Below, one piece after another: positions 1-64,000 of a DNA stretch of 64,000 nt (within the stretch, counting starts at the first letter, position 1; each line of letters begins with the position of its first letter). Both the position numbers and the translations under genes were made by a program. The notes beneath the pieces are model-generated. The model was given only the letters and a program-made list of their open reading frames with translations. It made no database searches and was not told where the DNA came from. The stretch is from Filomicrobium insigne. GTDB taxonomy: Bacteria; Pseudomonadota; Alphaproteobacteria; Rhizobiales; Hyphomicrobiaceae. Where the stretch lies: contig NZ_FNJC01000003.1 of the NCBI RefSeq assembly GCF_900104305.1, positions 496,001-560,000 on the forward strand, read 5' to 3'.

Positions 1-627
1 CAGGATATCAATAAGGTCACGCAAACTTCTCTTCGAGCGGCCATAGGCGTGGTGCCTCAGGACACAGTTCTTTTCAACGACACCATTCTCTACAACATTC
101 GCTATGGCAGCCCTGATGCGAATGAAGAGGAGGTCATGGCGGCGGCCAAAATGGCCCAGATCGATGGCTTTATCAGGATGCTGCCCGACGGCTACAAAAC
201 CATGGTGGGTGAGCGTGGCCTCAAATTGTCCGGCGGTGAAAAGCAACGCGTCGCAATTGCGCGGACCTTGCTTAAGGGACCGCCAATTTTGATCCTGGAC
301 GAGGCCACCAGCGCACTTGATAGCCATACGGAAAAGGAAATTCAGGACGCGCTCGATCAGGTTGCCAAGGACCGCACGACACTCGTCATCGCACATCGCC
401 TCTCAACGATCGTGCATGCCGACAACATTCTCGTCTTGGAAAAGGGACAGCTAGTTGAGCAGGGCACCCACGGCGAGTTGATGGCCAAGGGCGGGCTCTA
501 CGCCAGCCTCTGGAACCGGCAGCGCGAAGCCGAGAAGGCCCGCGAGGAATTGGCCCACGCTATAGAAGAAGCCGAACGTGTAGGCGCCATTCCCCGGAAG
601 GCCGACGCATGCGATACCTTTGAATGA
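1..627 (+). CDS. ABC transporter ATP-binding/permease protein, ATM1-like (5' end missing)
   Basis: The reading frame is open from the first base, so this is the C-terminal part of a longer protein. The visible part is a nucleotide-binding domain: a Q-loop region ([13 protein letters not shown]), the signature LSGGEKQR, Walker [13 protein letters not shown] and the switch histidine in IAHRLST. The tail is rich in Glu, Ala and Arg and probably helical. Family knowledge: the [12 protein letters not shown] stretch and the absence of a separate permease partner fit fused half-transporters of the ATM1/HMT1 type, which export glutathione-linked or metal-related compounds from the cytoplasm. The membrane domain lies outside the window, so the substrate cannot be judged. 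It converges on serB with 19 bases between the stops. Confidence 0.85.
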
Positions 628-646
628 CGGATGTCTGCTGTCAGCC

Positions 647-1564
647 CTAGCCGGAGAATTCTTCGCGGCCATAGCCCTGCAGATACAGAAGGGCACGTAA
701 ATCGCTGTGGTTGAGAGAAACCCTCGCAGCGGAAGCAACGACGGGCTTCGCACGGAACGCGACTCCTAGGCCAGCTGCAGCTATCATGCCGAGATCGTTT
801 GCGCCGTCCCCTACGGCAAGCGTATCGCCAAGGGGAATATTCAACTCTTTGGCAAAGCGTGTGAGCGCGTCTCGCTTGCCTTCCTGGCCGAGGATGGGTT
901 CAACAACACGGCCCGAAAGCGTGCCGTCCGCGATCTCAAGCACGTTGGCTTGATGGTCATCAAAGCCGACGACCTCCGCCACACGTCCGGCGAAAATTGT
1001 AAACCCTCCGGAGACGAGGGCACAAAACGCGCCGTGCTCTTTCATTGTCTCCACCAGAGTGCGTGCTCCCGGCATCAGCGAAATACGTGTCCCGAGCACA
1101 GCCTCAAGCACGTCCGACGAGAGCCCTTTGAGTAATGCAACGCGCGTTCGAAGGCTTTCATCGAAATTCAGTTCCCCCTGCATCGCCCGCTCGGTGATGC
1201 TAGCCACTTCGTCCCCGAGACCGACGGCATCGGCGAGTTCGTCAATGCACTCCTGCTGGATGATGGTGGAATCCATGTCGGCCAGCAGCAGGCGCTTGCG
1301 ACGGCGGGGACCTTCGTCGGGTACGATATTGATGTCGACAGGCAGGCCGATTGTAGCTGTTTTTGCTTGTTTCTTGACGTGCGCGCCCCCATCGGCCTGG
1401 GCGACAAATTTGAGTTCCCACGCCTCGCCTTCACACAGCCACCGTTGATCGATGACGGCGTCTTTGGCGAGAAGCCGCGCCATCGTATCCGTCAGCGTTC
1501 GGTTAAGGCAGGGTGCATCGTGTGCGCACGTTGCGATAAGAATCTGCCCATTGGAATCGGTCAT
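647..1564 (-). CDS. serB: phosphoserine phosphatase SerB
   Basis: This enzyme performs the last step of serine synthesis, removing phosphate from 3-phosphoserine in the cytoplasm. The 305-residue protein has a divergent N-terminal region (about 1-85, ACT-like in the family) and a HAD domain. Motif I is LLADMDST at residues 93-100, with D96 as the expected nucleophile and D98 as acid/base. A loop with SGGFT follows, and motif III/IV is VGDGANDLGMI with the Mg-binding aspartates. Length matches the family. It is divergent from miaA with a 73-base shared upstream region, a neighbourhood common in rhizobia and relatives. The first ATG is used; no better start is visible. Confidence 0.95.
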   Translation of the reverse strand: MTDSNGQILIATCAHDAPCLNRTLTDTMARLLAKDAVIDQRWLCEGEAWELKFVAQADGGAHVKKQAKTATIGLPVDINIVPDEGPRRRKRLLLADMDSTIIQQECIDELADAVGLGDEVASITERAMQGELNFDESLRTRVALLKGLSSDVLEAVLGTRISLMPGARTLVETMKEHGAFCALVSGGFTIFAGRVAEVVGFDDHQANVLEIADGTLSGRVVEPILGQEGKRDALTRFAKELNIPLGDTLAVGDGANDLGMIAAAGLGVAFRAKPVVASAARVSLNHSDLRALLYLQGYGREEFSG

Positions 1565-1637
1565 CGCGCGCCAAAAGTCCGGTAAGGAGGGCCACGTTGT
1601 CTCGCGGATTGAGCGAGCTCGGGTTAAGCTAAGTCAT

Positions 1638-2561
1638 ATGGAACAAAATCGGGCAATTCTTATCGCAGGGCCGACAGCAAGCGGCAAGTCGGCCTTAGCG
1701 ATAGCCATCGCCAAGTCCTGCGGCGGAACGATTATCAATGCCGATTCAATGCAGGTTTATGCGGAGCTAAGGATTCTGACAGCCCGTCCGATGCCCGCCG
1801 ACGAGGAAATTGCGCCACACCGCCTTTATGGCCACGTCAGTGTCACCCAAAATTATTCCGTTGCTACCTGGCTAAAAGATGTCGAAGCGGTAATTCGCGA
1901 TGTGCGCGCCTCGGGGGGCGTCCCGATTATCATCGGCGGGACAGGCCTTTACTTCATGGCTTTGACACGCGGCCTTTCCCCAGTGCCATCCATACCCGAC
2001 AATATACGCAGATACTGGCGGCAGGCGGCGTGTGAACGCCCGGTGGGAGAGCTTTATCAGGAGCTATGCCGCCGGGATCCTATTACGGCTGCGCGGCTGC
2101 GCGAAAGCGATCGCCAGCGCATCGTGCGCGCCCTTGAGGTGTACGAAGCCACGGGAACACCATTGGCACAGTGGCAGGAAAAGCCCGGCACGCCGCTCCT
2201 TAGCCCCGCGGAGTATGTTGGCCTCGTCGTCGATCGTCCCCGCGAGGACCTTTATGCTCGTGCGGATACCCGCTTCGCCCAGATGATCTCTGAGGGAGCT
2301 TTGGAAGAGGTCGTCCTTATGAGGTCAATGCAACTTGATCCCGATTTGCCGGCAACCCGGGCATTGGGGCTGGCGCCGCTGATGGCGTGCACAGCAGGAG
2401 AAATATCCCTTGAAGAGGCTTCGGGGCTCACGTGTCGAGATACCCGACATTACATTCGGCGGCAGCTAACGTGGCTGAGGCGAAATATGATTTCGTGGAA
2501 ATGGATTCAAACGAAAGAAATGGAACAAATTAAGCGATCAGGCTTTAGTTTCGTTGACTGA
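1638..2561 (+). CDS. miaA: tRNA dimethylallyltransferase MiaA
   Basis: MiaA transfers a dimethylallyl group to N6 of A37 in tRNAs that read codons starting with U. The 307-residue product begins MEQNRAILIAGPTASGKSA, giving a P-loop (GPTASGKS, residues 11-18) right at the start. That is where the family has it, so I chose ATG 1638 over the upstream in-frame starts, which would add 62 unrelated residues. Other family signatures are NADSMQVY and IIGGTGLYF. The C-terminal RQLTWLRR motif is also typical. The gene is divergent from serB and 111 bases upstream of the acetolactate synthase large subunit. Confidence 0.95.
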   Translation: MEQNRAILIAGPTASGKSALAIAIAKSCGGTIINADSMQVYAELRILTARPMPADEEIAPHRLYGHVSVTQNYSVATWLKDVEAVIRDVRASGGVPIIIGGTGLYFMALTRGLSPVPSIPDNIRRYWRQAACERPVGELYQELCRRDPITAARLRESDRQRIVRALEVYEATGTPLAQWQEKPGTPLLSPAEYVGLVVDRPREDLYARADTRFAQMISEGALEEVVLMRSMQLDPDLPATRALGLAPLMACTAGEISLEEASGLTCRDTRHYIRRQLTWLRRNMISWKWIQTKEMEQIKRSGFSFVD

Positions 2562-2571
2562 CCTCACTGCA

Positions 2572-2589
2572 TCCGCCACATAGGGCGGA
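2572..2589 (+). terminator. short hairpin after miaA
   Basis: A perfect 6-bp stem (TCCGCC / GGCGGA) with a 6-base loop lies 10 bases after the miaA stop. There is no T-run, so it is a weak candidate for termination or attenuation in the 111-base miaA-ilvB gap. Confidence 0.25.
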
Positions 2590-2672
2590 CTGGGCAGGCC
2601 TGACCGGCCACCGGCCTTCATAAAACGGCTATTCAAATCGACCTGCCTCTAACGAGAGGAGACTTAAAAGTT

Positions 2673-4439
2673 ATGGCGAGAACGATGACGGGCGCCGAAA
2701 TGGTAATCAAGGCGCTGGCAGACCAGGGCGTCGAGCATGTTTTCGGTTATCCTGGTGGTGCTGTTCTGCCAATTTACGATGAGCTGTTTCAGCAGGAAAA
2801 GGTCCGTCACATCCTCGTTCGTCAGGAAGGTGGGGCCGTCCATGCAGCCGAAGGCTATGCACGCTCGACGGGCAAGGTCGGCGTTGTTCTTGTGACCTCA
2901 GGTCCGGGTGCGACGAATGCCGTGACCGGGCTCACCGACGCTTTGATGGATTCGATCCCCGTCGTCTGCATAACGGGGCAGGTCCCGACGCATCTGATCG
3001 GCAATGATGCATTTCAGGAATGCGATACCGTCGGCATCACGCGTCCGTGCACAAAACACAACTGGCTCGTTAAGGACGTGAACGACCTGTCGCGCGTCCT
3101 GCATGAAGCTTTCCAGATCGCCAAGTCAGGACGCCCCGGACCGGTTGTCGTCGACATTCCAAAGGACGTGCAGTTCTCCACGGGCAATTACGTCGGTCCG
3201 TCGAACGTACAGCACAAAACGTATAAGCCGCGCATGAAGCCGGATCAGATGGCCGTCCGCAAGGCCGTCGACCTGTTGGCCAATGCCAAGAGGCCGATCC
3301 TCTATACGGGCGGTGGCGTCATTAATTCCGGGCCGAAAGCAAGTCTGCTGCTGCGGGAGTTCGCCAAGCTGACGGGCTACCCGGTCACATCGACCCTGAT
3401 GGGGCTCGGCGCATTTCCGGCCTCTGATCAGCAGTTTCTAGGAATGCTCGGCATGCATGGCACTTACGAAGCCAACATGGCCATGCACGATTGCGACGTT
3501 ATGATCTCCATCGGCGCGCGGTTTGACGACCGCATCACCGGGCGGCTCGATGCCTTCTCGCCGAATTCCAAGAAAATCCACATCGACATCGATCCCTCCT
3601 CGATCAACAAGAACGTTCGCGTTGATATTCCGATCGTCGGTGATGTCGCCTACACGCTGGAAGACATTTTGCGCGTCTGGAAGGCGAAGGCGCCTCAACT
3701 CGAAAAGGCTGCCCACAAAACTTGGTGGAAGCAGATCGATAAGTGGCGGATGAAGAAGTCGCTTTCTTACAAGCAGAACGAAGACGTCATCATGCCGCAA
3801 TACGCGGTGGAACGACTCTATGAACTGACGAAAGATCGCGACCCTTATGTCACGACCGAAGTCGGTCAGCATCAAATGTGGGCGGCGCAATTCTTCAAAT
3901 TCGAAGAGCCCAACCGCTGGATGACATCGGGCGGTCTCGGAACCATGGGCTACGGCCTCCCGGCGGCTATTGGCGCGCAGTTGGCACACCCCAAGTCGCT
4001 GGTTATCGACATCGCTGGCGATGCCTCGATCCTCATGAATATCCAGGAGGCGTCGACCGCCGTTCAGTACCGTCTTCCGGTGAAAGTGTTCATCCTGAAC
4101 AACCAGTACATGGGCATGGTGCGCCAGTGGCAGCAGTTGCTGCACGGCAACCGCCTTTCCGAGAGCTATACGGAGGCATTGCCCGACTTCGTCAAGCTCG
4201 CCGAAGCCTATGGCTGGAAGGGGATGATCTGCGACAAGCCCGGAGACCTGGATGACGCTATCCGTGAAATGATCGATACGCCGGAGCCGGTGATCTTCGA
4301 TTGTCGTGTGGCAGCGCTCGCCAATTGCTTCCCGATGATCCCGTCGGGCAAGGCGCACAATGAGATGCTGCTAGGCGAGGACGTTTCCGACGAAGATGTC
4401 GAAAATGCCATCGGCGAAGAGGGCAAGGTGCTCGTCTGA
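2673..4439 (+). CDS. ilvB: acetolactate synthase large (catalytic) subunit
   Basis: This thiamine-diphosphate enzyme condenses two pyruvates, or pyruvate and 2-oxobutyrate, in the first common step of valine, leucine and isoleucine synthesis. The 588-residue protein starts with the PYR-type domain (FGYPGGAVLPIYD; catalytic Glu expected at E52 in VRQEGGAVHAAEG). A central FAD-binding domain follows, then the diphosphate domain with GDASILMNIQE and FILNNQYMGMV. Many relatives have RHEQG where this one has RQEGG; I do not know whether that matters. The start has a clear GAGAGGAG ribosome site 13 bases upstream. The regulatory subunit gene is not adjacent but 2 kb downstream. It could equally be named ilvI. 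Confidence 0.95.
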   Translation: MARTMTGAEMVIKALADQGVEHVFGYPGGAVLPIYDELFQQEKVRHILVRQEGGAVHAAEGYARSTGKVGVVLVTSGPGATNAVTGLTDALMDSIPVVCITGQVPTHLIGNDAFQECDTVGITRPCTKHNWLVKDVNDLSRVLHEAFQIAKSGRPGPVVVDIPKDVQFSTGNYVGPSNVQHKTYKPRMKPDQMAVRKAVDLLANAKRPILYTGGGVINSGPKASLLLREFAKLTGYPVTSTLMGLGAFPASDQQFLGMLGMHGTYEANMAMHDCDVMISIGARFDDRITGRLDAFSPNSKKIHIDIDPSSINKNVRVDIPIVGDVAYTLEDILRVWKAKAPQLEKAAHKTWWKQIDKWRMKKSLSYKQNEDVIMPQYAVERLYELTKDRDPYVTTEVGQHQMWAAQFFKFEEPNRWMTSGGLGTMGYGLPAAIGAQLAHPKSLVIDIAGDASILMNIQEASTAVQYRLPVKVFILNNQYMGMVRQWQQLLHGNRLSESYTEALPDFVKLAEAYGWKGMICDKPGDLDDAIREMIDTPEPVIFDCRVAALANCFPMIPSGKAHNEMLLGEDVSDEDVENAIGEEGKVLV

Positions 4440-4470
4440 CCCAAGCCGGGTCTTTGGAAGTTACCGATTG

Positions 4471-4495
4471 GGCGCCGGCAATCGCTGTCGGCGCC
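4471..4495 (+). terminator. strong hairpin downstream of ilvB
   Basis: A 10-bp stem (left arm 4471-4480, right arm 4486-4495, one G-T pair) with a 5-base loop begins about 31 bases after the ilvB stop. The stem is very GC-rich and the bases after it are not a proper T-run. It may reduce read-through from ilvB into the two genes that separate it from ilvN. Confidence 0.45.
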
Positions 4496-4626
4496 TTCCG
4501 CTCGGACGAATGAACAGCAAATCCGTGGGCACAGCAGGCAAAGGTTAGCGGCGCGAACTGAGACCGAGTTTGCCGCCCCGTTGAAGACGTCATCGAATAC
4601 GGAACTCTGTTTGGTTATGGCCCGGA

Positions 4627-4640
4627 CTGTATCGATACAG
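4627..4640. promoter_or_regulatory. 14-bp perfect palindrome upstream of the glycosyltransferase
   Basis: CTGTATCGATACAG reads identically on both strands and lies 35 bases before the start codon at 4676. It is a candidate operator for a dimeric regulator. No cognate regulator gene is nearby and the motif was not compared with known sites. Confidence 0.3.
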
Positions 4641-4675
4641 GCGAGAAAAACGCTGAAGTCCAGAAGGATTTCCGC

Positions 4676-5737
4676 ATGAAAATCCTATTTGTCGGGCCCG
4701 GTAATAATCACAAGTACGGGGGAGGCTTCTACTACGCCTTCCATCGGCGCTTGATCAACGGCTTCATCCGGTCCGGCCACTTCGTCTACGCCTACAGCGA
4801 TCGAGACACGGCTGATTACGCGCTGGGTGTTCGCCAAATTGGGAGCTGGCTGGCCAACAAGCGTTTGCTCGACATAGCCAAAGAGCTGCGGCCGGAAATG
4901 ATGGTTCTCCTGCTCAGCTATTTGATTACACCGCAAACGGTGCGTCGTATTCGCGAATTGGTGCCGGGCATTAAGATCGCCGCGATCTGTATTGACGATA
5001 TCGACCATGAAAGACCGGCTGCGCAATTCCGCTATCTATTAGAGGCGGCCGATGCGGGCTTTGCCACGACAGGCGGGGAGACCCTCCAGGATTTTGCGGG
5101 AAGCAAACCTGTCGCGTTCATCCCGAACCCCATCGATCTTTCAATCGATACGGGACAAGCCTTCGCCGAAACGAAACATCGCTTCGAGCTTTTTTTCGCC
5201 TGTCACCAGCCGCCAGTCGATGCGCGCTGGCAGTTCATAGCCGCACTGCAAAAAGAACTGCCTTCGAGCATTCGCGTCGGACTGTACGGAAACAAAACGG
5301 GGGACGCGCTGCGCGGCGCTGACTACGTCGATACGCTGTCCCACACGAAGATTGGTCTCAACCTTAACCGTCGCGATGGTGACTTATACGCTTCCGATCG
5401 CATGGGCCAGTTCCTGGGTAACGGCCTGCTCCTGGCGACGCCCACGGCGTCAGGTTATGACGCCGTGTTTAGCGAAGACGAGATGCTGTTCTTCGATGGT
5501 CTTGCTGACCTATCGAGGAGGCTCGTCACCGCGCTGGGGCCTGGCGAACCCTGGCGCAAGATGGCACGCGCCGGGCGCGAGAAGGCAATCGCGACCATGA
5601 ATGAGACATGCGTTGCCCGTTTCATCTGCGATTTCACGATGGGCGGCACCTGGGCGCAGAACTGGACGTTCTCCGAGCATGCGTTTGCAGCGGGGAGCAA
5701 TGTTCGGCAACGGGATCTCGTTGCCACCACTCATTGA
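4676..5737 (+). CDS. glycosyltransferase, CgeB-like / GT-B fold
   Basis: A 353-residue protein whose start, MKILFVGPGNN, is the first strand of a GT-B Rossmann fold. Its C-terminal half has the sequence pattern of CgeB-type (Glyco_trans_1_2-like) transferases: HTKIGLNLNRRDGDLYASD, then RMGQFLGNGLLLATP, then FSEDEMLFFDGLADL. The family moves sugars from activated donors to cell-surface acceptors, but donor and acceptor cannot be read here. No signal peptide or membrane helix is evident, so it is probably cytoplasmic. The start ATG has an AAGGA ribosome site. It lies between the two acetolactate synthase subunit genes with no obvious link to branched-chain amino acids, and the GST gene starts 14 bases after its stop. 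Confidence 0.75.
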   Translation: MKILFVGPGNNHKYGGGFYYAFHRRLINGFIRSGHFVYAYSDRDTADYALGVRQIGSWLANKRLLDIAKELRPEMMVLLLSYLITPQTVRRIRELVPGIKIAAICIDDIDHERPAAQFRYLLEAADAGFATTGGETLQDFAGSKPVAFIPNPIDLSIDTGQAFAETKHRFELFFACHQPPVDARWQFIAALQKELPSSIRVGLYGNKTGDALRGADYVDTLSHTKIGLNLNRRDGDLYASDRMGQFLGNGLLLATPTASGYDAVFSEDEMLFFDGLADLSRRLVTALGPGEPWRKMARAGREKAIATMNETCVARFICDFTMGGTWAQNWTFSEHAFAAGSNVRQRDLVATTH

Positions 5738-5751
5738 AGCGGAACGTCGCA

Positions 5752-6438
5752 ATGCATTTGATTATCGCGAATAAACTTTACTCATCGTGGTCGATGCGTC
5801 CCTGGCTTGTGATGCGTGCCATTGGGCTCGACTTCACAGAGACTGTCATTCCATTACGACAGCCGGATTCAAGTGAACGCATTCGCGAATTTTCGCCCAG
5901 TGGCAAAGTGCCAGTATTGATCTCGGGCGACGTCGTCGTCTGGGAAAGCCTCGCGATCATTTCTTATCTAGCAGACCGCTTTCCCGATAAGCCGGTTTGG
6001 CCCGGCCGAGATGCCGCGCGCGCTCATGCGAAGTCTATTTCGATGGAAATGCACGGCGGCTTTCAAGCACTCCGCCAAGCGTGCCCCATGAACCTGGGTA
6101 AGCGCTTTGCTCCGCGCGACTTCGGCGAGAACGTTGCGGCGGACGTTGCACGCATCGAAGAGATTTTCATGACGACGCGTGAGCGCTTCGCGGGGGATGG
6201 GCCATTCCTGTTTGGTGACTTCTGCGCAGCGGACGCGATGTTCGCACCGGTCGTGACACGTCTCGATACCTATCAGATCAAGGTTCGGCCTGAGACGCGG
6301 GCGTACATGGACGCTGTCCTCGCGTATCCGGAATTCGTGCGCTGGAAGCGGGAAGCCCTCAAGGAACCCTGGACAATTCACGCCTACGAAGAGGGCCATG
6401 AAGTGGTCGCTGACCTTCGCGCCGAGGCCACCGCCTGA
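5752..6438 (+). CDS. glutathione S-transferase family protein
   Basis: A 228-residue protein with a thioredoxin-fold N-terminal domain (MHLIIANKLYSSWSMRPWL; the SxWSxR region supplies the likely catalytic Ser near residues 11-14). The glutathione-binding motif is SGKVPVL followed by WESLAIISYLAD. The helical C-terminal domain has FLFGDFCAADAMFAPV, the usual N-capping region. I chose ATG 5752 because the fold begins there; the frame is open upstream for 48 more codons that overlap the glycosyltransferase gene. Relatives include maleylacetoacetate isomerase-like and generic detoxifying GSTs; the substrate is unknown. It follows the glycosyltransferase closely, probably in one transcript. Confidence 0.85.
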   Translation: MHLIIANKLYSSWSMRPWLVMRAIGLDFTETVIPLRQPDSSERIREFSPSGKVPVLISGDVVVWESLAIISYLADRFPDKPVWPGRDAARAHAKSISMEMHGGFQALRQACPMNLGKRFAPRDFGENVAADVARIEEIFMTTRERFAGDGPFLFGDFCAADAMFAPVVTRLDTYQIKVRPETRAYMDAVLAYPEFVRWKREALKEPWTIHAYEEGHEVVADLRAEATA

Positions 6439-6493
6439 AACAGCACCCCGTATCAGATCAAACACCATCACATAAGAAAATGGATACCGTCCT

Positions 6494-7042
6494 ATGACAC
6501 AAACGACAACGCAGTCTCACTACCCGAACCTCTCAACCCACGAAGAGATCGTTTCCCGAACGCTCTCCGTGATCGTTGACAACGAACCTGGCGTTCTCGC
6601 ACGCGTGATCGGTTTGTTTTCCGGGCGTGGTTACAACATTGACTCCTTGACGGTGACGGAGACCGAGCACGAGAAGCACATCTCGCGCATCACGATCGCA
6701 ACCAAAGGCACCCCGATGGTTATCGAGCAGATCAAGCACCAGCTCGAACGACTGGTGCCGGTGCACCGCGTTCATGATCTGACCGAGACAGGACAACCCT
6801 TGGAGCGCGAACTGGCCCTGGTAAAAGTTCAGGGCAAGGGCGAAAAGCGTATTGAAGCGTTGCGTATGGCGGAAATCTTTCGGGCGGAAGTGATTGATGC
6901 GTCGACAGAACACTTTGTGTTTGAGTTCAGTGCGCGTTCATCAAAGGTCGATCAGTTTATTTCAATCATGAACGAACTCGGCCTCGTCGAAGTCGCCCGT
7001 ACCGGCATCGCGGCAATCGCACGCGGACGCGGGCTTGTCTGA
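6494..7042 (+). CDS. ilvN: acetolactate synthase small (regulatory) subunit
   Basis: This 182-residue subunit binds valine and activates the catalytic subunit. The N-terminal ACT domain is clear: TLSVIVDNEPGVLARVIGLF, then GRGYNIDSLTV. The C-terminal ALS_ss_C domain carries LALVKV and the end LVEVARTGIAAIARG. Length is usual for the IlvH type, so ilvH would be an equally good name. In most relatives it directly follows the large subunit gene. Here it is separated by a glycosyltransferase and a GST gene, all on the same strand. Nothing of a third ilv gene such as ilvC follows. Confidence 0.95.
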   Translation: MTQTTTQSHYPNLSTHEEIVSRTLSVIVDNEPGVLARVIGLFSGRGYNIDSLTVTETEHEKHISRITIATKGTPMVIEQIKHQLERLVPVHRVHDLTETGQPLERELALVKVQGKGEKRIEALRMAEIFRAEVIDASTEHFVFEFSARSSKVDQFISIMNELGLVEVARTGIAAIARGRGLV

Positions 7043-7471
7043 GCTGGTGTAGCGCAGACGGTTCCGGGATCAACGATGGAAATAGGGCTGGAGGCAAGGG
7101 CAACTCGTTCATGGTAAACGGGCCAATATCCTGGTTACATGGATGCTCTACCTCTACGTAGCCGTCATTGCCCGGTCACACCTGCCTGCGAAATGATGCT
7201 CTCCGGCAGATCGAATATGATCCTGGGGCTTGCACCTTGGCCTGTCACACGGCTCAATAGGGGGCCTTGGGCGGATCGTACGTTATAAGTACGGATCTGC
7301 ACTTGTGGTGCTACAAGTCGAGTTTGCGGTAACAGGATCCTCGATCCTCAAGAGTGTCGGCGACCAATAGGCACGTCAGGCACGGTGGCCAGTAGATGGC
7401 CGTCAGCCGCAACGCCAGATCGGAACGCGCGGAAATAGCCATCCGCAACGAACGTGGGAGCAGAAGGCCAG
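7043..7471. other. 429-base gap between ilvN and the OmpA-family gene
   Basis: No convincing gene is seen on either strand. It holds two small inverted repeats: CGTAC-7-GTACG near 7277-7293, and ACTTGT-6-ACAAGT near 7302-7319. These may belong to a promoter or operator for the envelope cluster downstream. No tRNA or riboswitch could be recognised. Confidence 0.5.
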
Positions 7472-9997
7472 ATGAGTTGCAATCCTTGGCGCTGGCTTTG
7501 GGGGCTCCTTCCGTTGGCCATACTAGTTTGGCTGACGGTGGTGGAAGAGCGCCCGCGTATCGAAGCCGACTTGACGGCGCGCACGCAGCAAGCGCTGAAG
7601 GTTGCCGGAGTCGATTGGGCAAATCTGACGTTCTCGGGTCGTGAAGGCACTTTGGCCGGACACACGTCGCATGACGCCGAACCAGAAAAGGCCATTCAAA
7701 TCGCGCACAGCGTTTGGGGCGTCCGGACGTTGGCAGCCGATATCAGGCGAGCCGACGCGATAAATGATTATTTCTGGCAGGCGGAAGCGGCCGACAGCGG
7801 TATTCGCTTGGCGGGATACGTTCCTGACGAGACAAAACGCAATACCGTTATCGGATTGGTCCGCGAGCGTTTTCCCGATCGGCCGATCGACGATCGAATG
7901 AAGATCGGTCTGGGAGGCCCCGACCCCGATCCGTGGCTCAAGACGATCGGCTTTGGGTTGGACCGTCTTGGCCAAGTCAAATCTGGAAATGTAGAGGTTC
8001 ACCAACTGGCGCTGTCCGTATCGGGTGAAGCGCTGTCTCATGCTGCGTACAGAAGCGCCAAGTCTGCGCTCTCCGGTGATCTGCCCCCTGGGGCCACCTT
8101 GATCGCCGATAAAATTACGCCGCCGGTCGTATCCCCTTTTAAGTGGGGTATGCAGAAGACAGCGACACAGATCGTCTTGAACGGCTACGTACCGGACCAG
8201 AGCACACGCGAGCAGCTGTTTGACAAAGCGAAAACCACATTCCCAAAGCTCGCAATCATCGACCGGATGGAAGTCGCCGGTGGAGCGCAGGAAGGATGGT
8301 ATGCTGCCGCTGTTGCGGTTTTGAATAGCCTGCTAAGCCTCAGCGAGGCAGACGTACAGGCATCGGATGGCGCCATCACGTTAAAGGGGCGCACCCCCGA
8401 TGAGGCGACGGCCGCGCGCGTGGTAGCTGCGCTTCAGAGTGCGCTTCCCGCGACATTCAAAGCGCGCACAGATTTGAGTTATCCGCCGCCGCCGCCGCCG
8501 ATTGTTAGTCCCTTCACGACACACATTGAGATGAGGCCGGGTTTTGTAAGTCTCACGGGATATGTGCCAAGTGATGCGGCGCGGACCGCCGTGATGACGC
8601 AACTCCAGAAACTTCTGCCCGATGCGAAGTCCGTTGACAAACTCGCGCTGGGGTCTGGGGCACCGGAAGGCTGGCAGGCATGCCTCTTCGCGGGGCTGGA
8701 TGCTTTGGCAAAACTTGGAAACGGCACACTCGCGTTAAGCGATCGTTCCATGCAACTCACTGGCAGAACGCGGGATGAAGCGCTTGCTGAGGCTTTGCCG
8801 GCTCAGGTGCGCGCCGCCGCCAATCGCGCATGCGACAGCAAGCTTGAGATCGCTTTGGACGTTCCCCCCGAGCCTAATCTCAAGTGGCGCGCTGAAAGCA
8901 CTGGCAACGGTGAACTAACACTGGAAGGCGAGGTGCCGGATAAAGCGAGCGAGACGCTCTTGGTTAGCAGCGCCGAGCAGCTTTTCTCCGGGGCACGTTT
9001 GATCAACAAGATGACGCTTGCTTCGGGAACGTCAGAAAAATGGCAAAAGGTTTCCGTTGCTGCCTTGCAGCTCCTCGCGAAATTGCGCCGTGGTGAGGCC
9101 ATCCTTGATGGCCAGCAATTGACGTTGCGCGGAGAAGCAAGCGACGCAGCGGTTGCCTCCGCAGTCAAAGATCAGATTTCGCATACGCTGCCTAAGGGGT
9201 ACGTCGGAAAGCCTGAAATCATTGTGCGTTCAGAGGCCATGATCTGGGCGGATAAGGAAGCCAAGCGCAAAGCTGCTGAGGAGGCCGCGCGCCGTCAGGC
9301 TGAGGAAGCGGCGAAGCAAAAAGAAGAGGCCGATCGCGTCGCCGAAGAAGAGGCGCAACGCCAGGCGGCTGAAGCGGAAGCGCGCAAGCAGGAAGAACAA
9401 GCGCGCCTTGAGACGCAGCGGGCAACGGAGGAAGCCACACGCCGCGCTGCCGAGGAAGAAGCGGCTCAGAAGGCTGCTGAGGAAGCGCGACGTAAAGCTG
9501 AAGAGGAGGCCGACCGGCGACGCGAAGCCGAGGCGGCTGCAGCCGCAGCAGCACAAGCACGAGCTGCGAATAAGCCGAATAACGATCCATCGCCGTCAAC
9601 TGAACAGCAGAAGCAACGCAAGGCGGAAGCTAGCCGTTGCGAAGAGCTGCTACAGTCTGCAGCAGCGACGGGCTCGATACGCTTCCGGTTCGCCAGTGCA
9701 CGTCTTGAAAGCGGCAGCACGGGAACTCTGGACCGTTTGGTCGAGATCGTGAAGGGATGCCCAGACTTCCGCATTGAGGTCATCGGGCACACTGATGCTA
9801 TCGGGCCCAGTGATCAAAATCTCATACTGTCCAAAGAGCGCGCGCAAGTTGTCATCAATTATCTGACCAATGCCGGCATCGACACGTCTCGCCTTTCGGC
9901 AACTGGATACGGTGAAACGCGTCCGATAGTACCTAATACGTCCGCGAGTAATCGGGCGAGAAACCGGCGGATCGAATTCTCTGTAAAGACGGATTGA
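7472..9997 (+). CDS. membrane-anchored BON-repeat / coiled-coil / OmpA-family protein
   Basis: An 841-residue envelope protein. A single helix near the N-terminus (WRWLWGLLPLAILVWLTVV, about residues 6-24) anchors it to the inner membrane. About four tandem units of roughly 140 residues follow, each with BON-like features: GYVPD.., a DxM...GAPEGW segment, and LTLRGEA- or LKGRTPDEA-type strands. Proline stretches such as PPPPPPIVSPF separate them. A long Ala/Glu/Lys/Arg coiled coil (about residues 590-700) resembles TolA. The C-terminal OmpA domain has VIGHTDAIG and NRARNRRIEF, which bind peptidoglycan in the family. The expected role is linking inner membrane and cell wall. ATG 7472 is preferred over GTG 7454 because an AGAAGG site precedes it. 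The next gene starts 31 bases later. Confidence 0.85.
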   Translation: MSCNPWRWLWGLLPLAILVWLTVVEERPRIEADLTARTQQALKVAGVDWANLTFSGREGTLAGHTSHDAEPEKAIQIAHSVWGVRTLAADIRRADAINDYFWQAEAADSGIRLAGYVPDETKRNTVIGLVRERFPDRPIDDRMKIGLGGPDPDPWLKTIGFGLDRLGQVKSGNVEVHQLALSVSGEALSHAAYRSAKSALSGDLPPGATLIADKITPPVVSPFKWGMQKTATQIVLNGYVPDQSTREQLFDKAKTTFPKLAIIDRMEVAGGAQEGWYAAAVAVLNSLLSLSEADVQASDGAITLKGRTPDEATAARVVAALQSALPATFKARTDLSYPPPPPPIVSPFTTHIEMRPGFVSLTGYVPSDAARTAVMTQLQKLLPDAKSVDKLALGSGAPEGWQACLFAGLDALAKLGNGTLALSDRSMQLTGRTRDEALAEALPAQVRAAANRACDSKLEIALDVPPEPNLKWRAESTGNGELTLEGEVPDKASETLLVSSAEQLFSGARLINKMTLASGTSEKWQKVSVAALQLLAKLRRGEAILDGQQLTLRGEASDAAVASAVKDQISHTLPKGYVGKPEIIVRSEAMIWADKEAKRKAAEEAARRQAEEAAKQKEEADRVAEEEAQRQAAEAEARKQEEQARLETQRATEEATRRAAEEEAAQKAAEEARRKAEEEADRRREAEAAAAAAAQARAANKPNNDPSPSTEQQKQRKAEASRCEELLQSAAATGSIRFRFASARLESGSTGTLDRLVEIVKGCPDFRIEVIGHTDAIGPSDQNLILSKERAQVVINYLTNAGIDTSRLSATGYGETRPIVPNTSASNRARNRRIEFSVKTD

Positions 9998-10028
9998 CCG
10001 GCTTCAATGTAATCGGGAGGAGACGGGC

Positions 10029-10127
10029 ATGGATTATCTGTTCGTCAAACTGATTTGGTATCTGGCTATCGCCTTCGCCATCGGCTTGTTTGTCGGCTGG
10101 TTTTCCTGCAGCCGTGCGCGTGACTAA
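10029..10127 (+). CDS. 32-residue single-helix membrane microprotein
   Basis: A short frame starting at ATG 10029 with a very good ribosome site (GGGAGGAG about 10 bases upstream) encodes 32 residues. Residues 2-25 are almost entirely hydrophobic (LFVKLIWYLAIAFAIGLFVG) and the tail is CSRARD, giving a positive-inside C-terminus. It lies 31 bases after the OmpA-family gene and 57 before the HhH-repeat protein, both on the same strand, so co-expression is likely. I do not recognise a family. The position and ribosome site make it more than a chance frame, but no translation evidence is available. Confidence 0.6.
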   Translation: MDYLFVKLIWYLAIAFAIGLFVGWFSCSRARD

Positions 10128-10184
10128 GCCTCGCTTGATCGCATGCGAACGGGAGTACGCGCGTAAAGGAAAAGGGCAGCTCAA

Positions 10185-11972
10185 ATGATGTTTCTGACTT
10201 TGCAGACAGCGCTTTTGTTGCTGACGGTGTACGTGCTCGGAGCCATGTGTGGGTGCTGGTTGCACCGAATGCTCGTGGCTCCAATCAGCGCGGACGACAG
10301 CTTGGTTGCTGCAGGAGCGGCAATTTCGGATCAGCCCATGATCGAGACCGCGACAGGTCCGGCGCCGGAAGTCGCGGACCTGTCGCATGAAAATAGGTTC
10401 GAACGCGCGCTTGTTGGGACGCGTCTGAAGTCAGTCGGTGACTTGCGTTCGCAAGAGACCGCACCCGTTATCGAAGCCGGGCAGCCCCCGGCGCGCGTCG
10501 TCGTTCCGGCTCCAGCCGTTCCGCCTTATGAGCCCCCATCCACATCCCCTCCGGTTTCGCAGGGTGAAGGATTTCCGAGCTTGCCAGCCGCCGGTAGCTC
10601 GGGCGGGGTGACAGGTGCGTCAGCGCCGTTGGCGCCTTCTGTGACGCAAAGCCCTGACGACCTCACGCGCATTCATGCCATCGATGAGGAAACAGCAACG
10701 CGTTTGGCTGAACTGGGCATGGCCTCCTATGCGCGCTTGGCGGGCCTGACACGCGCAGACGTTGACAGAGTTGAAGCGAGCCTTGGCCAGCAGCGGATCT
10801 CCCGGGAGGGGTGGATCGAACAGGCCAAGCTCCTCGCGAGTGGACACGAGACGGCCTACGCACGCCGACTTTCAGGAAAAGGTGAGCCACTGCCAACCCC
10901 CGCCGAGGTCTATCGGGAGGGCATGGAGCCGGAAGTCGATACCAGCCCGGAAACGTCGGGGAGCTCGGAAGGTCTGAGAGACGCGCCGCAAGAAGCAGCT
11001 CTAGGGGAGCCTCGCGAGGATCTAAGCACGACTGAAGAGATCGCAAAGCCACCGGTTGAGGAAGGGGACGACACCTCTAACGCCGATGCCGCCGATGAAA
11101 CGGCGGCAATCATGGCAGCGGCGGCTGTGCTTGCGAAAGCCCAAACCCATACAGATGACAATCAGTCGGATAACGACGAGGCATCATCCACGGCGGCCCT
11201 TGCACCTATCGATGCACCACCACCGGTCACTGATGATCTCCTGCGCATCCGCGGCATCAATGGCGATGCAGTCGCGATCTTGTCCGCGAATGGCGTGAAC
11301 CGATTCGAACAGGTTGCAAATTGGAACCCAGACGAGGTGCGCCGTTTCGAAGGCTTGATTGGTCCGGTCGGACGCATCCGTCAGGAAAATTGGATAGAAC
11401 AGGCGCAAATCCTTGCCGGTGGAGGCGAGACTGCTTTTTCTCGTCGCCAACGCTTGGAACCGCAACCAGTCTGGCACGAACAGCCTCGGTTTGCCGACGT
11501 CGAAGCGCGAGAAACTGAAGTCCTCGAAGCTTCTCCGGAAGAGAACCCTGCACCGTCCGTGAAGGATGCCACCGTAGAGAACTTCGACGTCGCCGATGCT
11601 ATCGCGACCCCTATCGTCGAGGTGCCTGTCGGCGAGGTAGAGCAAAGTTGCGCGGAGCCGATGGAGGCCGATCTCTCCGGTTTGCGTTCGGTAAAGTCAC
11701 CCTTGCTCAACGGCGGCGAAGCGAAGACCGAAACAGGCTATGACGATCTCAAACGCATCCGCGGAATTGGCGTACTTATCGAGAAAAAACTGAACTCTCT
11801 GGGTATCAACCGCTACGAGCAGATCGCCAACTGGAGTGCTGCTGAAATCGATAGGATCAGTCAGGTGCTCGACTTCAAGGGGCGGATCGAACGCGAAGCT
11901 TGGGTAGAACAGGCGCGCATCCTCGCTTCCGGTGGGCAGACGGAATTTTCCAGCCGCCTTGACCGTGGATAG
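10185..11972 (+). CDS. membrane-anchored protein with three helix-hairpin-helix-like repeats
   Basis: A 595-residue protein of unknown function. Residues 2-25 form a membrane helix (LLLLTVYVLGAMCGCW). The rest is mostly acidic, Pro/Ala/Glu-rich linker holding three copies of a domain of about 70 residues, near 158-226, 350-420 and 520-592. Each copy begins DDLxRIxxI, continues LxxxGxxxxxQIAxW or a variant, and ends in a GRIxxExWxEQAxxLASGxxT motif. The helical pattern is that of small HhH/SAM-like folds that relatives carry in various proteins. The same domain ends ribosomal protein S2 in this window. The N-terminal Cys residues CGCW are next to the helix. It converges on the hydrolase gene with 27 bases between the stops. 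Confidence 0.7.
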   Translation: MMFLTLQTALLLLTVYVLGAMCGCWLHRMLVAPISADDSLVAAGAAISDQPMIETATGPAPEVADLSHENRFERALVGTRLKSVGDLRSQETAPVIEAGQPPARVVVPAPAVPPYEPPSTSPPVSQGEGFPSLPAAGSSGGVTGASAPLAPSVTQSPDDLTRIHAIDEETATRLAELGMASYARLAGLTRADVDRVEASLGQQRISREGWIEQAKLLASGHETAYARRLSGKGEPLPTPAEVYREGMEPEVDTSPETSGSSEGLRDAPQEAALGEPREDLSTTEEIAKPPVEEGDDTSNADAADETAAIMAAAAVLAKAQTHTDDNQSDNDEASSTAALAPIDAPPPVTDDLLRIRGINGDAVAILSANGVNRFEQVANWNPDEVRRFEGLIGPVGRIRQENWIEQAQILAGGGETAFSRRQRLEPQPVWHEQPRFADVEARETEVLEASPEENPAPSVKDATVENFDVADAIATPIVEVPVGEVEQSCAEPMEADLSGLRSVKSPLLNGGEAKTETGYDDLKRIRGIGVLIEKKLNSLGINRYEQIANWSAAEIDRISQVLDFKGRIEREAWVEQARILASGGQTEFSSRLDRG

Positions 11973-11999
11973 CCTGCAATGGTCCCCCCCTTCGAGTGA

Positions 12000-12956
12000 C
12001 TAACTCGCAAGGACCCGCTGGGCGAGGCTTCTCGGGCTGACTGATCCTGCATGCGCAGAGTGAGAAGCCGGTTGCGTCCCGTCGTGTGTAGAAAGATACG
12101 AAGCGATAGCCTGCATGCTCCATTCGTCCCGCAACAATGGGGCGTGACCCTCGCCGGGGACTTCAAGATCGGACAGAGCCGGATGCCGACGGTGCATTTC
12201 CTCCACGGTAGCGCGAGAGAGAATGTCTGAATTCTCGCCGCGCAATACGAGCACCGGGACACGCTTCAATGCTTCGAACTGCGGCCACAAGGCCGGCATC
12301 GGTCCATCGAGAATGGACATCGTGTTCTTGAGTTTCGGATCGTAGCTGACGGCCGGTTTGCCGTTTTTTTCATTGTACCATTGGCGCGCCAGAAGCTCCC
12401 AGTCTTCCGCGCGGACGTTGGGGAAGCGCCGCTGATTGATATCTCGCATAAGCGCGGTAGCTTCTTCCCAAGAGCGCGGCAACGGAATGCGTCCCACATA
12501 ACCTGCAATGCGCATCAGCCCGTCTGTTTCAATCACGGGGCCGATATCGTTGAGGATGATCGTGCCGACACTGGCCGGTTGAAGAGCTGCAAGAATGGTT
12601 GCGATAAGACCGCCGCGCGATGTGCCAATGATCGCGACATGATCGAGGCCCGCAAAAGCCAGGAAGTCGAGGACGTCGAGCGCCTCAGTTGGCACCGTAT
12701 AGTTTTTCCAATCAGGGTCCCACTCGGATTGCCCGCGACCCCGATAGTCCAGCACATAAACATCGCGCGCGTGAGCACCGGCAGCAGAAAGATAGCAAGC
12801 CAGATCGTGGAAATCTTTGCAATTGCGCGAAAGCCCCGGCAGGCAAACGACAGGTCTAAGCCGTGACGCCGGCGCGCGATAAACGCGACCGTGCAATTTG
12901 AGCCCATCGCGAACACGAAAAAATAAATCGTCAAAATGGTTCTGCATGACCGACAT
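12000..12956 (-). CDS. alpha/beta hydrolase
   Basis: A 318-residue alpha/beta-hydrolase-fold protein. The nucleophile elbow is GTSRGG (Ser113), the acid is probably Asp244 in LRGENSD, and the base is His271 in PGEGHAP. The oxyanion-hole strand VVCLPGLSRN (residues 36-45) is also typical. Substrate cannot be inferred; many relatives are uncharacterised esterases or lactonases. I chose the start at 12956 because the family homology begins within a few residues of it. The open frame extends upstream to 13175 but that part looks like non-coding sequence. No signal peptide. It lies downstream of the transglycosylase gene on the same strand with a gap of about 250 bases. Confidence 0.85.
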   Translation of the reverse strand: MSVMQNHFDDLFFRVRDGLKLHGRVYRAPASRLRPVVCLPGLSRNCKDFHDLACYLSAAGAHARDVYVLDYRGRGQSEWDPDWKNYTVPTEALDVLDFLAFAGLDHVAIIGTSRGGLIATILAALQPASVGTIILNDIGPVIETDGLMRIAGYVGRIPLPRSWEEATALMRDINQRRFPNVRAEDWELLARQWYNEKNGKPAVSYDPKLKNTMSILDGPMPALWPQFEALKRVPVLVLRGENSDILSRATVEEMHRRHPALSDLEVPGEGHAPLLRDEWSMQAIASYLSTHDGTQPASHSAHAGSVSPRSLAQRVLAS

Positions 12957-13204
12957 GCGAACATCCCCGCAAAAAAAAGCGCTATGGCGCCTACTAGCCG
13001 CCATCACGTAAGCCACAGTCATACTAGCCAGAACACCCGCCCTCACAGTGGTCTGGCTAGCTAAAGTTTTTGTGCGCTTCCCAGGAGCCGGGTTTTCTCC
13101 GGCGCTGAGCGAGCAAACAAATATCCGTTTCCTCCGTTTCGGAGCATTTTGCGGCCGAACAGCCGTGCGACGCAAATCAAGACCGAAGTCTGCGGTGAAG
13201 AATT

Positions 13205-15547
13205 TTAGCCGTCCTTCGCAGCTCGTGTCCGTCGTGCACCAGGAGCATATTTGCGGCGCGACCCACTGGCTTGGGCGCGCGTGAGGTCTTCCTCAAGGCG
13301 GAGCGCCTTGTCGCCGGCGCCGAGGCGCGCACGATAGACTTGGATATTAGAGAGAACCTTCGCGACGTACTCACGTGTCTCCTTGAACGGAATGCGCTCG
13401 ACCCAATCGATCGGATCGAGATCAGCAGCACGCGGATCGCCTAACTCACGGATCCACTGCCGCGCACGTCCAGGCCCCGCATTATAACCTGCGAGACCAA
13501 GCACGTAGGATCCGCGGAATTCCCCCATGCGGTCGCCGATGTACGCTGAAGCGATCATCAGGTTGTAGGCTTCATCCCGTCCCAGGCGCGAGATCTCACA
13601 TTTAAGTCTGTAGTCGCGGCAAACATGCTTCGCCGTGACCGGCATGACCTGCAAGATGCCACGCGCGCCAGCGCCTGATACGATCTGAGTATTGAATTCG
13701 CTTTCTTGCCGGGCAATGCCGAACAGGAAAGCGGTCTCAGGAGGCGTCCGCAATGGTTTGTATTTAGGGAGCGCCTGCACGGGGTAGGCGTAGTAATGCA
13801 GATTCATGCCCGCACCGATGGCCCGCTTCCCAATACGCAAAGACTGCTGGGTATCCCCAAGAGCACGCATTAAGTGAGCCACAAGCGCAGCGTCCGCCTC
13901 ATTATCTGCGAGCGCACCCAGATTTGCTAAAAAGGGACGCGTAATGCTGCGGCCCAGCCCTGCTTTATCGGCGATGACTGCGGCGTGCACGGCGTCGTTG
14001 CTTTGGAAGCGCGCGATTTGTTCAGACGTCGGCGCTTGCGGCGGCCTAATCGGCAGAGCTTGAATGCCGGGCTTCAGCCGCTGCATAGCGAGCTGGCCGT
14101 GAAAGGTGTCGAACTGCTCCGCAGCCTGTTTGTAATAGTCCCGGGCCGCCGCCTTATCGCCAACCGCTTCGAGCGCCCGACCCAGCCAATATCCGGATTT
14201 TGCTCTGCTGAGAGGACCGTCTGCAGCTTCGTGCATCACCCGAAAATGTTTGATCGCTGCTTTCGCATCACCGAGGTAGCGCAGCGCGATCCAGCCTGCG
14301 ACGAAGGCTTGCTCTTTGAGCGGATTTACAGACAGCGGACCCGCATCGCGCACAAGTTCATAGGCAAGTTGCGGATTGTCATCATCCAGCGCTGCATAGG
14401 CCGTAAGTCGTCGCTCATCCCACCAGGCATCCGGATTGACTGTTTCCGATTTGGTGATCGGGGCGCTGAGCAGGAGCTTCGCAGCCTCCTCCTTATTGCC
14501 GCTGCGGCGCAGGTGCATGATGCGATGGAAGCTCACCCCCCAATCCGTATGTGCTTTTTCAGGTAGGTCTGCGAGTAATTTCCCGGCAGCGTTTTGACGC
14601 AAGAAGACCGACAAGCGCGCCTTGGCTTTGGCTTGTTCGAATTCGGAAACGCGTTTCATCTGGCGACGAACGACTGCCGCCCGGGTATTGCGCGAAGAGC
14701 TCCATCGGAAGTCGTCCGTAAGAAGCCGATCCAGGCGCCATTTATGATCCGCATGCGTCAGGAGCGATCCGATGCGCTCCAAAATATCGTCCTCATAGTC
14801 ATCCGGAATATCGCCATCCCGCCACGCCTTAGAGGCGAGCTTCACGGCATGGTTCCGTTGACCGCTCGCAGCATAGGCGGCCGCGAGTGCTGCTTCACCC
14901 GCAGCCGTCTCAGGCTCTCGACCAGAAAAATACCCGAGCACCACGCGCGGATTGGAAACCTGAAGCATCATGGCTTCCAGATGTTCGATCAGCAGCCAGC
15001 GATTAGGCCACTGTGGATTGGCCGCAAGAAACGCCTGGTAGCTTTCGATCGCGCCCTCGCCCCGACGCAGAAGCCCCCAATCAATCAGCTTTTGCGCGAC
15101 AGGGTTATCGATTTGCCCGCGCAAAGATTTCGCATTCGCGAAATCATTTTTTCCAATGGCATCAAAAGCGGCCTTTAGAGCCTCACCATCCGCCGGACTA
15201 AGCGGAAGCGTGCGCACCGGTGCGATGGCTTTGTCAAAAATGGCGTTGGAACGGGCTTCCGCTTCGGAAATCCGGATCGTCGTGAGTTGACCATCGTGAT
15301 CCAGCAATCGGTAGGCAGCCTTGAGCGACTGGAGATCGCGTTCCGGATTCGTACCGGGTGGTGGAGGCGGCTGCGCATGTGCTGCGGGGAGCAACATCGT
15401 ATAGGCCGCGAACGCGACCGCAAGAAGCCACCCGACACGGCCGAGATGCTCTGAATGCCGGTGTCCAGATTGGCCTGTGAGCGTCCCCCACGACCGGTGA
15501 ATGCGCCGCACTGATGTAAAGCCAATGATAGGGTTAAAATACTTCAA
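13205..15547 (-). CDS. soluble lytic murein transglycosylase
   Basis: A 780-residue periplasmic enzyme that cleaves peptidoglycan between MurNAc and GlcNAc, forming 1,6-anhydro ends. Residues about 38-59 form the hydrophobic core of a signal peptide ending AHAQ, after a rather long charged N-terminus, so a shorter start is possible. The middle is an all-helical, TPR-like superhelical region such as Slt70 has. The C-terminal SLT domain has ARQESEFN (catalytic Glu in QES), GARGILQVMP and LAGYNAGPGRA. The tail is Arg/Lys-rich. Length is in the usual range for Slt70 relatives of alphaproteobacteria. It is divergent from dapA over a 288-base region. Confidence 0.9.
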   Translation of the reverse strand: MKYFNPIIGFTSVRRIHRSWGTLTGQSGHRHSEHLGRVGWLLAVAFAAYTMLLPAAHAQPPPPPGTNPERDLQSLKAAYRLLDHDGQLTTIRISEAEARSNAIFDKAIAPVRTLPLSPADGEALKAAFDAIGKNDFANAKSLRGQIDNPVAQKLIDWGLLRRGEGAIESYQAFLAANPQWPNRWLLIEHLEAMMLQVSNPRVVLGYFSGREPETAAGEAALAAAYAASGQRNHAVKLASKAWRDGDIPDDYEDDILERIGSLLTHADHKWRLDRLLTDDFRWSSSRNTRAAVVRRQMKRVSEFEQAKAKARLSVFLRQNAAGKLLADLPEKAHTDWGVSFHRIMHLRRSGNKEEAAKLLLSAPITKSETVNPDAWWDERRLTAYAALDDDNPQLAYELVRDAGPLSVNPLKEQAFVAGWIALRYLGDAKAAIKHFRVMHEAADGPLSRAKSGYWLGRALEAVGDKAAARDYYKQAAEQFDTFHGQLAMQRLKPGIQALPIRPPQAPTSEQIARFQSNDAVHAAVIADKAGLGRSITRPFLANLGALADNEADAALVAHLMRALGDTQQSLRIGKRAIGAGMNLHYYAYPVQALPKYKPLRTPPETAFLFGIARQESEFNTQIVSGAGARGILQVMPVTAKHVCRDYRLKCEISRLGRDEAYNLMIASAYIGDRMGEFRGSYVLGLAGYNAGPGRARQWIRELGDPRAADLDPIDWVERIPFKETREYVAKVLSNIQVYRARLGAGDKALRLEEDLTRAQASGSRRKYAPGARRTRAAKDG

Positions 15548-15835
15548 CGTTGCCTCGCTTTGCCCAGCCCCATGGCATCGCTTGCGAGCTGTCAGTCAAA
15601 CACGTAATCTACTGCTCGGCGGTCGAATCAACTCGCGCCAGCACAAGCGTGCGCGTTTGCCTGGACCCTAACAAGCGAGTCAATCCCGTTCAAGGATTGT
15701 GCTGCCGGCCGCGTGCCCTGACTGTCAGCGTCATGGCGAAAGCAGACAGCAATTGCCGGCACCGGTAAGCTGAAATCTATTTGGTCAACACGAATTAAAA
15801 ACGTGCCATTTTGGCAACGGGGAAAGACGGTCACG

Positions 15836-16726
15836 ATGTTCAAGGGCTCCTATACTGCGCTGATTACGCCGTTCCGTGACGGTGCACTCGACGAAGATGC
15901 ATTTGTTCGCATCGTAGAGTGGCAGATTGAAGAAGGTACACATGGTTTGGTGCCGGTCGGCACGACAGGTGAAAGCCCCACCTTATCTCACGACGAGCAC
16001 AAGCGTGTCGTCGAGCTGACAGTAGCCACCGCACGAGGTCGTGTGCCTGTCATCGCTGGAGCTGGCTCGAATTCCACGAAAGAGGCCGTTGAGTTCACGA
16101 AGCATGCGAAGTCTGTAGGCGCGAGCGCCGCTCTTGTTGTCACCCCGTATTACAATAAGCCGACACAAGAAGGTCTCTATCAGCACTACAAGGCGATCAG
16201 CGACGCCGTAGACCTGCCGATCATTATTTACAACATTCCGGGCCGCTCCGTGATCGATATGTCTGTCGCGACGATGCGCCGGTGCTTTGAGTTGCCCAAC
16301 GTTGTCGGCGTCAAGGATGCAACGGCGAATCTCGCACGCGTCTCTCAGCAACGTGCGGCCATGGGGCCTGAGTTCAATCAGCTCTCGGGTGAAGACGCGA
16401 CGGCACTTGGCTTTATGGCGCACGGTGGACAAGGCTGCATCTCGGTTGCCTCGAACGTTGCGCCAAGACTCTGCGCGGAGTTCCAGAACGCCTGCCTGAA
16501 GGGCGATTATGCGACCGCGCTGGGATTGCAGGATCGTTTGATGCCGCTGCACGATGTGCTGTTCCTTGAAACAAACCCATCACCGGTTAAATATGCTCTC
16601 TGGCGGATTGGGATGTGCACGCCCGACACTCGGCTTCCCCTTGTTCCGCTCACAGAAGCCACAAAGCAGGCAGTGGATAACGCGCTCGTCAAAGTCGGAC
16701 TCCTGCGCGCCAAGGCTGCCGAGTAA
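15836..16726 (+). CDS. dapA: 4-hydroxy-tetrahydrodipicolinate synthase DapA
   Basis: DapA condenses pyruvate with aspartate semialdehyde, the entry to lysine and diaminopimelate synthesis. The 296-residue protein begins [19 protein letters not shown]. It has the TTGESPTL loop, the catalytic Tyr in [17 protein letters not shown], and the Schiff-base lysine in [13 protein letters not shown] 15836 follows a GGGGAAAGACGG site and matches the family start, so the 11 residues upstream in frame are left out. The diaminopimelate product feeds the peptidoglycan remodelled by the neighbouring transglycosylase, although the link is only positional. smpB follows after 87 bases. Confidence 0.95.
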
Positions 16727-16813
16727 AATCGCAAGATACGCGACGCACGATAGGTGAGCGCTACGGCTTCCGAGACGTAGCGCCAAACCACATTAAGTCA
16801 CGAGAGGTCCGTC

Positions 16814-17290
16814 ATGGCGGCCAAAAAAGATGCCGGCCGCCGGGTCATCGCCGAAAACCGGAAGGCGCGCTACGAATTCGCGATCGGCGAAACATATGAA
16901 GCTGGGATCGTCTTGACGGGCACCGAGGTCAAATCCCTGCGCAAAGGCCAAGCGAATATCGCTGAAAGTTATGCAGCCATCGAGGATGGGGGCGTTTGGC
17001 TCATCAATGCCAACATCCCCGAGTACTTATCCGCGGGCAACTTCTTCCAGCACGAGCCGCGCCGGAAACGCCGCTTGCTCATGCACAAGAAGGAGATCCA
17101 CAAGCTATGGATCGCGAGCTCGCGCCAGGGCATGACGATCGTTCCATTGGAACTCTATTTCAATCCGCGCGGTCTCGCCAAAGTTCGTCTCGCCGTAGCG
17201 CAAGGTAAGAAGCTGCACGATAAGCGAGAGGACGCGGCAAAGCGCGATTGGAATCGGGAAAAAGCGCGATTGCTGCGTGATAAGGGGTGA
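16814..17290 (+). CDS. smpB: SsrA-binding protein SmpB
   Basis: SmpB binds tmRNA and brings it to stalled ribosomes for trans-translation. The 158-residue protein is standard in length. It has [22 protein letters not shown] and [15 protein letters not shown], and ends with the basic helical tail [20 protein letters not shown] that enters the mRNA channel. A GAGAGGTC site precedes the ATG. The tmRNA gene is not in the window. The redoxin-like gene starts 4 bases after the stop. Confidence 0.96.
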
Positions 17291-17294
17291 AACC

Positions 17295-17855
17295 ATGGCC
17301 GAGCCGTGGCCATATCCCGCACCGTTGGACGATGGGGCCGCCGACCACCTGCGGGTGGGGCTGAAGCTTCCCGAAATTCCCCTGTACGCAACATCGGGCG
17401 ATCGTATTGCGTTGGCAAATTTGCCAGGCCGTTCGATCGTGTTCGCTTATCCATGGACGGGGCAACCGGGTATGCCCAACCCTCCGGGATGGGATGACAT
17501 TCCCGGTGCCCATGGATCAACGCCCGAGGCAGAAGGGTTCGCCGCGCTATATCCGCGCCTTCGCGAGATGGAAATTTCCGTATATGGCCTGAGTACCCAA
17601 GACACAGACTGCCAAGCCGAATTCGCAGAACGGATCGGGCTGCCCTTTCCGTTGCTGAGCGATGCAGAATTTGCCTTCGCCCGAGCGCTTAAGCTCCCCA
17701 CCTTCAAAGCGGGAGATACGAGCTATCTAGTGCGGTTGACGTTGATCATCGCAGATGGATGCATTGAGCACGTGGACTATCCCGTGCATCCTCCCCACAC
17801 CCATGCGCATGAGGTGTTCAAGCGCGTGGCGGCATCTGGTCAAGCTCACGCCTGA
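17295..17855 (+). CDS. redoxin-fold protein lacking the peroxidatic cysteine
   Basis: A 186-residue thioredoxin-fold protein clearly related to peroxiredoxin/alkyl hydroperoxide reductase-like proteins: GLKLPEIPLYATSGD, IVFAYPWTGQPGMPNPPGWD, YGLSTQDTD, PFPLLSDAEFAFARAL and VRLTLIIADG. In the family as I know it, IPGARGCTPQSC follows GWD and contains the catalytic cysteine. Here the same place reads IPGAHGSTPEAE, with codon TCA (Ser) in place of Cys and no second Cys. Two Cys remain elsewhere (DTDC, ADGC). So it is probably not a normal peroxidase. I chose ATG 17295, 4 bases after the smpB stop. Its 3' end overlaps the uracil-DNA glycosylase gene by 38 bases, tail to tail. Confidence 0.8.
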   Translation: MAEPWPYPAPLDDGAADHLRVGLKLPEIPLYATSGDRIALANLPGRSIVFAYPWTGQPGMPNPPGWDDIPGAHGSTPEAEGFAALYPRLREMEISVYGLSTQDTDCQAEFAERIGLPFPLLSDAEFAFARALKLPTFKAGDTSYLVRLTLIIADGCIEHVDYPVHPPHTHAHEVFKRVAASGQAHA

Positions 17856-18510
17856 TCGCATCAAATACAGCGTGGAACATTTCCGTCGTCAGCCTGCCGG
17901 TGTTGGTGTTGTAACGGGAGCAGTGAAAGCTGTCGAAGAGAAGTCGCCCTCCACCGAGTTCGTGGCGCGCGCCATGCCCAAACTTGAACGCTGATTTGCG
18001 CAACGCTAGCGCTGAAAGCGTTTGATCATGTGCGATGCGCCCAAGCGCCAAGATAACGGAGAGGTTGGGAAGCGTTTCCATACGCGCGCTAAAGAACTGA
18101 CGACAGGTGGAAATCTCCACGCCGGTAGGTTTGTTCTCAGGGGGAACACACCGCACTGCATTCGTGATCATGCAATCGCGAAGCTCAAGCCCATCGTCTG
18201 GTCGAGCTTGATAGCTCCCTTCCGCAAAGCCGAAATCCAGAAGCGTCGCGTAGAGCAAATCACCGGCGTAATCACCGGTGAAGGGACGTCCCGTACGATT
18301 GGCGCCACCGCGTCCCGGCGCCAATCCCACGATCAATAAGCGAGCTGTTTCTTCGCCGAACGAGCCGACCGCCCCGTTATACCAACCGGGTTCAGCGCGT
18401 TTGTTTTCATTACGGTAGGCAACAAGGCGCGGGCACAAGGCGCAATCATGTGGCGGTTCCGGCGTAATTTGCTTGGGAACCGCCCGTTCTTCCGTCGTAC
18501 CAAGCCGCAC
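17818..18510 (-). CDS. uracil-DNA glycosylase, family 5-like (UDGb)
   Basis: The enzyme removes uracil and related deaminated bases from DNA, starting base-excision repair. The 230-residue protein has N-terminal cysteines (CALC, residues 23-26) that in families 4 and 5 bind a [4Fe-4S] cluster with later cysteines. Motif 1 is GLAPGRGGANRTGRPFTGD and motif 2 is HCSRYNTNTGRLT. The GLAP/GANRTGRPFTGD and NTNTGRLT forms point to family 5 (UdgB) rather than family 4. Active-site motif 1 lacks a polar Asn/Asp at the usual position, as in family 5. The 3' end overlaps the redoxin gene by 38 bases. The NYN gene lies upstream on the same strand. Confidence 0.85.
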   Translation of the reverse strand: MRLGTTEERAVPKQITPEPPHDCALCPRLVAYRNENKRAEPGWYNGAVGSFGEETARLLIVGLAPGRGGANRTGRPFTGDYAGDLLYATLLDFGFAEGSYQARPDDGLELRDCMITNAVRCVPPENKPTGVEISTCRQFFSARMETLPNLSVILALGRIAHDQTLSALALRKSAFKFGHGARHELGGGRLLFDSFHCSRYNTNTGRLTTEMFHAVFDAIRRELDQMPPRA

Positions 18511-18552
18511 GTTTCGTGCCCCCTACCAAGATGGGGGCAATCAAAGCCCCTC

Positions 18553-19185
18553 TTAAACTTCCTCTTCCGACAGATCGTCGTCTTCATACGGAACAGGGTC
18601 ATTCTCGCCGCGATAACCGCCGTGTGGCGCGGCCCGTTCACGTTGGGGTCCGCGTCCGGCGTCGCGGCCGATGAGAGCTTCGAGTTCCGCCAGATCAATG
18701 AACTGATCCGACTGCCGGCGCAACTCGTCGGCGACCATGGGAGGCTGCGTTTGCAACGTGGAGACGACACTAACACGCCGCCCCATCTGCTGAAGGGCAG
18801 CCACGAGGCAACGGAAGTCACCGTCACCAGAGAAGAGAACGATGTGATCAAGGTGCTCGGCAAGACGCATGGCGTCAACCGTCAGCTCGATATCCATGTT
18901 GCCTTTAACTTTGCGGCGTCCAGTCGCGTCCGTGAATTCCTTGGTGGGCTTCGTCACCATCGTAAAGCCGTTGTAATCGAGCCAATCTATCAACGGGCGA
19001 ATGGACGAATACTCCTGATCTTCCGCCAGCGCCGTATAATAAAGCGCGCGAACAAGATGCCCCTTCTGCCGGAAGTGAGCGAGTAGCCGCTTGTAATCAA
19101 TATCAAAACCGAGCGCCTTCGATGTTGCGTAGAGGTTCGCACCATCGATAAACAGAGCAACACGCTCGTTCGGGTAAAAGAACAT
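18553..19185 (-). CDS. NYN domain protein (LabA/DUF88-like)
   Basis: A 210-residue protein with a PIN-like NYN domain, which in studied members is a metal-dependent ribonuclease. Conserved acidic positions are visible: FIDGANLY (Asp at residue 14), KGNMDIELTVDAM, and LFSGDGDFRCLV. The C-terminal tail (from about 165) is Arg/Glu-rich and low in complexity. Orthologues are widespread in alphaproteobacteria beside rpoZ and rsh, as here. The natural RNA target is unknown. It reads away from rpoZ, with a 609-base gene-poor stretch between them. Confidence 0.85.
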   Translation of the reverse strand: MFFYPNERVALFIDGANLYATSKALGFDIDYKRLLAHFRQKGHLVRALYYTALAEDQEYSSIRPLIDWLDYNGFTMVTKPTKEFTDATGRRKVKGNMDIELTVDAMRLAEHLDHIVLFSGDGDFRCLVAALQQMGRRVSVVSTLQTQPPMVADELRRQSDQFIDLAELEALIGRDAGRGPQRERAAPHGGYRGENDPVPYEDDDLSEEEV

Positions 19186-19794
19186 TCGGATTTCCTTGCT
19201 GTGCGTCAGCGGCTCAAATCAGGAGGCGCGACGAAAATCATGTGTAGTTGGGGTAGTTCATCGAAGTCTGGCATGCCTATAATAATATCAAAGGCATACG
19301 TGGGGAGCCTACAAAGCTAAGGTGCCAACTTTTTGATGAACAGCGTGCATAACAGATATGTATTGAGAGGCAAAGAATATTCACCGCCAAGAACTCTAGG
19401 GTTTTGTGGCGAAACGTCGCGCCATGCAGGTAAGTTCCCCGTAACACACCAAGGAAAGTAAAAAAAAATCATATTGCTTCTCCCCACGTCGTCAATTTCG
19501 ACGAAAGGAGTGGAATATGAGGTATGCAGCATTAGAAAAACGCCAGCCTTTGTTCGGGCGAGTATTTGGAAGGCGGGAAAATCGTCTGGGATATACTTGA
19601 GCATATAACGAGTAGAAGTTGGTGCAACCAGGGCTATAGCCATAGCCCGCAGCTTGCGCGATTACCAAAATGCGTTAGACTAAATTGATAACAGCGCCGC
19701 AGCGCCTCCAATCGATGTGGAATTGCATTATTCCGCACGTGTTGAAGTGCGTCGTGGCGAGTAGCTATTTCTAGCTCCGAAAGGTTTTTGACGA
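19186..19794. other. 609-base gene-poor, AT-richer stretch upstream of rpoZ
   Basis: No gene is supported. A 108-codon open frame on the minus strand (19317-19643) has unusual composition and no ribosome site, and I do not count it. The stretch is visibly richer in A and T than its neighbours, with runs such as AAAAAAA near 19462. A 5-bp inverted repeat (CGCAC-8-GTGCG, near 19734) precedes rpoZ. It may hold promoters for the divergent rpoZ and NYN genes or an unidentified small RNA. Confidence 0.4.
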
Positions 19795-20220
19795 ATGGCA
19801 CGCGTCACCGTTGAGGATTGCGTCGATAAAATCCCTAACCGCTTTGAGCTTGTCTTGCTCGCGGCTCACCGCGCTCGCAACATTTCGGGCGGCAGCTCGA
19901 TTACGATTGATCCCGATAACGACAAGAATCCGGTTATCGCACTTCGTGAAATTGCGGAAGAAACGATTCCTCCCGAGGACATGCGCGAAGGTCTTATCCA
20001 CACGTTGCAGCGTAACGTGGAAGTCGACGAACCCGAAGCCGGCGCGGCACCGGTGCTCGCAGTTGAGCGACGCGCGCCAATGTTGGGTCGCGATGATCAA
20101 TCGAGCGACAACGTCGTTGATGTTTTGACGGAAGAGCAGCTTCTGCGCGGGCTTGAGACCATGACCCCTATGGAGCCATCAGCCTCCGGCGGCAATGGGC
20201 CTCGTGATCGCGGCCGTTAA
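19795..20220 (+). CDS. rpoZ: DNA-directed RNA polymerase omega subunit RpoZ
   Basis: Omega helps assemble RNA polymerase by binding the beta-prime subunit. The 141-residue protein begins [20 protein letters not shown], the typical start, followed by [11 protein letters not shown] and [15 protein letters not shown]. The acidic, low-complexity C-terminal part (from about residue 75) is an alphaproteobacterial extension. In many bacteria omega also takes part in the response to ppGpp, and the ppGpp synthetase/hydrolase gene is next, a conserved pairing. Confidence 0.95.
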
Positions 20221-20469
20221 GCTGCAGGCTCGGCATGAGCGTCCCAGCTTGTCCCAAGCCTTGATAGGATCGTAACCCATTGACGAGACAGGGGCGGCGC
20301 AGCATGTGTCGCCCCTATTCCTGTCTGCGCTGCTAGATGCTATGCCGCCTAGTTGAATTCTGAGCGCCCCGCGCGAGTTGGCGTCAAGGCCGGATGCGCG
20401 ACCGCACCGCTGTTGTAATGTGTAGCCCTTGACCTTCCCCGAGGACTGCGATTGGGAGCACGCCTTTCG

Positions 20470-22713
20470 ATGATGCGCCAGTATGAGCTGGTTGAACGCG
20501 TAACGAAATATGATCCTGGCGCAGATGAGGTTCTCCTGAACCGGGCCTATGTCTATGCCATGAAGGCGCACGGTCACCAAAAGCGTGCCTCCGGCGACCC
20601 TTATTTTTCACATCCTCTCGAAGTTGCGGCGATCTTGACCGATCTCCATTTGGATAGCGCGACCATTACCACGGCGCTGCTACACGACGTGATCGAAGAT
20701 ACCGATGCAACGCGCGCGGAAATCGATCAGCTGTTCGGGGCAGAAATCGGGGCTTTGGTCGATGGACTGACCAAGATCAAGCGGCTCGACCTCGTCTCGA
20801 AGCAGGCGGAGCAGGCGGAGAATTTCCGCAAGCTCTTGATTGCAATCTCAAGTGATATCCGCGTCCTACTCGTTAAGCTTGCGGATCGTCTCCACAACAT
20901 GCGCACGCTGGAATACATGAAGCCGGCAAGCCGACAGCGCATCTCGGAGGAGACACTCGAGGTTTACGCGCCGCTGGCCGGACGGATGGGTATGCAGGCC
21001 ATGCGTGAGGAACTTGAGGACCTCTCGTTTCGCTGGCTCTATCCGGAAGCGTATGAAACGGTCGTTCACAAACTGGTTGATATTCACGAGAAAAATGAAG
21101 GGCTTGTCGAAGAAATCCGTATAGCGCTTGAAGCTAAGCTTTCAGACGTTGGAATACAGGCTGCCGTACACGGTCGGGAAAAGAAGCCCTATTCGATTTG
21201 GCGCAAGATGCAGAACAAGCAGATCGGATTGGAGCAACTCTCCGATATCTACGGTTTTCGCATCATCGTCGAAAACATTGCCGACTGTTATCGCGTGCTC
21301 GGGGTCGCTCACACGACATGGCGAACCGTTCCCGGCCGGTTCAAGGACTACATCTCAACGCCCAAACAGAACGGCTACCAATCGATCCACACGACCATTG
21401 TAGGGCCGCGTCATCAGCGCGTTGAGCTGCAGATCCGGACGAAGGAAATGCACGATGTGGCCGAATACGGGGTTGCCGCGCACACCTTCTACAAAGAACC
21501 GACAAATGGGGCCTCAGGCAACGGTAGCTCAACGGTGCTCAATCCCGACAGCGGCCCGTATCACTGGCTGCGTAGATTGGTCGACACTCTGCTGGAGGGG
21601 TCAAATCCCGTTGAGTTCTTAGAGCATACCAAGCTGGAATTGTTCCAGGATCAGGTCTTCTGCTTCTCGCCAAAAGGGCGCCTCATTGCGCTGCCCCACG
21701 GAGCGACACCCCTCGATTTTGCCTATGCTGTCCATACGGATATCGGCAATGCCGCGGTTGGGGCGTACATTAACGGTCGGCATATGCCTATCGACACCCA
21801 GCTCCGCAATGGCGACGAAGTCGAGATTTTAACGTCGAAGACGCACACCCCTCCGGCTGCCTGGGAGCATTTTGCCGTTACGGGTAGAGCCAGAAGTGCA
21901 ATTCGCCGCGCAGCCCGCGATACGATGCGGCGGCAGTACACGGAACTTGGGCGCCGGCTCGTAACCTCTGCCCTTCAGGCTCAAAGCGAAAGCTACTCTG
22001 ACGATCGGCTCAAAGGTGCGCTTCCGCGCATCGCCGGCGGGAAAACGGTGGAAGACGTGCTCGCTGGCGTGGCACGCAATGAAATTGCGGTCGACGAGGT
22101 TGTGCGAGCCATTCTCCCAGATGCCAACTTGCCGGCGCTGGCGAAATCGCCGCGCGCGAAAGCCCGCCGGCACCAGCCCTCGAACCAAGAAGGATGGTTC
22201 AATCTTTCCAAGGTGATGGGCCTGAAATTTCGTGTCGGGCAAGAGATCGAAGAAGGAATGTCGCTGCCTGGCAGCATCCCCTTGCGGGGGCTCAAGAGCG
22301 ATATTCCTGTGACATTTGAGGATGGAGGCGCTGTCCCCGGTGATCGCATCGTCGGTGTGTTGACGCCAGGGGAGGGAATCCGCATCTTCCAGATCCACTC
22401 GCCACGCTTGAAGGCGTACGAGCATGAACGTTGGATCGACGTCACATGGGATATCAATCGTGACCAGCCAGAGCGCTTTCCAGCCCGCATCGCAGTCACC
22501 GCCCTTAATGAGCCTGGAACTTTAGCCCAGATCGCCCATGTAATTGGCGAAGCTAGCGGCAACATCGACCAAGTCAGAATGGTTGGTCGAGGCCCTGACT
22601 TCACCAAAATGCTCATAGAGGTGGAAGTGTGGGATCTGGAACATTTGAATATGATTTTGTCAGGTTTGAAGTCGCAAAGCGTTGTCAGCCATGCAGACCG
22701 CGTGTTTGATTGA
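20470..22713 (+). CDS. rsh: bifunctional (p)ppGpp synthetase/hydrolase, RelA/SpoT family
   Basis: Rsh makes and degrades the stringent-response alarmone. In 747 residues the order is HD hydrolase domain (YFSHPL with H48; HDVIED with H72, D73), synthetase domain (EKKPYSIWRKMQ, DIYGFRIIV, GYQSIHTTI), TGS domain (VFCFSPKGRLIALPHGATP), a helical/RIS region, and a C-terminal ACT domain (VTALNEPGTLAQIAHVIG). The HD residues are intact, so hydrolase activity is expected, as in the single Rsh of most alphaproteobacteria. ATG 20470 is chosen over TTG 20452; a GGGAG lies 11 bases upstream. Confidence 0.95.
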   Translation: MMRQYELVERVTKYDPGADEVLLNRAYVYAMKAHGHQKRASGDPYFSHPLEVAAILTDLHLDSATITTALLHDVIEDTDATRAEIDQLFGAEIGALVDGLTKIKRLDLVSKQAEQAENFRKLLIAISSDIRVLLVKLADRLHNMRTLEYMKPASRQRISEETLEVYAPLAGRMGMQAMREELEDLSFRWLYPEAYETVVHKLVDIHEKNEGLVEEIRIALEAKLSDVGIQAAVHGREKKPYSIWRKMQNKQIGLEQLSDIYGFRIIVENIADCYRVLGVAHTTWRTVPGRFKDYISTPKQNGYQSIHTTIVGPRHQRVELQIRTKEMHDVAEYGVAAHTFYKEPTNGASGNGSSTVLNPDSGPYHWLRRLVDTLLEGSNPVEFLEHTKLELFQDQVFCFSPKGRLIALPHGATPLDFAYAVHTDIGNAAVGAYINGRHMPIDTQLRNGDEVEILTSKTHTPPAAWEHFAVTGRARSAIRRAARDTMRRQYTELGRRLVTSALQAQSESYSDDRLKGALPRIAGGKTVEDVLAGVARNEIAVDEVVRAILPDANLPALAKSPRAKARRHQPSNQEGWFNLSKVMGLKFRVGQEIEEGMSLPGSIPLRGLKSDIPVTFEDGGAVPGDRIVGVLTPGEGIRIFQIHSPRLKAYEHERWIDVTWDINRDQPERFPARIAVTALNEPGTLAQIAHVIGEASGNIDQVRMVGRGPDFTKMLIEVEVWDLEHLNMILSGLKSQSVVSHADRVFD

Positions 22714-22771
22714 GCTGAGGGAAGTAGGCATGTGCGGCATCGTCAAGACCACAGGTCGGGGGGCCTGATAG

Positions 22772-23398
22772 ATGATCTTCAAGCGGCGTACGCCGCCAAC
22801 CTTCCTTGAGCGGGTGCGGGTTCTTGTGTGGCCGCGGCATACCTGGGAAAGATCACTAAAGTACATCGCCTTGCGGCTGATGCGCGTGCGCGCGACACCT
22901 CACCAGTTGGCGCTGGGCTTTGCCGTGGGTGTTTTCGCTGCGATTACGCCGTTGGTCGGCATTCAGATGCTGATCGCGGGGGTAATCACCCTGGCTCTGC
23001 GGGCGAGCTTCACGGCAGCAATGCTTGGCACGTTTTTCGGAAATCCGCTGACGTGGGCTATCGTTTGGCCTGCAACTTATGCAACAGGCAGTTTTTTGCT
23101 TGGAATACCGGCAGCAACCAAGACAGCCGACCTTGCGCAGCAGCTTAGCCTCTTCTGGGATACCGTCTGGCAGTTGTCTCCCGAGATGATCCTCGCCGCA
23201 TTAGGATTGGCGTGGCCCTATATGAAGCCGATGCTAATTGGCACATTGCCCGTCGGCGCTGTTATCGCCACTGTTTGCTATATCTTCTGTAAGCGTGCGG
23301 CGCTCGCGCATCAACAACGTCGCCGCAGATTGTCGCCGCAAGGCAGCGGGTATCCGCTCGGCGATCTGCTGGCGACGTATGATCCGGAATACTCATGA
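22772..23398 (+). CDS. DUF2062 membrane protein
   Basis: A 208-residue protein of the DUF2062 family, function unknown. The family signature is TPHQLALGFAVGVFAAITPL followed by FGNPLTWAIVWPATY. About four hydrophobic segments are visible (near 47-80, 85-112, 135-160 and 150-170), so it should sit in the inner membrane. The ends are basic (RRTPPTFLERVRV; HQQRRRRL). The stop overlaps the pdxJ start by 4 bases (ATGA), so the two are translationally coupled. It sits in the rsh-pdxJ interval as in many relatives. Confidence 0.85.
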   Translation: MIFKRRTPPTFLERVRVLVWPRHTWERSLKYIALRLMRVRATPHQLALGFAVGVFAAITPLVGIQMLIAGVITLALRASFTAAMLGTFFGNPLTWAIVWPATYATGSFLLGIPAATKTADLAQQLSLFWDTVWQLSPEMILAALGLAWPYMKPMLIGTLPVGAVIATVCYIFCKRAALAHQQRRRRLSPQGSGYPLGDLLATYDPEYS

Positions 23399-24192
23399 GT
23401 AACCGCTTGGCCAAGCCTTTGCGCCTAGGCGTGAATATTGATCATGTCGCGACCATTCGTAATGCACGGGGTGGTCGTCACCCGGACCCATTGCGCGCCG
23501 CGCACATCGCCGTCGAAGCGGGTGCCGATGGTATTACGGCACATCTTCGTGAAGACCGGCGGCATATTTCCGATTCGGATATCGCGCGCCTGAAGGCCGA
23601 GCTGACGCGCCCACTCAATCTCGAAATGGCTGCGACCGATGAGATGCTGGCGATCGCGCTACGCCATATTCCCAACGCCTGCTGCATCGTACCCGAGCGG
23701 CGGGAAGAGCGCACAACCGAGGGCGGGCTTGACGTAATTGCCGGAGGAGACCAGTTGCGGCGTATTGTGGAAGAGCTGAAGGCTGCGGGAATTCGTGTGT
23801 CGCTTTTTGTTGAGCCGGATGAACGCGCCATTGCCGCGTCCGCGAAAATCGGCGCTGACATCGTCGAGCTCCACACAGGCGCGTATTGCGAAAAGGCGTT
23901 GGAAGACAACGCTAAGGCACTCGCCGGAGAACTAAACCGGATCACCCAGGCAACAGCCATGGCCGCTGACTCCGGACTTGAGGTTCATGCAGGGCACGGG
24001 CTGACCTACAACACGGTTAAAGCGATTGCGGCGCTGCCCGAGGTTGTCGAGCTGAATATTGGTCACTTTTTGGTGGGCGAGGCAATCTTTGGCGGGCTGA
24101 ATGCGGCTGTCAGGCATATGCGCGAATTGATGAATGAGGCGCGCCGCGAAAGCGAAGCCCGCGCGCGGCGTATGGCAGATCAGCTATCGTGA
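23395..24192 (+). CDS. pdxJ: pyridoxine 5'-phosphate synthase PdxJ
   Basis: PdxJ forms pyridoxine 5'-phosphate from 1-deoxyxylulose 5-phosphate and 3-amino-2-oxopropyl phosphate. The 265-residue TIM-barrel protein has LGVNIDHVATIRNARGG, GITAHLREDRRHI, LNLEMAATDEM, VELHTGAYCE and VHAGHGLTYN, including the conserved His and Glu of the active site. The start overlaps the DUF2062 stop. After it, relatives usually have acpS and then lepB; here a 332-base gap without a gene follows. Confidence 0.96.
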   Translation: MSNRLAKPLRLGVNIDHVATIRNARGGRHPDPLRAAHIAVEAGADGITAHLREDRRHISDSDIARLKAELTRPLNLEMAATDEMLAIALRHIPNACCIVPERREERTTEGGLDVIAGGDQLRRIVEELKAAGIRVSLFVEPDERAIAASAKIGADIVELHTGAYCEKALEDNAKALAGELNRITQATAMAADSGLEVHAGHGLTYNTVKAIAALPEVVELNIGHFLVGEAIFGGLNAAVRHMRELMNEARRESEARARRMADQLS

Positions 24193-24524
24193 GCCATATC
24201 TTAGCCAAAGAGTCTAAATCCATAGTTCAGAAAGACATTTCGCCGCGTGACAACCTACGTGCTCGCGCAAACAGAACCCTCAGCGATAGTGCCCAATTAA
24301 ATATGAGCTACGTGAGCCTTTGCCTAAACCGGTAATGCTCCAGCACCTCGATTCCGCATTGGCGCTACTAGAAAAGTCCGCACTTGGACAAGCTGCTCGT
24401 TTGCAGCGGTCACCATAAGTGGCTATAGCGGGCCAATAGTTAAAACCCATCCGGCTTACGCAAGCTGCCGGTTGATAAAGACCTTGAATGAGTCGCCCGA
24501 AAAGTCGGCGGTGGAGATCAACCG
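24193..24524. other. 332-base gap between pdxJ and lepB (no acpS seen)
   Basis: No gene is supported in either direction. In many relatives acpS (holo-ACP synthase) lies here, but none of its recognisable start motifs (for example GIGSDL) appears in any frame I read. A small hairpin, CCGGC-11-GCCGG near 24451-24471, precedes lepB. Confidence 0.4.
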
Positions 24525-25295
24525 ATGAGCCTGGATACGAACGCAAGCAGGAGTCGCGCTAACGGATGGTGGGAAACCATCAAGATCGTGATTCAGGCCC
24601 TCGCCATCGCCATGATCGTGCGAGTGTTTTTCTATCAGCCCTTCAACATCCCTTCAGGATCTATGAAGGACACGTTGCTGGTTGGTGACTACTTGTTCGT
24701 ATCTAAGCTGTCTTATGGCTACAGCCGCTATTCGTTTCCGTTGAGCCTTGACCTCTTCGATGGTCGCATTTTTGGCGCTGAGCCACATCGCGGCGACGTC
24801 GTTGTTTTCAAACTCCCGCGCGATAACTCGACCGATTACATCAAGCGCGTCATAGGCTTGCCGGGCGATGAGATTGTCGTGCGCGGCGGTATACTCTTCA
24901 TCAACGGCGATGAAGTGAAGCGAACACCTGCCGGAACGTTCAAGACATACGAGGACGGAGGTGTCACGGAGACAATTCCCCGGTATCGGGAAACGCTCCC
25001 CAATGGTGTCTCCTATGATGTTCTGGACGCCGAGCCCAATGGCCCGTTCGATAATGTGGGCCCCTATAAGGTGCCCGCGGGCCACTATTTTATGATGGGC
25101 GACAACCGCGACAACTCCACTGACAGCCGCGCGCTTTGGGGTGTTGGGTATGTTCCCTACGAAAACCTGATAGGACGTGCCGAGATCATTTTCTTCTCCG
25201 CAGCTGTGGATGAGCCGGGGGCGTTTAATCTGCTCACCCCGTGGACTTGGCCGTTTGACATTCGTTGGACGCGTTTTTTCAAACTTGTCCGTTGA
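24525..25295 (+). CDS. lepB: signal peptidase I
   Basis: LepB cleaves signal peptides on the outer face of the inner membrane. The 256-residue protein has one N-terminal membrane helix (IVIQALAIAMIVRVFFYQPF, about 21-40). The catalytic Ser46 is in IPSGSMKDTLLVGDY. The catalytic Lys107 is in YIKRVIGLPGD, and box E is MGDNRDNSTDSR. All key residues are intact. rnc follows after 10 bases, a widespread lepB-rnc-era arrangement. Confidence 0.96.
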   Translation: MSLDTNASRSRANGWWETIKIVIQALAIAMIVRVFFYQPFNIPSGSMKDTLLVGDYLFVSKLSYGYSRYSFPLSLDLFDGRIFGAEPHRGDVVVFKLPRDNSTDYIKRVIGLPGDEIVVRGGILFINGDEVKRTPAGTFKTYEDGGVTETIPRYRETLPNGVSYDVLDAEPNGPFDNVGPYKVPAGHYFMMGDNRDNSTDSRALWGVGYVPYENLIGRAEIIFFSAAVDEPGAFNLLTPWTWPFDIRWTRFFKLVR

Positions 25296-25305
25296 TAGGG
25301 CTCGA

Positions 25306-26043
25306 ATGCTGGCCTACTTAACTGGCCGCATGATCAAAAAGAACAAAGACCTGAAGGCGCTTGAAACGGCGCTGGGCTATAAATTTAAGTCGCATGATTT
25401 GCTGCGCTGCGCGTTGACGCACTCAAGTGCGCGCAGCGTGGACGCCGATACCGACGATAACGAACGCCTCGAATTTATTGGAGATCGAGTGCTCGGGCTG
25501 GTGATGGCCGAATTGCTCGGCGAAACGATGCCGACCGCCCGCGAGGGCGATCTTGCACGCCGATTCAATCAACTCGTACGCCGTGAAACCTGCGCCACCG
25601 TAGCGCGACAGATAAATCTCGGACGCTACCTTATTCTTTCTCCGAGCGAATCCGACAATGGCGGGCGTGACAAGGACACGATTTTGGCCGATGCCATGGA
25701 AGCCCTGCTTGCTGCAATTTTTCTCGACGGTGGCTTTCCTAAGGCCCGCGCGACCGTGCGCAGCCTATGGGAGCCACAGTGCCGTCAACCATCATGTAGC
25801 GACCAGGACGCGAAGTCTGCACTTCAGGAGTGGGCACAAGGCCGCGGAATGCCGTTGCCGCGCTATGTGGAGATTTCTCGGACCGGCCCCGATCACGCAC
25901 CCGTTTTCATAGCGGAAGTACAAATCGACGGCACTGAGCCGGGCCGTGGCGAAGGCCCATCCAAGCGCGCAGCCGAACAGGCTGCGGCGAGTTCTGTTTT
26001 GCAGCGCGAAGGCGTGCGGCGGGTAACCAATGACAATGCCTAA
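25306..26043 (+). CDS. rnc: ribonuclease III
   Basis: RNase III cuts double-stranded RNA in rRNA and mRNA processing. In 245 residues, the catalytic domain has the signature NERLEFIGDRVLGLV, with the acidic pair again at DTILADAMEALLAAIFLDGG. The C-terminal dsRNA-binding domain has SALQEWAQGRG, PVFIAEV and GEGPSKRAAEQAAA. One oddity is EFIGDRVL where most members have EFLGDAVL. I prefer ATG 25306, just after lepB, with AGGG upstream. ATG 25330 is an alternative. The 3' end overlaps era by 14 bases. Confidence 0.93.
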   Translation: MLAYLTGRMIKKNKDLKALETALGYKFKSHDLLRCALTHSSARSVDADTDDNERLEFIGDRVLGLVMAELLGETMPTAREGDLARRFNQLVRRETCATVARQINLGRYLILSPSESDNGGRDKDTILADAMEALLAAIFLDGGFPKARATVRSLWEPQCRQPSCSDQDAKSALQEWAQGRGMPLPRYVEISRTGPDHAPVFIAEVQIDGTEPGRGEGPSKRAAEQAAASSVLQREGVRRVTNDNA

Positions 26044-26962
26044 TTCAGAAGCTGCCACGCCGGGAGGCACCAAGTGTGGCTTTGTTGCCATTATCGGCGC
26101 GACGAATGCTGGAAAGTCGACCCTCGTAAACGCCCTCGTGGGAGCCAAAGTCACGATCGTCAGCCACAAGGTTCAGACGACCCGGGCTCCCATTCGTGGC
26201 ATTGCGATATCGGGCCCGAGCCAACTTATCTTCATCGATACTCCGGGAATTTTCCGGCCGCGACGACGGCTCGATCGGGCCATGGTTGATGCCGCATGGA
26301 GTGGGGCGGGCGAGGCAGATATCGTTGCTTTGATCGTTGATGCCGCACGGGGATTGGAGGAAAGCGTCGACGCGATTGTCGGTAGGCTGGCGGATATCTC
26401 GCTACCGCGCATCCTAATCCTCAACAAGGTCGACAGGGTCGCCAACAAGGCGACATTGCTTGATCTTGCGGCCAAGTTGTCCGCGCGCGTTCCGTTCGAG
26501 CGGGTTTTCATGATCTCGGCCCTAAATACCGATGGTGTCGAGGATTTGAAGACCTGGTTGGCCGCAGCGGCGCCTGAAGGGCCTTGGCACTATCCCGAAG
26601 AAGATATTTCGGACGCGCCCATGCGTTTGTTGGCGGCCGAAATCACACGCGAGCGCATATATCACTGGCTCCACGAGGAATTACCGTACGCGATTACGGT
26701 GGAGACGACGAGTTGGAAGGAACTGCGCGATAAATCTGTTCGTATCGAACAGACGATCTTTGTCGGGCGCGCCAGTCAGAAGAGCATCGTGCTGGGCAAA
26801 GGCGGACAGACGATCAAGCAGATTTCATCGCAGGCACGTCAGGAAATCCAAGGGATACTTGAGACGAAAGTTCATCTGTTCCTGTTCGTCAAGGTCCGCG
26901 AAGGATGGGAGGGCGATCCTGAACGCTATCGTGAAATGGGGCTCAATTTCCCAAAAGATTGA
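26030..26962 (+). CDS. era: GTPase Era
   Basis: Era is a GTPase that binds the 3' end of 16S rRNA and helps 30S assembly. The 310-residue protein has G1 GATNAGKSTL, G2 KVQTTRAPIRG, G3 IDTPGIF and G4 NKVD. The C-terminal KH domain has IVLGKGGQTIKQI. A second ATG lies 6 bases downstream. The usual downstream neighbour, recO, is absent; instead nuoG begins 181 bases on, so gene order breaks here. Confidence 0.96.
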   Translation: MTMPNSEAATPGGTKCGFVAIIGATNAGKSTLVNALVGAKVTIVSHKVQTTRAPIRGIAISGPSQLIFIDTPGIFRPRRRLDRAMVDAAWSGAGEADIVALIVDAARGLEESVDAIVGRLADISLPRILILNKVDRVANKATLLDLAAKLSARVPFERVFMISALNTDGVEDLKTWLAAAAPEGPWHYPEEDISDAPMRLLAAEITRERIYHWLHEELPYAITVETTSWKELRDKSVRIEQTIFVGRASQKSIVLGKGGQTIKQISSQARQEIQGILETKVHLFLFVKVREGWEGDPERYREMGLNFPKD

Positions 26963-27143
26963 TCGACCTTTGGGCTTTGCGGCAATGTCGCTTGCGCTTG
27001 TGGGGTTCTAGCGGTTACAGGAGTGCCGACGATCCGGTCAGCATGTCACTCTTTCCATAGCGTCGTTCACGCGTTACCAGGAAACATCACTTTGTGAGCC
27101 TGGCTGTCGACGACGCCGGAAGCGGTTCTGCGCGGGAGAACCA

Positions 27144-29297
27144 ATGTCCAAGAAGCTCATCATCGACGACACTGAAATCGAGGTTGAAGACGGTATCACG
27201 CTGCTTCAGGCCTGCGAGCAGGCGGGCGCCGAGATTCCGCGGTTTTGCTACCACGAACGATTGTCCATTGCCGGCAACTGCCGCATGTGCCTCGTCGAGG
27301 TCAAAGGCGCGCCAAAGCCCATAGCCTCATGCGCGCAGACCGTGAACGAACTGCGCCCCAATCCAGACGGTTCGCCGAACGTCATTCTCACCAAGAGCGC
27401 GCTTGTTAAGAAAGCGCGCGAGGGTGTGATGGAATTTCTGCTGATCAACCACCCGCTTGATTGCCCAATCTGCGATCAGGGCGGCGAGTGCGACTTGCAG
27501 GACCAGGCGATGGCCTATGGGGTCGGCGGTTCGCGCTACGTTGAGAACAAGCGCGCTGTTGAAGAAAAGTACCTCGGCCCGCTGATCCGCACGTTCATGA
27601 CCCGCTGCATTCATTGCACGCGCTGTGTGCGCTTCATGACTGAGGTTGCCGGCGTCGACGAATTGGGTCTCATCGGACGCGGTGAAGACGCGGAGATAAC
27701 GACCTACCTTGAGCACGGAATGCTCTCTGAGCTCTCCGCCAACGTCAACGATCTGTGCCCTGTGGGTGCACTCACCCATCGCCCGTGGTCCAACACGGCG
27801 CGGCCATGGGAGCTGCGGAAAACCGAAACGATCGACGTCATGGACGCCGTCGGTTCCAACATCAGGGTCGATTCGCGCGGGCCGGAAGTCATGCGCATTC
27901 TTCCACGGAACAACGATTCAGTGAATGAGGAGTGGATCTCGGATAAGACGCGTCACGTCTGGGACGGCCTCAAGACACAGCGGCTTGACCAGCCCTACGT
28001 CCGCCGTGGCGGCAAACTGCGTCCTGCGACGTGGGAAGAGGCGCTGGGGGTAGTGACGCAGAAATTAGCTCAGACGGAAGCCTCCCGGATCGGCGTTATC
28101 GCAGGCGATCTGTGTGGCGCCGAGGAGATGTTCGCACTCAAATCCTTGATGGATCGCATGGGTGTGGCCAACGTTGATTGCCGCGCAGCCCACGAAGCAT
28201 TTGATCCCTCGCTTCCGCGCTCAAGCTATCTGTTCAACACGACAATCGAGGGCATCGACGACGCCGACGCGATCCTCCTCGTGGGAACGAACCCGCGTCT
28301 GGAAGCCCCGATTCTCAACGCGCGTATTCGCAAGCGCTATCTAAAGGGCGGTTGTGAGATTGCTCTCGTTGGGGCTCAGGTGCCCCTGACATATCGCTAC
28401 GAACATCTGGGAACAGGGCCTGCCGCGCTTTCTGAGCTGGCCGATGGAAAACATGCCTTCGCAGAAATTCTGAGCAAGGCGAAGGCGCCAATGGTGATCG
28501 TTGGAGCCGGAGCCTATCGGCGGTTTGACGGCGAAGCGGTCATGGCTCTTGCTGCACGCATCGCACGAGCCGCAGGAAAAGACAAAGCTGCCGACTGGCG
28601 CGTGTTCAACGTGCTTCATACTGCCGCCGCACGCGTTGCAGGCCTGGACCTTGGGTTCGTGCCTGGCAAAGGCGGCCTTGATACGGCCGGCATGCTCGAA
28701 TTTGCCAAGCATGACGGGCTTGAAGTGCTCTATCTGCTGGGTGCTGACGAATTCGATATGCCGCCGCCTGACGATGTGTTCGTCATCTACCAAGGCAGCC
28801 ATGGTGACGCGGGCGCACACCGCGCGGACGTGATCCTTCCCGGCTCCGCTTACACAGAAAAAAGCGCCACTTACGCGAACACCGAAGGACGCGTGCAGTT
28901 GGGGCTCAAAGCGGTCTTTGCCCCGGGGGAAGCCAAGGAGGACTGGGCGATCTTACGGGCGCTGTCGGCGCAGCTCGGTCATACCCTGCCCTTCGATAAT
29001 CTGACCGAGTTGCGCGCTGCCATGTACAAGCAGGCCCCTCAACTTCAGCGTATTGACGACGTCACCCCGGCTACGGAAGATCCCTGTTCGGCACTCATCG
29101 CACGAGAGGGCAAAGTGAGTGATACGCCGTTTGCCGAGGTGATTTCCGACTTCTACCTCACCAATCCCATCGCGCGCGCATCCCGTGTCATGGCCCAGTT
29201 AAGCGCGTTGAAAGCCGCCGCGGCAACCGACGCCCGCGTGACGCCGTTCGGTACGGACGAAGCGTCCGTCCAATACCAGATGAGCCCAGAGGCATGA
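27144..29297 (+). CDS. nuoG: NADH-quinone oxidoreductase subunit G
   Basis: NuoG carries several Fe-S clusters of complex I on the cytoplasmic arm. In 717 residues, the N-terminal [2Fe-2S] ferredoxin domain has C35, C46, C49 and C63 ([17 protein letters not shown]...SC). The His-Cys3 cluster motif is [15 protein letters not shown] further [4Fe-4S] site is [10 protein letters not shown] with a later Cys. The molybdopterin-oxidoreductase-like domain follows (about 225 onward) and has [13 protein letters not shown]. The tail is Ala-rich. It is the first nuo gene here: nuoA-F, which normally precede it, are not in the window. nuoH overlaps the stop by 4 bases. Confidence 0.96.
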
Positions 29298-30361
29298 CGC
29301 AGGAAACCATAGACACGCTTTGGACCTACGGAATCTGGCTGCTGACGGTCATCGGCTTCAGCCTCCTGATGATCGTCGGCCTGCTGCTAATCATCGCTTA
29401 TTTGCTGCTGATGGATCGTAAGGTCTGGGCTGCCGTGCAAATGCGCAAGGGACCCAACGTCGTCGGGCCCTTCGGACTATTCCAATCGTTCGCCGACCTT
29501 CTGAAGTTCGTTTTCAAGGAGCCTGTGATTCCGGCGGGAGCCGATAAAGGCGTGTTTCTCGCCGCGCCGGTCGCCACGGCAACTCTTGCACTCACTGCTT
29601 GGGCCGTAATCCCAGTGAGTGAAAACGATTGGGGGCGCTGGGTAATCGCCGATCTCAATGTCGGGGTTCTCTACCTGTTGGCAATCTCATCCCTCGGTGT
29701 CTACGGCATTATCATGGGCGGTTGGGCATCGAACTCGAAATACCCGTTTATGGGATCCCTGCGCTCAGCCGCGCAGATGGTTTCCTACGAAGTCTCCATC
29801 GGCCTCGTCATTGTCACCGTGCTGCTTTGCGCCGGTTCACTGAACCTTACGGAAATCGTGAATGCACAGCAGGAGGGGCTCGGTACCGGCATAGGTTTGC
29901 CGAATTCGTTCCTCGACTGGTACTGGCTGCCCTTGCTGCCGATGTTCGTAGTGTTTTTCATCTCGGCCCTGGCCGAGACGAACAGGCCGCCCTTTGATCT
30001 ACCAGAAGCTGAATCTGAACTCGTGGCAGGCTTCATGGTCGAATACTCTTCGACCCCCTATCTATTGTTTATGCTCGGCGAGTACGTGGCCATCACCACC
30101 ATGTGCGCCTTGACTACGATCCTGTTTCTGGGCGGTTGGCTGCCGCCGATCGATGTTGCGCCCTTCAACTGGATCCCTGGGTTCTTTTGGTTCCTCCTGA
30201 AGGTCGTGGCGGTGTTCTTCATGTTCGCCATGGTCAAGGCGATGGTTCCACGATACCGCTACGACCAGCTCATGCGCCTGGGGTGGAAGGTATTCCTGCC
30301 GTTGTCGCTCCTGATGGTCGTCGTGGTTGCCGGCGTCCTCCAATACGGCGGGTTCGTGTGA
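29294..30361 (+). CDS. nuoH: NADH-quinone oxidoreductase subunit H
   Basis: NuoH is the membrane subunit at the foot of the quinone-binding chamber of complex I. The 355-residue protein has about eight helices. Family motifs are [19 protein letters not shown] and [20 protein letters not shown], then [16 protein letters not shown]. The second contains the acidic loop residues at the quinone cavity. ATGA overlap with nuoG indicates coupled translation. A 167-base gap, larger than usual, separates it from nuoI. Confidence 0.97.
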
Positions 30362-30528
30362 ATGCGCACAGCCGGACAACCGGTTGGAGTAATGACGGGA
30401 TTACGGCTCTCTAAGGGCTGGCCTTATTGATGACGCTCAGGTATGTCCTGGGCCCGATTGTTACGGCATATTCGCGGCGGACCCCCGCCCGTTATGCGGT
30501 TCGACGATACCTGGAGGCGAATTAAAAT

Positions 30529-31017
30529 ATGGCGATCGCCCAAGCAGTCAGGTCGATGTTCCTCACCGAGTTCGTCTCGGCGTTCTTTCTCGCCATGCGC
30601 TACTTCTTCATGCCGAAGAAGACGGTGAACTACCCGTTCGAAAAGGGGCCACTCAGCCCAAGATTTCGCGGGGAGCATGCGCTGCGGCGTTATCCGAATG
30701 GCCAGGAGCGGTGCATTGCCTGCAAATTGTGCGAAGCAATTTGCCCGGCCTTGGCGATTACCATTGAGGCTGGGCCCCGGCGCAATGACGGCACACGCCG
30801 CACGACGCGCTACGACATCGATATGACGAAGTGCATCTATTGTGGTCTTTGCCAGGAGGCTTGCCCGGTCGAGGCTATCGTGGAAGGGCCAAATTTTGAA
30901 TTTGCCACCGAAACCCGAGAGGAGCTGTTCTATGACAAGGAACGCCTCCTTGATAACGGCGATCGTTGGGAGAGGGAGATAGCAAAGAACATTGGGCTCG
31001 ACGCTAAATTCCGGTGA
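30529..31017 (+). CDS. nuoI: NADH-quinone oxidoreductase subunit I
   Basis: NuoI holds the two [4Fe-4S] clusters (N6a, N6b) that pass electrons toward quinone. The 162-residue protein has two complete ferredoxin motifs: [12 protein letters not shown] (about 64-75) and [12 protein letters not shown] (about 103-114). The N-terminal region [16 protein letters not shown] is the usual membrane-contact stretch. A GGAGG site precedes the ATG. The 3' end overlaps the small membrane-protein gene by 26 bases. Confidence 0.97.
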
Positions 31018-31339
31018 GGGCTGGGGCGAGCTTCTCAAGGTCCTGAGTGACGAGGAACTCGACCAGTACGCCGCTATGGCCATGGATCAGGTGCGACAGG
31101 AGCGCCGTTGGGCCTGGGCCCAGTTATTCCTGCTCGCGACCTCCGTCGCACTGACGGTCTGGCTTGTGTGGCGTGCCGCGCGGCAGGGGCCGGACATGTC
31201 GACGCTCTACGCGTCGGTGGCAGCGGTCGGATTGCTCTATTGGCCTTGGCGCAGCGCCAAAATTCGACGGCTGTGGCAAGGCCACTGTGCGGCAGTGAAA
31301 CAGGAGATGGCGCGTCGCCGCCAGGGCGATGCGAACTGA
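30992..31339 (+). CDS. small two-helix membrane protein inside the nuo cluster
   Basis: A frame of up to 115 residues between nuoI and nuoJ, overlapping nuoI by 26 bases. I do not recognise a family. It has an acidic, helical N-terminus ([19 protein letters not shown]), then two hydrophobic helices (about 42-62 [20 protein letters not shown], and 69-85 with [15 protein letters not shown]), then a basic tail ([20 protein letters not shown]). The likely start is TTG 30992, with GGGAGAGGGAG about 12-20 bases upstream; ATG 31076 is an alternative that loses the acidic part. Canonical nuo clusters have no gene here. It may be an accessory or assembly factor, or unrelated. Confidence 0.55.
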
Positions 31340-31402
31340 ACAAGCGAACGGACCGTCGGGTCGGAGGTCCATCAGGGACGACGAAAAGCACGCGGGATCG
31401 AA

Positions 31403-32047
31403 ATGACGTTGATTGCCTTCTTCTTCTATGTGTTCGCTGTCCTATGCATCGCGTCGGCGGCAATGGTCATCATCGCGCGCAATCCGGTTCACGCGGTGTT
31501 GTTCTTGATCTTGGCATTCTTCAATGCAGCGGGACTTTTCGTGCTGCTCGGTGCCGAGTTCCTGGCGATGCTGCTTGTCATCGTCTACGTCGGCGCTGTG
31601 GCAGTGTTGTTCCTGTTCGTCGTTATGATGCTTGACGTCGATTTCGCCGAGCTGAAGGCGGGTTTCATCAAGAATGCCCCTGTGGGCGCCGTCGTCGGCG
31701 GCATTGTCCTGGTGGAGCTGGCGTTATTGTTCATTGTCCACGGGTTCGATCTTGGCACCGCAGGAAAGCTGCAGGCTGCAACGCCGCCAATAGAATCAGG
31801 GATCGCGAATACCGAGGCATTGGGCCGGCTCATCTACACCAAGTACGTCTACTTCTTTCAGGCTTCTGGTCTCATTTTGCTCGTCGCGATGATCGGCGCA
31901 ATCGTACTGACGCTGCGCCACAAGGAAGGCGTGAAACGCCAATCGATTGCTGCTCAGGTCGCACGTAATCCAGCTACGGCCGTTGAAGTCGTGAAGGTTC
32001 CGTCCGGCAGCGCCATCGTTCCTTCTAGCCAAGGACAGAATTCATGA
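31403..32047 (+). CDS. nuoJ: NADH-quinone oxidoreductase subunit J
   Basis: NuoJ is a five-helix membrane subunit of the proton-pumping arm. The 214-residue protein starts MTLIAFFFYVFAVLCIASAA. It has the family motifs NPVHAVLFLILAFFNAAGLF and LLGAEFLAMLLVIVYVGAVA, with the pi-bulge helix region GAVAVLFLFVVMML. The C-terminal tail beyond residue 175 is hydrophilic and somewhat long, ending in Ser/Gln residues. nuoK follows after 54 bases. Confidence 0.96.
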   Translation: MTLIAFFFYVFAVLCIASAAMVIIARNPVHAVLFLILAFFNAAGLFVLLGAEFLAMLLVIVYVGAVAVLFLFVVMMLDVDFAELKAGFIKNAPVGAVVGGIVLVELALLFIVHGFDLGTAGKLQAATPPIESGIANTEALGRLIYTKYVYFFQASGLILLVAMIGAIVLTLRHKEGVKRQSIAAQVARNPATAVEVVKVPSGSAIVPSSQGQNS

Positions 32048-32101
32048 TTGAGCCGCACTTCATCAGGCCCCGCCATGTGCGCGGGTTGAGGGGGAATTGA
32101 G

Positions 32102-32410
32102 ATGGATATCGGCATCGGGCATTACCTGACGGTTGCCGCGTGTTTATTCACGCTCGGCATCTTTGGAATCTTCCTCAACCGCAAGAACGTCATCGTCATT
32201 TTGATGTCGGTCGAGCTGATGCTCCTGGCGGTCAACGTCAACCTGGTCGCGTTTTCTCATTTCTTAGGTGATCTGGTCGGCCAGGTGTTCGCTCTGTTCG
32301 TCCTGACCGTGGCGGCGGCCGAAAGTGCCATCGGCCTTGCCATCATCGTCGTCTACTTCCGCAATCGCGGCTCCATCGCCGTCGAAGACATCAACATGAT
32401 GAAGGGCTAG
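32102..32410 (+). CDS. nuoK: NADH-quinone oxidoreductase subunit K
   Basis: NuoK is a three-helix, MrpC-like subunit with membrane glutamates that take part in proton transfer. The 102-residue protein has [20 protein letters not shown], where the Glu in VEL is one of these residues. [16 protein letters not shown] holds the second. Length is standard. The stop codon lies inside a perfect 7-bp hairpin that precedes the nuoL ribosome site. Confidence 0.97.
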
Positions 32411-32425
32411 CAGCCCGCGCTGCTA
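32406..32425 (+). promoter_or_regulatory. intercistronic hairpin between nuoK and nuoL
   Basis: A perfect 7-bp stem, CTAGCAG (32406-32412) and CTGCTAG (32419-32425), with a 6-base loop. The left arm contains the nuoK stop codon. The right arm runs into the AGGAG ribosome site of nuoL (32424-32428). It could tune nuoL translation relative to nuoK, or be chance. Confidence 0.3.
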
Positions 32426-32438
32426 GGAGCCGGCCTCC

Positions 32439-34400
32439 ATGATTTATCTTGCCATCGTCTTTCTGCCGATTGTTGGCGCGCTGATTGCCGGGCTATTTGG
32501 GCGCTTTATCGGAGCGCGGGCCTCGGAATTCATCACGACCGGCTTGCTCATCATCGCCACCGTTCTCTCGTGGGTTGCTTTTGTGCGCGTTGGCTTCGAT
32601 GCCGAGACGGCCCGCGTCCCGGTTATGCGATGGATCACCTCCGGTGAACTCGACATCGCGTGGTCGTTACGCATCGATACCTTGACGGCCGTCATGCTGG
32701 TTGTGGTGACGACTGTGTCTGCACTCGTGCATGTTTACTCCATCGGCTATATGCACGAAGATCCTAGCCGCTCTCGCTTCTTCGCTTACCTGTCGCTCTT
32801 TACCTTCGCGATGCTCATGCTCGTGACCAGCGACAACCTGCTTCAGATGTTCTTTGGCTGGGAAGGCGTTGGCCTCGCCTCGTACTTGCTGATTGGGTTT
32901 TGGTACACGAAGCCGGAAGCGAATGCCGCCGCTATCAAGGCTTTTGTCGTGAACCGTGTCGGCGACTTCGGTTTCATGCTTGGCATGTTCGGCTTGTTCT
33001 TCGTCTTCAACACGCTGAACTTCGATCCGCTGTTTGAAGCGACCGCGCAGGCCGCCGGCAAATCGTTCAACTTCCTCGGGTACGAGGTCGATATTCTGAC
33101 GACGCTGTGCCTGCTGCTGTTCATGGGAGCCATGGGTAAGTCGGCGCAGTTCCTGCTGCACACCTGGCTGCCGGACGCGATGGAAGGCCCAACTCCAGTT
33201 TCCGCCCTGATCCACGCAGCAACGATGGTAACCGCCGGTGTCTTCATGGTCGCCCGGCTATCACCCATTTTCGAGTATGCACCCACTGCGCTCGAGGTCG
33301 TGACGCTGGTTGGGACCGTTACCGCATTCTTCGCAGCTACCGTCGGCCTCGTTCAAAACGATATCAAGCGGGTCATCGCTTATTCGACGTGTTCTCAGCT
33401 GGGCTACATGTTTGCAGCCTTGGGCGTCGGGGCCTATAGCGTCGGCATCTTCCACCTGTTCACCCATGCTTTCTTCAAAGCTTTGCTCTTCCTCGGAGCC
33501 GGGTCCGTGATCCACGCAATGCATCACGAGCAGGACATGCGGAACATGGGTGGCCTCGCCGGCAAAATTCCCATCACCTGGGCAATGATGCTGATCGGCA
33601 CGCTGGCTTTGACCGGTGTTGGTATTCCGCATGTGGCTGGGTTCGCAGGCTTCCACTCAAAGGATGCCATCATCGAGGCAACCTTCGCCGCGCACACGCC
33701 TGGCAACTTCGTCTTCTGGGTGCTCGTGTTCACGGCCTTCCTGACCGCGTTCTACTCGTGGCGGCTCGTCTTTATGACATTCCACGGCAAAACGCGCGCC
33801 GCGCCTGACGTCTTCAAGCATGCCCACGAAAGCCCTTGGGTCATGCTCGTGCCGTTGTTCGTTTTGGCCTTTGGTGCCGTTGTCGCAGGCTTTGTGTTCG
33901 CGCCCTACTTCATCGGGGAAAGCTACGCTGAGTTCTGGGGCAAGGCGCTTTTCACCGCTCCCTCAAATCACATTCTTCACGACATGCATCACGTCGAAGA
34001 GTGGGTCTACTGGGCACCGTTCCTGGCCATGGCTTCAGGCTTTGCGCTGTCATGGATCTTCTACGTCCAGGCTCCCTGGCTGCCCGAAGCGACGGCACGC
34101 ACATTCCGCCCGATCTACCTGTTCCTGCTGAATAAGTGGTACTTCGACGAACTCTATAACTGGCTGTTTGTCAGGAGCGCCAAAGGTCTGGGCCGCTTCC
34201 TTTGGAAGGCGGGCGATGGCGCCGTCATTGATGGCACCATCAATGGCACGGCCGACAGCGTGCAATGGACAACGGGACGCGTCGTCAAACTGCAAAGCGG
34301 CTACATCTATCACTATGCGTTCGCCATGCTGATCGGCGTCGCGCTGATCCTGACCTACTTCCTGCGCAGCCTCGTGATGACAGGTGGAGCTGGCCAATGA
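32439..34400 (+). CDS. nuoL: NADH-quinone oxidoreductase subunit L
   Basis: NuoL is the distal antiporter-like proton-pumping subunit, with the long lateral helix along the membrane arm. The 653-residue protein has the Mrp-type core: [19 protein letters not shown] (the conserved Glu), [20 protein letters not shown] with the conserved Lys, and [27 protein letters not shown] and [19 protein letters not shown] follow. The C-terminal part covers the lateral helix and final helix ([19 protein letters not shown]). The stop overlaps the nuoM start (ATGA). Confidence 0.97.
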
Positions 34401-35902
34401 ATCTGACCACTACGCCGATCCTATCGATCATCACCTTCCTGCCGCTGCTTGGCGTTTTATGCATCGCATTCTTGCCAAGCACACCGGCGGGCGATCGCAA
34501 TGCCCGTTGGATCGCGCTTTACGCGACGCTGTTCACCTTCGTTATATCATTGTTGATCTGGCTCAACTTCGATCCAACGACGGCTGATTTCCAGTTCGTG
34601 GAAGAGCACGCGTGGCTCGGGCCCCTGCGCTACAAGATGGGTGTCGACGGTATTTCGATGCTGTTCGTCATCCTGACGACGTTCCTGATGCCGCTGTGCA
34701 TTCTGGCGAGCTGGGAATCCGTCAACCACCGCGTCAAGGAATACATGATCGCGTTCCTGGTGCTTGAGACGTTGATGATCGGCGTCTTCTGCGCGCTGGA
34801 TCTGATCCTGTTCTACCTGTTCTTCGAAGCCGGTCTCATCCCGATGTTCCTCATCATCGGCATCTGGGGCGGTAAGCGGCGCATCTACGCGAGTTTCAAG
34901 TTCTTCCTCTATACGTTGCTGGGCTCAGTGCTCATGCTGATCGCCATGCTGGCGATGTACTGGCAGGCCGGGACCACCGATATCCCGACCCTGATGCAGA
35001 CAGAGTTCCCACGCGACATGCAGTGGTGGTTGTGGTTGGCGTTCTTCGCCTCGTTCGCGGTGAAGATGCCGATGTGGCCGGTCCACACCTGGTTGCCGGA
35101 TGCGCACGTTGAAGCCCCGACTGCGGGTTCGGTCATCCTGGCGGCCATTCTGCTGAAGATGGGTGGCTACGGCTTCTTGCGCTTCTCGCTGCCGATGTTC
35201 CCGCTGGCAAGCCATGAGCTGGCTCCGCTCATCTTCGTCTTGTCCGTGACGGCCATCATCTACACGTCGCTCGTGGCACTCGCGCAGGAAGACATCAAGA
35301 AGCTCATCGCCTACTCCTCAGTGGCGCATATGGGCTTCGTGACCATGGGCATCTTCACGTTCACGCATCAGGGAATCGATGGCGCCATCTTCCAGATGCT
35401 CTCGCACGGCATTGTTTCGGCAGCGCTCTTCCTCTGCGTTGGCATCATCTACGACCGAATGCACACGCGCGAAATCGCAGCATACGGTGGACTTGCCGCG
35501 CGTATGCCCATCTACGCATTCTGCTTTATGGTCTTCACTATGGCCAACGTCGGTTTGCCGGGGACCTCTGGGTTCATTGGCGAATTCTTGACCATGCTCG
35601 GGGCGTTTCAAGCCAATACGTGGGTGGCGTTCCTTGCGGCGACGGGCATCATTCTGTCGGCGGGCTATGCGCTTTACCTCTACCGTCGTGTCGTGTTCGG
35701 GCCGCTCGAAAAGCAGTCGCTGATGAACATTGCGGATATGAAACCGCGTGAGATCGCCATCATTGCTCCGTTGGTCATCCTGACGATCTTCTTCGGCTTC
35801 TATCCGGCGCCACTGCTCGATGTTATGGCGGTGTCGGTGAAGAATCTCGTGATGAACTATCAAGCTGCTATCGGCCAGGCCGCAGCGGTCGCCGCGCAAT
35901 AA
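34397..35902 (+). CDS. nuoM: NADH-quinone oxidoreductase subunit M
   Basis: NuoM is the middle antiporter-like subunit of complex I. The 501-residue protein begins [19 protein letters not shown] at ATG 34397, which overlaps the nuoL stop by 4 bases. The frame is open 44 codons upstream but that lies inside nuoL. Signatures are [20 protein letters not shown] and [20 protein letters not shown] (conserved Glu), [20 protein letters not shown], and [18 protein letters not shown]. About fourteen helices are expected. nuoN follows after 16 bases. Confidence 0.97.
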
Positions 35903-35918
35903 GGGAAGGGACCAACGC

Positions 35919-37373
35919 ATGTCCATATTGGTCGGTTACGCTCCGGTCCTGCCCGAGATCTTGCTAGCGGTTGGCGCGATGGCGCTGCTGATGCTGGGCG
36001 CCTTCGGTCCCGACAACGAAAAATCCGGCGAGCAGATTACGTGGCTGGCCCTCTTGCTGATCGTTGCCGCAGCGGCGCTTATAGTTCTGCAACCGCCCAA
36101 GACCGAGCAACTCTTCGAGGGAGCCTTTGTCGTTGACCGCTTCAGCAGGTTTATAAAACTGCTGGTGCTGTTGGGTTCGGCCGGCGCGCTCTTGCTGTCG
36201 GTGGATTACCTGAAGAAGAAACGACTGATGAAGTTCGAGTACGCGGTGCTCGTACTTCTCTCCACGGTCGGCATGATGATGATGGTTTCCGCCAACGACC
36301 TCATCGCGCTTTACCTTGGCCTCGAATTGCAGAGCATGGCGCTCTACGTTTTGGCGTCGATGCAGCGGGAAAATCTTCGGTCAAGTGAAGCGGGTTTGAA
36401 ATATTTCGTCCTGGGCGCCCTGGCCTCCGGCATGCTGCTGTACGGCGCATCGTTGATCTACGGCTTCACAGGCTCGACGAGCTTCCCCGTCATCGCCGGA
36501 GTCGCCCAAGCCCACGATGCCGCTCAGAACGTCGGATTGATTGTGGGCCTCGTGTTTCTCCTTGTCGGTCTTGCCTTCAAGGTGTCTGCGGTTCCTTTCC
36601 ATATGTGGACGCCCGACGTGTACGAAGGGGCGCCAACGCCTGTGACAGCGTTCTTCGCGAGCGCACCGAAGATCGCAGCAATGGCGCTTTTGATGCGCTC
36701 GCTGGGCGTAGCCTTCCCCGGTCTTGAACCGCAATGGCTCCAGATCATCTGGTTTGTCGCCATCGCGTCGATGTTGCTCGGCTCGTTCGCTGCGATCGGC
36801 CAGACAAACATCAAGCGGCTGATGGCCTATTCGTCGATTGGTCATGTCGGCTTTGCGCTCGTCGGTCTTGCCGCCGGAACGCATGAGGGAGCGCAAGCCG
36901 TTCTCATTTATCTTGTGATTTACATCGTGATGACGCTGGGAACGTTCGCATGCATTCTGTCGATGCGCCGCGGCGACGAGATGATCGAAGAAATTGATCA
37001 GCTATCGGGACTGGCCCAGACAAATCTGCCCATGGCTTTTACGCTGGGCATGCTCATGTTCTCGCTCGCTGGAATCCCGCCGCTCGCCGGTTTCTTTGCC
37101 AAGCTTTACGTGTTTAGCGCCGCCGTTCAGGCAGGGCTCTTCCCGCTCGCGGTCATTGGCGTTTTGGCGAGTGTCGTAGGTGCCTACTACTATATTCGCA
37201 TTGTACTCATTATGTTCGTGAAGGACCCGGAAGAGAAATTCGCGCCGGTGTCCGGGAAGCTTGGCTTCGTAATGGCTGCGTCCTTAGTTTTCATCTTCGT
37301 ATTTGCGACGCCATTTGTCGGCGGACTTATCGTTGACGCAGCTGGTGCGGCAGCTAAATCGCTGAGATTTTGA
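35919..37373 (+). CDS. nuoN: NADH-quinone oxidoreductase subunit N
   Basis: NuoN is the proximal antiporter-like proton-pumping subunit. The 484-residue protein has LIALYLGLELQSMALYVLAS (conserved Glu), FKVSAVPFHMWTPDVYEGAP with the conserved Lys, and NIKRLMAYSSIGHVGFALVG. GIPPLAGFFAKLYVF is near the C-terminus. It ends the nuo run, and birA starts 17 bases downstream, an order common in this group. Confidence 0.97.
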   Translation: MSILVGYAPVLPEILLAVGAMALLMLGAFGPDNEKSGEQITWLALLLIVAAAALIVLQPPKTEQLFEGAFVVDRFSRFIKLLVLLGSAGALLLSVDYLKKKRLMKFEYAVLVLLSTVGMMMMVSANDLIALYLGLELQSMALYVLASMQRENLRSSEAGLKYFVLGALASGMLLYGASLIYGFTGSTSFPVIAGVAQAHDAAQNVGLIVGLVFLLVGLAFKVSAVPFHMWTPDVYEGAPTPVTAFFASAPKIAAMALLMRSLGVAFPGLEPQWLQIIWFVAIASMLLGSFAAIGQTNIKRLMAYSSIGHVGFALVGLAAGTHEGAQAVLIYLVIYIVMTLGTFACILSMRRGDEMIEEIDQLSGLAQTNLPMAFTLGMLMFSLAGIPPLAGFFAKLYVFSAAVQAGLFPLAVIGVLASVVGAYYYIRIVLIMFVKDPEEKFAPVSGKLGFVMAASLVFIFVFATPFVGGLIVDAAGAAAKSLRF

Positions 37374-37390
37374 CAAGTGCATCTGACGTA

Positions 37391-38152
37391 ATGAGTGATC
37401 ACTCTGAGTTCTTTGCTCCAGTTTTGCAGCTCGAAGAATGCGCCTCGACGAACGCCGAGGCTATGCGCCTCACCCTCGCTGGTGAGGCGGGCCCCTTTTG
37501 GGTTGCCTCCGAAAAACAAACTGGCGGACGAGGTCGGCAGGGACGTACGTGGACATCGCCGCCCGGAAATCTCAGTGCGAGCCTCCTCATCAGGCTGGCC
37601 TGCGAGCCGATAACCGCCACTCAGCTCTCCCTTGTCGCCGGCCTCGCATTGCGGGAAGCCGTCGCAGAACAACCGGGCTTTGAGCGTGTAGCAGGCAACC
37701 TCAGGCTTAAGTGGCCGAATGACTTGCTGCTTGGAACGACAAAATGTGCCGGGATATTGGTCGAGACCAGCGTGATCGAGGCGCGCCAGCTCGCTTGTGT
37801 GATTGGCTTCGGCGTTAACATTAAAGCCAGCCCCGAGGGGCTCGACCGGGCCGTGACATGCCTTTATGACCACGGGATGGTGACTGACAGCTCGGCCCTG
37901 CTTGCGAGCTTGGACGCCACGATGGGGCGGCGCATGGGGGATTGGAAATTAGGGCTTGGTTTTCCAGTCATTTGTGCGGAATGGCAGCGCTTCGCGGGGA
38001 CACCTGGCGAGGCGATCTCCGTGAATGCCTCTGGAACCCGCTTTTCAGGCCGTTACGCCGGGTTGGATCTCGACGGGGCACTTTTGCTGAAGGAAGACGG
38101 CGGGACGATTCGCCGGATTGCATTTGGCGAGATTGTGGACGCTCTTGCCTAA
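37391..38152 (+). CDS. birA: biotin--[acetyl-CoA-carboxylase] ligase
   Basis: BirA attaches biotin to the carboxyl carrier protein of acetyl-CoA carboxylase and similar enzymes. The 253-residue protein has only the ligase and C-terminal domains and lacks the N-terminal DNA-binding domain of the E. coli protein, so it should not act as repressor. Motifs are EECASTNAEAM, the adenylate-binding loop GGRGRQGRTWTSPPGN, LRLKWPNDLLLG, KCAGILVE and CVIGFGVNI. I prefer ATG 37391 over TTG 37370, which overlaps nuoN. Confidence 0.93.
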   Translation: MSDHSEFFAPVLQLEECASTNAEAMRLTLAGEAGPFWVASEKQTGGRGRQGRTWTSPPGNLSASLLIRLACEPITATQLSLVAGLALREAVAEQPGFERVAGNLRLKWPNDLLLGTTKCAGILVETSVIEARQLACVIGFGVNIKASPEGLDRAVTCLYDHGMVTDSSALLASLDATMGRRMGDWKLGLGFPVICAEWQRFAGTPGEAISVNASGTRFSGRYAGLDLDGALLLKEDGGTIRRIAFGEIVDALA

Positions 38153-38227
38153 ACCCTCCGACTACCGGGAATTTCTCGGCCGACGAAATTGCCCATCCGA
38201 CGAACTGAAAACAAAAAGAAGGCATTG

Positions 38228-39937
38228 ATGGCGCGCAAACCCGCCAATGGCGAAGACGAACTCGTATTCTTAGCCCTCGGCGGGCTGGGCGAAATCGGTA
38301 TGAACGCCTACCTGTACGGGGTCGGCGCAAAGAAGTCGCGCAAATGGCTGATGGTCGATCTGGGGATTACGTTTCCCGGAGAGGGCGAGCCGGGCGTTGA
38401 TGTGGTGCTGCCGGATCTGCGTTTCATCGAAGCGCAGCGAGATGCGCTCGCTGGGATCGTTATCACGCACGCGCACGAAGACCACATTGGTGCCGTCATA
38501 GAGCTATGGCCGAGCCTTCAGGTCCCGATTTATGCAACGCCGTTCACAGTCGGAATGTTGCGCGCAAAGTTGGCGCAGTTCGGCGGACAAATGGCCATCG
38601 AGATTAACGAGATCCCGGTCGGCGGGCGCTTTCAGGCTGGCCCCTTTGACGTTGAGTTGGTCTCCATGGCCCACTCTATTCCGGAAACCTCCGGCCTGAT
38701 TTTGCGCACATCCGTCGGCACGGCTTTGCACACGAGCGATTGGAAGATCGATCCCGAGCCTATGACGGGCGAACCAACCGATGCCGCGAAGCTCCAGGCT
38801 CTCGGAGCCGAGGGCGTCCACGCGATGATCTGCGATTCAACCAACGCCTTGCGGGAAGGGATCTCTCCTTCCGAAAGCAAGGTTGCGCGGTCGTTGACCG
38901 AAATCATCAAAAAGGCCACGCATCGCGTCGCTGTTACGACCTTCGCCTCGAATGTCGGTCGCGTCAAAGCCGTCGCCGAGGCAGCCACAGCATCCGGCCG
39001 ACAACTCGTCGTCGCGGGCCGCGCCCTGCATCGCGTGATAGAGGTCGCGAAAGAAACCGGCTATCTGCCTGAGAAGCTGCAGTATCTGGATCAGCAGGAA
39101 TTCAAATACATCGACCGCTCCGACGTCGTGTTGCTCCTGACCGGAAGCCAGGGAGAGTCCCGCGCGGCGATGGCGCGCGTAGCAGACAACGAACATCCAG
39201 ATATACAACTCTCCAAGGGCGACCTAGTGATCTTCTCGTCCCGGAACATTCCCGGAAACGAAAAGGCAGTGGGCCGCATACAAAACAAGCTCGCGCAAAT
39301 AGGTTGCGACGTGCTCACAGATAATGAAGCGCTCGTGCACGTTACGGGCCACCCACGCCGCGATGAACTCAAGCAGCTTTACAGCTGGATCAAACCGGAG
39401 GTGGCCGTGCCGATGCACGGAGAAGCACGCCATCTACGAGAGCACGCGCGCCTAGCAACCAACGCCGGCGTGCCGCAGGTTGTGAGCCCATTGAACGGCG
39501 ATATCGTTCGGCTCGCACCGCAGCCAGCCGAGATCTTAGAGAACGTCCCAACCAGCCGACTCTATCGCGATGGCCGTTTGATCATTCCCGCTGAAGAAGG
39601 TCCCGTCCGCGAGCGCCGCAAGCTTTCTGTCGTTGGAATTGTGGTGGTATCGATCGCCTTGTCCCGTCGTGGCATCATGATTGGCGAAGCCGATCTCGCG
39701 ATGGATGGCATCCCCTTCGTTACGGAGGATGGCGATGCTATGGAAGATGTTGCGCTCGATGCCGTCGATGCCACAATGGCCAGCATTCCGGTGGCAAGAC
39801 GCAAGGACCACGAGATGGTCCGTGATGCGGTTCGCCGTGCGGTACGCTCCTCTATCTATGAGGAGTGGGGAAAGAAGCCGATCGTAAAAGTATTGCTACA
39901 TGTGATCGACCAGCAGTCGGCGCCCCGCTCGAAATAA
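38228..39937 (+). CDS. rnj: ribonuclease J
   Basis: RNase J is an endonuclease and 5'-3' exonuclease for mRNA and rRNA processing. In 569 residues, the metallo-beta-lactamase domain has HAHEDHIGA at 81-89 for the two zinc ions. Later metal ligands are probably in MAHSIPET and the aspartate of ICDSTNA. The beta-CASP part has SSRNIPGNEKAV, and VHVTGHPRRDEL and VPMHGEARHL follow. ATG 38228 has an AGAAGG site; an earlier TTG is less likely. The gene follows birA by 75 bases, as often in Hyphomicrobiales, where RNase J coexists with RNase E. Confidence 0.95.
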   Translation: MARKPANGEDELVFLALGGLGEIGMNAYLYGVGAKKSRKWLMVDLGITFPGEGEPGVDVVLPDLRFIEAQRDALAGIVITHAHEDHIGAVIELWPSLQVPIYATPFTVGMLRAKLAQFGGQMAIEINEIPVGGRFQAGPFDVELVSMAHSIPETSGLILRTSVGTALHTSDWKIDPEPMTGEPTDAAKLQALGAEGVHAMICDSTNALREGISPSESKVARSLTEIIKKATHRVAVTTFASNVGRVKAVAEAATASGRQLVVAGRALHRVIEVAKETGYLPEKLQYLDQQEFKYIDRSDVVLLLTGSQGESRAAMARVADNEHPDIQLSKGDLVIFSSRNIPGNEKAVGRIQNKLAQIGCDVLTDNEALVHVTGHPRRDELKQLYSWIKPEVAVPMHGEARHLREHARLATNAGVPQVVSPLNGDIVRLAPQPAEILENVPTSRLYRDGRLIIPAEEGPVRERRKLSVVGIVVVSIALSRRGIMIGEADLAMDGIPFVTEDGDAMEDVALDAVDATMASIPVARRKDHEMVRDAVRRAVRSSIYEEWGKKPIVKVLLHVIDQQSAPRSK

Positions 39938-39969
39938 CAAGCAACTTCAGAATTCAGGAGACTTCAAGA

Positions 39970-40374
39970 ATGATCGGCCGTTTGAACCATGTGGCGATCG
40001 CTGTGCGCGATCTCGACGCGGCGGTATCCGTCTATCGCAATGCGCTAGGTGCCACTGTTTCCGAACCTACGGCCGAGCCTGACCACGGCGTAACGGTCGT
40101 CTTCGTGACACTGCCGAACACCAAGATCGAATTCTTGGAGCCGCTGGGCGAGAACTCGCCGATTGCCAAATTTCTAGAGCGCAATCCTGATGGTGGCATT
40201 CATCACGTTTGCTATGAAGTCGATGACATCATCGCTGCGCGAGACCAATTGAAAGCGCAAGGTGCGCGTGTGCTCGGTGACGGAGAGCCGAAAATTGGCG
40301 CACATGGTAAGCCGGTCTTGTTTCTGCACCCGAAAGACTTCTGCGGAACGCTGACCGAATTGGAGCAAGCGTAA
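39970..40374 (+). CDS. mce: methylmalonyl-CoA epimerase
   Basis: This enzyme interconverts the 2R and 2S forms of methylmalonyl-CoA, needed for propionyl-CoA use and the ethylmalonyl-CoA pathway. The 134-residue vicinal-oxygen-chelate protein has RLNHVAIAVRDLDAAVSVY (metal ligand His), EPDHGVTVVFV, FLEPLGENSPIAKFLERNP, HHVCYEVDDI and LTELEQ at the end. ATG 39970 follows AGGAG by 9 bases; the frame open upstream overlaps rnj and is discarded. Orthologues sit between rnj and the DUF1467 gene in many relatives. Confidence 0.94.
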   Translation: MIGRLNHVAIAVRDLDAAVSVYRNALGATVSEPTAEPDHGVTVVFVTLPNTKIEFLEPLGENSPIAKFLERNPDGGIHHVCYEVDDIIAARDQLKAQGARVLGDGEPKIGAHGKPVLFLHPKDFCGTLTELEQA

Positions 40375-40458
40375 GTCCTCGCGACAACGCCATAGGCCTC
40401 CCGCGTCGGACGCAGAGCCCGACAAGCGGCGAGCCAACGCACCTAAGGAACATGAAAA

Positions 40459-40728
40459 ATGAACTTCACCCTCGGGGCGGCATTATACTTCATTATCTGG
40501 TGGTTGACGCTGTTTGCGGTGCTTCCCTTTGGCGTCCGGAGCCAAGATGAAGAAGGGGAGATTGTGCCAGGTACGCCGGAAAGTGCTCCAGCAAGGCCGC
40601 GAATGCTGCGGACTTTCCTCATCAACACGTTGGTTGCCGCCATCGTGTTTGCGATCGTCTGGGTCGTCATTACGTATCGGCTCATCGATGTTGGAATGCC
40701 GACGGCACCGGGCGCACGTCCCAGTTGA
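40459..40728 (+). CDS. DUF1467 family membrane protein
   Basis: An 89-residue protein of the DUF1467 family, function unknown. It begins MNFTLGAALYFIIWWLTLFA and carries LPFGVRSQDEEGE, the family hallmark. Two hydrophobic helices lie near residues 5-24 and 54-73, with a charged loop between. The family is largely alphaproteobacterial and is regularly found between mce and proS, as here. A ribosome site AAGGA precedes the ATG. Confidence 0.88.
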   Translation: MNFTLGAALYFIIWWLTLFAVLPFGVRSQDEEGEIVPGTPESAPARPRMLRTFLINTLVAAIVFAIVWVVITYRLIDVGMPTAPGARPS

Positions 40729-40762
40729 ACGCTACGAACTTTGTGAACCGACGAGCAATAGA

Positions 40763-40964
40763 CAACAAAAAAGGAGCCCGGTGTAAGCCGCTGCTCCTTT
40801 CTTGGTCGGCGGCTGAACCGCCTTTCTTATTAGGACCTCCCCCTGCTACACGAACAGGGTAACTGGAGTACATTGGAGCCAAACGAGTCGGCTCTAATGG
40901 TGCTTCTTCCCCTAGACTTGGGCGCTTACCGCTCGATACATCGGCTTCGACCCTTTTTCTTGAC
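40763..40964 (-). ncRNA. candidate structured small RNA, about 200 nt
   Basis: On the minus strand, four hairpins follow each other: 40894-40876 (GAGCC/GGCTC), 40859-40841 (CCCTG/CAGGG), 40822-40808 (GGCGG/CCGCC) and 40800-40770 (AAAGGAGC/GCTCCTTT). The last is followed at once by a T-run, giving a good intrinsic terminator. A promoter-like pair (GTGACA, 17 bases, TATGTT) lies at 40999-40971, predicting a start near 40964. The RNA does not look to me like 4.5S, 6S, tmRNA or RNase P RNA. The 97-codon frame over it lacks a ribosome site. Everything here is prediction; the opposite strand could instead use the last hairpin as DUF1467 terminator. Confidence 0.4.
40764..40800 (-). terminator. intrinsic terminator of the minus-strand RNA candidate
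   Basis: An 8-bp perfect stem (40793-40800 with 40770-40777) and T-run (40772-40767 read on the minus strand). On the plus strand the same stem follows DUF1467 by about 40 bases with a poorer T-run (CCTTTCTT), so it may act in both directions. Confidence 0.6.
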
Positions 40965-40970
40965 GGCCGG

Positions 40971-40999
40971 AACATAGCTCAGCTGCGGCCGACTGTCAC
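40971..40999 (-). promoter_or_regulatory. sigma-70-like promoter candidate on the minus strand
   Basis: Read on the minus strand: GTGACA (40999-40994), spacer of 17 bases, TATGTT (40976-40971). It is placed correctly to drive the RNA candidate ending at 40763. Consensus match is moderate. Confidence 0.3.
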
Positions 41000-41286
41000 G
41001 GTGGAAAGTGCAGAATCTGCAAAGAAAATTCGAAGCCGAGAAAACGGACTTTCGTGTCGCGAAAAGCTGGGACTGAGAACAGCATATAACCCTGCAGAAC
41101 GCGGCATAAATCGCGGGCAGGATTGCAAGCTACACCAATCATGGTTATGAGCGGCACAGGTCGACGGCCGTATAGATTTGACGTTTGACGCATGGGGAGC
41201 GGGATCGTCTTCGTGCTTCCGTTGCTCCGAGCTGCCGCGATCCGCGAAACATCTGCGATCCCATCTTAGGAGACGAAACGCGCGTC

Positions 41287-42633
41287 ATGCATCTTTCCCG
41301 TTATTTCCTTCCTGTTCTGCGAGACACGCCTAAGGAAGCAGAGATCGTCTCCCACCAGCTGATGCTACGCGCGGGCATGATCAAGCAGTCCGCCGCGGGG
41401 ATCTATTCTTGGCTCCCTCTGGGGCTCAAGGTGCTCAAGAAGATTGAAGCGATTGTGCGCGAAGAACAAAACCGCGCAGGCGCTGTTGAAGTACTTATGC
41501 CGACGGTGCAATCGGCCGATCTCTGGCGCGAATCCGGGCGCTATGAGGCCTATGGGAAGGAGATGTTGCGCATCACCGATCGCCATGAGCGCGACATGCT
41601 GTATGGCCCGACTGCCGAAGAAGTGATCACCGCTATTTTTCGCGACAGCGTGAAGAGCTACCGCGACCTTCCCAAGAACCTTTACAACATCCAGTGGAAG
41701 TTCCGCGACGAGATCCGCCCCCGCTTTGGGGTGATGCGTGGTCGCGAGTTCCTTATGAAGGATGCCTATTCGTTCGATCTTACCGCGGAAGACGCGCGGC
41801 GCAGCTATCAGCGCATGTTCGTCGCTTACCTTCGCACGTTTGCCCGTATGGGACTGAAGGCAGTACCTATGGCCGCGGATACCGGCCCCATAGGCGGTGA
41901 TTTGAGCCACGAGTTCATCATTCTCGCCGATACGGGTGAGAGCCAGGTCTTCTGCCATCGCGACCTCATCGAAGGCGCAATTCCCCCAGCGGATACCGAC
42001 TTCCTGGGAGATCTGTCTCCGATCGTTGACGCCTGGACATCGCTTTACGCGGCGACCGATGAAATGCACGATGCGAAGCGCTTCGACACAGAAGTACCCG
42101 CAGAAAGCCAAGTTACGGCGCGGGGCATCGAGATCGGACACATCTTCTTCTTCGGCACGAAATACGCAGAGCCCATGGGCGCGCGTGTGCAGGGCCCGGA
42201 CGGCCAGATGGTTACGCTCCAAATGGGGTCTTATGGCATTGGCGTGTCCCGTCTCGTCGGGGCGATTATCGAAGCAAGCCACGACGACGCAGGGATCGTT
42301 TGGCCTCTGCCTGTTGCACCGTTCGAAGTCGGGCTTCTCAACCTGCGCACCGGCGACGCGGCAACGGATGCGGCATGTGCAGATCTCTACGGGAAACTGC
42401 GCAACGCCGGCATCGATGTTCTATATGACGATACCGACGAACGCGCCGGGGCGAAATTTTCCACTATGGATATCATAGGCATACCGTATCAACTGATCGT
42501 CGGGCCTAAGGGCCTCAAAACGGGCGAACTTGAGGTTAAGGTGCGTGCCGACGGCACCCGTGAGACCGTTTCGCTCGAAGCTGGCCTTGCGCGCGTCATA
42601 GATCTGGTGCAGTCCGGGCGGGTTCTCTGCTAG
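41287..42633 (+). CDS. proS: prolyl-tRNA synthetase, short bacterial type
   Basis: ProS charges tRNA(Pro). The 448-residue protein is the shortened form typical of alphaproteobacteria: the class II motifs are in [38 protein letters not shown] and [17 protein letters not shown], and the large INS editing insertion of the 570-residue E. coli enzyme is missing. The anticodon-binding domain follows ([20 protein letters not shown]). ATG 41287 is chosen because the family begins MxLSRYFLP; the upstream frame is extra. Confidence 0.96.
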
Positions 42634-42671
42634 GACGCAGCGGACGGACGGTAGCAACCAGAGGAAAGCGG

Positions 42672-43955
42672 ATGGCAAACGTGAAGCAGACGTCGATACC
42701 TGACACGGCTCCGTTTGCGCCCTTCGAATGGATGTTGGCTTGGCGTTATCTGCGGGCCCGCCGTAAAGAAGGCTTTATCTCCGTTATCGCGGGTTTCTCC
42801 TTTATCGGCATTATGCTCGGCGTCGCCACGCTCATCATCGTGATGGCGGTCATGAACGGCTTCCGCGAGGATCTTTTCTCAAAAATCCTCGGGTTAAACG
42901 GTCACATCGTCGTGCTGAAAACCAATGAACCGTTCACCGACTACAATGATGTGGCAGCGCGGATCGAAAGGGTGCCCGGCGTACACCATGCGCTTCCCCT
43001 GGTTGAAGGCCAGGTCATGGTCTCCTCGCCGGCGCAAGCAACCGGCGGCTTGGTCCGCGGCATAACCGAAGATGGCGTCAAAGCCCTTAAGCTCATTTCC
43101 GACAACATCCAATTCGGAACGCTTGATGGCTTTGACCAAGCCCGCGGCATCGCCATAGGCACGCGCTTGGCAAACGCGCTGGGCGTGATGCTTGGCGACT
43201 CTATAACTCTCGTATCCCCGCGTGGCGCCACCACCCCGTTCGGGACTGCGCCGCGCACCAAGGCCTACAAGATCCAGGCCGTGTTCGAGATGGGCATGTC
43301 CGAATACGACCGCACGATGATCTTCATGCCGCTCGACGAGGCGCAGAAGTACTTCTCGCGAAACGGCGCTGCCGACGTTCTCGAAGTTGTTGTCGATAAT
43401 CCCGAACGGGTTGGCGAATACGCGAATGCCATACGAGCGGCGGCCGGAGAGGGAGTGCAGGTCACAGACTGGCGGCAGCGCAATGCGTCCTTCTTCACCG
43501 TGCTCGAAGTCGAACGCAATGTCATGTTCATCATCTTGTCGCTGATCATCCTTGTCGCGGCGCTCAACATCATTTCCGGCATGATGATGCTGGTCAAAGA
43601 CAAGGGACGAGATATCGCAATCTTGCGAACGATGGGGGCCAGCCGAGGCGCAATGATGCGCGTGTTCCTGATCACCGGCGCTTCGATTGGTATCGTGGGA
43701 ACCTTCGCAGGATTGATTCTTGGCATTGTGTTCTGCGCGAACATCGAGGAGGTCCGTCAGTTCGTGGCTTGGATCACGAACACGCAGATCTTTGATCCGA
43801 GCGTCTATTACCTGACACGTTTGCCCGCCAGCATCGATGTTCATGAGACAATCTACATCGTGCTAATGGCGTTGGCGTTGTCGATCCTCGCGACGCTGTA
43901 TCCATCATGGCGAGCCTCTACGCTCGATCCCGTCGAAGCCCTTCGTTACGAGTGA
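42672..43955 (+). CDS. lolC: lipoprotein-releasing permease LolC/LolE
   Basis: This subunit of the LolCDE complex extracts lipoproteins from the inner membrane for transfer to LolA. The 427-residue protein has [20 protein letters not shown] at the start, a first helix with [20 protein letters not shown], a large periplasmic domain (about 70-275), and three C-terminal helices ([20 protein letters not shown] and following). The family motif [19 protein letters not shown] is present. As in many alphaproteobacteria, one LolC/E-type gene is paired with lolD. The ATP-binding subunit starts 11 bases downstream. Confidence 0.93.
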
Positions 43956-43966
43956 GGCAACCTACC

Positions 43967-44680
43967 GTGACTGAGGCACCCCGCATCCACCCCGTTCTTC
44001 AACTCGCAGATCTGCGGCGCCACTATCGTCAGGGCAACCGTGAGATCCGCGTGCTCGACGGTGCGAGTATCGAAATCTACCCCGGCCAAGCCGTCGCTCT
44101 CGTCGGTCCGTCCGGCGCGGGTAAATCGACGCTGCTACATGTCGCCGGCCTGTTGGAGACACCGGATTCAGGTCACGTCCTTATTGGAGGGCGCGACTGT
44201 TCGAAGCTTTCGGATCGTGAACGGACGCGCGTGCGCCGGCATGAGATGGGGTTCGTGTACCAGTTCCACCAACTTCTGCCAGAGTTCTCCGCGGTCGAAA
44301 ACGTCGTTATTCCGCAATTGATCCTGGGCACGTCACGGCGGCAAGCCAATCACCGCGCCAGTGAATTGCTAAGCAACATGGGGCTCGCGGAACGTCTGCA
44401 TCATAGGCCGGCGGAATTGTCGGGTGGCGAACAGCAACGCACAGCCATCTGCCGTGCGCTCGCCAATGCGCCGCGCCTGCTTCTTGCTGATGAGCCGACT
44501 GGCAACCTCGATCCGAAAACGTCGGATCATGTATTTGAATCGCTGATTGATCTGATCCGCCGCACTGGCGTTTCCGCGCTCATCGCGACGCACAATCTAC
44601 AATTGGCCGCGAGTATGGATCGTGTTGTGCGATTGGCCGACGGCCATCTCGTGGAAATGACGCCGGGTCAACTCGTCTGA
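43967..44680 (+). CDS. lolD: lipoprotein-releasing ATP-binding protein LolD
   Basis: LolD powers lipoprotein release. In 237 residues it has Walker [10 protein letters not shown], the Q-loop [17 protein letters not shown], the signature LSGGEQQR, Walker [13 protein letters not shown] and the switch histidine in IATHNLQ. I chose GTG 43967 (start reads [14 protein letters not shown]), 11 bases after lolC. An ATG at 43907 would overlap lolC by 49 bases and add unrelated residues. Downstream is a strong terminator and then the accessory block, whereas relatives usually continue with dnaE. Confidence 0.93.
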
Positions 44681-44725
44681 CCGTCAATGCGTTCGAGGGG
44701 AATGAAACTGAGAGGAATGAAACCG

Positions 44726-44754
44726 AAACGGGCAGCGAATTTCGCTGCCCGTTT
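44726..44754. terminator. bidirectional terminator between lolD and the TRAP genes
   Basis: A perfect 13-bp stem (44726-44738 with 44742-44754) with a 3-base loop ends in TTT on both strands. It sits between two convergent genes (stops at 44680 and 44769), as expected of a two-way terminator. Confidence 0.8.
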
Positions 44755-44768
44755 GCGTTTGGTGAGCG

Positions 44769-46091
44769 CTACCAACCAATGGCATTCGGTAGCCACGTGG
44801 CAATGCCCGGAAAGAAGAACAGCATGCTGAGCCCTACCAACTGAATCATGATGAAGGGCACAACGCCTCTATAGATGTCCCCAGTGGTGATTTCTGGAGG
44901 TGCGACCCCTTTCAGGAAGAAGAGTGCCCATCCGAAAGGTGGGGTCAGGAACGACGTCTGCAGGTTGACCGCAACCAGGATTGCGATCCAGGTCATGTCC
45001 ACGCCGGCAGATGCGAAGATCGGGAGGAACATCGGCAGCGCGATGTAAGAAATCTCGATCCACTCAAGGAAGAAGCCGAGCACGAACAGGATCAGCATCA
45101 AGAACAGGATCTGACCTTCAAGACCGCCTGGGACGAAGGCAAACATCTCCTGGACCATGTGCTCGCCCCCAAGCCCGCGGAAGGACAGGCTGAACGGCTG
45201 TGAACAAATCAGGATGAAGAACACCATGGCGCTCGTCGACAGCGTCGCACGAGAGACTTGACGTAACACATTCCAGGAAAGCCGCCCGGATGCCAACGCG
45301 AGCAAAGCGCTGCCAAACGCACCGAGCGAAGCTGCTTCCGTTGGGGCGGCGACCCCGCCGATAATCGAGCCAAGGACCGCTATGACGAGACCAATCGGCG
45401 GCAGGACGACTTTCACCAATCGTTTCGCGAGCTCACCTCTCGAGAGAGCCTGGCGTTCGTCTTGCGGAATGGCCGGGACTGTCTTGGGAGCCAGTAGTCC
45501 CAGCCCGAGAACGTAGAGCACGAAGAGGCCGGAAAGCAGCAGCCCAGGAAAGAGAGCAGCGGCAAACAAAGTGCCGACAGATTCCCCCATAATGTCGGCA
45601 AGCAGAATGAGAACGAGACTAGGAGGGATGATCTGGCCGAGCGTGCCGGATGCGCAAATGACGCCGCAGGAAACCCCGTGATCGTAGCCGCGCTTGATGA
45701 GCGGACGCAACGCGATCAGGCCGGCCGTTACAACAGTCGCACCGACGATGCCGGACGAAGCCCCCATGAGCACGCCCACGAGAATGATGGCGAGCGCCAT
45801 TCCCCCCCGCAGCCCGCCCATCGCGAGCCCTATCGTCTCTAACAAGTCCTCCGCTAACCGGGATTTTTCGAGCATCACCCCCATGAAGATAAATAACGGC
45901 AGAGCGAGCAGCGTATAATTCGTAACGACGCCGTAGACCCGTGCCGGCAGGAGGTTGAAGAGGCCCGGACCGAAGCCGAGATAACCGCAAACCAATCCGG
46001 AAACAGCAAGACTGATCCCAACTGGAATCCCTGTGATGAGCAGCAGGAAGAACCCACCGACCATCAACATGGCCAAAACGTCATTTTCCAT
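44769..46091 (-). CDS. dctM: TRAP transporter large permease (DctM family)
   Basis: The large membrane subunit of a tripartite ATP-independent periplasmic transporter, which uses ion gradients to take up organic acids. The 440-residue protein has about twelve helices and family motifs: GGFFLLLITGIPVGISLAVSG at the start, LFIFMGVMLEKSRLAEDLLE, GASSGIVGATVVTAGLIAL, GTLGQIIPPSLVLIL, and FLTPPFGWALFFLKGV near the end. The start at 46091 (MENDVLAMLMVGG) fits the family and overlaps the dctQ stop by 11 bases. The longer frame up to 46193 lies inside dctQ. Confidence 0.93.
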   Translation of the reverse strand: MENDVLAMLMVGGFFLLLITGIPVGISLAVSGLVCGYLGFGPGLFNLLPARVYGVVTNYTLLALPLFIFMGVMLEKSRLAEDLLETIGLAMGGLRGGMALAIILVGVLMGASSGIVGATVVTAGLIALRPLIKRGYDHGVSCGVICASGTLGQIIPPSLVLILLADIMGESVGTLFAAALFPGLLLSGLFVLYVLGLGLLAPKTVPAIPQDERQALSRGELAKRLVKVVLPPIGLVIAVLGSIIGGVAAPTEAASLGAFGSALLALASGRLSWNVLRQVSRATLSTSAMVFFILICSQPFSLSFRGLGGEHMVQEMFAFVPGGLEGQILFLMLILFVLGFFLEWIEISYIALPMFLPIFASAGVDMTWIAILVAVNLQTSFLTPPFGWALFFLKGVAPPEITTGDIYRGVVPFIMIQLVGLSMLFFFPGIATWLPNAIGW

Positions 46092-46632
46092 TTGGGGAAA
46101 CACTCGCTTGTTGTGCGCCACTCTTCCCGGCATCGAGGAAAGCAACAAGGGCTCGGGCCGTCTGCACGATCGCTTGCAGCGCAAGCAATACAAATCCGAC
46201 CGTTAGAAACGCCTTGAGAATGTAGCGGTAAGGTAGCCCACCCGGATCAGGAGATCCCTCCTGGAAGGAATAGCTCTGCGCCACATAAGCCAGAGAGAGG
46301 TAGGCGAAAACGAGAGCGATGAAAAACGTCAGAACACCTGCCAGCACATCGACGGCAGCTTTCATCCTCGGGCCGTAGTCTGCGTAGAGAATATCAACGC
46401 GGACTTCATCTCCTCTGTTGATCCCGTATGACATACCGATCAGAGCAGTAACCGCCATGATGTGCCATTCGAGTTCTTGTGAAGCCACAGTGCCGACCGC
46501 GAAGCCGTAGCGCAGGAGCACGTTGAAGGCGACCAACAGAACCAGTCCAAGGACTAGCCATGCGGTCACCCTGCCGGCCAGACCGACAAAACTGTCGATC
46601 CGGCCGACGGCGGACATGAGCGTTGTTCGCAT
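46081..46632 (-). CDS. dctQ: TRAP transporter small permease (DctQ family)
   Basis: The small membrane subunit of the TRAP transporter, 183 residues with four helices. Typical features are FNVLLRYGFAVGTVASQELEW, GMSYGINRGDEVRVDILY and the last helix AFLTVGFVLLALQAIVQTAR. The gene sits between dctP and dctM, the usual order, 21 bases after dctP. A second ATG 15 bases into the frame (MSAVGRIDSF) could also be the start. Confidence 0.9.
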   Translation of the reverse strand: MRTTLMSAVGRIDSFVGLAGRVTAWLVLGLVLLVAFNVLLRYGFAVGTVASQELEWHIMAVTALIGMSYGINRGDEVRVDILYADYGPRMKAAVDVLAGVLTFFIALVFAYLSLAYVAQSYSFQEGSPDPGGLPYRYILKAFLTVGFVLLALQAIVQTARALVAFLDAGKSGAQQASVSPNGK

Positions 46633-46653
46633 GAGAGCAATTTCGCCCCGGAG

Positions 46654-47742
46654 CTATTCGAGAGAGTCGTGGTAAGGCTTTTCGCTGAGGTTTGACCAGG
46701 AACGATGTTTCGCCCGGAAGGCCATGAATGCATCGTGAACTTTCTTCGTACGCGGATCCTTGGCGGCTTCTTCGTCCAAGACCTTGAAGGTAATTTCACG
46801 AAGCTTCGTCACGACATCTGGCGGGAGAACGTCCGCCTTCACACCATGGTTCTTGACGAGATCCTCAAGCGCATCGGCGTTGTTGGCTTCAGACCAGGCA
46901 TAGCTTTCCAGGTTGCAAGCCATAGCCGCCGTCTTGACGATTTGCTGGAGGTCTGGTGGCAGCGACTCCCAAGCCTTGAGGCTGATAAGGAGTTCCGTAA
47001 CGTTGGAAGGCTCATGCCAGCCCGTCGTGTAGTAGTACTTCGCTGCGTTCTGCAGTCCCAGTCGGCGATCCTGAAACGGTCCGACGAACTCGGCAGCATC
47101 GATAACGCCGCGCTCCAGAGCCGGGAAGATTTCGCCACCCGGCAACAGCTTCACATCGACGCCAAGCTCCTTGTAGACCTTCCCCGCAAGGCCCGGGATA
47201 CGCATCTTGAGGCCCTTGAAGTCGTCGACCGACTTGATCGGATTGCGGAACCAGCCGGTCATCTGCAAGCCCGTGTTCCCCATCGGGAACGCGATAAGAC
47301 CGAGCGGTTTGTACAATTCGTGCCAGAGCTCGAGACCGCCGCCGTGATAGAGCCATGCATTCACGCCTGAAAAGTTCAGGCCGAATGGGACGGTCGTAAA
47401 GTACTGAGCAGCGAACAGTTTGCCGGCCCAGAAGTAGGCGTTGGCGGCATTCATTTCGACGGTGCCGGCCTGGACTGCATCGAAACCTTCAAGAGCAGGG
47501 ATCAACTCACCGGCTGCAAAGTGCTGGATTTTGAGGCGGCCACCTGACATTGTCTCGACCTTCTTACAGAAGTCGGTCGGACTGCCCGGCCCTACTGTGT
47601 AGAAAGGCGCTCCCGGTGGGTACGCGTTCGTCATCTTAAAGCTGAACGAGCTCTGTGCCCTCGCGATCGCTGGTGCGGCGACGACTGCAGCGGTGCTTGC
47701 AGACGTCACACCGGCGGCCTTTAGAAAATCCCGTCGTTTCAT
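46654..47742 (-). CDS. dctP: TRAP transporter solute-binding protein, TakP-like, Tat-exported
   Basis: The periplasmic ligand-binding subunit. The 362-residue protein starts MKRRDFLKAAGV, a twin-arginine signal followed by a hydrophobic stretch ending APAIARAQ. The mature part has features I associate with the TakP/mannitol-chloroaromatic cluster: AGKLFAAQYFTTVPFGLNFS, LYKPLGLIAFPMGNTG, MRIPGLAGKVYKELGVDV and PGGEIFPALERGVIDAAEFV. Studied TakP binds 2-oxo acids with a cation, so a 2-oxo or hydroxy acid is a reasonable guess, no more. It is divergent from the hydrolase gene over 244 bases. Confidence 0.88.
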   Translation of the reverse strand: MKRRDFLKAAGVTSASTAAVVAAPAIARAQSSFSFKMTNAYPPGAPFYTVGPGSPTDFCKKVETMSGGRLKIQHFAAGELIPALEGFDAVQAGTVEMNAANAYFWAGKLFAAQYFTTVPFGLNFSGVNAWLYHGGGLELWHELYKPLGLIAFPMGNTGLQMTGWFRNPIKSVDDFKGLKMRIPGLAGKVYKELGVDVKLLPGGEIFPALERGVIDAAEFVGPFQDRRLGLQNAAKYYYTTGWHEPSNVTELLISLKAWESLPPDLQQIVKTAAMACNLESYAWSEANNADALEDLVKNHGVKADVLPPDVVTKLREITFKVLDEEAAKDPRTKKVHDAFMAFRAKHRSWSNLSEKPYHDSLE

Positions 47743-47986
47743 AGCAATCCTCCTACCCGTGTTGCGGACCCAAACATGCTAGCAACTGCCATGCCAGTGA
47801 ATAACCAATTGAATCCGCGCCAGTTTTGCATTCGGCAGAATAACTCGCTGCTCGATCGAAGGTCACAATGCTTAGAGATTGATCAGTCCGTATCCTGCCT
47901 AGTCCGGTTCAGGTCTGATGGTGCCTGATTAATGTGCAGACAACGGAAGACTAGCTCGGGATATCCAGAAAGAGAAGGACGAAAAC
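47743..47986. promoter_or_regulatory. divergent promoter region of the TRAP and GGT-family genes
   Basis: A 244-base region between start codons facing away from each other, so promoters for both units should be here. An AGGAGGAT site for dctP (minus strand, 47757-47750) and AGAAGGAC for the plus-strand gene are visible. I could not identify a clear operator, and no regulator gene is adjacent. Confidence 0.5.
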
Positions 47987-49570
47987 ATGCTTCGCACACG
48001 CACATGCCTCGGCGGAATGGTGACCGCACCGCACCATCTGGCGGCGGAGGCTGGCGCCACAATCCTGCGTGAGGGTGGCAATGCCATCGAGGCTATGATC
48101 GCTTCAGCAGCAGCCGTAGCGGTCGCCTATCCACACATGAATGGCATTGGCGGAGATGGCTTTTGGGTGATTTCCCGCCCCGGCAAAGAGCCGGTCGGCG
48201 TACGCGCATGTGGACCAGCTGCGGCGAGAGCGACGAAGGCCTTCTACGAAGAGCATGGTGATTCCGCGATACCGACGCGAGGACCGCGTGCGGCGCTGAC
48301 CGTTGCCGGAGCCATCTCGGGATGGGCGGAAGCGCACAGTCTGGCGGCTGAGGCCGGAGGGCGCGTGCCGATTGCACGGTTGCTTGAAGACGCCATCCGG
48401 CATGCGCGCGATGGTGTGCCTGTCACGGCATCACAGGTCCACCTAACGCAAGCCAAGTGGAGCGAACTGAAAGACGTGCCGGGCTTCACGGCAACGTTCG
48501 CCTCCGATGGACCGCCGAAGCTCGCGCAAGTCCTGAAGCAACCGGCACTCGCAAGCACGCTGCAACAGCTCGTGGATGCGGGGCTTGATGATTTCTATCG
48601 CGGCGATCTCGCGCGCAAGCTAGGAGCCGGATTGGAGGCGACGGGCAGCCCTCTGAGTTTAAATGATCTCGAAGCATTCCGCGCAAAGCGCGTGACACCT
48701 GCCACCGTCCGTCTCGCCGTTGGCGATGTCTACAACATGCCGCCCCCGACCCAGGGCGCGTCGGCATTGATGATCCTAGGTGTGTTTGAGCGTCTCGGCG
48801 TCAAAGAGCGCGACGGGTTCGATCACATCCATGGTCTCGTTGAGGCGACAAAGCGGGCCTTCATCCATCGCAACGCTCACTTGGGCGATCCAGATCGCAT
48901 GGGCGACATCTGGAAAACATGGCTCGAACAGGCGACGCTCGATCGCGAAGGCGCTGCGATCGACACCGCCCGTGCAGCGCCGTGGCCTCACACGGCAAAG
49001 CCTGGCGATACGATTTGGATGGGCGCGGCCGACAGACACGGCAACGTTGTCAGCTATATCCAGAGCATCTACTGGGAATTTGGTTCTGGACTGGTCGTCC
49101 CTGACACTGGAGTCGTATGGCAGAACCGGGGAGCGAGCTTCACGCTTCACCCAGGTCCAAACGAATTGGAACCCGGCCGCTTGCCGTTCCATACGCTGAA
49201 CCCCTCTCTCGCGCGGCTAAATGATGGGCGCACGGTCGCTTACGGCACGATGGGAGGCGAGGGGCAGCCGCAAACACAGGCCGCGATCTTCACCCGCCAC
49301 GTTCTCTTCGGACAGGATATGCAGGCTGCCGTTTCCGCACCGAGATGGCTACTCGGCCGGACGTGGGGAGAAGACTCTACAAACTTGAAAGTCGAAAGCC
49401 GGTTCGCGCCGGAACTGATCGATGCGCTGCGGAAGGTTGGTCATGACGTCGAAGTCGTTGAGGCTTACGACGACATGATGGGGCATGCCGGCATGGTTTC
49501 GATCGGACCGGACGGCGTCATTTCAGGTGCCACGGATCCACGCGCTGACGGCGCAACGGCATCCCTTTAA
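47987..49570 (+). CDS. gamma-glutamyltransferase-family Ntn-hydrolase (HpxW/oxamate hydrolase-like)
   Basis: A 527-residue member of the gamma-glutamyltransferase superfamily, which matures by self-cleavage before a Thr. Visible features are AAEAGATILREGGNAIEAMI, HMNGIGGDGFWV, the putative nucleophile Thr342 in GDTIWMGAADRHGNVVSYIQ, and LNPSLARLNDGRTVAYGTMGG. In classical GGTs the cleavage site reads TTHxSVVD; GDTIWMG is instead what I recall from the HpxW (oxamate amidohydrolase) branch. No signal peptide is visible, unlike periplasmic GGTs, so it is likely cytoplasmic. It is divergent from the TRAP genes, suggesting that the imported acid or a derived amide may be its substrate. Confidence 0.8.
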   Translation: MLRTRTCLGGMVTAPHHLAAEAGATILREGGNAIEAMIASAAAVAVAYPHMNGIGGDGFWVISRPGKEPVGVRACGPAAARATKAFYEEHGDSAIPTRGPRAALTVAGAISGWAEAHSLAAEAGGRVPIARLLEDAIRHARDGVPVTASQVHLTQAKWSELKDVPGFTATFASDGPPKLAQVLKQPALASTLQQLVDAGLDDFYRGDLARKLGAGLEATGSPLSLNDLEAFRAKRVTPATVRLAVGDVYNMPPPTQGASALMILGVFERLGVKERDGFDHIHGLVEATKRAFIHRNAHLGDPDRMGDIWKTWLEQATLDREGAAIDTARAAPWPHTAKPGDTIWMGAADRHGNVVSYIQSIYWEFGSGLVVPDTGVVWQNRGASFTLHPGPNELEPGRLPFHTLNPSLARLNDGRTVAYGTMGGEGQPQTQAAIFTRHVLFGQDMQAAVSAPRWLLGRTWGEDSTNLKVESRFAPELIDALRKVGHDVEVVEAYDDMMGHAGMVSIGPDGVISGATDPRADGATASL

Positions 49571-50132
49571 AGTCGCCGACCTCAGAAAATGACCGAGGCG
49601 GCGTGGTGGAATATCACGCACGTCGCCTCGCATTTATTGCTGCGATTATTATTTTTATTTCCCTTTGCAGAGCGTTCAAGTGCCCGAAACGACTGCGTTG
49701 GCCCAATGGAAATGGGCTTCCCTCGCCGCGCCGCGAGATTTTCGCGGCCATTAGAGATGGCGTGAACATTTACATGGCAACACTGCCAATTCGGCAGTCA
49801 ATTCCACACTGATTGATACCGCTTTTATCTCGCGAAAGCCCGCCAATGCTGCGTTGCAGCAGATTGGCACAGATCTTGTTCTTAAGCAGATCGCATGTGC
49901 GAACTCTACGACCGTCATTCGCACTGCACCCGCGGTTGGAGCCGCTCGGCAAGGAGCTCCGCCGCATCGGGGGCCTTAGTGGCCTTCGGGATAGAAGCGG
50001 CGCGTTCGGGCAGCAACTGACATCGGGCGCGCCGCACCAAAAATTCGCGGGGGCACGATTGAACGACTCTAACAGAGCCACGATCCACAGCGTGACGAGA
50101 ACCGCCTCCAGGCGTACCTGGGAGTTGCGGTC
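49571..50132. other. 562-base regulatory region upstream of the redox cluster
   Basis: No gene is supported; a 69-codon frame (49603-49812) and a minus-strand frame of 103 codons look like chance. Just after the hydrolase stop is an imperfect stem (CGCCG.CCTC with GAGG.GGCG, 49572-49604). Further on are two perfect 6-bp inverted repeats, ACTGCC-5-GGCAGT (49782-49798) and TGCTGC-3-GCAGCA (49848-49862), which are candidate regulator sites for the redox genes. I found no clear FNR (TTGAT-4-ATCAA) site. Confidence 0.4.
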
Positions 50133-52148
50133 ATGAACGTCACGGCCCGCGCCGAAACACTGAAAGACGCATCGACCCTCGTCGACGGAAAGCGCGGCAT
50201 CGCACAGGACCCCATCGTCGTTATCGGCGGTGGTCCGGCGGGCATTCGCGCCGCTCAGGAACTGTCACGTGCCGGCAAGAACGTCATCGTATTCAACGCC
50301 GAACGCTGGCGTCCTTATAACCGCGTGAAGCTCACACCTTTGTTGTCCGGAGAAGTCCAGCTTGGACAAGTCACGCAAAGCTTGGAGTTTTCCGGGCCAG
50401 GAACGGTCGCCGTATATTCCGGTCATAGCGTCGTCGACATAGACCGCACCCATAAGGTCGTCACGACCGGCCAAGGCAGCATCTGGCCCTATGGTAAGTT
50501 GATCATCTGCACCGGTTCACGCGCCCACGTTCCCCCCATTCCGGGAGCGCACAAAAATGGCGTCTACACGTTCCGCAATTTCGATGATGTCGAAAAGCTT
50601 GTCGCGCGCTCGTTTCGCGCCAGACGAGCCATCGTCATCGGGGGTGGACTTCTGGGCCTGGAAGCCGTGCGCGGTATGGCGGACCGGGGCGTCGACACGG
50701 TTGTTGTTGAACACGAAAGCTACCTCATGGCGCGCCAACTCGATGCGTGCGCCGGTGAACTCTTGGCACGTGACGTCGAAGCAATGGGCATCGGCGTGCG
50801 CACGGGAAGCACGGTCAGCCGCATCGTTGGAGAAGATCGCGTAACCGGGTTGGAGCTGGTATCCGGCGAAGTGCTGGACTGCGATACAATCATAATCTGC
50901 ACCGGCATCCGCCCGAACATGGAACTCGCCCGCGATGTCGGCTTGGCCGTAGGACGCGGCATCAAGGTCGGCCCCACACTTCAAACGAGCGATCCTGACG
51001 TCTATGCCGCTGGCGAATGCGCGGAGTTCAACGGACACGTCTATGGTCTGGTGGGACCCGGCCTGGACCAAGCGGCGATCGCCGCCCGCCACATAACAGG
51101 TCAGGCTTCGACATACGACGGTTCGATGCCCGTGACGAAGCTGAAAGTCATCGGCACCGATGTCTTCAGCATGGGCGATACCGAACAACTTGATCAGCGC
51201 CCAGAACTCGACAGCCTGACCTATGCCGACGCCGACGGCAAAATTTATCGCCGCCTGGTCTTGAAGCGTGGCCGCCTTGTCGGTGCGGTCGCGATCGGCG
51301 ATTGGTCTGAAATCAATCGGCTGCAGGAAGCAATCAGGAAGCAGATGCTTCTGCTGCCCTGGCAGCGGTTCCGCTTCAAAGCGAATGGCATCGTCTGGCC
51401 GGAACGCGAACCTCAATCAGTGCGTGATTGGCCGCGCGCCGCGACCGTTTGCAATTGCACAGGCGTAACACGCGGCCAGATTGGTGATGCGATTGCGCTT
51501 GGTGCGGGATCACTCGACGACATCAAGCGCGACACCGGCGCGTCGACCGTGTGCGGAAGCTGTAAAATACACATCGGCGAATTGTTGGGAGCGCCGCCGA
51601 AACGCGAACCTGCCGGCGCGGCAACGGCAATCGCGGTGACATCTGGCATAGCAGCGATCCTCGCGGCGCTGATATTGGTTCTGCCGATCTGGTCGACAGC
51701 GACCACGATCACGGGACGCGGCTTACCCGAACTCCTCTTTCTTGATGGTATCACGAAACAGATCAGCGGCTACGTCTTGCTGGCCTTGTCCGTACTCGCC
51801 GTCGTTTTATCAGTGCGTAAGCGTGTCCCCATCCTGCGCAAGCTCGGAGGTTACGCGGGCTGGCGCGTGTTCCACATCTTCATGGGCGTTACCGCGCTGG
51901 CGGTCCTCGCCGCGCACACCGGATTTCGTCTGGGAGACAATCTCAATCTTTGGCTGATGGCGAGCTTTCTAACCCTCGCGCTAGCAGGCGCGGCGGCAGG
52001 AATAGCAACGGCTTTGGAACACCGGTTGTTCGGTAATGCAGGGACGGCGGCGACACTAAAGGATGCATCGTTCTGGTTGCACCTCTTGGCCTTTTGGCCT
52101 CTGCCGACGCTGCTCTCGCTGCACATCCTCAGCGTCTATTTTTATTGA
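50133..52148 (+). CDS. NAD(P)H/FAD oxidoreductase - [2Fe-2S] - di-haem membrane domain fusion
   Basis: A 671-residue fusion. Residues 28-400 are a pyridine nucleotide-disulfide oxidoreductase module like the start of NirB: FAD site VVIGGGPAGIRAA, NAD(P) site AIVIGGGLLGLEA, and YAAGECAEF. Residues 440-477 carry CxC and CxxC (C440, C442, C474, C477), the pattern of BFD-like [2Fe-2S] domains. Residues about 499-671 form five membrane helices. Helix 3 holds H581 and H595 and helix 5 holds H650 and H664, each pair 14 apart. That is how ferric-reductase/NOX- and cytochrome b-type proteins hold two stacked haems. The siroheme nitrite-reductase part of NirB is absent. Inference: electrons move from cytoplasmic NAD(P)H across the membrane. 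The multihaem cytochrome gene starts 11 bases downstream. Confidence 0.8.
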   Translation: MNVTARAETLKDASTLVDGKRGIAQDPIVVIGGGPAGIRAAQELSRAGKNVIVFNAERWRPYNRVKLTPLLSGEVQLGQVTQSLEFSGPGTVAVYSGHSVVDIDRTHKVVTTGQGSIWPYGKLIICTGSRAHVPPIPGAHKNGVYTFRNFDDVEKLVARSFRARRAIVIGGGLLGLEAVRGMADRGVDTVVVEHESYLMARQLDACAGELLARDVEAMGIGVRTGSTVSRIVGEDRVTGLELVSGEVLDCDTIIICTGIRPNMELARDVGLAVGRGIKVGPTLQTSDPDVYAAGECAEFNGHVYGLVGPGLDQAAIAARHITGQASTYDGSMPVTKLKVIGTDVFSMGDTEQLDQRPELDSLTYADADGKIYRRLVLKRGRLVGAVAIGDWSEINRLQEAIRKQMLLLPWQRFRFKANGIVWPEREPQSVRDWPRAATVCNCTGVTRGQIGDAIALGAGSLDDIKRDTGASTVCGSCKIHIGELLGAPPKREPAGAATAIAVTSGIAAILAALILVLPIWSTATTITGRGLPELLFLDGITKQISGYVLLALSVLAVVLSVRKRVPILRKLGGYAGWRVFHIFMGVTALAVLAAHTGFRLGDNLNLWLMASFLTLALAGAAAGIATALEHRLFGNAGTAATLKDASFWLHLLAFWPLPTLLSLHILSVYFY

Positions 52149-52158
52149 GGTCGCACCC

Positions 52159-53586
52159 GTGAGCCGCACCGCAAAATTATGGATCTTGTGGGTAGTTTCA
52201 ACGCTCGTCGGCGGCGGCATCTTGCTGGCTGCGATGATCTACGGAGGACCTCTGCGCGCCAGCCTTCTAATTGGGAAGACTACGAGTGGTCATCACCAGA
52301 TCGAACTGGCCTGCGAAGCCTGCCATACTTCACCGTTTGGTGGAGGAGAGGTGCTGCAGGAAGCCTGTCTCAGCTGCCACAAGGCCGAGCTTGCCGCCGC
52401 CAAGGATTCACACCCGCTCAAGAAGTTTCGCGATCCTCGTAATGCCGACCGATTGGCCAAGCTCAACGCGACGCAATGCGTAACCTGCCATCGAGAGCAC
52501 AAGCCGGACATCACGGGGCCGATGGGAGTCACGCTGCCCGGCGACTATTGCGAACTGTGCCACGAGAAAGTCGGCAAGGATCGTCCGAGCCACTTGAATA
52601 TTGGCTTTGATACTTGTGCGTCCGCAGGGTGCCACAACTACCATGACAACCGCGCTCTCTATGAAGATTTCTTGGAAAAGCACGCCGGCCAGCAGGATGT
52701 GAAAGAGCTGGCAATCTTCAAGCTGCGCGCGGAAAAGAATGAGCCGCTTGAACCGCGCGAACCGTTGATCACTATCGGCGTGGCCAATGCACCAGCAGAC
52801 AAGCTGAGCGACCAAAAGATCAACAATGATTGGTTGGCCACCACCCACGCACAAGCCGGTGTGAATTGTGCGGGCTGTCACGCACCCGACAAAAAGGACG
52901 CAGCCGAAATAGCTGACGCCTGGACCGACAAGCCCAGTACCGCCGTCTGCACGACATGCCATGCGCCCGAAGCCTCGTCCTTCACCCAAGGCAAGCACGG
53001 CATGCGATTGGCGAAGGGGCTGAAAAGCGAAGTCGCAGGCCTCTTCGGCATTTTTCGCGACAAGCCGCTGACGCCCATGCAGGTCTCGATGGCCCGCTTG
53101 CCGATGTCGAGCAAGGCCCATGCGGAACAACTCACCTGCACAAGCTGTCATGGCGCCCACACATTCGATGCCATGAAAGCCCAGGTCGAAAGCTGTACGT
53201 CCTGCCATGCAGACGAGCACACGAAGGCCTATGAGCGATCGTCTCATTACAAGCTCTGGCAAGATGAAATCGCAGGCGTCAAACCGAAGGGAACGGGCGT
53301 CAGTTGCGCGACCTGCCATATGCCACGGCAATGGGTCGAAGATCCTGCGACCTACAGTGAACGCATCGTCGCAAACCACAATCAGAACGACAATCTGCGA
53401 CCCAACGAAAAGATGATCCGCTCCGTCTGCATGGAGTGTCATGGACTCGGTTTTTCGATCGATGCCCTCGCCGATCAAAACCTCATCAAACGCAATTTTT
53501 CGGGACAGCCCGCCGTGAAGGTCGAAAGCATCGACTGGGTGAAGAAGCGTGTTGAGGAACGGGAGAAAGCCAAGGCCAACCAATAA
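52159..53586 (+). CDS. membrane-anchored undecahaem cytochrome c
   Basis: A 475-residue protein with one N-terminal helix (LWILWVVSTLVGGGILLAAM, about 7-26) as anchor or uncleaved signal. Eleven haem c motifs follow: ten CXXCH (C52, C70, C107, C131, C237, C264, C327, C346, C383, C424) and one CX4CH at 153-159 (CASAGCH). The first five cluster in residues 50-160, a linker follows (160-230), then the other six. The C-terminal half (CATCHMP, extra histidines, RSVCMECHG) recalls octahaem HAO- or nitrite-reductase-type cytochromes, but I cannot assign an activity. GTG 52159 is chosen as start; the upstream frame overlaps the previous gene. It should act in the periplasm, taking electrons from the di-haem membrane protein. 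Confidence 0.85.
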   Translation: MSRTAKLWILWVVSTLVGGGILLAAMIYGGPLRASLLIGKTTSGHHQIELACEACHTSPFGGGEVLQEACLSCHKAELAAAKDSHPLKKFRDPRNADRLAKLNATQCVTCHREHKPDITGPMGVTLPGDYCELCHEKVGKDRPSHLNIGFDTCASAGCHNYHDNRALYEDFLEKHAGQQDVKELAIFKLRAEKNEPLEPREPLITIGVANAPADKLSDQKINNDWLATTHAQAGVNCAGCHAPDKKDAAEIADAWTDKPSTAVCTTCHAPEASSFTQGKHGMRLAKGLKSEVAGLFGIFRDKPLTPMQVSMARLPMSSKAHAEQLTCTSCHGAHTFDAMKAQVESCTSCHADEHTKAYERSSHYKLWQDEIAGVKPKGTGVSCATCHMPRQWVEDPATYSERIVANHNQNDNLRPNEKMIRSVCMECHGLGFSIDALADQNLIKRNFSGQPAVKVESIDWVKKRVEEREKAKANQ

Positions 53587-53650
53587 TGGCCATCAAAGAA
53601 AACGTCGGAGTTTCGAGAAGTCTAACAGGTGGTGAAAAGGAGAGAAGGAC

Positions 53651-54232
53651 ATGATCAAATTTTCGAAGTCGGCTGTTGTAGCGGTCCTGTCGGGTGCTGT
53701 TGTGCTGTGCGCGGGTGCGGCGGCGGCAGTCAACGCCAAAGGGGTCGCATATGAAGACGTCGCCGACATGCTGATCGCAGTCATGGTCGCCGACCGCACC
53801 GTATACACCAAACAGGTCGTTGGGCGTCTGACCACTAAAGACAAGGTCATCACGGCAAGTGAGCACTTCGAAGACAACAAGGCGCTCCCTTTGCCGGCGC
53901 AGATGTTCCGATTCGGTGCTGAGATGGTCGCCGACAAGACTGACAAGTTCTCCTACTCGCTCTTGTCGCTGTGGCCGATCAACAAGCAAAACGCTCCGCG
54001 CACAGACGCTGAAAAGGCTGGCTTGGAATTCGTATCTAAAAACAAGGACGAGAAGTACACCGCGGTCGAAGAGCTCGGCGGCAAGAAGTACTTCACCGCC
54101 GTCTATGCAGACGTTGCCGTGGCGCCGGTTTGTGCATCTTGCCACAACGGTCACAAAGACAGTCCGCGCACGGATTTCAAGTTGGGAGACGTGTTGGGCG
54201 GCGTCGTGATCCGCATTCCGATGACCGAGTAA
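53651..54232 (+). CDS. DUF3365 (Tll0287-like) monohaem cytochrome c
   Basis: A 193-residue periplasmic protein with a cleavable signal (AVVAVLSGAVVLCAGAAAAV, about 8-27). The Tll0287-like/DUF3365 domain ends with the haem c motif CASCHNGH at residues 161-168, then SPRTDFKLGDVLGGVVI, the usual arrangement. The domain occurs alone and as the extracytoplasmic sensor part of signalling proteins; PAS-like folds with a haem have been described for the family. Here there is no signalling domain, so an electron shuttle or a soluble redox/gas-binding protein is likelier. It is 64 bases after the undecahaem gene, with a GAGAAGGAC site. Confidence 0.82.
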   Translation: MIKFSKSAVVAVLSGAVVLCAGAAAAVNAKGVAYEDVADMLIAVMVADRTVYTKQVVGRLTTKDKVITASEHFEDNKALPLPAQMFRFGAEMVADKTDKFSYSLLSLWPINKQNAPRTDAEKAGLEFVSKNKDEKYTAVEELGGKKYFTAVYADVAVAPVCASCHNGHKDSPRTDFKLGDVLGGVVIRIPMTE

Positions 54233-54313
54233 GGAACAACGTAACCAAGCGTGTGCTCAGTGCGCTGGGCAACAAGCGCGCGGCGGTCGGCCATTGGACA
54301 ACGTCGGAGATAA

Positions 54314-54772
54314 ATGATGACACCGGAGCAAGTCAAACTCGTCCAGGAGAGTTTCAAGAAAGTCGTGCCGATCGCACCACAGGCGGCGGATATTTTCTAC
54401 ACGCGCCTGTTCGAGATCGCGCCTGAAGTTCGTCCTCTCTTTCCCGAAGACCTTTCAGGTCAGAAGGATAAGTTGATGAGCATGCTGGCAACTGCGGTCA
54501 CCAATCTTCACCAGATCGAGAAGATTTTGCCGGCCGTGGAAGATCTCGGACGTCGTCACGTCGGATATGGCGTAACGGCCGAGCACTATAAGCCTGTGGG
54601 TGCCGCGCTCATCTACACTCTGGAGAAGGGGTTGGGTGATGACTTTACGCCAGAGACGAAAGAAGCCTGGCTCGTTACGTATACAACTCTCGAAGGCGTA
54701 ATGACCAAAGCCGCCGAAGCTGCGGCCGCCCCTCCTAAAAAGAAAGGGTTCTTCGCAAAAATGTTTGGCTAG
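54314..54772 (+). CDS. single-domain bacterial globin
   Basis: A 152-residue globin without a reductase domain. Aligned by eye with E. coli Hmp, it has Tyr B10 (Y29 in DIFYTRL), Gln E7 (Q50 in SGQKDKL) and the proximal His F8 (H82 in LGRRHVGYGV). Tyr B10 with Gln E7 is the pocket of flavohaemoglobin-type globins that bind O2 tightly and oxidise NO. The C-terminal tail APPKKKGFFAKMF is basic and hydrophobic and might associate with the membrane. No signal peptide, so cytoplasmic. ATG 54317 is nearly as good a start (GGAG 7 bases upstream). It is the last gene of the redox cluster. Confidence 0.9.
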   Translation: MMTPEQVKLVQESFKKVVPIAPQAADIFYTRLFEIAPEVRPLFPEDLSGQKDKLMSMLATAVTNLHQIEKILPAVEDLGRRHVGYGVTAEHYKPVGAALIYTLEKGLGDDFTPETKEAWLVTYTTLEGVMTKAAEAAAAPPKKKGFFAKMFG

Positions 54773-54840
54773 CGTCGCACTATTCGGCGTGAGCCAAGGC
54801 GCGTCTTAGTATCATGCAGGGTGACGCGATCGGGGGCAGC

Positions 54841-54871
54841 CGGGCGGTGGATCTAATGGGTCTACCGCCCG
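54841..54871. terminator. hairpin between globin and TPR genes
   Basis: An 11-bp stem (54841-54851 with 54861-54871, one G-T pair) with a 9-base loop lies between two convergent genes. The following bases are AT-rich (GATATTCGAAAATT) but not a strict T-run. Confidence 0.5.
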
Positions 54872-54921
54872 ACTGATATTCGAAAATTGTCTCTGAGAAG
54901 GAAGCAGCGTTGCTGCCGGAC

Positions 54922-55881
54922 CTAGTCGCAAGCAACAGCGATCGTCAGTGACGCTCCGGGGATGTACCGGCGACATCCTAACGGACCATCTGAAACGGAA
55001 GGTTTGTTCTGCATCGCCGTCGTTCCGGAAGGCAGCCTGCCGGTCAGACTCGCAACACGCTCTTGCGCTGTGAGCTTGGCCTGCTTGCCATCCAGGAGGC
55101 GAGGAGGCGCGCTGAGCGCTCGCTCGTACGCTATCTTGGCCGCCGCATTATCGCCGCGTGCTTCCATGATCTCGCCCTTCAGGGCATATGCTGCGGTAAA
55201 TGTCGGCTCCAGATCTATAGCAGTGTTGGAGTGAGCCAATGCGTTCGATAAATTTCCTTCGCGCAGATCCAGCACGCCGCGCACATACGAAACTTCCGCC
55301 TTGCTGGCTTTGGTAGACGCGAGGTCTTGAACTTGGCGGTGCGCCGCATCGAAGCGGCCCAATTCCGCGAGAACGAGCCCGCGCAAGATGCCGACCTTGG
55401 CTTCGTCCTTCTTGAGTTGCGCGGATCTATCCAGATCGGTGAGCGCATCTTCGCGACGCGAGAGTTTGCGGAGGATAACGGCCCGGCTGAAAAACGCGGA
55501 CCAATCCGCAGAGTTCAGCGCGATCGCGCGGTCGAGGTCACGAACGGCCTCCTCGAGGTTTCCCAGGTCGTTGTGGACGAGAGCGCGGCTCGCATATGTC
55601 CGAGAGTAGCCGGGATGGTATTTCGCGGCACGATTGAAATCAGCCAACGCCTTCGCATTGTCGTCCGCGTTGCGGTGGGACCAGCCGCGATTGAAGTATG
55701 CGATGTAGTACTGCTTTTTCGGAAGACGGCCGCTGGCGAGGATGCGTGTGCATGCTCCCGCACTCTGCGTACGGTTTGCCGCAGCGCAGTCCTTCAAATC
55801 ATTCTGCATCCCGGCAAAACTAGGGACGGAAGCCCAAAGCGAAAGAATGCCAATTCCAAGAACGGAGATTGCCCGACGCAT
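54922..55881 (-). CDS. secreted TPR-repeat protein
   Basis: A 319-residue protein with a signal peptide (VLGIGILSLWASVPSFAG, about 7-24). About five tetratricopeptide repeats of 34 residues follow (for example AYFNRGWSHRNADDNAKALA, TYASRALVHNDLGNLEEAVR, FTAAYALKGEIMEARGDNAA). Such proteins act as scaffolds in the periplasm; no partner is evident. Cysteines are present at both ends (DCAAANRTQSAGAC; GCRRYIPG and AVACD), possibly forming disulfides. I chose the start at 55881 because the signal peptide begins there; the frame extends 20 codons upstream. Confidence 0.8.
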   Translation of the reverse strand: MRRAISVLGIGILSLWASVPSFAGMQNDLKDCAAANRTQSAGACTRILASGRLPKKQYYIAYFNRGWSHRNADDNAKALADFNRAAKYHPGYSRTYASRALVHNDLGNLEEAVRDLDRAIALNSADWSAFFSRAVILRKLSRREDALTDLDRSAQLKKDEAKVGILRGLVLAELGRFDAAHRQVQDLASTKASKAEVSYVRGVLDLREGNLSNALAHSNTAIDLEPTFTAAYALKGEIMEARGDNAAAKIAYERALSAPPRLLDGKQAKLTAQERVASLTGRLPSGTTAMQNKPSVSDGPLGCRRYIPGASLTIAVACD

Positions 55882-56018
55882 AGCATTGCGGCCCTTTGAG
55901 GTGATGGGGACAACGCAAAAGCGCGTTATCCGCTTCCCCAAACTCTACGGGCTCCAAATGCTGTGGGATGTTACGCGGGGAACTCCATTATGAAACGAGA
56001 TCTGCGAAGCACGCCGAT

Positions 56019-56159
56019 CTAGCGAAGCTTCTCGATAAGCGAGCGATCATTCTTCGCCAATCGAATGAACTGCTTGAGCGCATCAGAGGTTCCATCTACG
56101 GAGCCGTACAGCACCAAGCCAGCCGCATGTCTTACGTCAAGAGGGGCAGGCGAACCCAT
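56019..56159 (-). CDS. possible 46-residue protein after the phosphatase-like gene
   Basis: A frame starting at ATG one base after the stop of the upstream gene (TAA-A-ATG) encodes 46 residues with protein-like composition: GSPAPLDVRHAAGLVLYG, then DALKQFIRLAKNDRSLIEKL, an amphipathic basic helix. Translational coupling is possible; no separate ribosome site is seen. No family recognised, and chance cannot be excluded. Confidence 0.3.
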   Translation of the reverse strand: MGSPAPLDVRHAAGLVLYGSVDGTSDALKQFIRLAKNDRSLIEKLR

Positions 56160-56160
56160 T

Positions 56161-56613
56161 TTACGCGTCGCGGGCGCGGTCGACGTAGTCCCGGATGAAG
56201 TTTGCGAGTTGTGGCGTGTCACAGTCAAATCCTATTGCTTTGGCGTGCTGGAGAGTCTCCTCTCCCGACTGATTTGTCGTCACACCGACATGCATCATTG
56301 TGAGCGCCCCTGCACGCTTGCCGGAAGCGCAATGGACTACCACGGGCTTGGGAAGCGTTTCGACTTCCTGTCGAAATTTCTCCACGACCTGGCTATCCAG
56401 CTCATTCCTCGAAACAGCGATGTGGCGGTAAGTAAGCCCAGCTTCTTTAGCCAATCGCCTTTCGACATCCTCGGGAATCTTTTGTTTTTCTTCTTTGGGC
56501 TGCAGATTTACGATCGAACGAAAACCATCAGCAGCGAATTCCTTCAGCTGCTCTGGGTGTGGTTCAGATTTCGCGACGGCAAAATCTTTGTTTATCGTAA
56601 TTAAGTTTTGCAT
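56161..56613 (-). CDS. DSP/BLH-type phosphatase-like protein
   Basis: A 150-residue protein related to the protein-tyrosine-phosphatase-like domain known as BLH/DUF442 (beta-lactamase hydrolase-like): FAVAKSEPHPEQLKEFAADG, FRSIVNLQPKEE, AGLTYRHIAVSR and the active-site loop VVHCASGKRAG. The loop has the nucleophile Cys and an Arg four residues later, close to the HCxSGxR form of that group. Substrates are unknown; in other bacteria similar domains accompany sulfur-metabolism genes. The start is uncertain: ATG 56613 (MQNLITINKDFAV) fits the family, but the frame extends to 56715. Confidence 0.7.
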   Translation of the reverse strand: MQNLITINKDFAVAKSEPHPEQLKEFAADGFRSIVNLQPKEEKQKIPEDVERRLAKEAGLTYRHIAVSRNELDSQVVEKFRQEVETLPKPVVVHCASGKRAGALTMMHVGVTTNQSGEETLQHAKAIGFDCDTPQLANFIRDYVDRARDA

Positions 56614-57064
56614 CGCCCAAGTTCGTCTCCACGAGGCTACTAGATTATGGCCGGTGATCGAGACGCTACGCGCCGATTTCCCCAGCATGTCACCGACTTG
56701 CGGTGGTGTTGTCAAAAAAGCAACGACCGCACTGGGCGAAATGTTCCCCGAAAAAAAACCTGAGTTTAAAGTCGAATGAAGAATATAGCTGGAGGAAAGC
56801 TTCGTTTTTTATTTCGTCAGCGATTCGCCTGCGTCGCGGGGGGATGGAATGCGCCGTTTTGCCAGGGATTGCCGAACGTTCAACTGAGTGTGATATGGCG
56901 ACATTGTTGAGTGTTTAGTGTTCGAAAGGACACGTGCCGTTTATTTCGGGTCGTGTGTTTTCTCCGAGCCACGGAAATCCTCCACGCCAGCCATCACCAG
57001 CTTGTTAACAGGACGACGGGACCTACTCGCTTTCGGAGGATAGAATCCTATAAGTTCGCCCGTT
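56614..57064. other. 451-base upstream region of dnaE
   Basis: No gene is supported; short frames here (for example 56703-56918) lack family features. The part 56740-56820 is AT-richer than its surroundings. The last 100 bases contain TTAACAGG and a GGAGGATAG site about 18 bases before dnaE. No SOS-type GTTC-7-GTTC box was seen. Confidence 0.4.
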
Positions 57065-60000
57065 ATGAACGCTCCAACTCCATCCTCCGTGACCGCCAAA
57101 CCGGTAGCTGCGACGGCGCAGCCAGGTTTTGTGCATCTGCGGGTGCATTCTGCTTACTCGCTACTGGAAGGCGCCTTGCCGATCGGAAAGCTCACGGGCT
57201 TGGCCGCCACGCATGGCTATCCGGCTTTGGGACTTACGGATACGAATAATCTGTTTGGCGCCCTAGAGTTTTCAGAAAAGATAGCCGGAGCCGGCATTCA
57301 GCCCATCGTCGGCGCAACGCTGAGCGTCGATTTTGAGGATGGGGAAAAGGATGAGCTGCGCCGCGCCGAAAGGCCCGTCGGCTTTGCACGAGATGGCTAC
57401 CTTGCACTGATGGCGGCCTCCGAGACCGGCTACGCAAACCTCATGAAGTTGGTCAGCGCGGCGCATTTGGATGTGGCTGATGGAGAGCCACCGCATGTGA
57501 AGTTTTCTGCTCTCTGCGAACTGGCCGAAGGGCTTATCGTCCTCACAGGCGGCCCCGACGGACCGATCGATACGGCCTTGGCGCAGGATCGACAGCAACT
57601 CGCCCATGAACGGCTGACAAAGCTGAGAGCGGCCTTCGGCGATCGTCTGTACGTTGAAATTCAGCGGCACGGTGTCCGCGTCGAAAAGACAAACGAGCCA
57701 CAACTTCTGCAACTGGCGTATGATCTTGAAATTCCAATCGTTGCCACCAACCAGGCCTACTTCGCGACGCCGGATGACTATGAGGCCCACGATGCCCTGA
57801 TCTGCATCGCTGAAGGGTCCTACGTCGTTGAAGACAACCGGCGGCGCCTGACGCGGGAGCATTACTTCAAATCCCGCGAGGAGATGATTCAGACATTCGC
57901 GGACCTTCCTGAGGCCCTGGCGAACACCGTTGAGATCGCACAGCGCTGCCATTACCGGCCGCTCGGCCGCAAGCCGATTTTGCCGCGGTTCGTTGCAAGC
58001 CTGGAAGGCAAGACTGAGCAAGATCTGCTCGAAGAGGAGGCCGCCGAACTTAAACGTCAGGCGGAAGAGGGTCTGGAGCGGCGATTGGCGGCTCATCCTC
58101 TCGCGGCGGGTTTTACTCGGGAAGATTACGAGAAGCGGCTTGCCTACGAGGTTGACGTTATCTCGAAGATGAAGTTCCCCGGCTACTTTCTCATCGTTTC
58201 TGACTTCATCAAATGGAGTAAGTCGCAGGGCATCCCGGTGGGTCCTGGGCGCGGCTCCGGCGCGGGCTCGTTGGTTGCTTACGCGCTGACAATTACAGAC
58301 CTCGATCCGTTGCGGTTTGGCCTTCTGTTCGAACGCTTCCTGAACCCCGAACGCGTCTCGATGCCGGACTTTGACATCGACTTCTGTCAGGACCGGCGTG
58401 ACGAAACAATCCGTTACGTGCAGGAAAAGTATGGGGCGGATCGTGTCGCCCAGATCATCACGCACGGTAAGCTGCAAGCACGCGCGGTTCTACGCGACGT
58501 CGGCCGCGTGCTGCAGATGCCGTATGGGCAGGTCGACAAGCTCTGCAAGCTCGTTCCCAACAACCCGGCCAATCCAGTCACATTGGCGGAGGCGATCGAG
58601 ACCGAACCACGTCTCCAGGAGGAGCGAGATGCCGAACCCATCGTCGCTCAGCTTCTAGAAAAAGCGCAGAAGCTTGAGGGGCTTTACCGTCACGCGTCGA
58701 CGCACGCCGCTGGTATGGTGATCGGGGACCGGCCGCTCAACGAACTCGTCCCCCTCTACCGCGATCCGAAATCGCAGATGCCCGTCACCCAGTTCAACTG
58801 GAAGATGGTGGAGGCCGCGGGCCTCGTGAAATTCGACTTCCTCGGCCTCAAAACGCTGACAGTGCTGCAGAAGGCCGTTGAAATGGTCGAACGCTGTCGA
58901 GGCATAAAGATTGATCTTTCAGCGCTGCCGCTCGACGATCGCAAGAGCTACGAGCTTCTAGCTCGGGCTGATACGGTCGGTGTGTTCCAGTTGGAATCCA
59001 CGGGCATGCGCGAGAGCTTGAAGCGTCTCAAGCCCGACCGCTTCGAAGATATTATCGCTATGGTTGCTCTCTATCGGCCTGGCCCGATGGACAACATCCC
59101 CACCTACATCAATCGCAAACATGGCGAAGAGCCCGTTGATTGTCTCCATTCGATGCTCGAGGGCATCCTTTCGGAAACCTACGGCGTTATCATCTACCAG
59201 GAGCAGGTCATTCAGATTGCCCAGGTGATGGGCGGCTACACGCTTGGTCAAGCCGACATGCTTCGGCGCGCCATGGGTAAGAAAGACAAAGCCGAGATGG
59301 CGCGCCACGAGGCGCGGTTCATTGAGGGGGCCGTCGAGCGCGGTGTGAAGAAAGCCGACGCAGCTTATATCTTTGAACTGGTCAACAAATTCGCCGGGTA
59401 CGGCTTCAACAAATCTCACGCCGCCGCCTACGCGCTGGTCAGCTATCACACGGCCTACCTCAAAGCGAACTACCGCGAAGAGTTTCTTGCGGCGTCGATG
59501 ACGCTCGATATGGCCAACACCGACAAGCTTGCTGTGTTTGTCGCCGAAGCACGACGAAGCGGCATCGAGATCAAGCCACCGTGCGTGAATGCGTCCGAGG
59601 TTGAGTTTCTCGCTGAACCCTCACCCGAGGAGGCACCGTCAGGGCCTCAGCCTGCACGGGGAGCAATCCGCTATGCTCTCGCGGCGTTGAAGAACGTAGG
59701 TCCGGCCGCCGTCGAAACCATCGTGGCGGCGCGTGAGGAGAACGGCCGCTATAAGTCATTGGCCGACTTTGCGAGCCGCCTGAATCCAAAGGCGGTCAAC
59801 AAACGCGCGATCGAAATGTTGGCACAGTCGGGCGGGCTCGACGCGCTCGAACCCGATCGCGCGATCGTGTGTGCAAATGCCGACCTTATCCTCGCAGCGG
59901 CACAGCGGCGCGATGCCGATGCAGCAGCGGGCACAAACGACTTGTTCGGATTGGGCGAAACCGAGCCCACATTGGCATTGCGCCCCGCCAAAGGCTGGAC

Positions 60001-60646
60001 GCCTTTAGAGCGTTTGGAAAACGAGTTTGCCAGTGTCGGGTTCTATCTGTCTGGTCACCCCTTGGACCAGTACGCCATGGTTCTCGAAAAGCTCGGCGTC
60101 CGCCGCTATGCGGAGTTCGAGCTCGCAACGGCGAAGGGGGCAACCTCGGCCCGACTTGCGGCCATCGTAGTATCGGCGCGCGAACGGCGCTCGGCGAAGG
60201 GAAATAAGTTTGCCTTTGCAATGTTCTCGGATGCCAGCGGTCAGTTCGAGGCTGTCATCTTCTCCGATACCCTGGCTGCCGGACGCGATCTGCTCCAGGC
60301 GGGCACGCCCGTTCTCGTGACCGTCGAAGCCGAACGCGATGGCGACACGGTCAAAATGCGCGTCCAGCGTCTCGAAAGCCTGGATGCGGCCACGGCGGCC
60401 ATAGATCGTGGACTGTTACTGCGCTTCAGCCCAGCCCACATCAAAAACGCCGATGCAACTTTCGACGAGTTGAAAAGTTACCTCAAGCCACCCGCGCCCG
60501 GCGCGCGCGGCGGACAGGTGCGTTTTGTGCTGCCCGTCAAAGACCGTGAGCTGGAGTTCGCTCTTCCGGGGAAATATGACGTTTCCCCAGCCCAGGCAGG
60601 AATCTTGGCAACCGTACGTGGCATTGAGCAGATTGTAGAAATCTGA
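57065..60646 (+). CDS. dnaE: DNA polymerase III alpha subunit
   Basis: The replicative polymerase of the chromosome. In 1193 residues, the order is PHP domain (FVHLRVHSAYSLLEGALP at the start; LGLTDTNNLFG), polymerase palm with GPGRGSGAGSLVAYAL and the catalytic aspartates in PDFDIDF (434-440), thumb and fingers (GVFQLESTGMRESLKRLKP; ALYRPGPMDNIPTYI), helix-hairpin-helix region (ALKNVGPAAVETIV), and an OB domain (FAMFSDASGQFEAVIFSD). Length and domains are those of DnaE1, not the error-prone DnaE2. In relatives it directly follows lolD; here about 12 kb separate the two. Confidence 0.96.
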   Translation: MNAPTPSSVTAKPVAATAQPGFVHLRVHSAYSLLEGALPIGKLTGLAATHGYPALGLTDTNNLFGALEFSEKIAGAGIQPIVGATLSVDFEDGEKDELRRAERPVGFARDGYLALMAASETGYANLMKLVSAAHLDVADGEPPHVKFSALCELAEGLIVLTGGPDGPIDTALAQDRQQLAHERLTKLRAAFGDRLYVEIQRHGVRVEKTNEPQLLQLAYDLEIPIVATNQAYFATPDDYEAHDALICIAEGSYVVEDNRRRLTREHYFKSREEMIQTFADLPEALANTVEIAQRCHYRPLGRKPILPRFVASLEGKTEQDLLEEEAAELKRQAEEGLERRLAAHPLAAGFTREDYEKRLAYEVDVISKMKFPGYFLIVSDFIKWSKSQGIPVGPGRGSGAGSLVAYALTITDLDPLRFGLLFERFLNPERVSMPDFDIDFCQDRRDETIRYVQEKYGADRVAQIITHGKLQARAVLRDVGRVLQMPYGQVDKLCKLVPNNPANPVTLAEAIETEPRLQEERDAEPIVAQLLEKAQKLEGLYRHASTHAAGMVIGDRPLNELVPLYRDPKSQMPVTQFNWKMVEAAGLVKFDFLGLKTLTVLQKAVEMVERCRGIKIDLSALPLDDRKSYELLARADTVGVFQLESTGMRESLKRLKPDRFEDIIAMVALYRPGPMDNIPTYINRKHGEEPVDCLHSMLEGILSETYGVIIYQEQVIQIAQVMGGYTLGQADMLRRAMGKKDKAEMARHEARFIEGAVERGVKKADAAYIFELVNKFAGYGFNKSHAAAYALVSYHTAYLKANYREEFLAASMTLDMANTDKLAVFVAEARRSGIEIKPPCVNASEVEFLAEPSPEEAPSGPQPARGAIRYALAALKNVGPAAVETIVAAREENGRYKSLADFASRLNPKAVNKRAIEMLAQSGGLDALEPDRAIVCANADLILAAAQRRDADAAAGTNDLFGLGETEPTLALRPAKGWTPLERLENEFASVGFYLSGHPLDQYAMVLEKLGVRRYAEFELATAKGATSARLAAIVVSARERRSAKGNKFAFAMFSDASGQFEAVIFSDTLAAGRDLLQAGTPVLVTVEAERDGDTVKMRVQRLESLDAATAAIDRGLLLRFSPAHIKNADATFDELKSYLKPPAPGARGGQVRFVLPVKDRELEFALPGKYDVSPAQAGILATVRGIEQIVEI

Positions 60647-60737
60647 TCCGGATGGGCGCTGATACAAGTGAGTTAGAGCCCCGTGGCTCGCCCTGAGACC
60701 GTGACGAACGCGTGCTAGCCGAAATTGCCCGCCCTTC

Positions 60738-60766
60738 TTGCAATCACGGCCGAAGACTCGTATAAG
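60738..60766 (+). promoter_or_regulatory. sigma-70-like promoter for rpsB
   Basis: TTGCAA at 60738-60743, a 17-base spacer, then TATAAG at 60761-60766. This lies 148 bases before the rpsB start and predicts a leader of about 140 bases, long enough for autoregulation by S2, which is known in other bacteria. Confidence 0.5.
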
Positions 60767-60913
60767 CCGTCGCACTTCACACGCGAACCTTCAGCGCTTG
60801 GCGGATTAAAAGCCCCGTCCGGTCGCTCCGGTGAGGTCGGCCCCAGATATGTATGGGGTGCGCCTTTCTCCAGGTTCGCGGCGGTCCAACCGGAAAACAA
60901 GGATATTTGCGAG

Positions 60914-61909
60914 ATGGCGCTTCCCGCCTTCAACATGCGTCAGCTATTGGAAGCTGGCGTTCACTTCGGTCACCAGGCACACCGCTGGAACCCCAAGATG
61001 GCGCCCTTTATCTACGGCGCACGCAATAACATTCACATTATCGACCTGACGCAAACGGTGCCGCTGCTGCATCAGGCGTTGGTTAAGATTTCCGACACCG
61101 TTGCTGGTGGCGGCCGCGTACTCTTTGTCGCGACAAAGCGTCAGGCCTCGGAAGCAATTGCGGATTCTGCTCAGCGTTCGGCGCAGTACTTCATGAACCA
61201 CCGTTGGCTAGGTGGTACGCTGACGAACTGGAAGACCGTATCTCAGTCAATCCGCCGTCTGCGTCAGCTTGATGACATCCTCGCCGAGCCTTCAGGGCGC
61301 ACCAAGAAGGAAATCCTCAACATCCAGCGTGAGCGCGACAAGCTCAACCAGTCCCTGGGTGGTATTAAGGATATGGGTGGTGTGCCGGACCTTCTGTTCG
61401 TTATCGACACGAACAAGGAATCTATCGCGATCAAGGAAGCTCGTAAGTTGGGTATCCCGATTATTGCGATCGTTGATACGAACTGCGATCCTGACGGCAT
61501 CGACTTCCCAATCCCGGGCAACGACGACGCAGGCCGAGCGATCACTCTTTACTGCGACTTGGTCTCACGCGCGGCACTGGATGGTCTAGAACGCAGCCAA
61601 ACCGCATCCGGCGTGGATATCGGCGCTTCGGAGGCGCCGGTAGCTGAAGATCTGCCAGTAGCTGTGGTGACGTTCAAGGGCATCGAAGCTCCACGCGGCG
61701 AACCGGACGATCTCAAGGCGATTACCGGCATCAACCCGAAGCTTGAGCAGCGCCTCAACGACGCCGGCGTCTTCCATTACTGGCAAATTGCAGATCTTGA
61801 CGCAGAGCAGGCTGAAGCGCTTGACCGTCTGCTGAAGCTCAAGGGGCAGATCGCAACCGAGGGTTGGATCGACGCCGCCAAGAAGATCGTTGCACAGTCG
61901 GCCGCTTAA
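60914..61909 (+). CDS. rpsB: 30S ribosomal protein S2 with C-terminal helical extension
   Basis: S2 binds the 30S subunit and is needed for S1 attachment. The 331-residue protein begins [20 protein letters not shown] and has the family motifs [17 protein letters not shown]-equivalent [28 protein letters not shown] and [13 protein letters not shown]. coli S2 has about 240 residues. The additional C-terminal part (about 230-331) includes a domain at 265-328, [18 protein letters not shown] through [16 protein letters not shown]. This domain matches the three repeats of the 10185-11972 protein. The extension is known to me from relatives such as Bradyrhizobium. ATG 60914 is chosen because the family begins there. 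Confidence 0.96.
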
Positions 61910-62002
61910 ACGGCAATTGTCGCCCAAGCGGTGGCAGGCGTCACAAAGTCTTTAAGCAGCGGGCTTAGCACTGGCTGAGCCCGCCAACAAATGAGCATTG
62001 AT

Positions 62003-62935
62003 ATGACGACGATTTCCGCCTCGATGGTGAAAGAGCTGCGCGAAAAAACCGGCGCGGGCATGATGGATTGCAAGGCGGCGCTGACGGAAAACGGCGGTGA
62101 TATGGAAGCCGCCATCGACTGGCTGCGCAAAAAAGGCCTGTCAAAGGCTGCTAAGAAGTCTGACCGCGTTGCCGCGGAAGGTTTGGTCGCGGTAACCGCC
62201 TCCGGAACGGAAGGCGCCGTTGTCGAGGTCAACTCCGAAACGGACTTCGTTGCACGTAACGACCAGTTCCAGGACATGGTTCGTACCATTGCGTCCCTTG
62301 CAAGCGAAGCGCAGGGCGATGTCGCAAAGCTGCTGGCGATGAACTATCCTGGCAAATCCCTGACCGTCGAAGACTACGTCAAGGAAATGGTCGCGACGAT
62401 CGGCGAAAACATGACGGTACGCCGGACCGCCACGCTTAAAGTCAGCGATGGCGTCGTAGCTGAGTACGTCCACAACAAGGCCGCTGACGGCCTTGGAAAG
62501 ATCGGCGTTCTCGTCGCCCTCGAAAGCTCTGGCGACAAGAGCAAGCTCGCTGAATTCGGCCGCCAAGTCGCTATGCATATCGCCGCGGCAAACCCGCTGG
62601 CACTCTCTCCGGAAGAACTCGACAACACCGTCATTGAGCGCGAACGGGCGATCTATACGGAGCAGGCTGCAGCATCCGGAAAGCCGGCTGAAATCATCGA
62701 AAAGATGGTGGAAGGCCGCCTGCGGAAGGAATTCTTCCAGCAGGTTGTTCTGCCTCAGCAGGTATTTGTGCTCGATGGCAAGGCTAGCGTGGAGCAGGCG
62801 ATTGCCAATGCAGCCAAGACCGTTGGCGCCCCCATCAAGGTAACGGGCTTCGTGCGCTATGGTCTGGGCGAAGGTATCGAAAAGAAGGAAGACGACTTCG
62901 CTGCTGAAGTTGCTGCGGCTTCGGGCGCAAAATAA
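62003..62935 (+). CDS. tsf: elongation factor Ts
   Basis: EF-Ts exchanges GDP for GTP on EF-Tu. The 310-residue protein has the N-terminal helical module [27 protein letters not shown], and the core motif [16 protein letters not shown], then VLVALESSG and [12 protein letters not shown] in the second half-domain. I chose ATG 62003 because it matches the family start; ATG 61991 would add four residues. It follows rpsB as usual and ends in a clear terminator. Confidence 0.96.
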
Positions 62936-62964
62936 GCCGATAACCCGCGAAAATTCAAAAAATG

Positions 62965-63003
62965 ATACCGGCTGGCTGCTTTCGCAGTCAGCCGGTATTT
63001 TTT
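62965..63003 (+). terminator. intrinsic terminator after tsf
   Basis: A 15-bp stem (62965-62979 with 62984-62998, one G-T pair), a 4-base loop and a run of six T follow the tsf stop by about 30 bases. It separates rpsB-tsf from pyrH. Confidence 0.88.
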
Positions 63004-63116
63004 AACCTCTGGTCATGTACCCCGGGATGCGGCATGTCTTGGCCGCCAATGAGCTGCCAACGGGCGATCCCAAGGTCGTCGATCACTGCTGAACTGGACA
63101 CGCCACGGGAGGGATC

Positions 63117-63848
63117 ATGAGCGGGACCCAGAGTGAACTGAAATACAAACGTCTTCTATTAAAGCTCTCCGGTGAAGCTCTTGCAGGCGACGGCGCATAC
63201 GGCATCGATCCTGAGGTCGTTGGGCGCCTTGCTAAGGAAATTTCCGAAGCCGCAGCCGCTGGATGCCAAATTTCTGTTGTCGTTGGGGGCGGGAACATCT
63301 TCCGTGGCCTGCAGGGTGCCGCCCGCGGCATGGAGCGCGCAACGGCCGACTACATGGGAATGCTGGCAACCGTCATGAACGCGCTGGCCCTATCCGGCGC
63401 ACTGTCGCAGCTCAAGACATCTTCGCGCGTGCTCTCGGCGATTCCCATGACGACCGTCTGCGAATCTTACGTTCGTCCCAAGGCCTTGCATCACCTGAGA
63501 AAAGGCCGCGTCGTAATTTTCGCGGCGGGCACTGGCAATCCGTTTTTCACAACCGATACGGCGGCAACACTCCGCGCCATCGAGATGGGTTGCGACGCGG
63601 TCGTCAAGGCCACGCAGGTTGACGGAATATATTCTGCAGACCCCAAGACGACGCCGGATGCGGTGCGCTATGATGCGCTGAGTTACTCCGAGGTCCTTGC
63701 TCGAGACTTGAAGGTGATGGATGGCGCGGCGATCGCACTTGCCCGCGATAATCGTCTTCCGGTAGTTGTGTTTTCTATCGCTGAACCAGGCAATCTCCTC
63801 AAACTATTGAAGGGAGAGGCGCGCGCCACAGTAATCCAGCCCGGCTAA
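63117..63848 (+). CDS. pyrH: uridylate kinase
   Basis: PyrH phosphorylates UMP to UDP. The 243-residue protein of the amino-acid-kinase family has [68 protein letters not shown] and [20 protein letters not shown] precedes the ATG by 6 bases. The usual next gene is frr. Confidence 0.97.
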
Positions 63849-63994
63849 AGCGCGGGAATTGGGGTTCTGAACGGAATACAGCGGCATCGGCTGGTCTTTC
63901 GATGCCATGCACGCTATGAGCGGGATGAAGCCCGTCGAAAGAGGTGGCTCGGTCGGTCGGGTGAACTCGGCCGGCACCGGCAAGGAAATTGGAA

Positions 63995-64000
63995 ATGAGC
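63995..64000 (+). CDS. frr: probable first codons of ribosome recycling factor
   Basis: An ATG with a good ribosome site (AAGGAAA, 63983-63989) stands at the very end of the window, 146 bases after pyrH. Only two codons (Met-Ser) are visible, so the name rests on the widely conserved order tsf-pyrH-frr. Confidence 0.35.

Follow-up and report, generated by a model that had tools for sequence, protein, structure and literature searches.

The genome of Filomicrobium insigne encodes a system whose core consists of a membrane haem domain, carried by g1, an eleven-haem cytochrome (g2) and a monohaem protein of the DUF3365 family (g3). Conserved adjacency and correlated divergence indicate that the genes of the locus form one system. 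We tentatively propose that it is a nitrogen-controlled transmembrane electron relay that, while nitrate is being used, handles NO or another reactive nitrogen species. Both the gene set and the electron route are well supported; the sequences show the gene set, the cofactor motifs, their conservation, and the promoter and neighbour statistics. The direction of electron flow, the haem pairing, NO as the substrate and reduction of the globin by g1 are what we infer.

Organization of the locus

The window, that is the whole stretch of DNA analysed, covers 64,000 nt (NZ_FNJC01000003.1, positions 496,001-560,000, forward strand). Its relevant features are, in window coordinates:

49865-49880, + strand: sigma54 (-24/-12) promoter-like site, TGGCAC-N5-TTGTT, differing at one position from the consensus used
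50133-52148, + strand: g1, NirB-like FAD/NAD(P)H module, BFD [2Fe-2S] domain and C-terminal membrane domain (profile matches, alignment, AlphaFold2)
52159-53586, + strand: g2, undecahaem cytochrome with GTG start, periplasmic, with an N-terminal helix (motifs, alignment, profile and structure matches)
53651-54232, + strand: g3, stand-alone monohaem protein of the DUF3365/Tll0287 (sCache_heme) family, apparently with a signal peptide (PF11845)
54314-54772, + strand: g4, single-domain globin, presumably cytoplasmic as no signal peptide was seen (globin profile)

The ORFs, all on the + strand, are separated by 10, 64 and 81 bases. A sequence-only reading had described four same-strand genes with their cofactor motifs, and the same picture was re-derived here from ORFs and profile matches. 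A search of window positions 49500-50250 gave no Rfam family with E up to 1.

The gene set recurs in several phyla

A scan seeded with six exact g2 peptide patterns retrieved 73 further loci in several phyla, hence 74 with the window. Carriers include the cultured genera Microbulbifer, Catenovulum and Hahella, and roseobacters. g1 adjoins g2 in 73/74 loci and is accompanied by g3 in 71/74. The four misses (L073 for the g1-g2 pair; L050, L096 and L097 for g3) all lie at contig ends. Divergence is correlated among the proteins of the system (r 0.76-0.88). With exact g2 peptides as seeds, the scan recovers the closer relatives (best-segment identity 41-65%), and co-occurrence has to be read as given the presence of g2. 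The loci are also non-independent: 70 g2 sequences form 41 groups at 70% identity, and two metagenome bins contribute two loci each (L066/L068 and L065/L077). The sequence-only reading had proposed that the genes form one system, an idea to be given up if they never co-occurred elsewhere. They clearly do, far outside Alphaproteobacteria as well, so the one-system idea stands; the further loci, the adjacency and the correlated divergence rule out chance co-occurrence. Single outer-membrane proteins, of FadL and alginate-export types, are encoded in L052 and L100.

g1 combines a NirB-like flavin module with a membrane domain

In the cytoplasmic part of g1, residues 25-430 or so form an FAD/NAD(P)H module like that of NirB, which is followed by a BFD [2Fe-2S] domain (438-485). 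Pfam matches are Pyr_redox_2 (E 1.3e-58), Rubredoxin_C (3.8e-23) and Fer2_BFD (1e-13). The best NCBIfam match is the N-terminal half of NirB (TIGR02374 positions 1-467, 408.8 bits, below the cut-off of 578.35). g1 and NirB thus share the half made of FAD/NAD(P)H, rubredoxin-reductase C-terminal and BFD [2Fe-2S] domains. The sirohaem/4Fe-4S half is not found in g1, which has no NIR_SIR match; its place is taken by a membrane domain with two putative b haems.

Membrane helices are located at about 497-516, 539-564, 574-596, 604-627 and 636-670, the last with a break at 655 (AlphaFold2 model, mean pLDDT 90.5). His581, His595, His650 and His664 are found without exception in 54 aligned sequences, that of the window among them, and also in a 28-sequence set covering all three g1 architectures. 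Such a pattern, two pairs of invariant membrane histidines, would make g1 a di-haem b cytochrome. No Pfam match was obtained for the membrane domain of the window protein; among the 28 aligned sequences there are weak matches (E up to 0.1), to DUF4405 in 10 and to cytochrome b561 in 7. A search for solved relatives of this domain gave none that is credible, the best (E 0.18) being a cystine transporter; the Foldseek matches listed for g1 (50 of 1895) are flavoproteins. Enzymes of the NOX/ferric-reductase type have two b haems, with histidine pairs 14 residues apart, and a cytoplasmic flavin. g1 would share the two haems, the 14-residue spacing and the cytoplasmic flavin, but it has another flavin module with [2Fe-2S], a fixed multihaem partner and no ferric-reductase Pfam match. 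The flavin module is absent from g1 in 15 of the 69 loci with an untruncated g1. Profiles and invariant histidines together provide the motifs for the route proposed in the sequence-only reading, from NAD(P)H through FAD, [2Fe-2S] and two b haems to a multihaem cytochrome.

The operon looks nitrogen-controlled

Upstream regions of g1 were searched in 56 loci, 18 of the 74 having been dropped because the g1-start motif was unmatched or the upstream DNA too short. Sigma54 sites are found in 19/56, representing 15 groups at 70% identity, as compared with a mean of 1.04 and a maximum of 4 in 200 random draws. The reverse strand of the 56 regions gave none, and among spacers of 2-8 only 5 is enriched. 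In neighbouring upstream regions, 17 of 526 carry a site, six of these preceding nitrate-transport or nasT-type genes. Of the 19 sigma54 loci, 11 have an upstream NtrC-like site (at most 3 mismatches in 12; 500 draws: mean 2.18, maximum 7). Results with another, shorter NtrC pattern are less distinct (9/19; mean 3.09, maximum 8). The family therefore has the sites of a sigma54/NtrC regulon; in the window itself, the promoter has one mismatch and no NtrC site was counted.

In 7/74 loci, genes for nitrate transport or of the NasT-NasS type lie nearby. Another contig of the window's genome carries a nas cluster (NasT-NasS-NrtABC-nitrite reductase-nitrate reductase), with TGGCACAACTTTTGTA before nrtA. 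Tandem ANTAR hairpins, with hexaloops, occur in 4/56 leaders (control mean 0.275, maximum 2); the window's leader is not among them, and L032, which is, scores on the reverse strand too. Single ANTAR-type hairpins are not above control (11/56; mean 5.55, maximum 11). ANTAR regulators are encoded by 25/40 carrier genomes, hand-picked from the 73 loci and including L049, L056 and L102 from outside the phylum, versus 49/150 background genomes sampled from one phylum.

A search for promoters of NO regulators showed no excess. FNR/NnrR-like sites are present in 0/56 g1 upstream regions (2/56 with a looser pattern). NsrR-like sites (2/56; shuffles 0.6, maximum 3) and NorR-like one-mismatch sites (2 of the 19 sigma54 loci) are not enriched. 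Overall, sigma54 sites, NtrC-like sites and nitrate-assimilation neighbours make the operon look nitrogen-controlled. This regulation is an addition to what the sequence-only reading had observed, as is the resemblance of half of g2 to hydroxylamine oxidoreductase, with its apparently missing catalytic haem.

g2 is probably an electron conduit

Eleven haem motifs, ten CXXCH and one CX4CH, are present in g2 and all are kept in 70/70 aligned sequences (four fragmentary loci of the 74 were omitted), in agreement with the eleven haems previously claimed. A five-haem N-terminal part, whose N-terminal helix probably serves as a membrane anchor, precedes a six-haem C-terminal part resembling hydroxylamine oxidoreductase (HAO). 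The C-terminal half aligns with HAO 4n4j (E 4.5e-11) and also matches octahaem nitrite reductase. The two best Foldseek matches are HAOs (1fgj, E 3.6e-4; 6t5e, E 1.2e-3), with TM-scores of 0.23-0.31 and a poorly modelled N-terminal half. A further PDB match was set aside: 6r2q, a multihaem chain deposited under the label 'cystathionine beta-synthase'. PF02335 (cytochrome c552) is matched with 24.4 bits, barely above the cut-off of 24.1. Compared with HAO, octahaem and NrfA nitrite reductases, g2 has the five-haem part and the N-terminal helix in addition.

What g2 apparently lacks, compared with HAO, is a haem motif at the catalytic position. GCAHCH of 4n4j, which we take to be the site of the catalytic P460 haem, has no counterpart motif in the aligned g2, and none is conserved there in 70 sequences. 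This register comes from one profile alignment; a weak alignment with octahaem nitrite reductase (7.3 bits) registers differently. There is no conserved cysteine between g2 residues 280 and 327 in the family. Eleven non-motif histidines are invariant and two more are present in 95-97%. This number suffices for bis-His ligation of all eleven haems, and hence no open haem was identified in g2. With an HAO-like half apparently devoid of the catalytic haem, g2 is probably a conduit.

These data bear on whether g2 is instead a periplasmic assimilatory reductase that makes ammonium for growth from nitrite, hydroxylamine or NO and is fed by g1 with NAD(P)H electrons in a NirB-like manner. The NirB match of g1, the HAO, octahaem nitrite reductase and PF02335 matches of g2, the nitrogen-control promoters and the nitrate-assimilation neighbours would all fit. 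The missing motif at the 4n4j catalytic position and the lack of a conserved cysteine in 280-327 argue against it. In addition, the nas cluster elsewhere in the genome means that g2 would not be its only nitrite reductase. We consider this function unlikely, and that the window's genome relies on the system for nitrite reduction is ruled out by the nitrite reductase of that cluster.

Alternatively, the system may be a general redox valve or electron exporter, through which excess electrons from NAD(P)H reach cytochromes of the periplasm, O2 or acceptors outside the cell. All eleven g2 haems can be bis-His, a small cytochrome c is added in 22/74 loci, and PF00115 (COX1-family) proteins are present in 20/20 carrier genomes tested, as such a role would allow. 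However, a porin-cytochrome conduit is absent among 27 annotated neighbour ORFs besides g1, a small fraction of the neighbours, and a valve alone hardly accounts for the nitrogen-control promoters. We give this possibility a low probability as well.

g3 is a DUF3365 protein without the axial cysteine

g3 belongs to the DUF3365/Tll0287 (sCache_heme) family (PF11845: E 7.7e-20, 72.2 bits, curated cut-off 24.1), and CXXCH is present in 71/71 sequences. Outside CXXCH and the signal-peptide region, no cysteine column (at least 5 sequences) exists among the 71; the axial cysteine of the Tll0287 type is therefore not in g3. No solved relative was found by sequence. In PMC12889525, stand-alone DUF3365 proteins are assigned redox roles, and a signalling-type member without the axial cysteine is a tight NO binder. 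g3 belongs to that family, has its covalent haem motif, and matches its signalling-type members; yet it stands alone, without the axial cysteine that PMC12889525 gives to Tll0287 and to its stand-alone target. NO was still released quickly when the cysteine of a stand-alone member was changed to alanine, so absence of the axial cysteine is insufficient by itself for tight binding (PMC12889525). This result and the invariance of Met85, which could be a haem ligand, make it less likely that g3 simply has an open haem. From its sequence, the g3 haem may nevertheless bind NO.

In a comparison restricted to eight DUF3365 loci (E-values for 45 sequences), the signalling proteins whose DUF3365 domains match the g3 profile are three MCPs and two cyclases. 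Such matches, a histidine-kinase cluster in 4/74 loci (L039, L044, L060, L103) and a PilJ-type sensor domain after the globin in L099 would suit a periplasmic sensing device, in which g3 is a gas or redox sensor, set by g1-g2, that signals to a putative receptor; but a kinase, receptor or cyclase is not a general neighbour and an eleven-haem relay is a high cost for a sensor, which makes this function very improbable.

The cytoplasmic gas-binding protein is exchangeable

g4 matches the globin profile (E 7.8e-16). Among 31 sequences, Tyr29, Phe43 and Gln50 are found in 100% and His82 in 96%; we take Tyr29, Gln50, Phe43 and His82 to be positions B10, E7, CD1 and F8. With Tyr/Gln/Phe on the distal side and a proximal His, the pocket is of flavohaemoglobin type, as had been claimed. 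Membership of the globin in the system has to be qualified: it does occur with the set, but as an exchangeable accessory present in only 31/74 loci. The cytoplasmic gas-binding protein of a locus is a globin, a truncated globin or a hemerythrin, never two together, and none was found in 28/74. Such a protein accompanies 42/54 FAD-bearing g1 versus 0/15 g1 without FAD, a count that omits contig-edge L035, L066, L099 and L101, and L073 (no g1, contig start).

A related arrangement is known in Bradyrhizobium, where a nitrate-regulated globin and flavoprotein pair detoxifies NO. As described in PMC4724949, the narK-bjgb-flp-nasC operon resembles the present one in that an FAD/NAD(P)H flavoprotein accompanies a single-domain globin; it is under NasS-NasT nitrate control, and NO is a by-product of nitrate assimilation. 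A membrane domain, a multihaem cytochrome and a DUF3365 protein, all part of the present set, are missing from it. When nasT is mutated, expression of narK and bjgb under denitrifying conditions is reported to go up, not down (PMC6759348).

Proposed mechanism

The electron relay that we favour would start on the cytoplasmic side of g1, where NAD(P)H electrons would pass through FAD to [2Fe-2S]. They would cross the membrane via two b haems, held by His581/His650 and His595/His664, to reach anchored g2. As a conduit partly related to the HAO family, g2 would re-reduce soluble g3 and, in some species, the small cytochrome c. The g3 haem, lacking the axial cysteine, may bind NO. The g1 flavin module may also serve the gas-binding partner in the cytoplasm, whether globin, truncated globin or hemerythrin, by re-reducing it. 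Expression would occur under nitrogen limitation or nitrate, through sigma54/NtrC and, in some species, a NasT leader. The most likely role would be removal of NO or a related reactive nitrogen species arising from nitrate and nitrite use. Weighing against this reading are the lack of enriched NO-regulator sites, a histidine supply in g2 sufficient for eleven bis-His haems, the candidate ligand Met85 of g3, the redox roles assigned to stand-alone DUF3365 proteins and the Cys-to-Ala result, the less distinct shorter NtrC pattern and single hairpins, the imperfect promoter and absent tandem hairpins of the window, its nas cluster lying on another contig, and the 28/74 loci in which no gas-binding protein was found. 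The link to nitrogen oxides first suggested from the sequence alone gains from the nitrogen-control promoters, the nitrate-assimilation neighbours and the match of g3 to signalling DUF3365 domains.

Significance

No description of the gene set was found in a literature search judged mainly from titles and abstracts, PMC12889525, PMC4724949, PMC9230427 and PMC6759348 included. A term search of the main text of PMC12889525 did not return the words operon and multiheme. Because of the regulatory prediction, the system is testable in cultured carriers (Microbulbifer, Catenovulum, Hahella, roseobacters). It bears on the open question of the role of stand-alone DUF3365 haem proteins, on how aerobic bacteria cope with NO made during nitrate assimilation, and on how NAD(P)H reducing power could get from the cytoplasm to periplasmic multihaem cytochromes. 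In a bolder and rather doubtful view, this would be a transmembrane machine, widely transferred and not described before, that is driven by NAD(P)H and shields nitrate assimilators from NO on both membrane faces. g2 would then be an HAO-like protein turned into a wire after loss of its catalytic haem, and a small haem protein of Cache fold, a relative of NO sensors, would have taken over catalysis.

A co-inherited four-gene system

The four forward-strand genes lie where the sequence-only reading had placed them, with the gaps of 10, 64 and 81 bases that it gave:

50133-52148 (+), g1, 671 aa: NirB-like FAD/NAD(P)H domain, rubredoxin-reductase C-terminal domain, BFD [2Fe-2S] domain, then a C-terminal membrane region
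52159-53586 (+), g2, 475 aa, GTG start: undecahaem cytochrome with ten CXXCH motifs and one CX4CH motif; N-terminal helix 3-28
53651-54232 (+), g3: DUF3365/Tll0287 protein, by family match
54314-54772 (+), g4: single-domain globin; nearest PDB entries 3wfw and 3s1i, deposited as haemoglobin-like flavoproteins

A g2-seeded scan of GTDB species genomes gave 73 loci, which were examined together with the window (74 loci). The proposed co-occurrence of the genes was borne out: g1 adjoins g2 in 73/74 loci and g3 does so in 71/74, the exceptions being at contig ends (L073 for g1; L050, L096 and L097 for g3). By their record names, the loci come from Alpha-, Beta- and Gammaproteobacteria, Rhodopirellula, Acidobacteria, Thermoanaerobaculia and Dadabacteria, among others. 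The four proteins diverge in step between loci (r 0.76-0.88 for pairwise divergence, permutation maxima 0.09-0.22), as expected for co-inherited genes. Thus, the genes travel as a unit and are one system. Strong g2 matches are found in five of eight same-genus genomes, a sixth being weak (E 1.7e-4). Overall, the system is rare and scattered: of 299 genomes sampled from the phylum, three, including the window's own, carry it at E up to 1e-60. Strong matches of the membrane domain (E below 1e-30) in 200 genomes are limited to the same three, with five more, weak. In the metagenome-assembled locus L065 (8001-9479), g2 is represented by two ORFs, possibly because of a frameshift, a stop or a sequencing error.

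The membrane domain and its partners

The AlphaFold2 model of g1 (mean pLDDT 90.5) predicts hydrophobic helices at about 497-516, 539-564, 574-596, 604-627 and 636-670, with a break at 655. His581/595 and His650/664 are 14 residues apart within each pair, a spacing that would correspond to two stacked b haems. This putative pairing follows from the spacing and from the arrangement in ferric-reductase-type proteins. Pfam matches of the domain are weak (DUF4405 in 10/28 members, cytochrome b561 in 7/28).

Among the 69 loci with untruncated g1, the FAD and [2Fe-2S] modules are present in 54 and absent from 15. Three FAD-less proteins were scanned; two have an N-terminal GPP34 domain (L062 and L069) and the third, the 177-residue L056 protein, gave no match. 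In L062 and L069, the gene adjoining g2 thus encodes GPP34 (Golgi phosphoprotein 3-like) where others have the flavin module, joined to the di-haem membrane domain; a lipid-binding-type domain is an odd companion for an electron-transfer domain. Three Dadabacteria g1 proteins (177-202 aa) consist of the membrane domain and little else. Since none of the four membrane histidines varies among 28 sequences covering all three architectures, the core is the membrane haem domain with g2 and g3.

The gas-binding protein, presumably cytoplasmic, is a globin in 31 loci, a truncated globin in 4 and a hemerythrin in 11, never two kinds together; none was found in 28/74 loci. It accompanies 42/54 FAD-bearing g1 versus 0/15 FAD-less g1 (Fisher p 3e-8), an association inflated by kinship (13 of the 15 FAD-less loci fall in five sequence groups; two were not placed). 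Its restriction to FAD-bearing g1 suggests a flavin module working for both the membrane and the gas-binding protein. In Microbulbifer and Simiduia (L078, L080, L081, L086-L092 and L103), the hemerythrin gene is upstream of g1, whereas the globin of other loci is downstream. An extra small cytochrome c is encoded in 22 loci; scans of two gave matches to cytochrome CBB3-type/class I families.

An HAO-like cytochrome

All eleven haem motifs of g2 are kept in 70/70 sequences. Outside the motifs, eleven histidines are invariant and two nearly so (H46, 97%; H175, 95%), enough for two His ligands per haem. The C-terminal half aligns with the hydroxylamine oxidoreductase (HAO) 4n4j (E 4.5e-11, with a high bias term), and the top two Foldseek hits are HAOs (E 3.6e-4 and 1.2e-3, with low TM-scores of 0.23-0.31). 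In the 4n4j alignment, g2 has counterparts of the preceding and following haems but none of the motif GCAHCH between them, which we take to be that of the catalytic P460 haem. The alignment with octahaem nitrite reductase is weaker (first domain 7.3 bits) and differs in register, and the PF02335 score is just above cut-off (24.4 against 24.1). For these two reasons, loss of the HAO catalytic haem is probable rather than proven. Modelling of the N-terminal half is poor, with averages of 38-62 per block over residues 31-40 and 41-170. A periplasmic nitrite or hydroxylamine reductase is a possible alternative reading of the system.

A cysteine-less DUF3365 protein

Apart from the haem pair and the signal-peptide region, no conserved cysteine was found in 71 g3 sequences. 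Among eight fetched DUF3365 loci, the g3 profile matches domains of five signalling proteins (22.4-70.6 bits; two with cyclase, three with MCP domains), which have no other cysteine in the aligned stretches as printed. It matches neither the L114 and L120 members nor L001 (G000:C8:164732-165142), the second DUF3365 protein of the window's own genome. L001 belongs to a different subgroup and has an extra cysteine, by analogy in the region of the Tll0287-type axial ligand. One study (PMC12889525) describes a signalling-type member without the axial cysteine that binds NO and releases it slowly, and fast NO release from both a Cys-bearing stand-alone protein and its Cys-to-Ala variant; it ascribes redox roles to stand-alone proteins. 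Thus, g3 combines features in an unusual way: it is a stand-alone protein, yet it lacks the cysteine and resembles the signalling members. Tight NO binding is not predicted by the missing cysteine alone. The invariant Met85 may be the sixth haem ligand; g3 would then rather suit electron transfer than gas binding. A sensor is also a possible function.

Probable nitrogen control

The sigma54 pattern TGGCAY-N5-TTGCW (at most one mismatch) was searched upstream of g1 in 56 loci. Sites precede g1 in 19/56, representing 15 groups at 70% g2 identity, with 0 on the reverse strand and a mean of 1.04 (maximum 4 of 200 draws) in random same-locus segments. Spacers 2 to 8 other than 5 give 0-1 sites, and two mismatches a smaller excess (26; mean 9.2, maximum 16). 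Other genes of the loci have sites in 17/526 cases, six being nrtA- or nasT-type genes. Of the 19 sigma54 loci, 11 have an NtrC-like palindrome no more than 220 bases upstream (control mean 2.18, maximum 7 of 500), and 9 match a second NtrC pattern (mean 3.09, maximum 8). Four of the 56 leaders contain tandem ANTAR-type hexaloop hairpins, against a control mean of 0.275 and maximum of 2, and the reverse strand gives one; single hairpins are not above control. ANTAR regulators are present in 25/40 carrier genomes versus 49/150 sampled ones (Fisher p 0.0008, own genome excluded).

Nitrate-assimilation genes are close by in seven loci, each from a different sequence group. In L040, by family and order, NasT-/NasS-type genes precede the operon and NrtA-B-C-type genes and a NIR_SIR gene follow it. 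Upstream of its g1, the window has a sigma54 site (49865-49880) but lacks tandem hairpins, and no NtrC site was counted there. A TRAP-type solute-binding protein gene, named by eye (46654-47742, -), also has a sigma54-like site upstream and is a second possible target in the window. In the own genome, the nitrate-assimilation (nas) cluster is on another contig, its nrtA also preceded by a sigma54-like site. This cluster, L111 (G000:C10:766001-786000), encodes, by Pfam domains and order, NasT, NasS, NrtABC, a split nitrite reductase (FAD protein and NIR_SIR), a reductase, a nitrate reductase with BFD and a CysG-like protein. No excess of FNR/NnrR-, NsrR- or NorR-like sites is seen upstream of g1, so the operon looks nitrogen-controlled rather than NO-induced.

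Discussion

We did not find the gene set described in the literature searched, judged mostly by titles and abstract starts. While the component families were known, three features are new to us: their combination, the nitrogen control and an HAO-like cytochrome that apparently lacks its catalytic haem. The sequences themselves show which genes make up the set, their motifs and conservation, and the regulatory statistics. Electrons would pass from NAD(P)H to the membrane haems and on to the periplasmic haem proteins; g1 would also reduce the globin, and NO would be the substrate. A redox valve is possible as well.

The nearest precedent is Bradyrhizobium narK-bjgb-flp-nasC, a NasS-NasT-controlled operon whose single-domain globin and flavoprotein reportedly act against NO from assimilatory nitrate reduction (PMC4724949). 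The present system extends a similar cytoplasmic pair by an arm in the membrane and periplasm. We tentatively propose, as a favoured reading that is plausible though short of probable, that these genes encode a relay under nitrogen control, leading from NAD(P)H to haem proteins of the periplasm, and that it may handle NO or related reactive nitrogen species during nitrate use.
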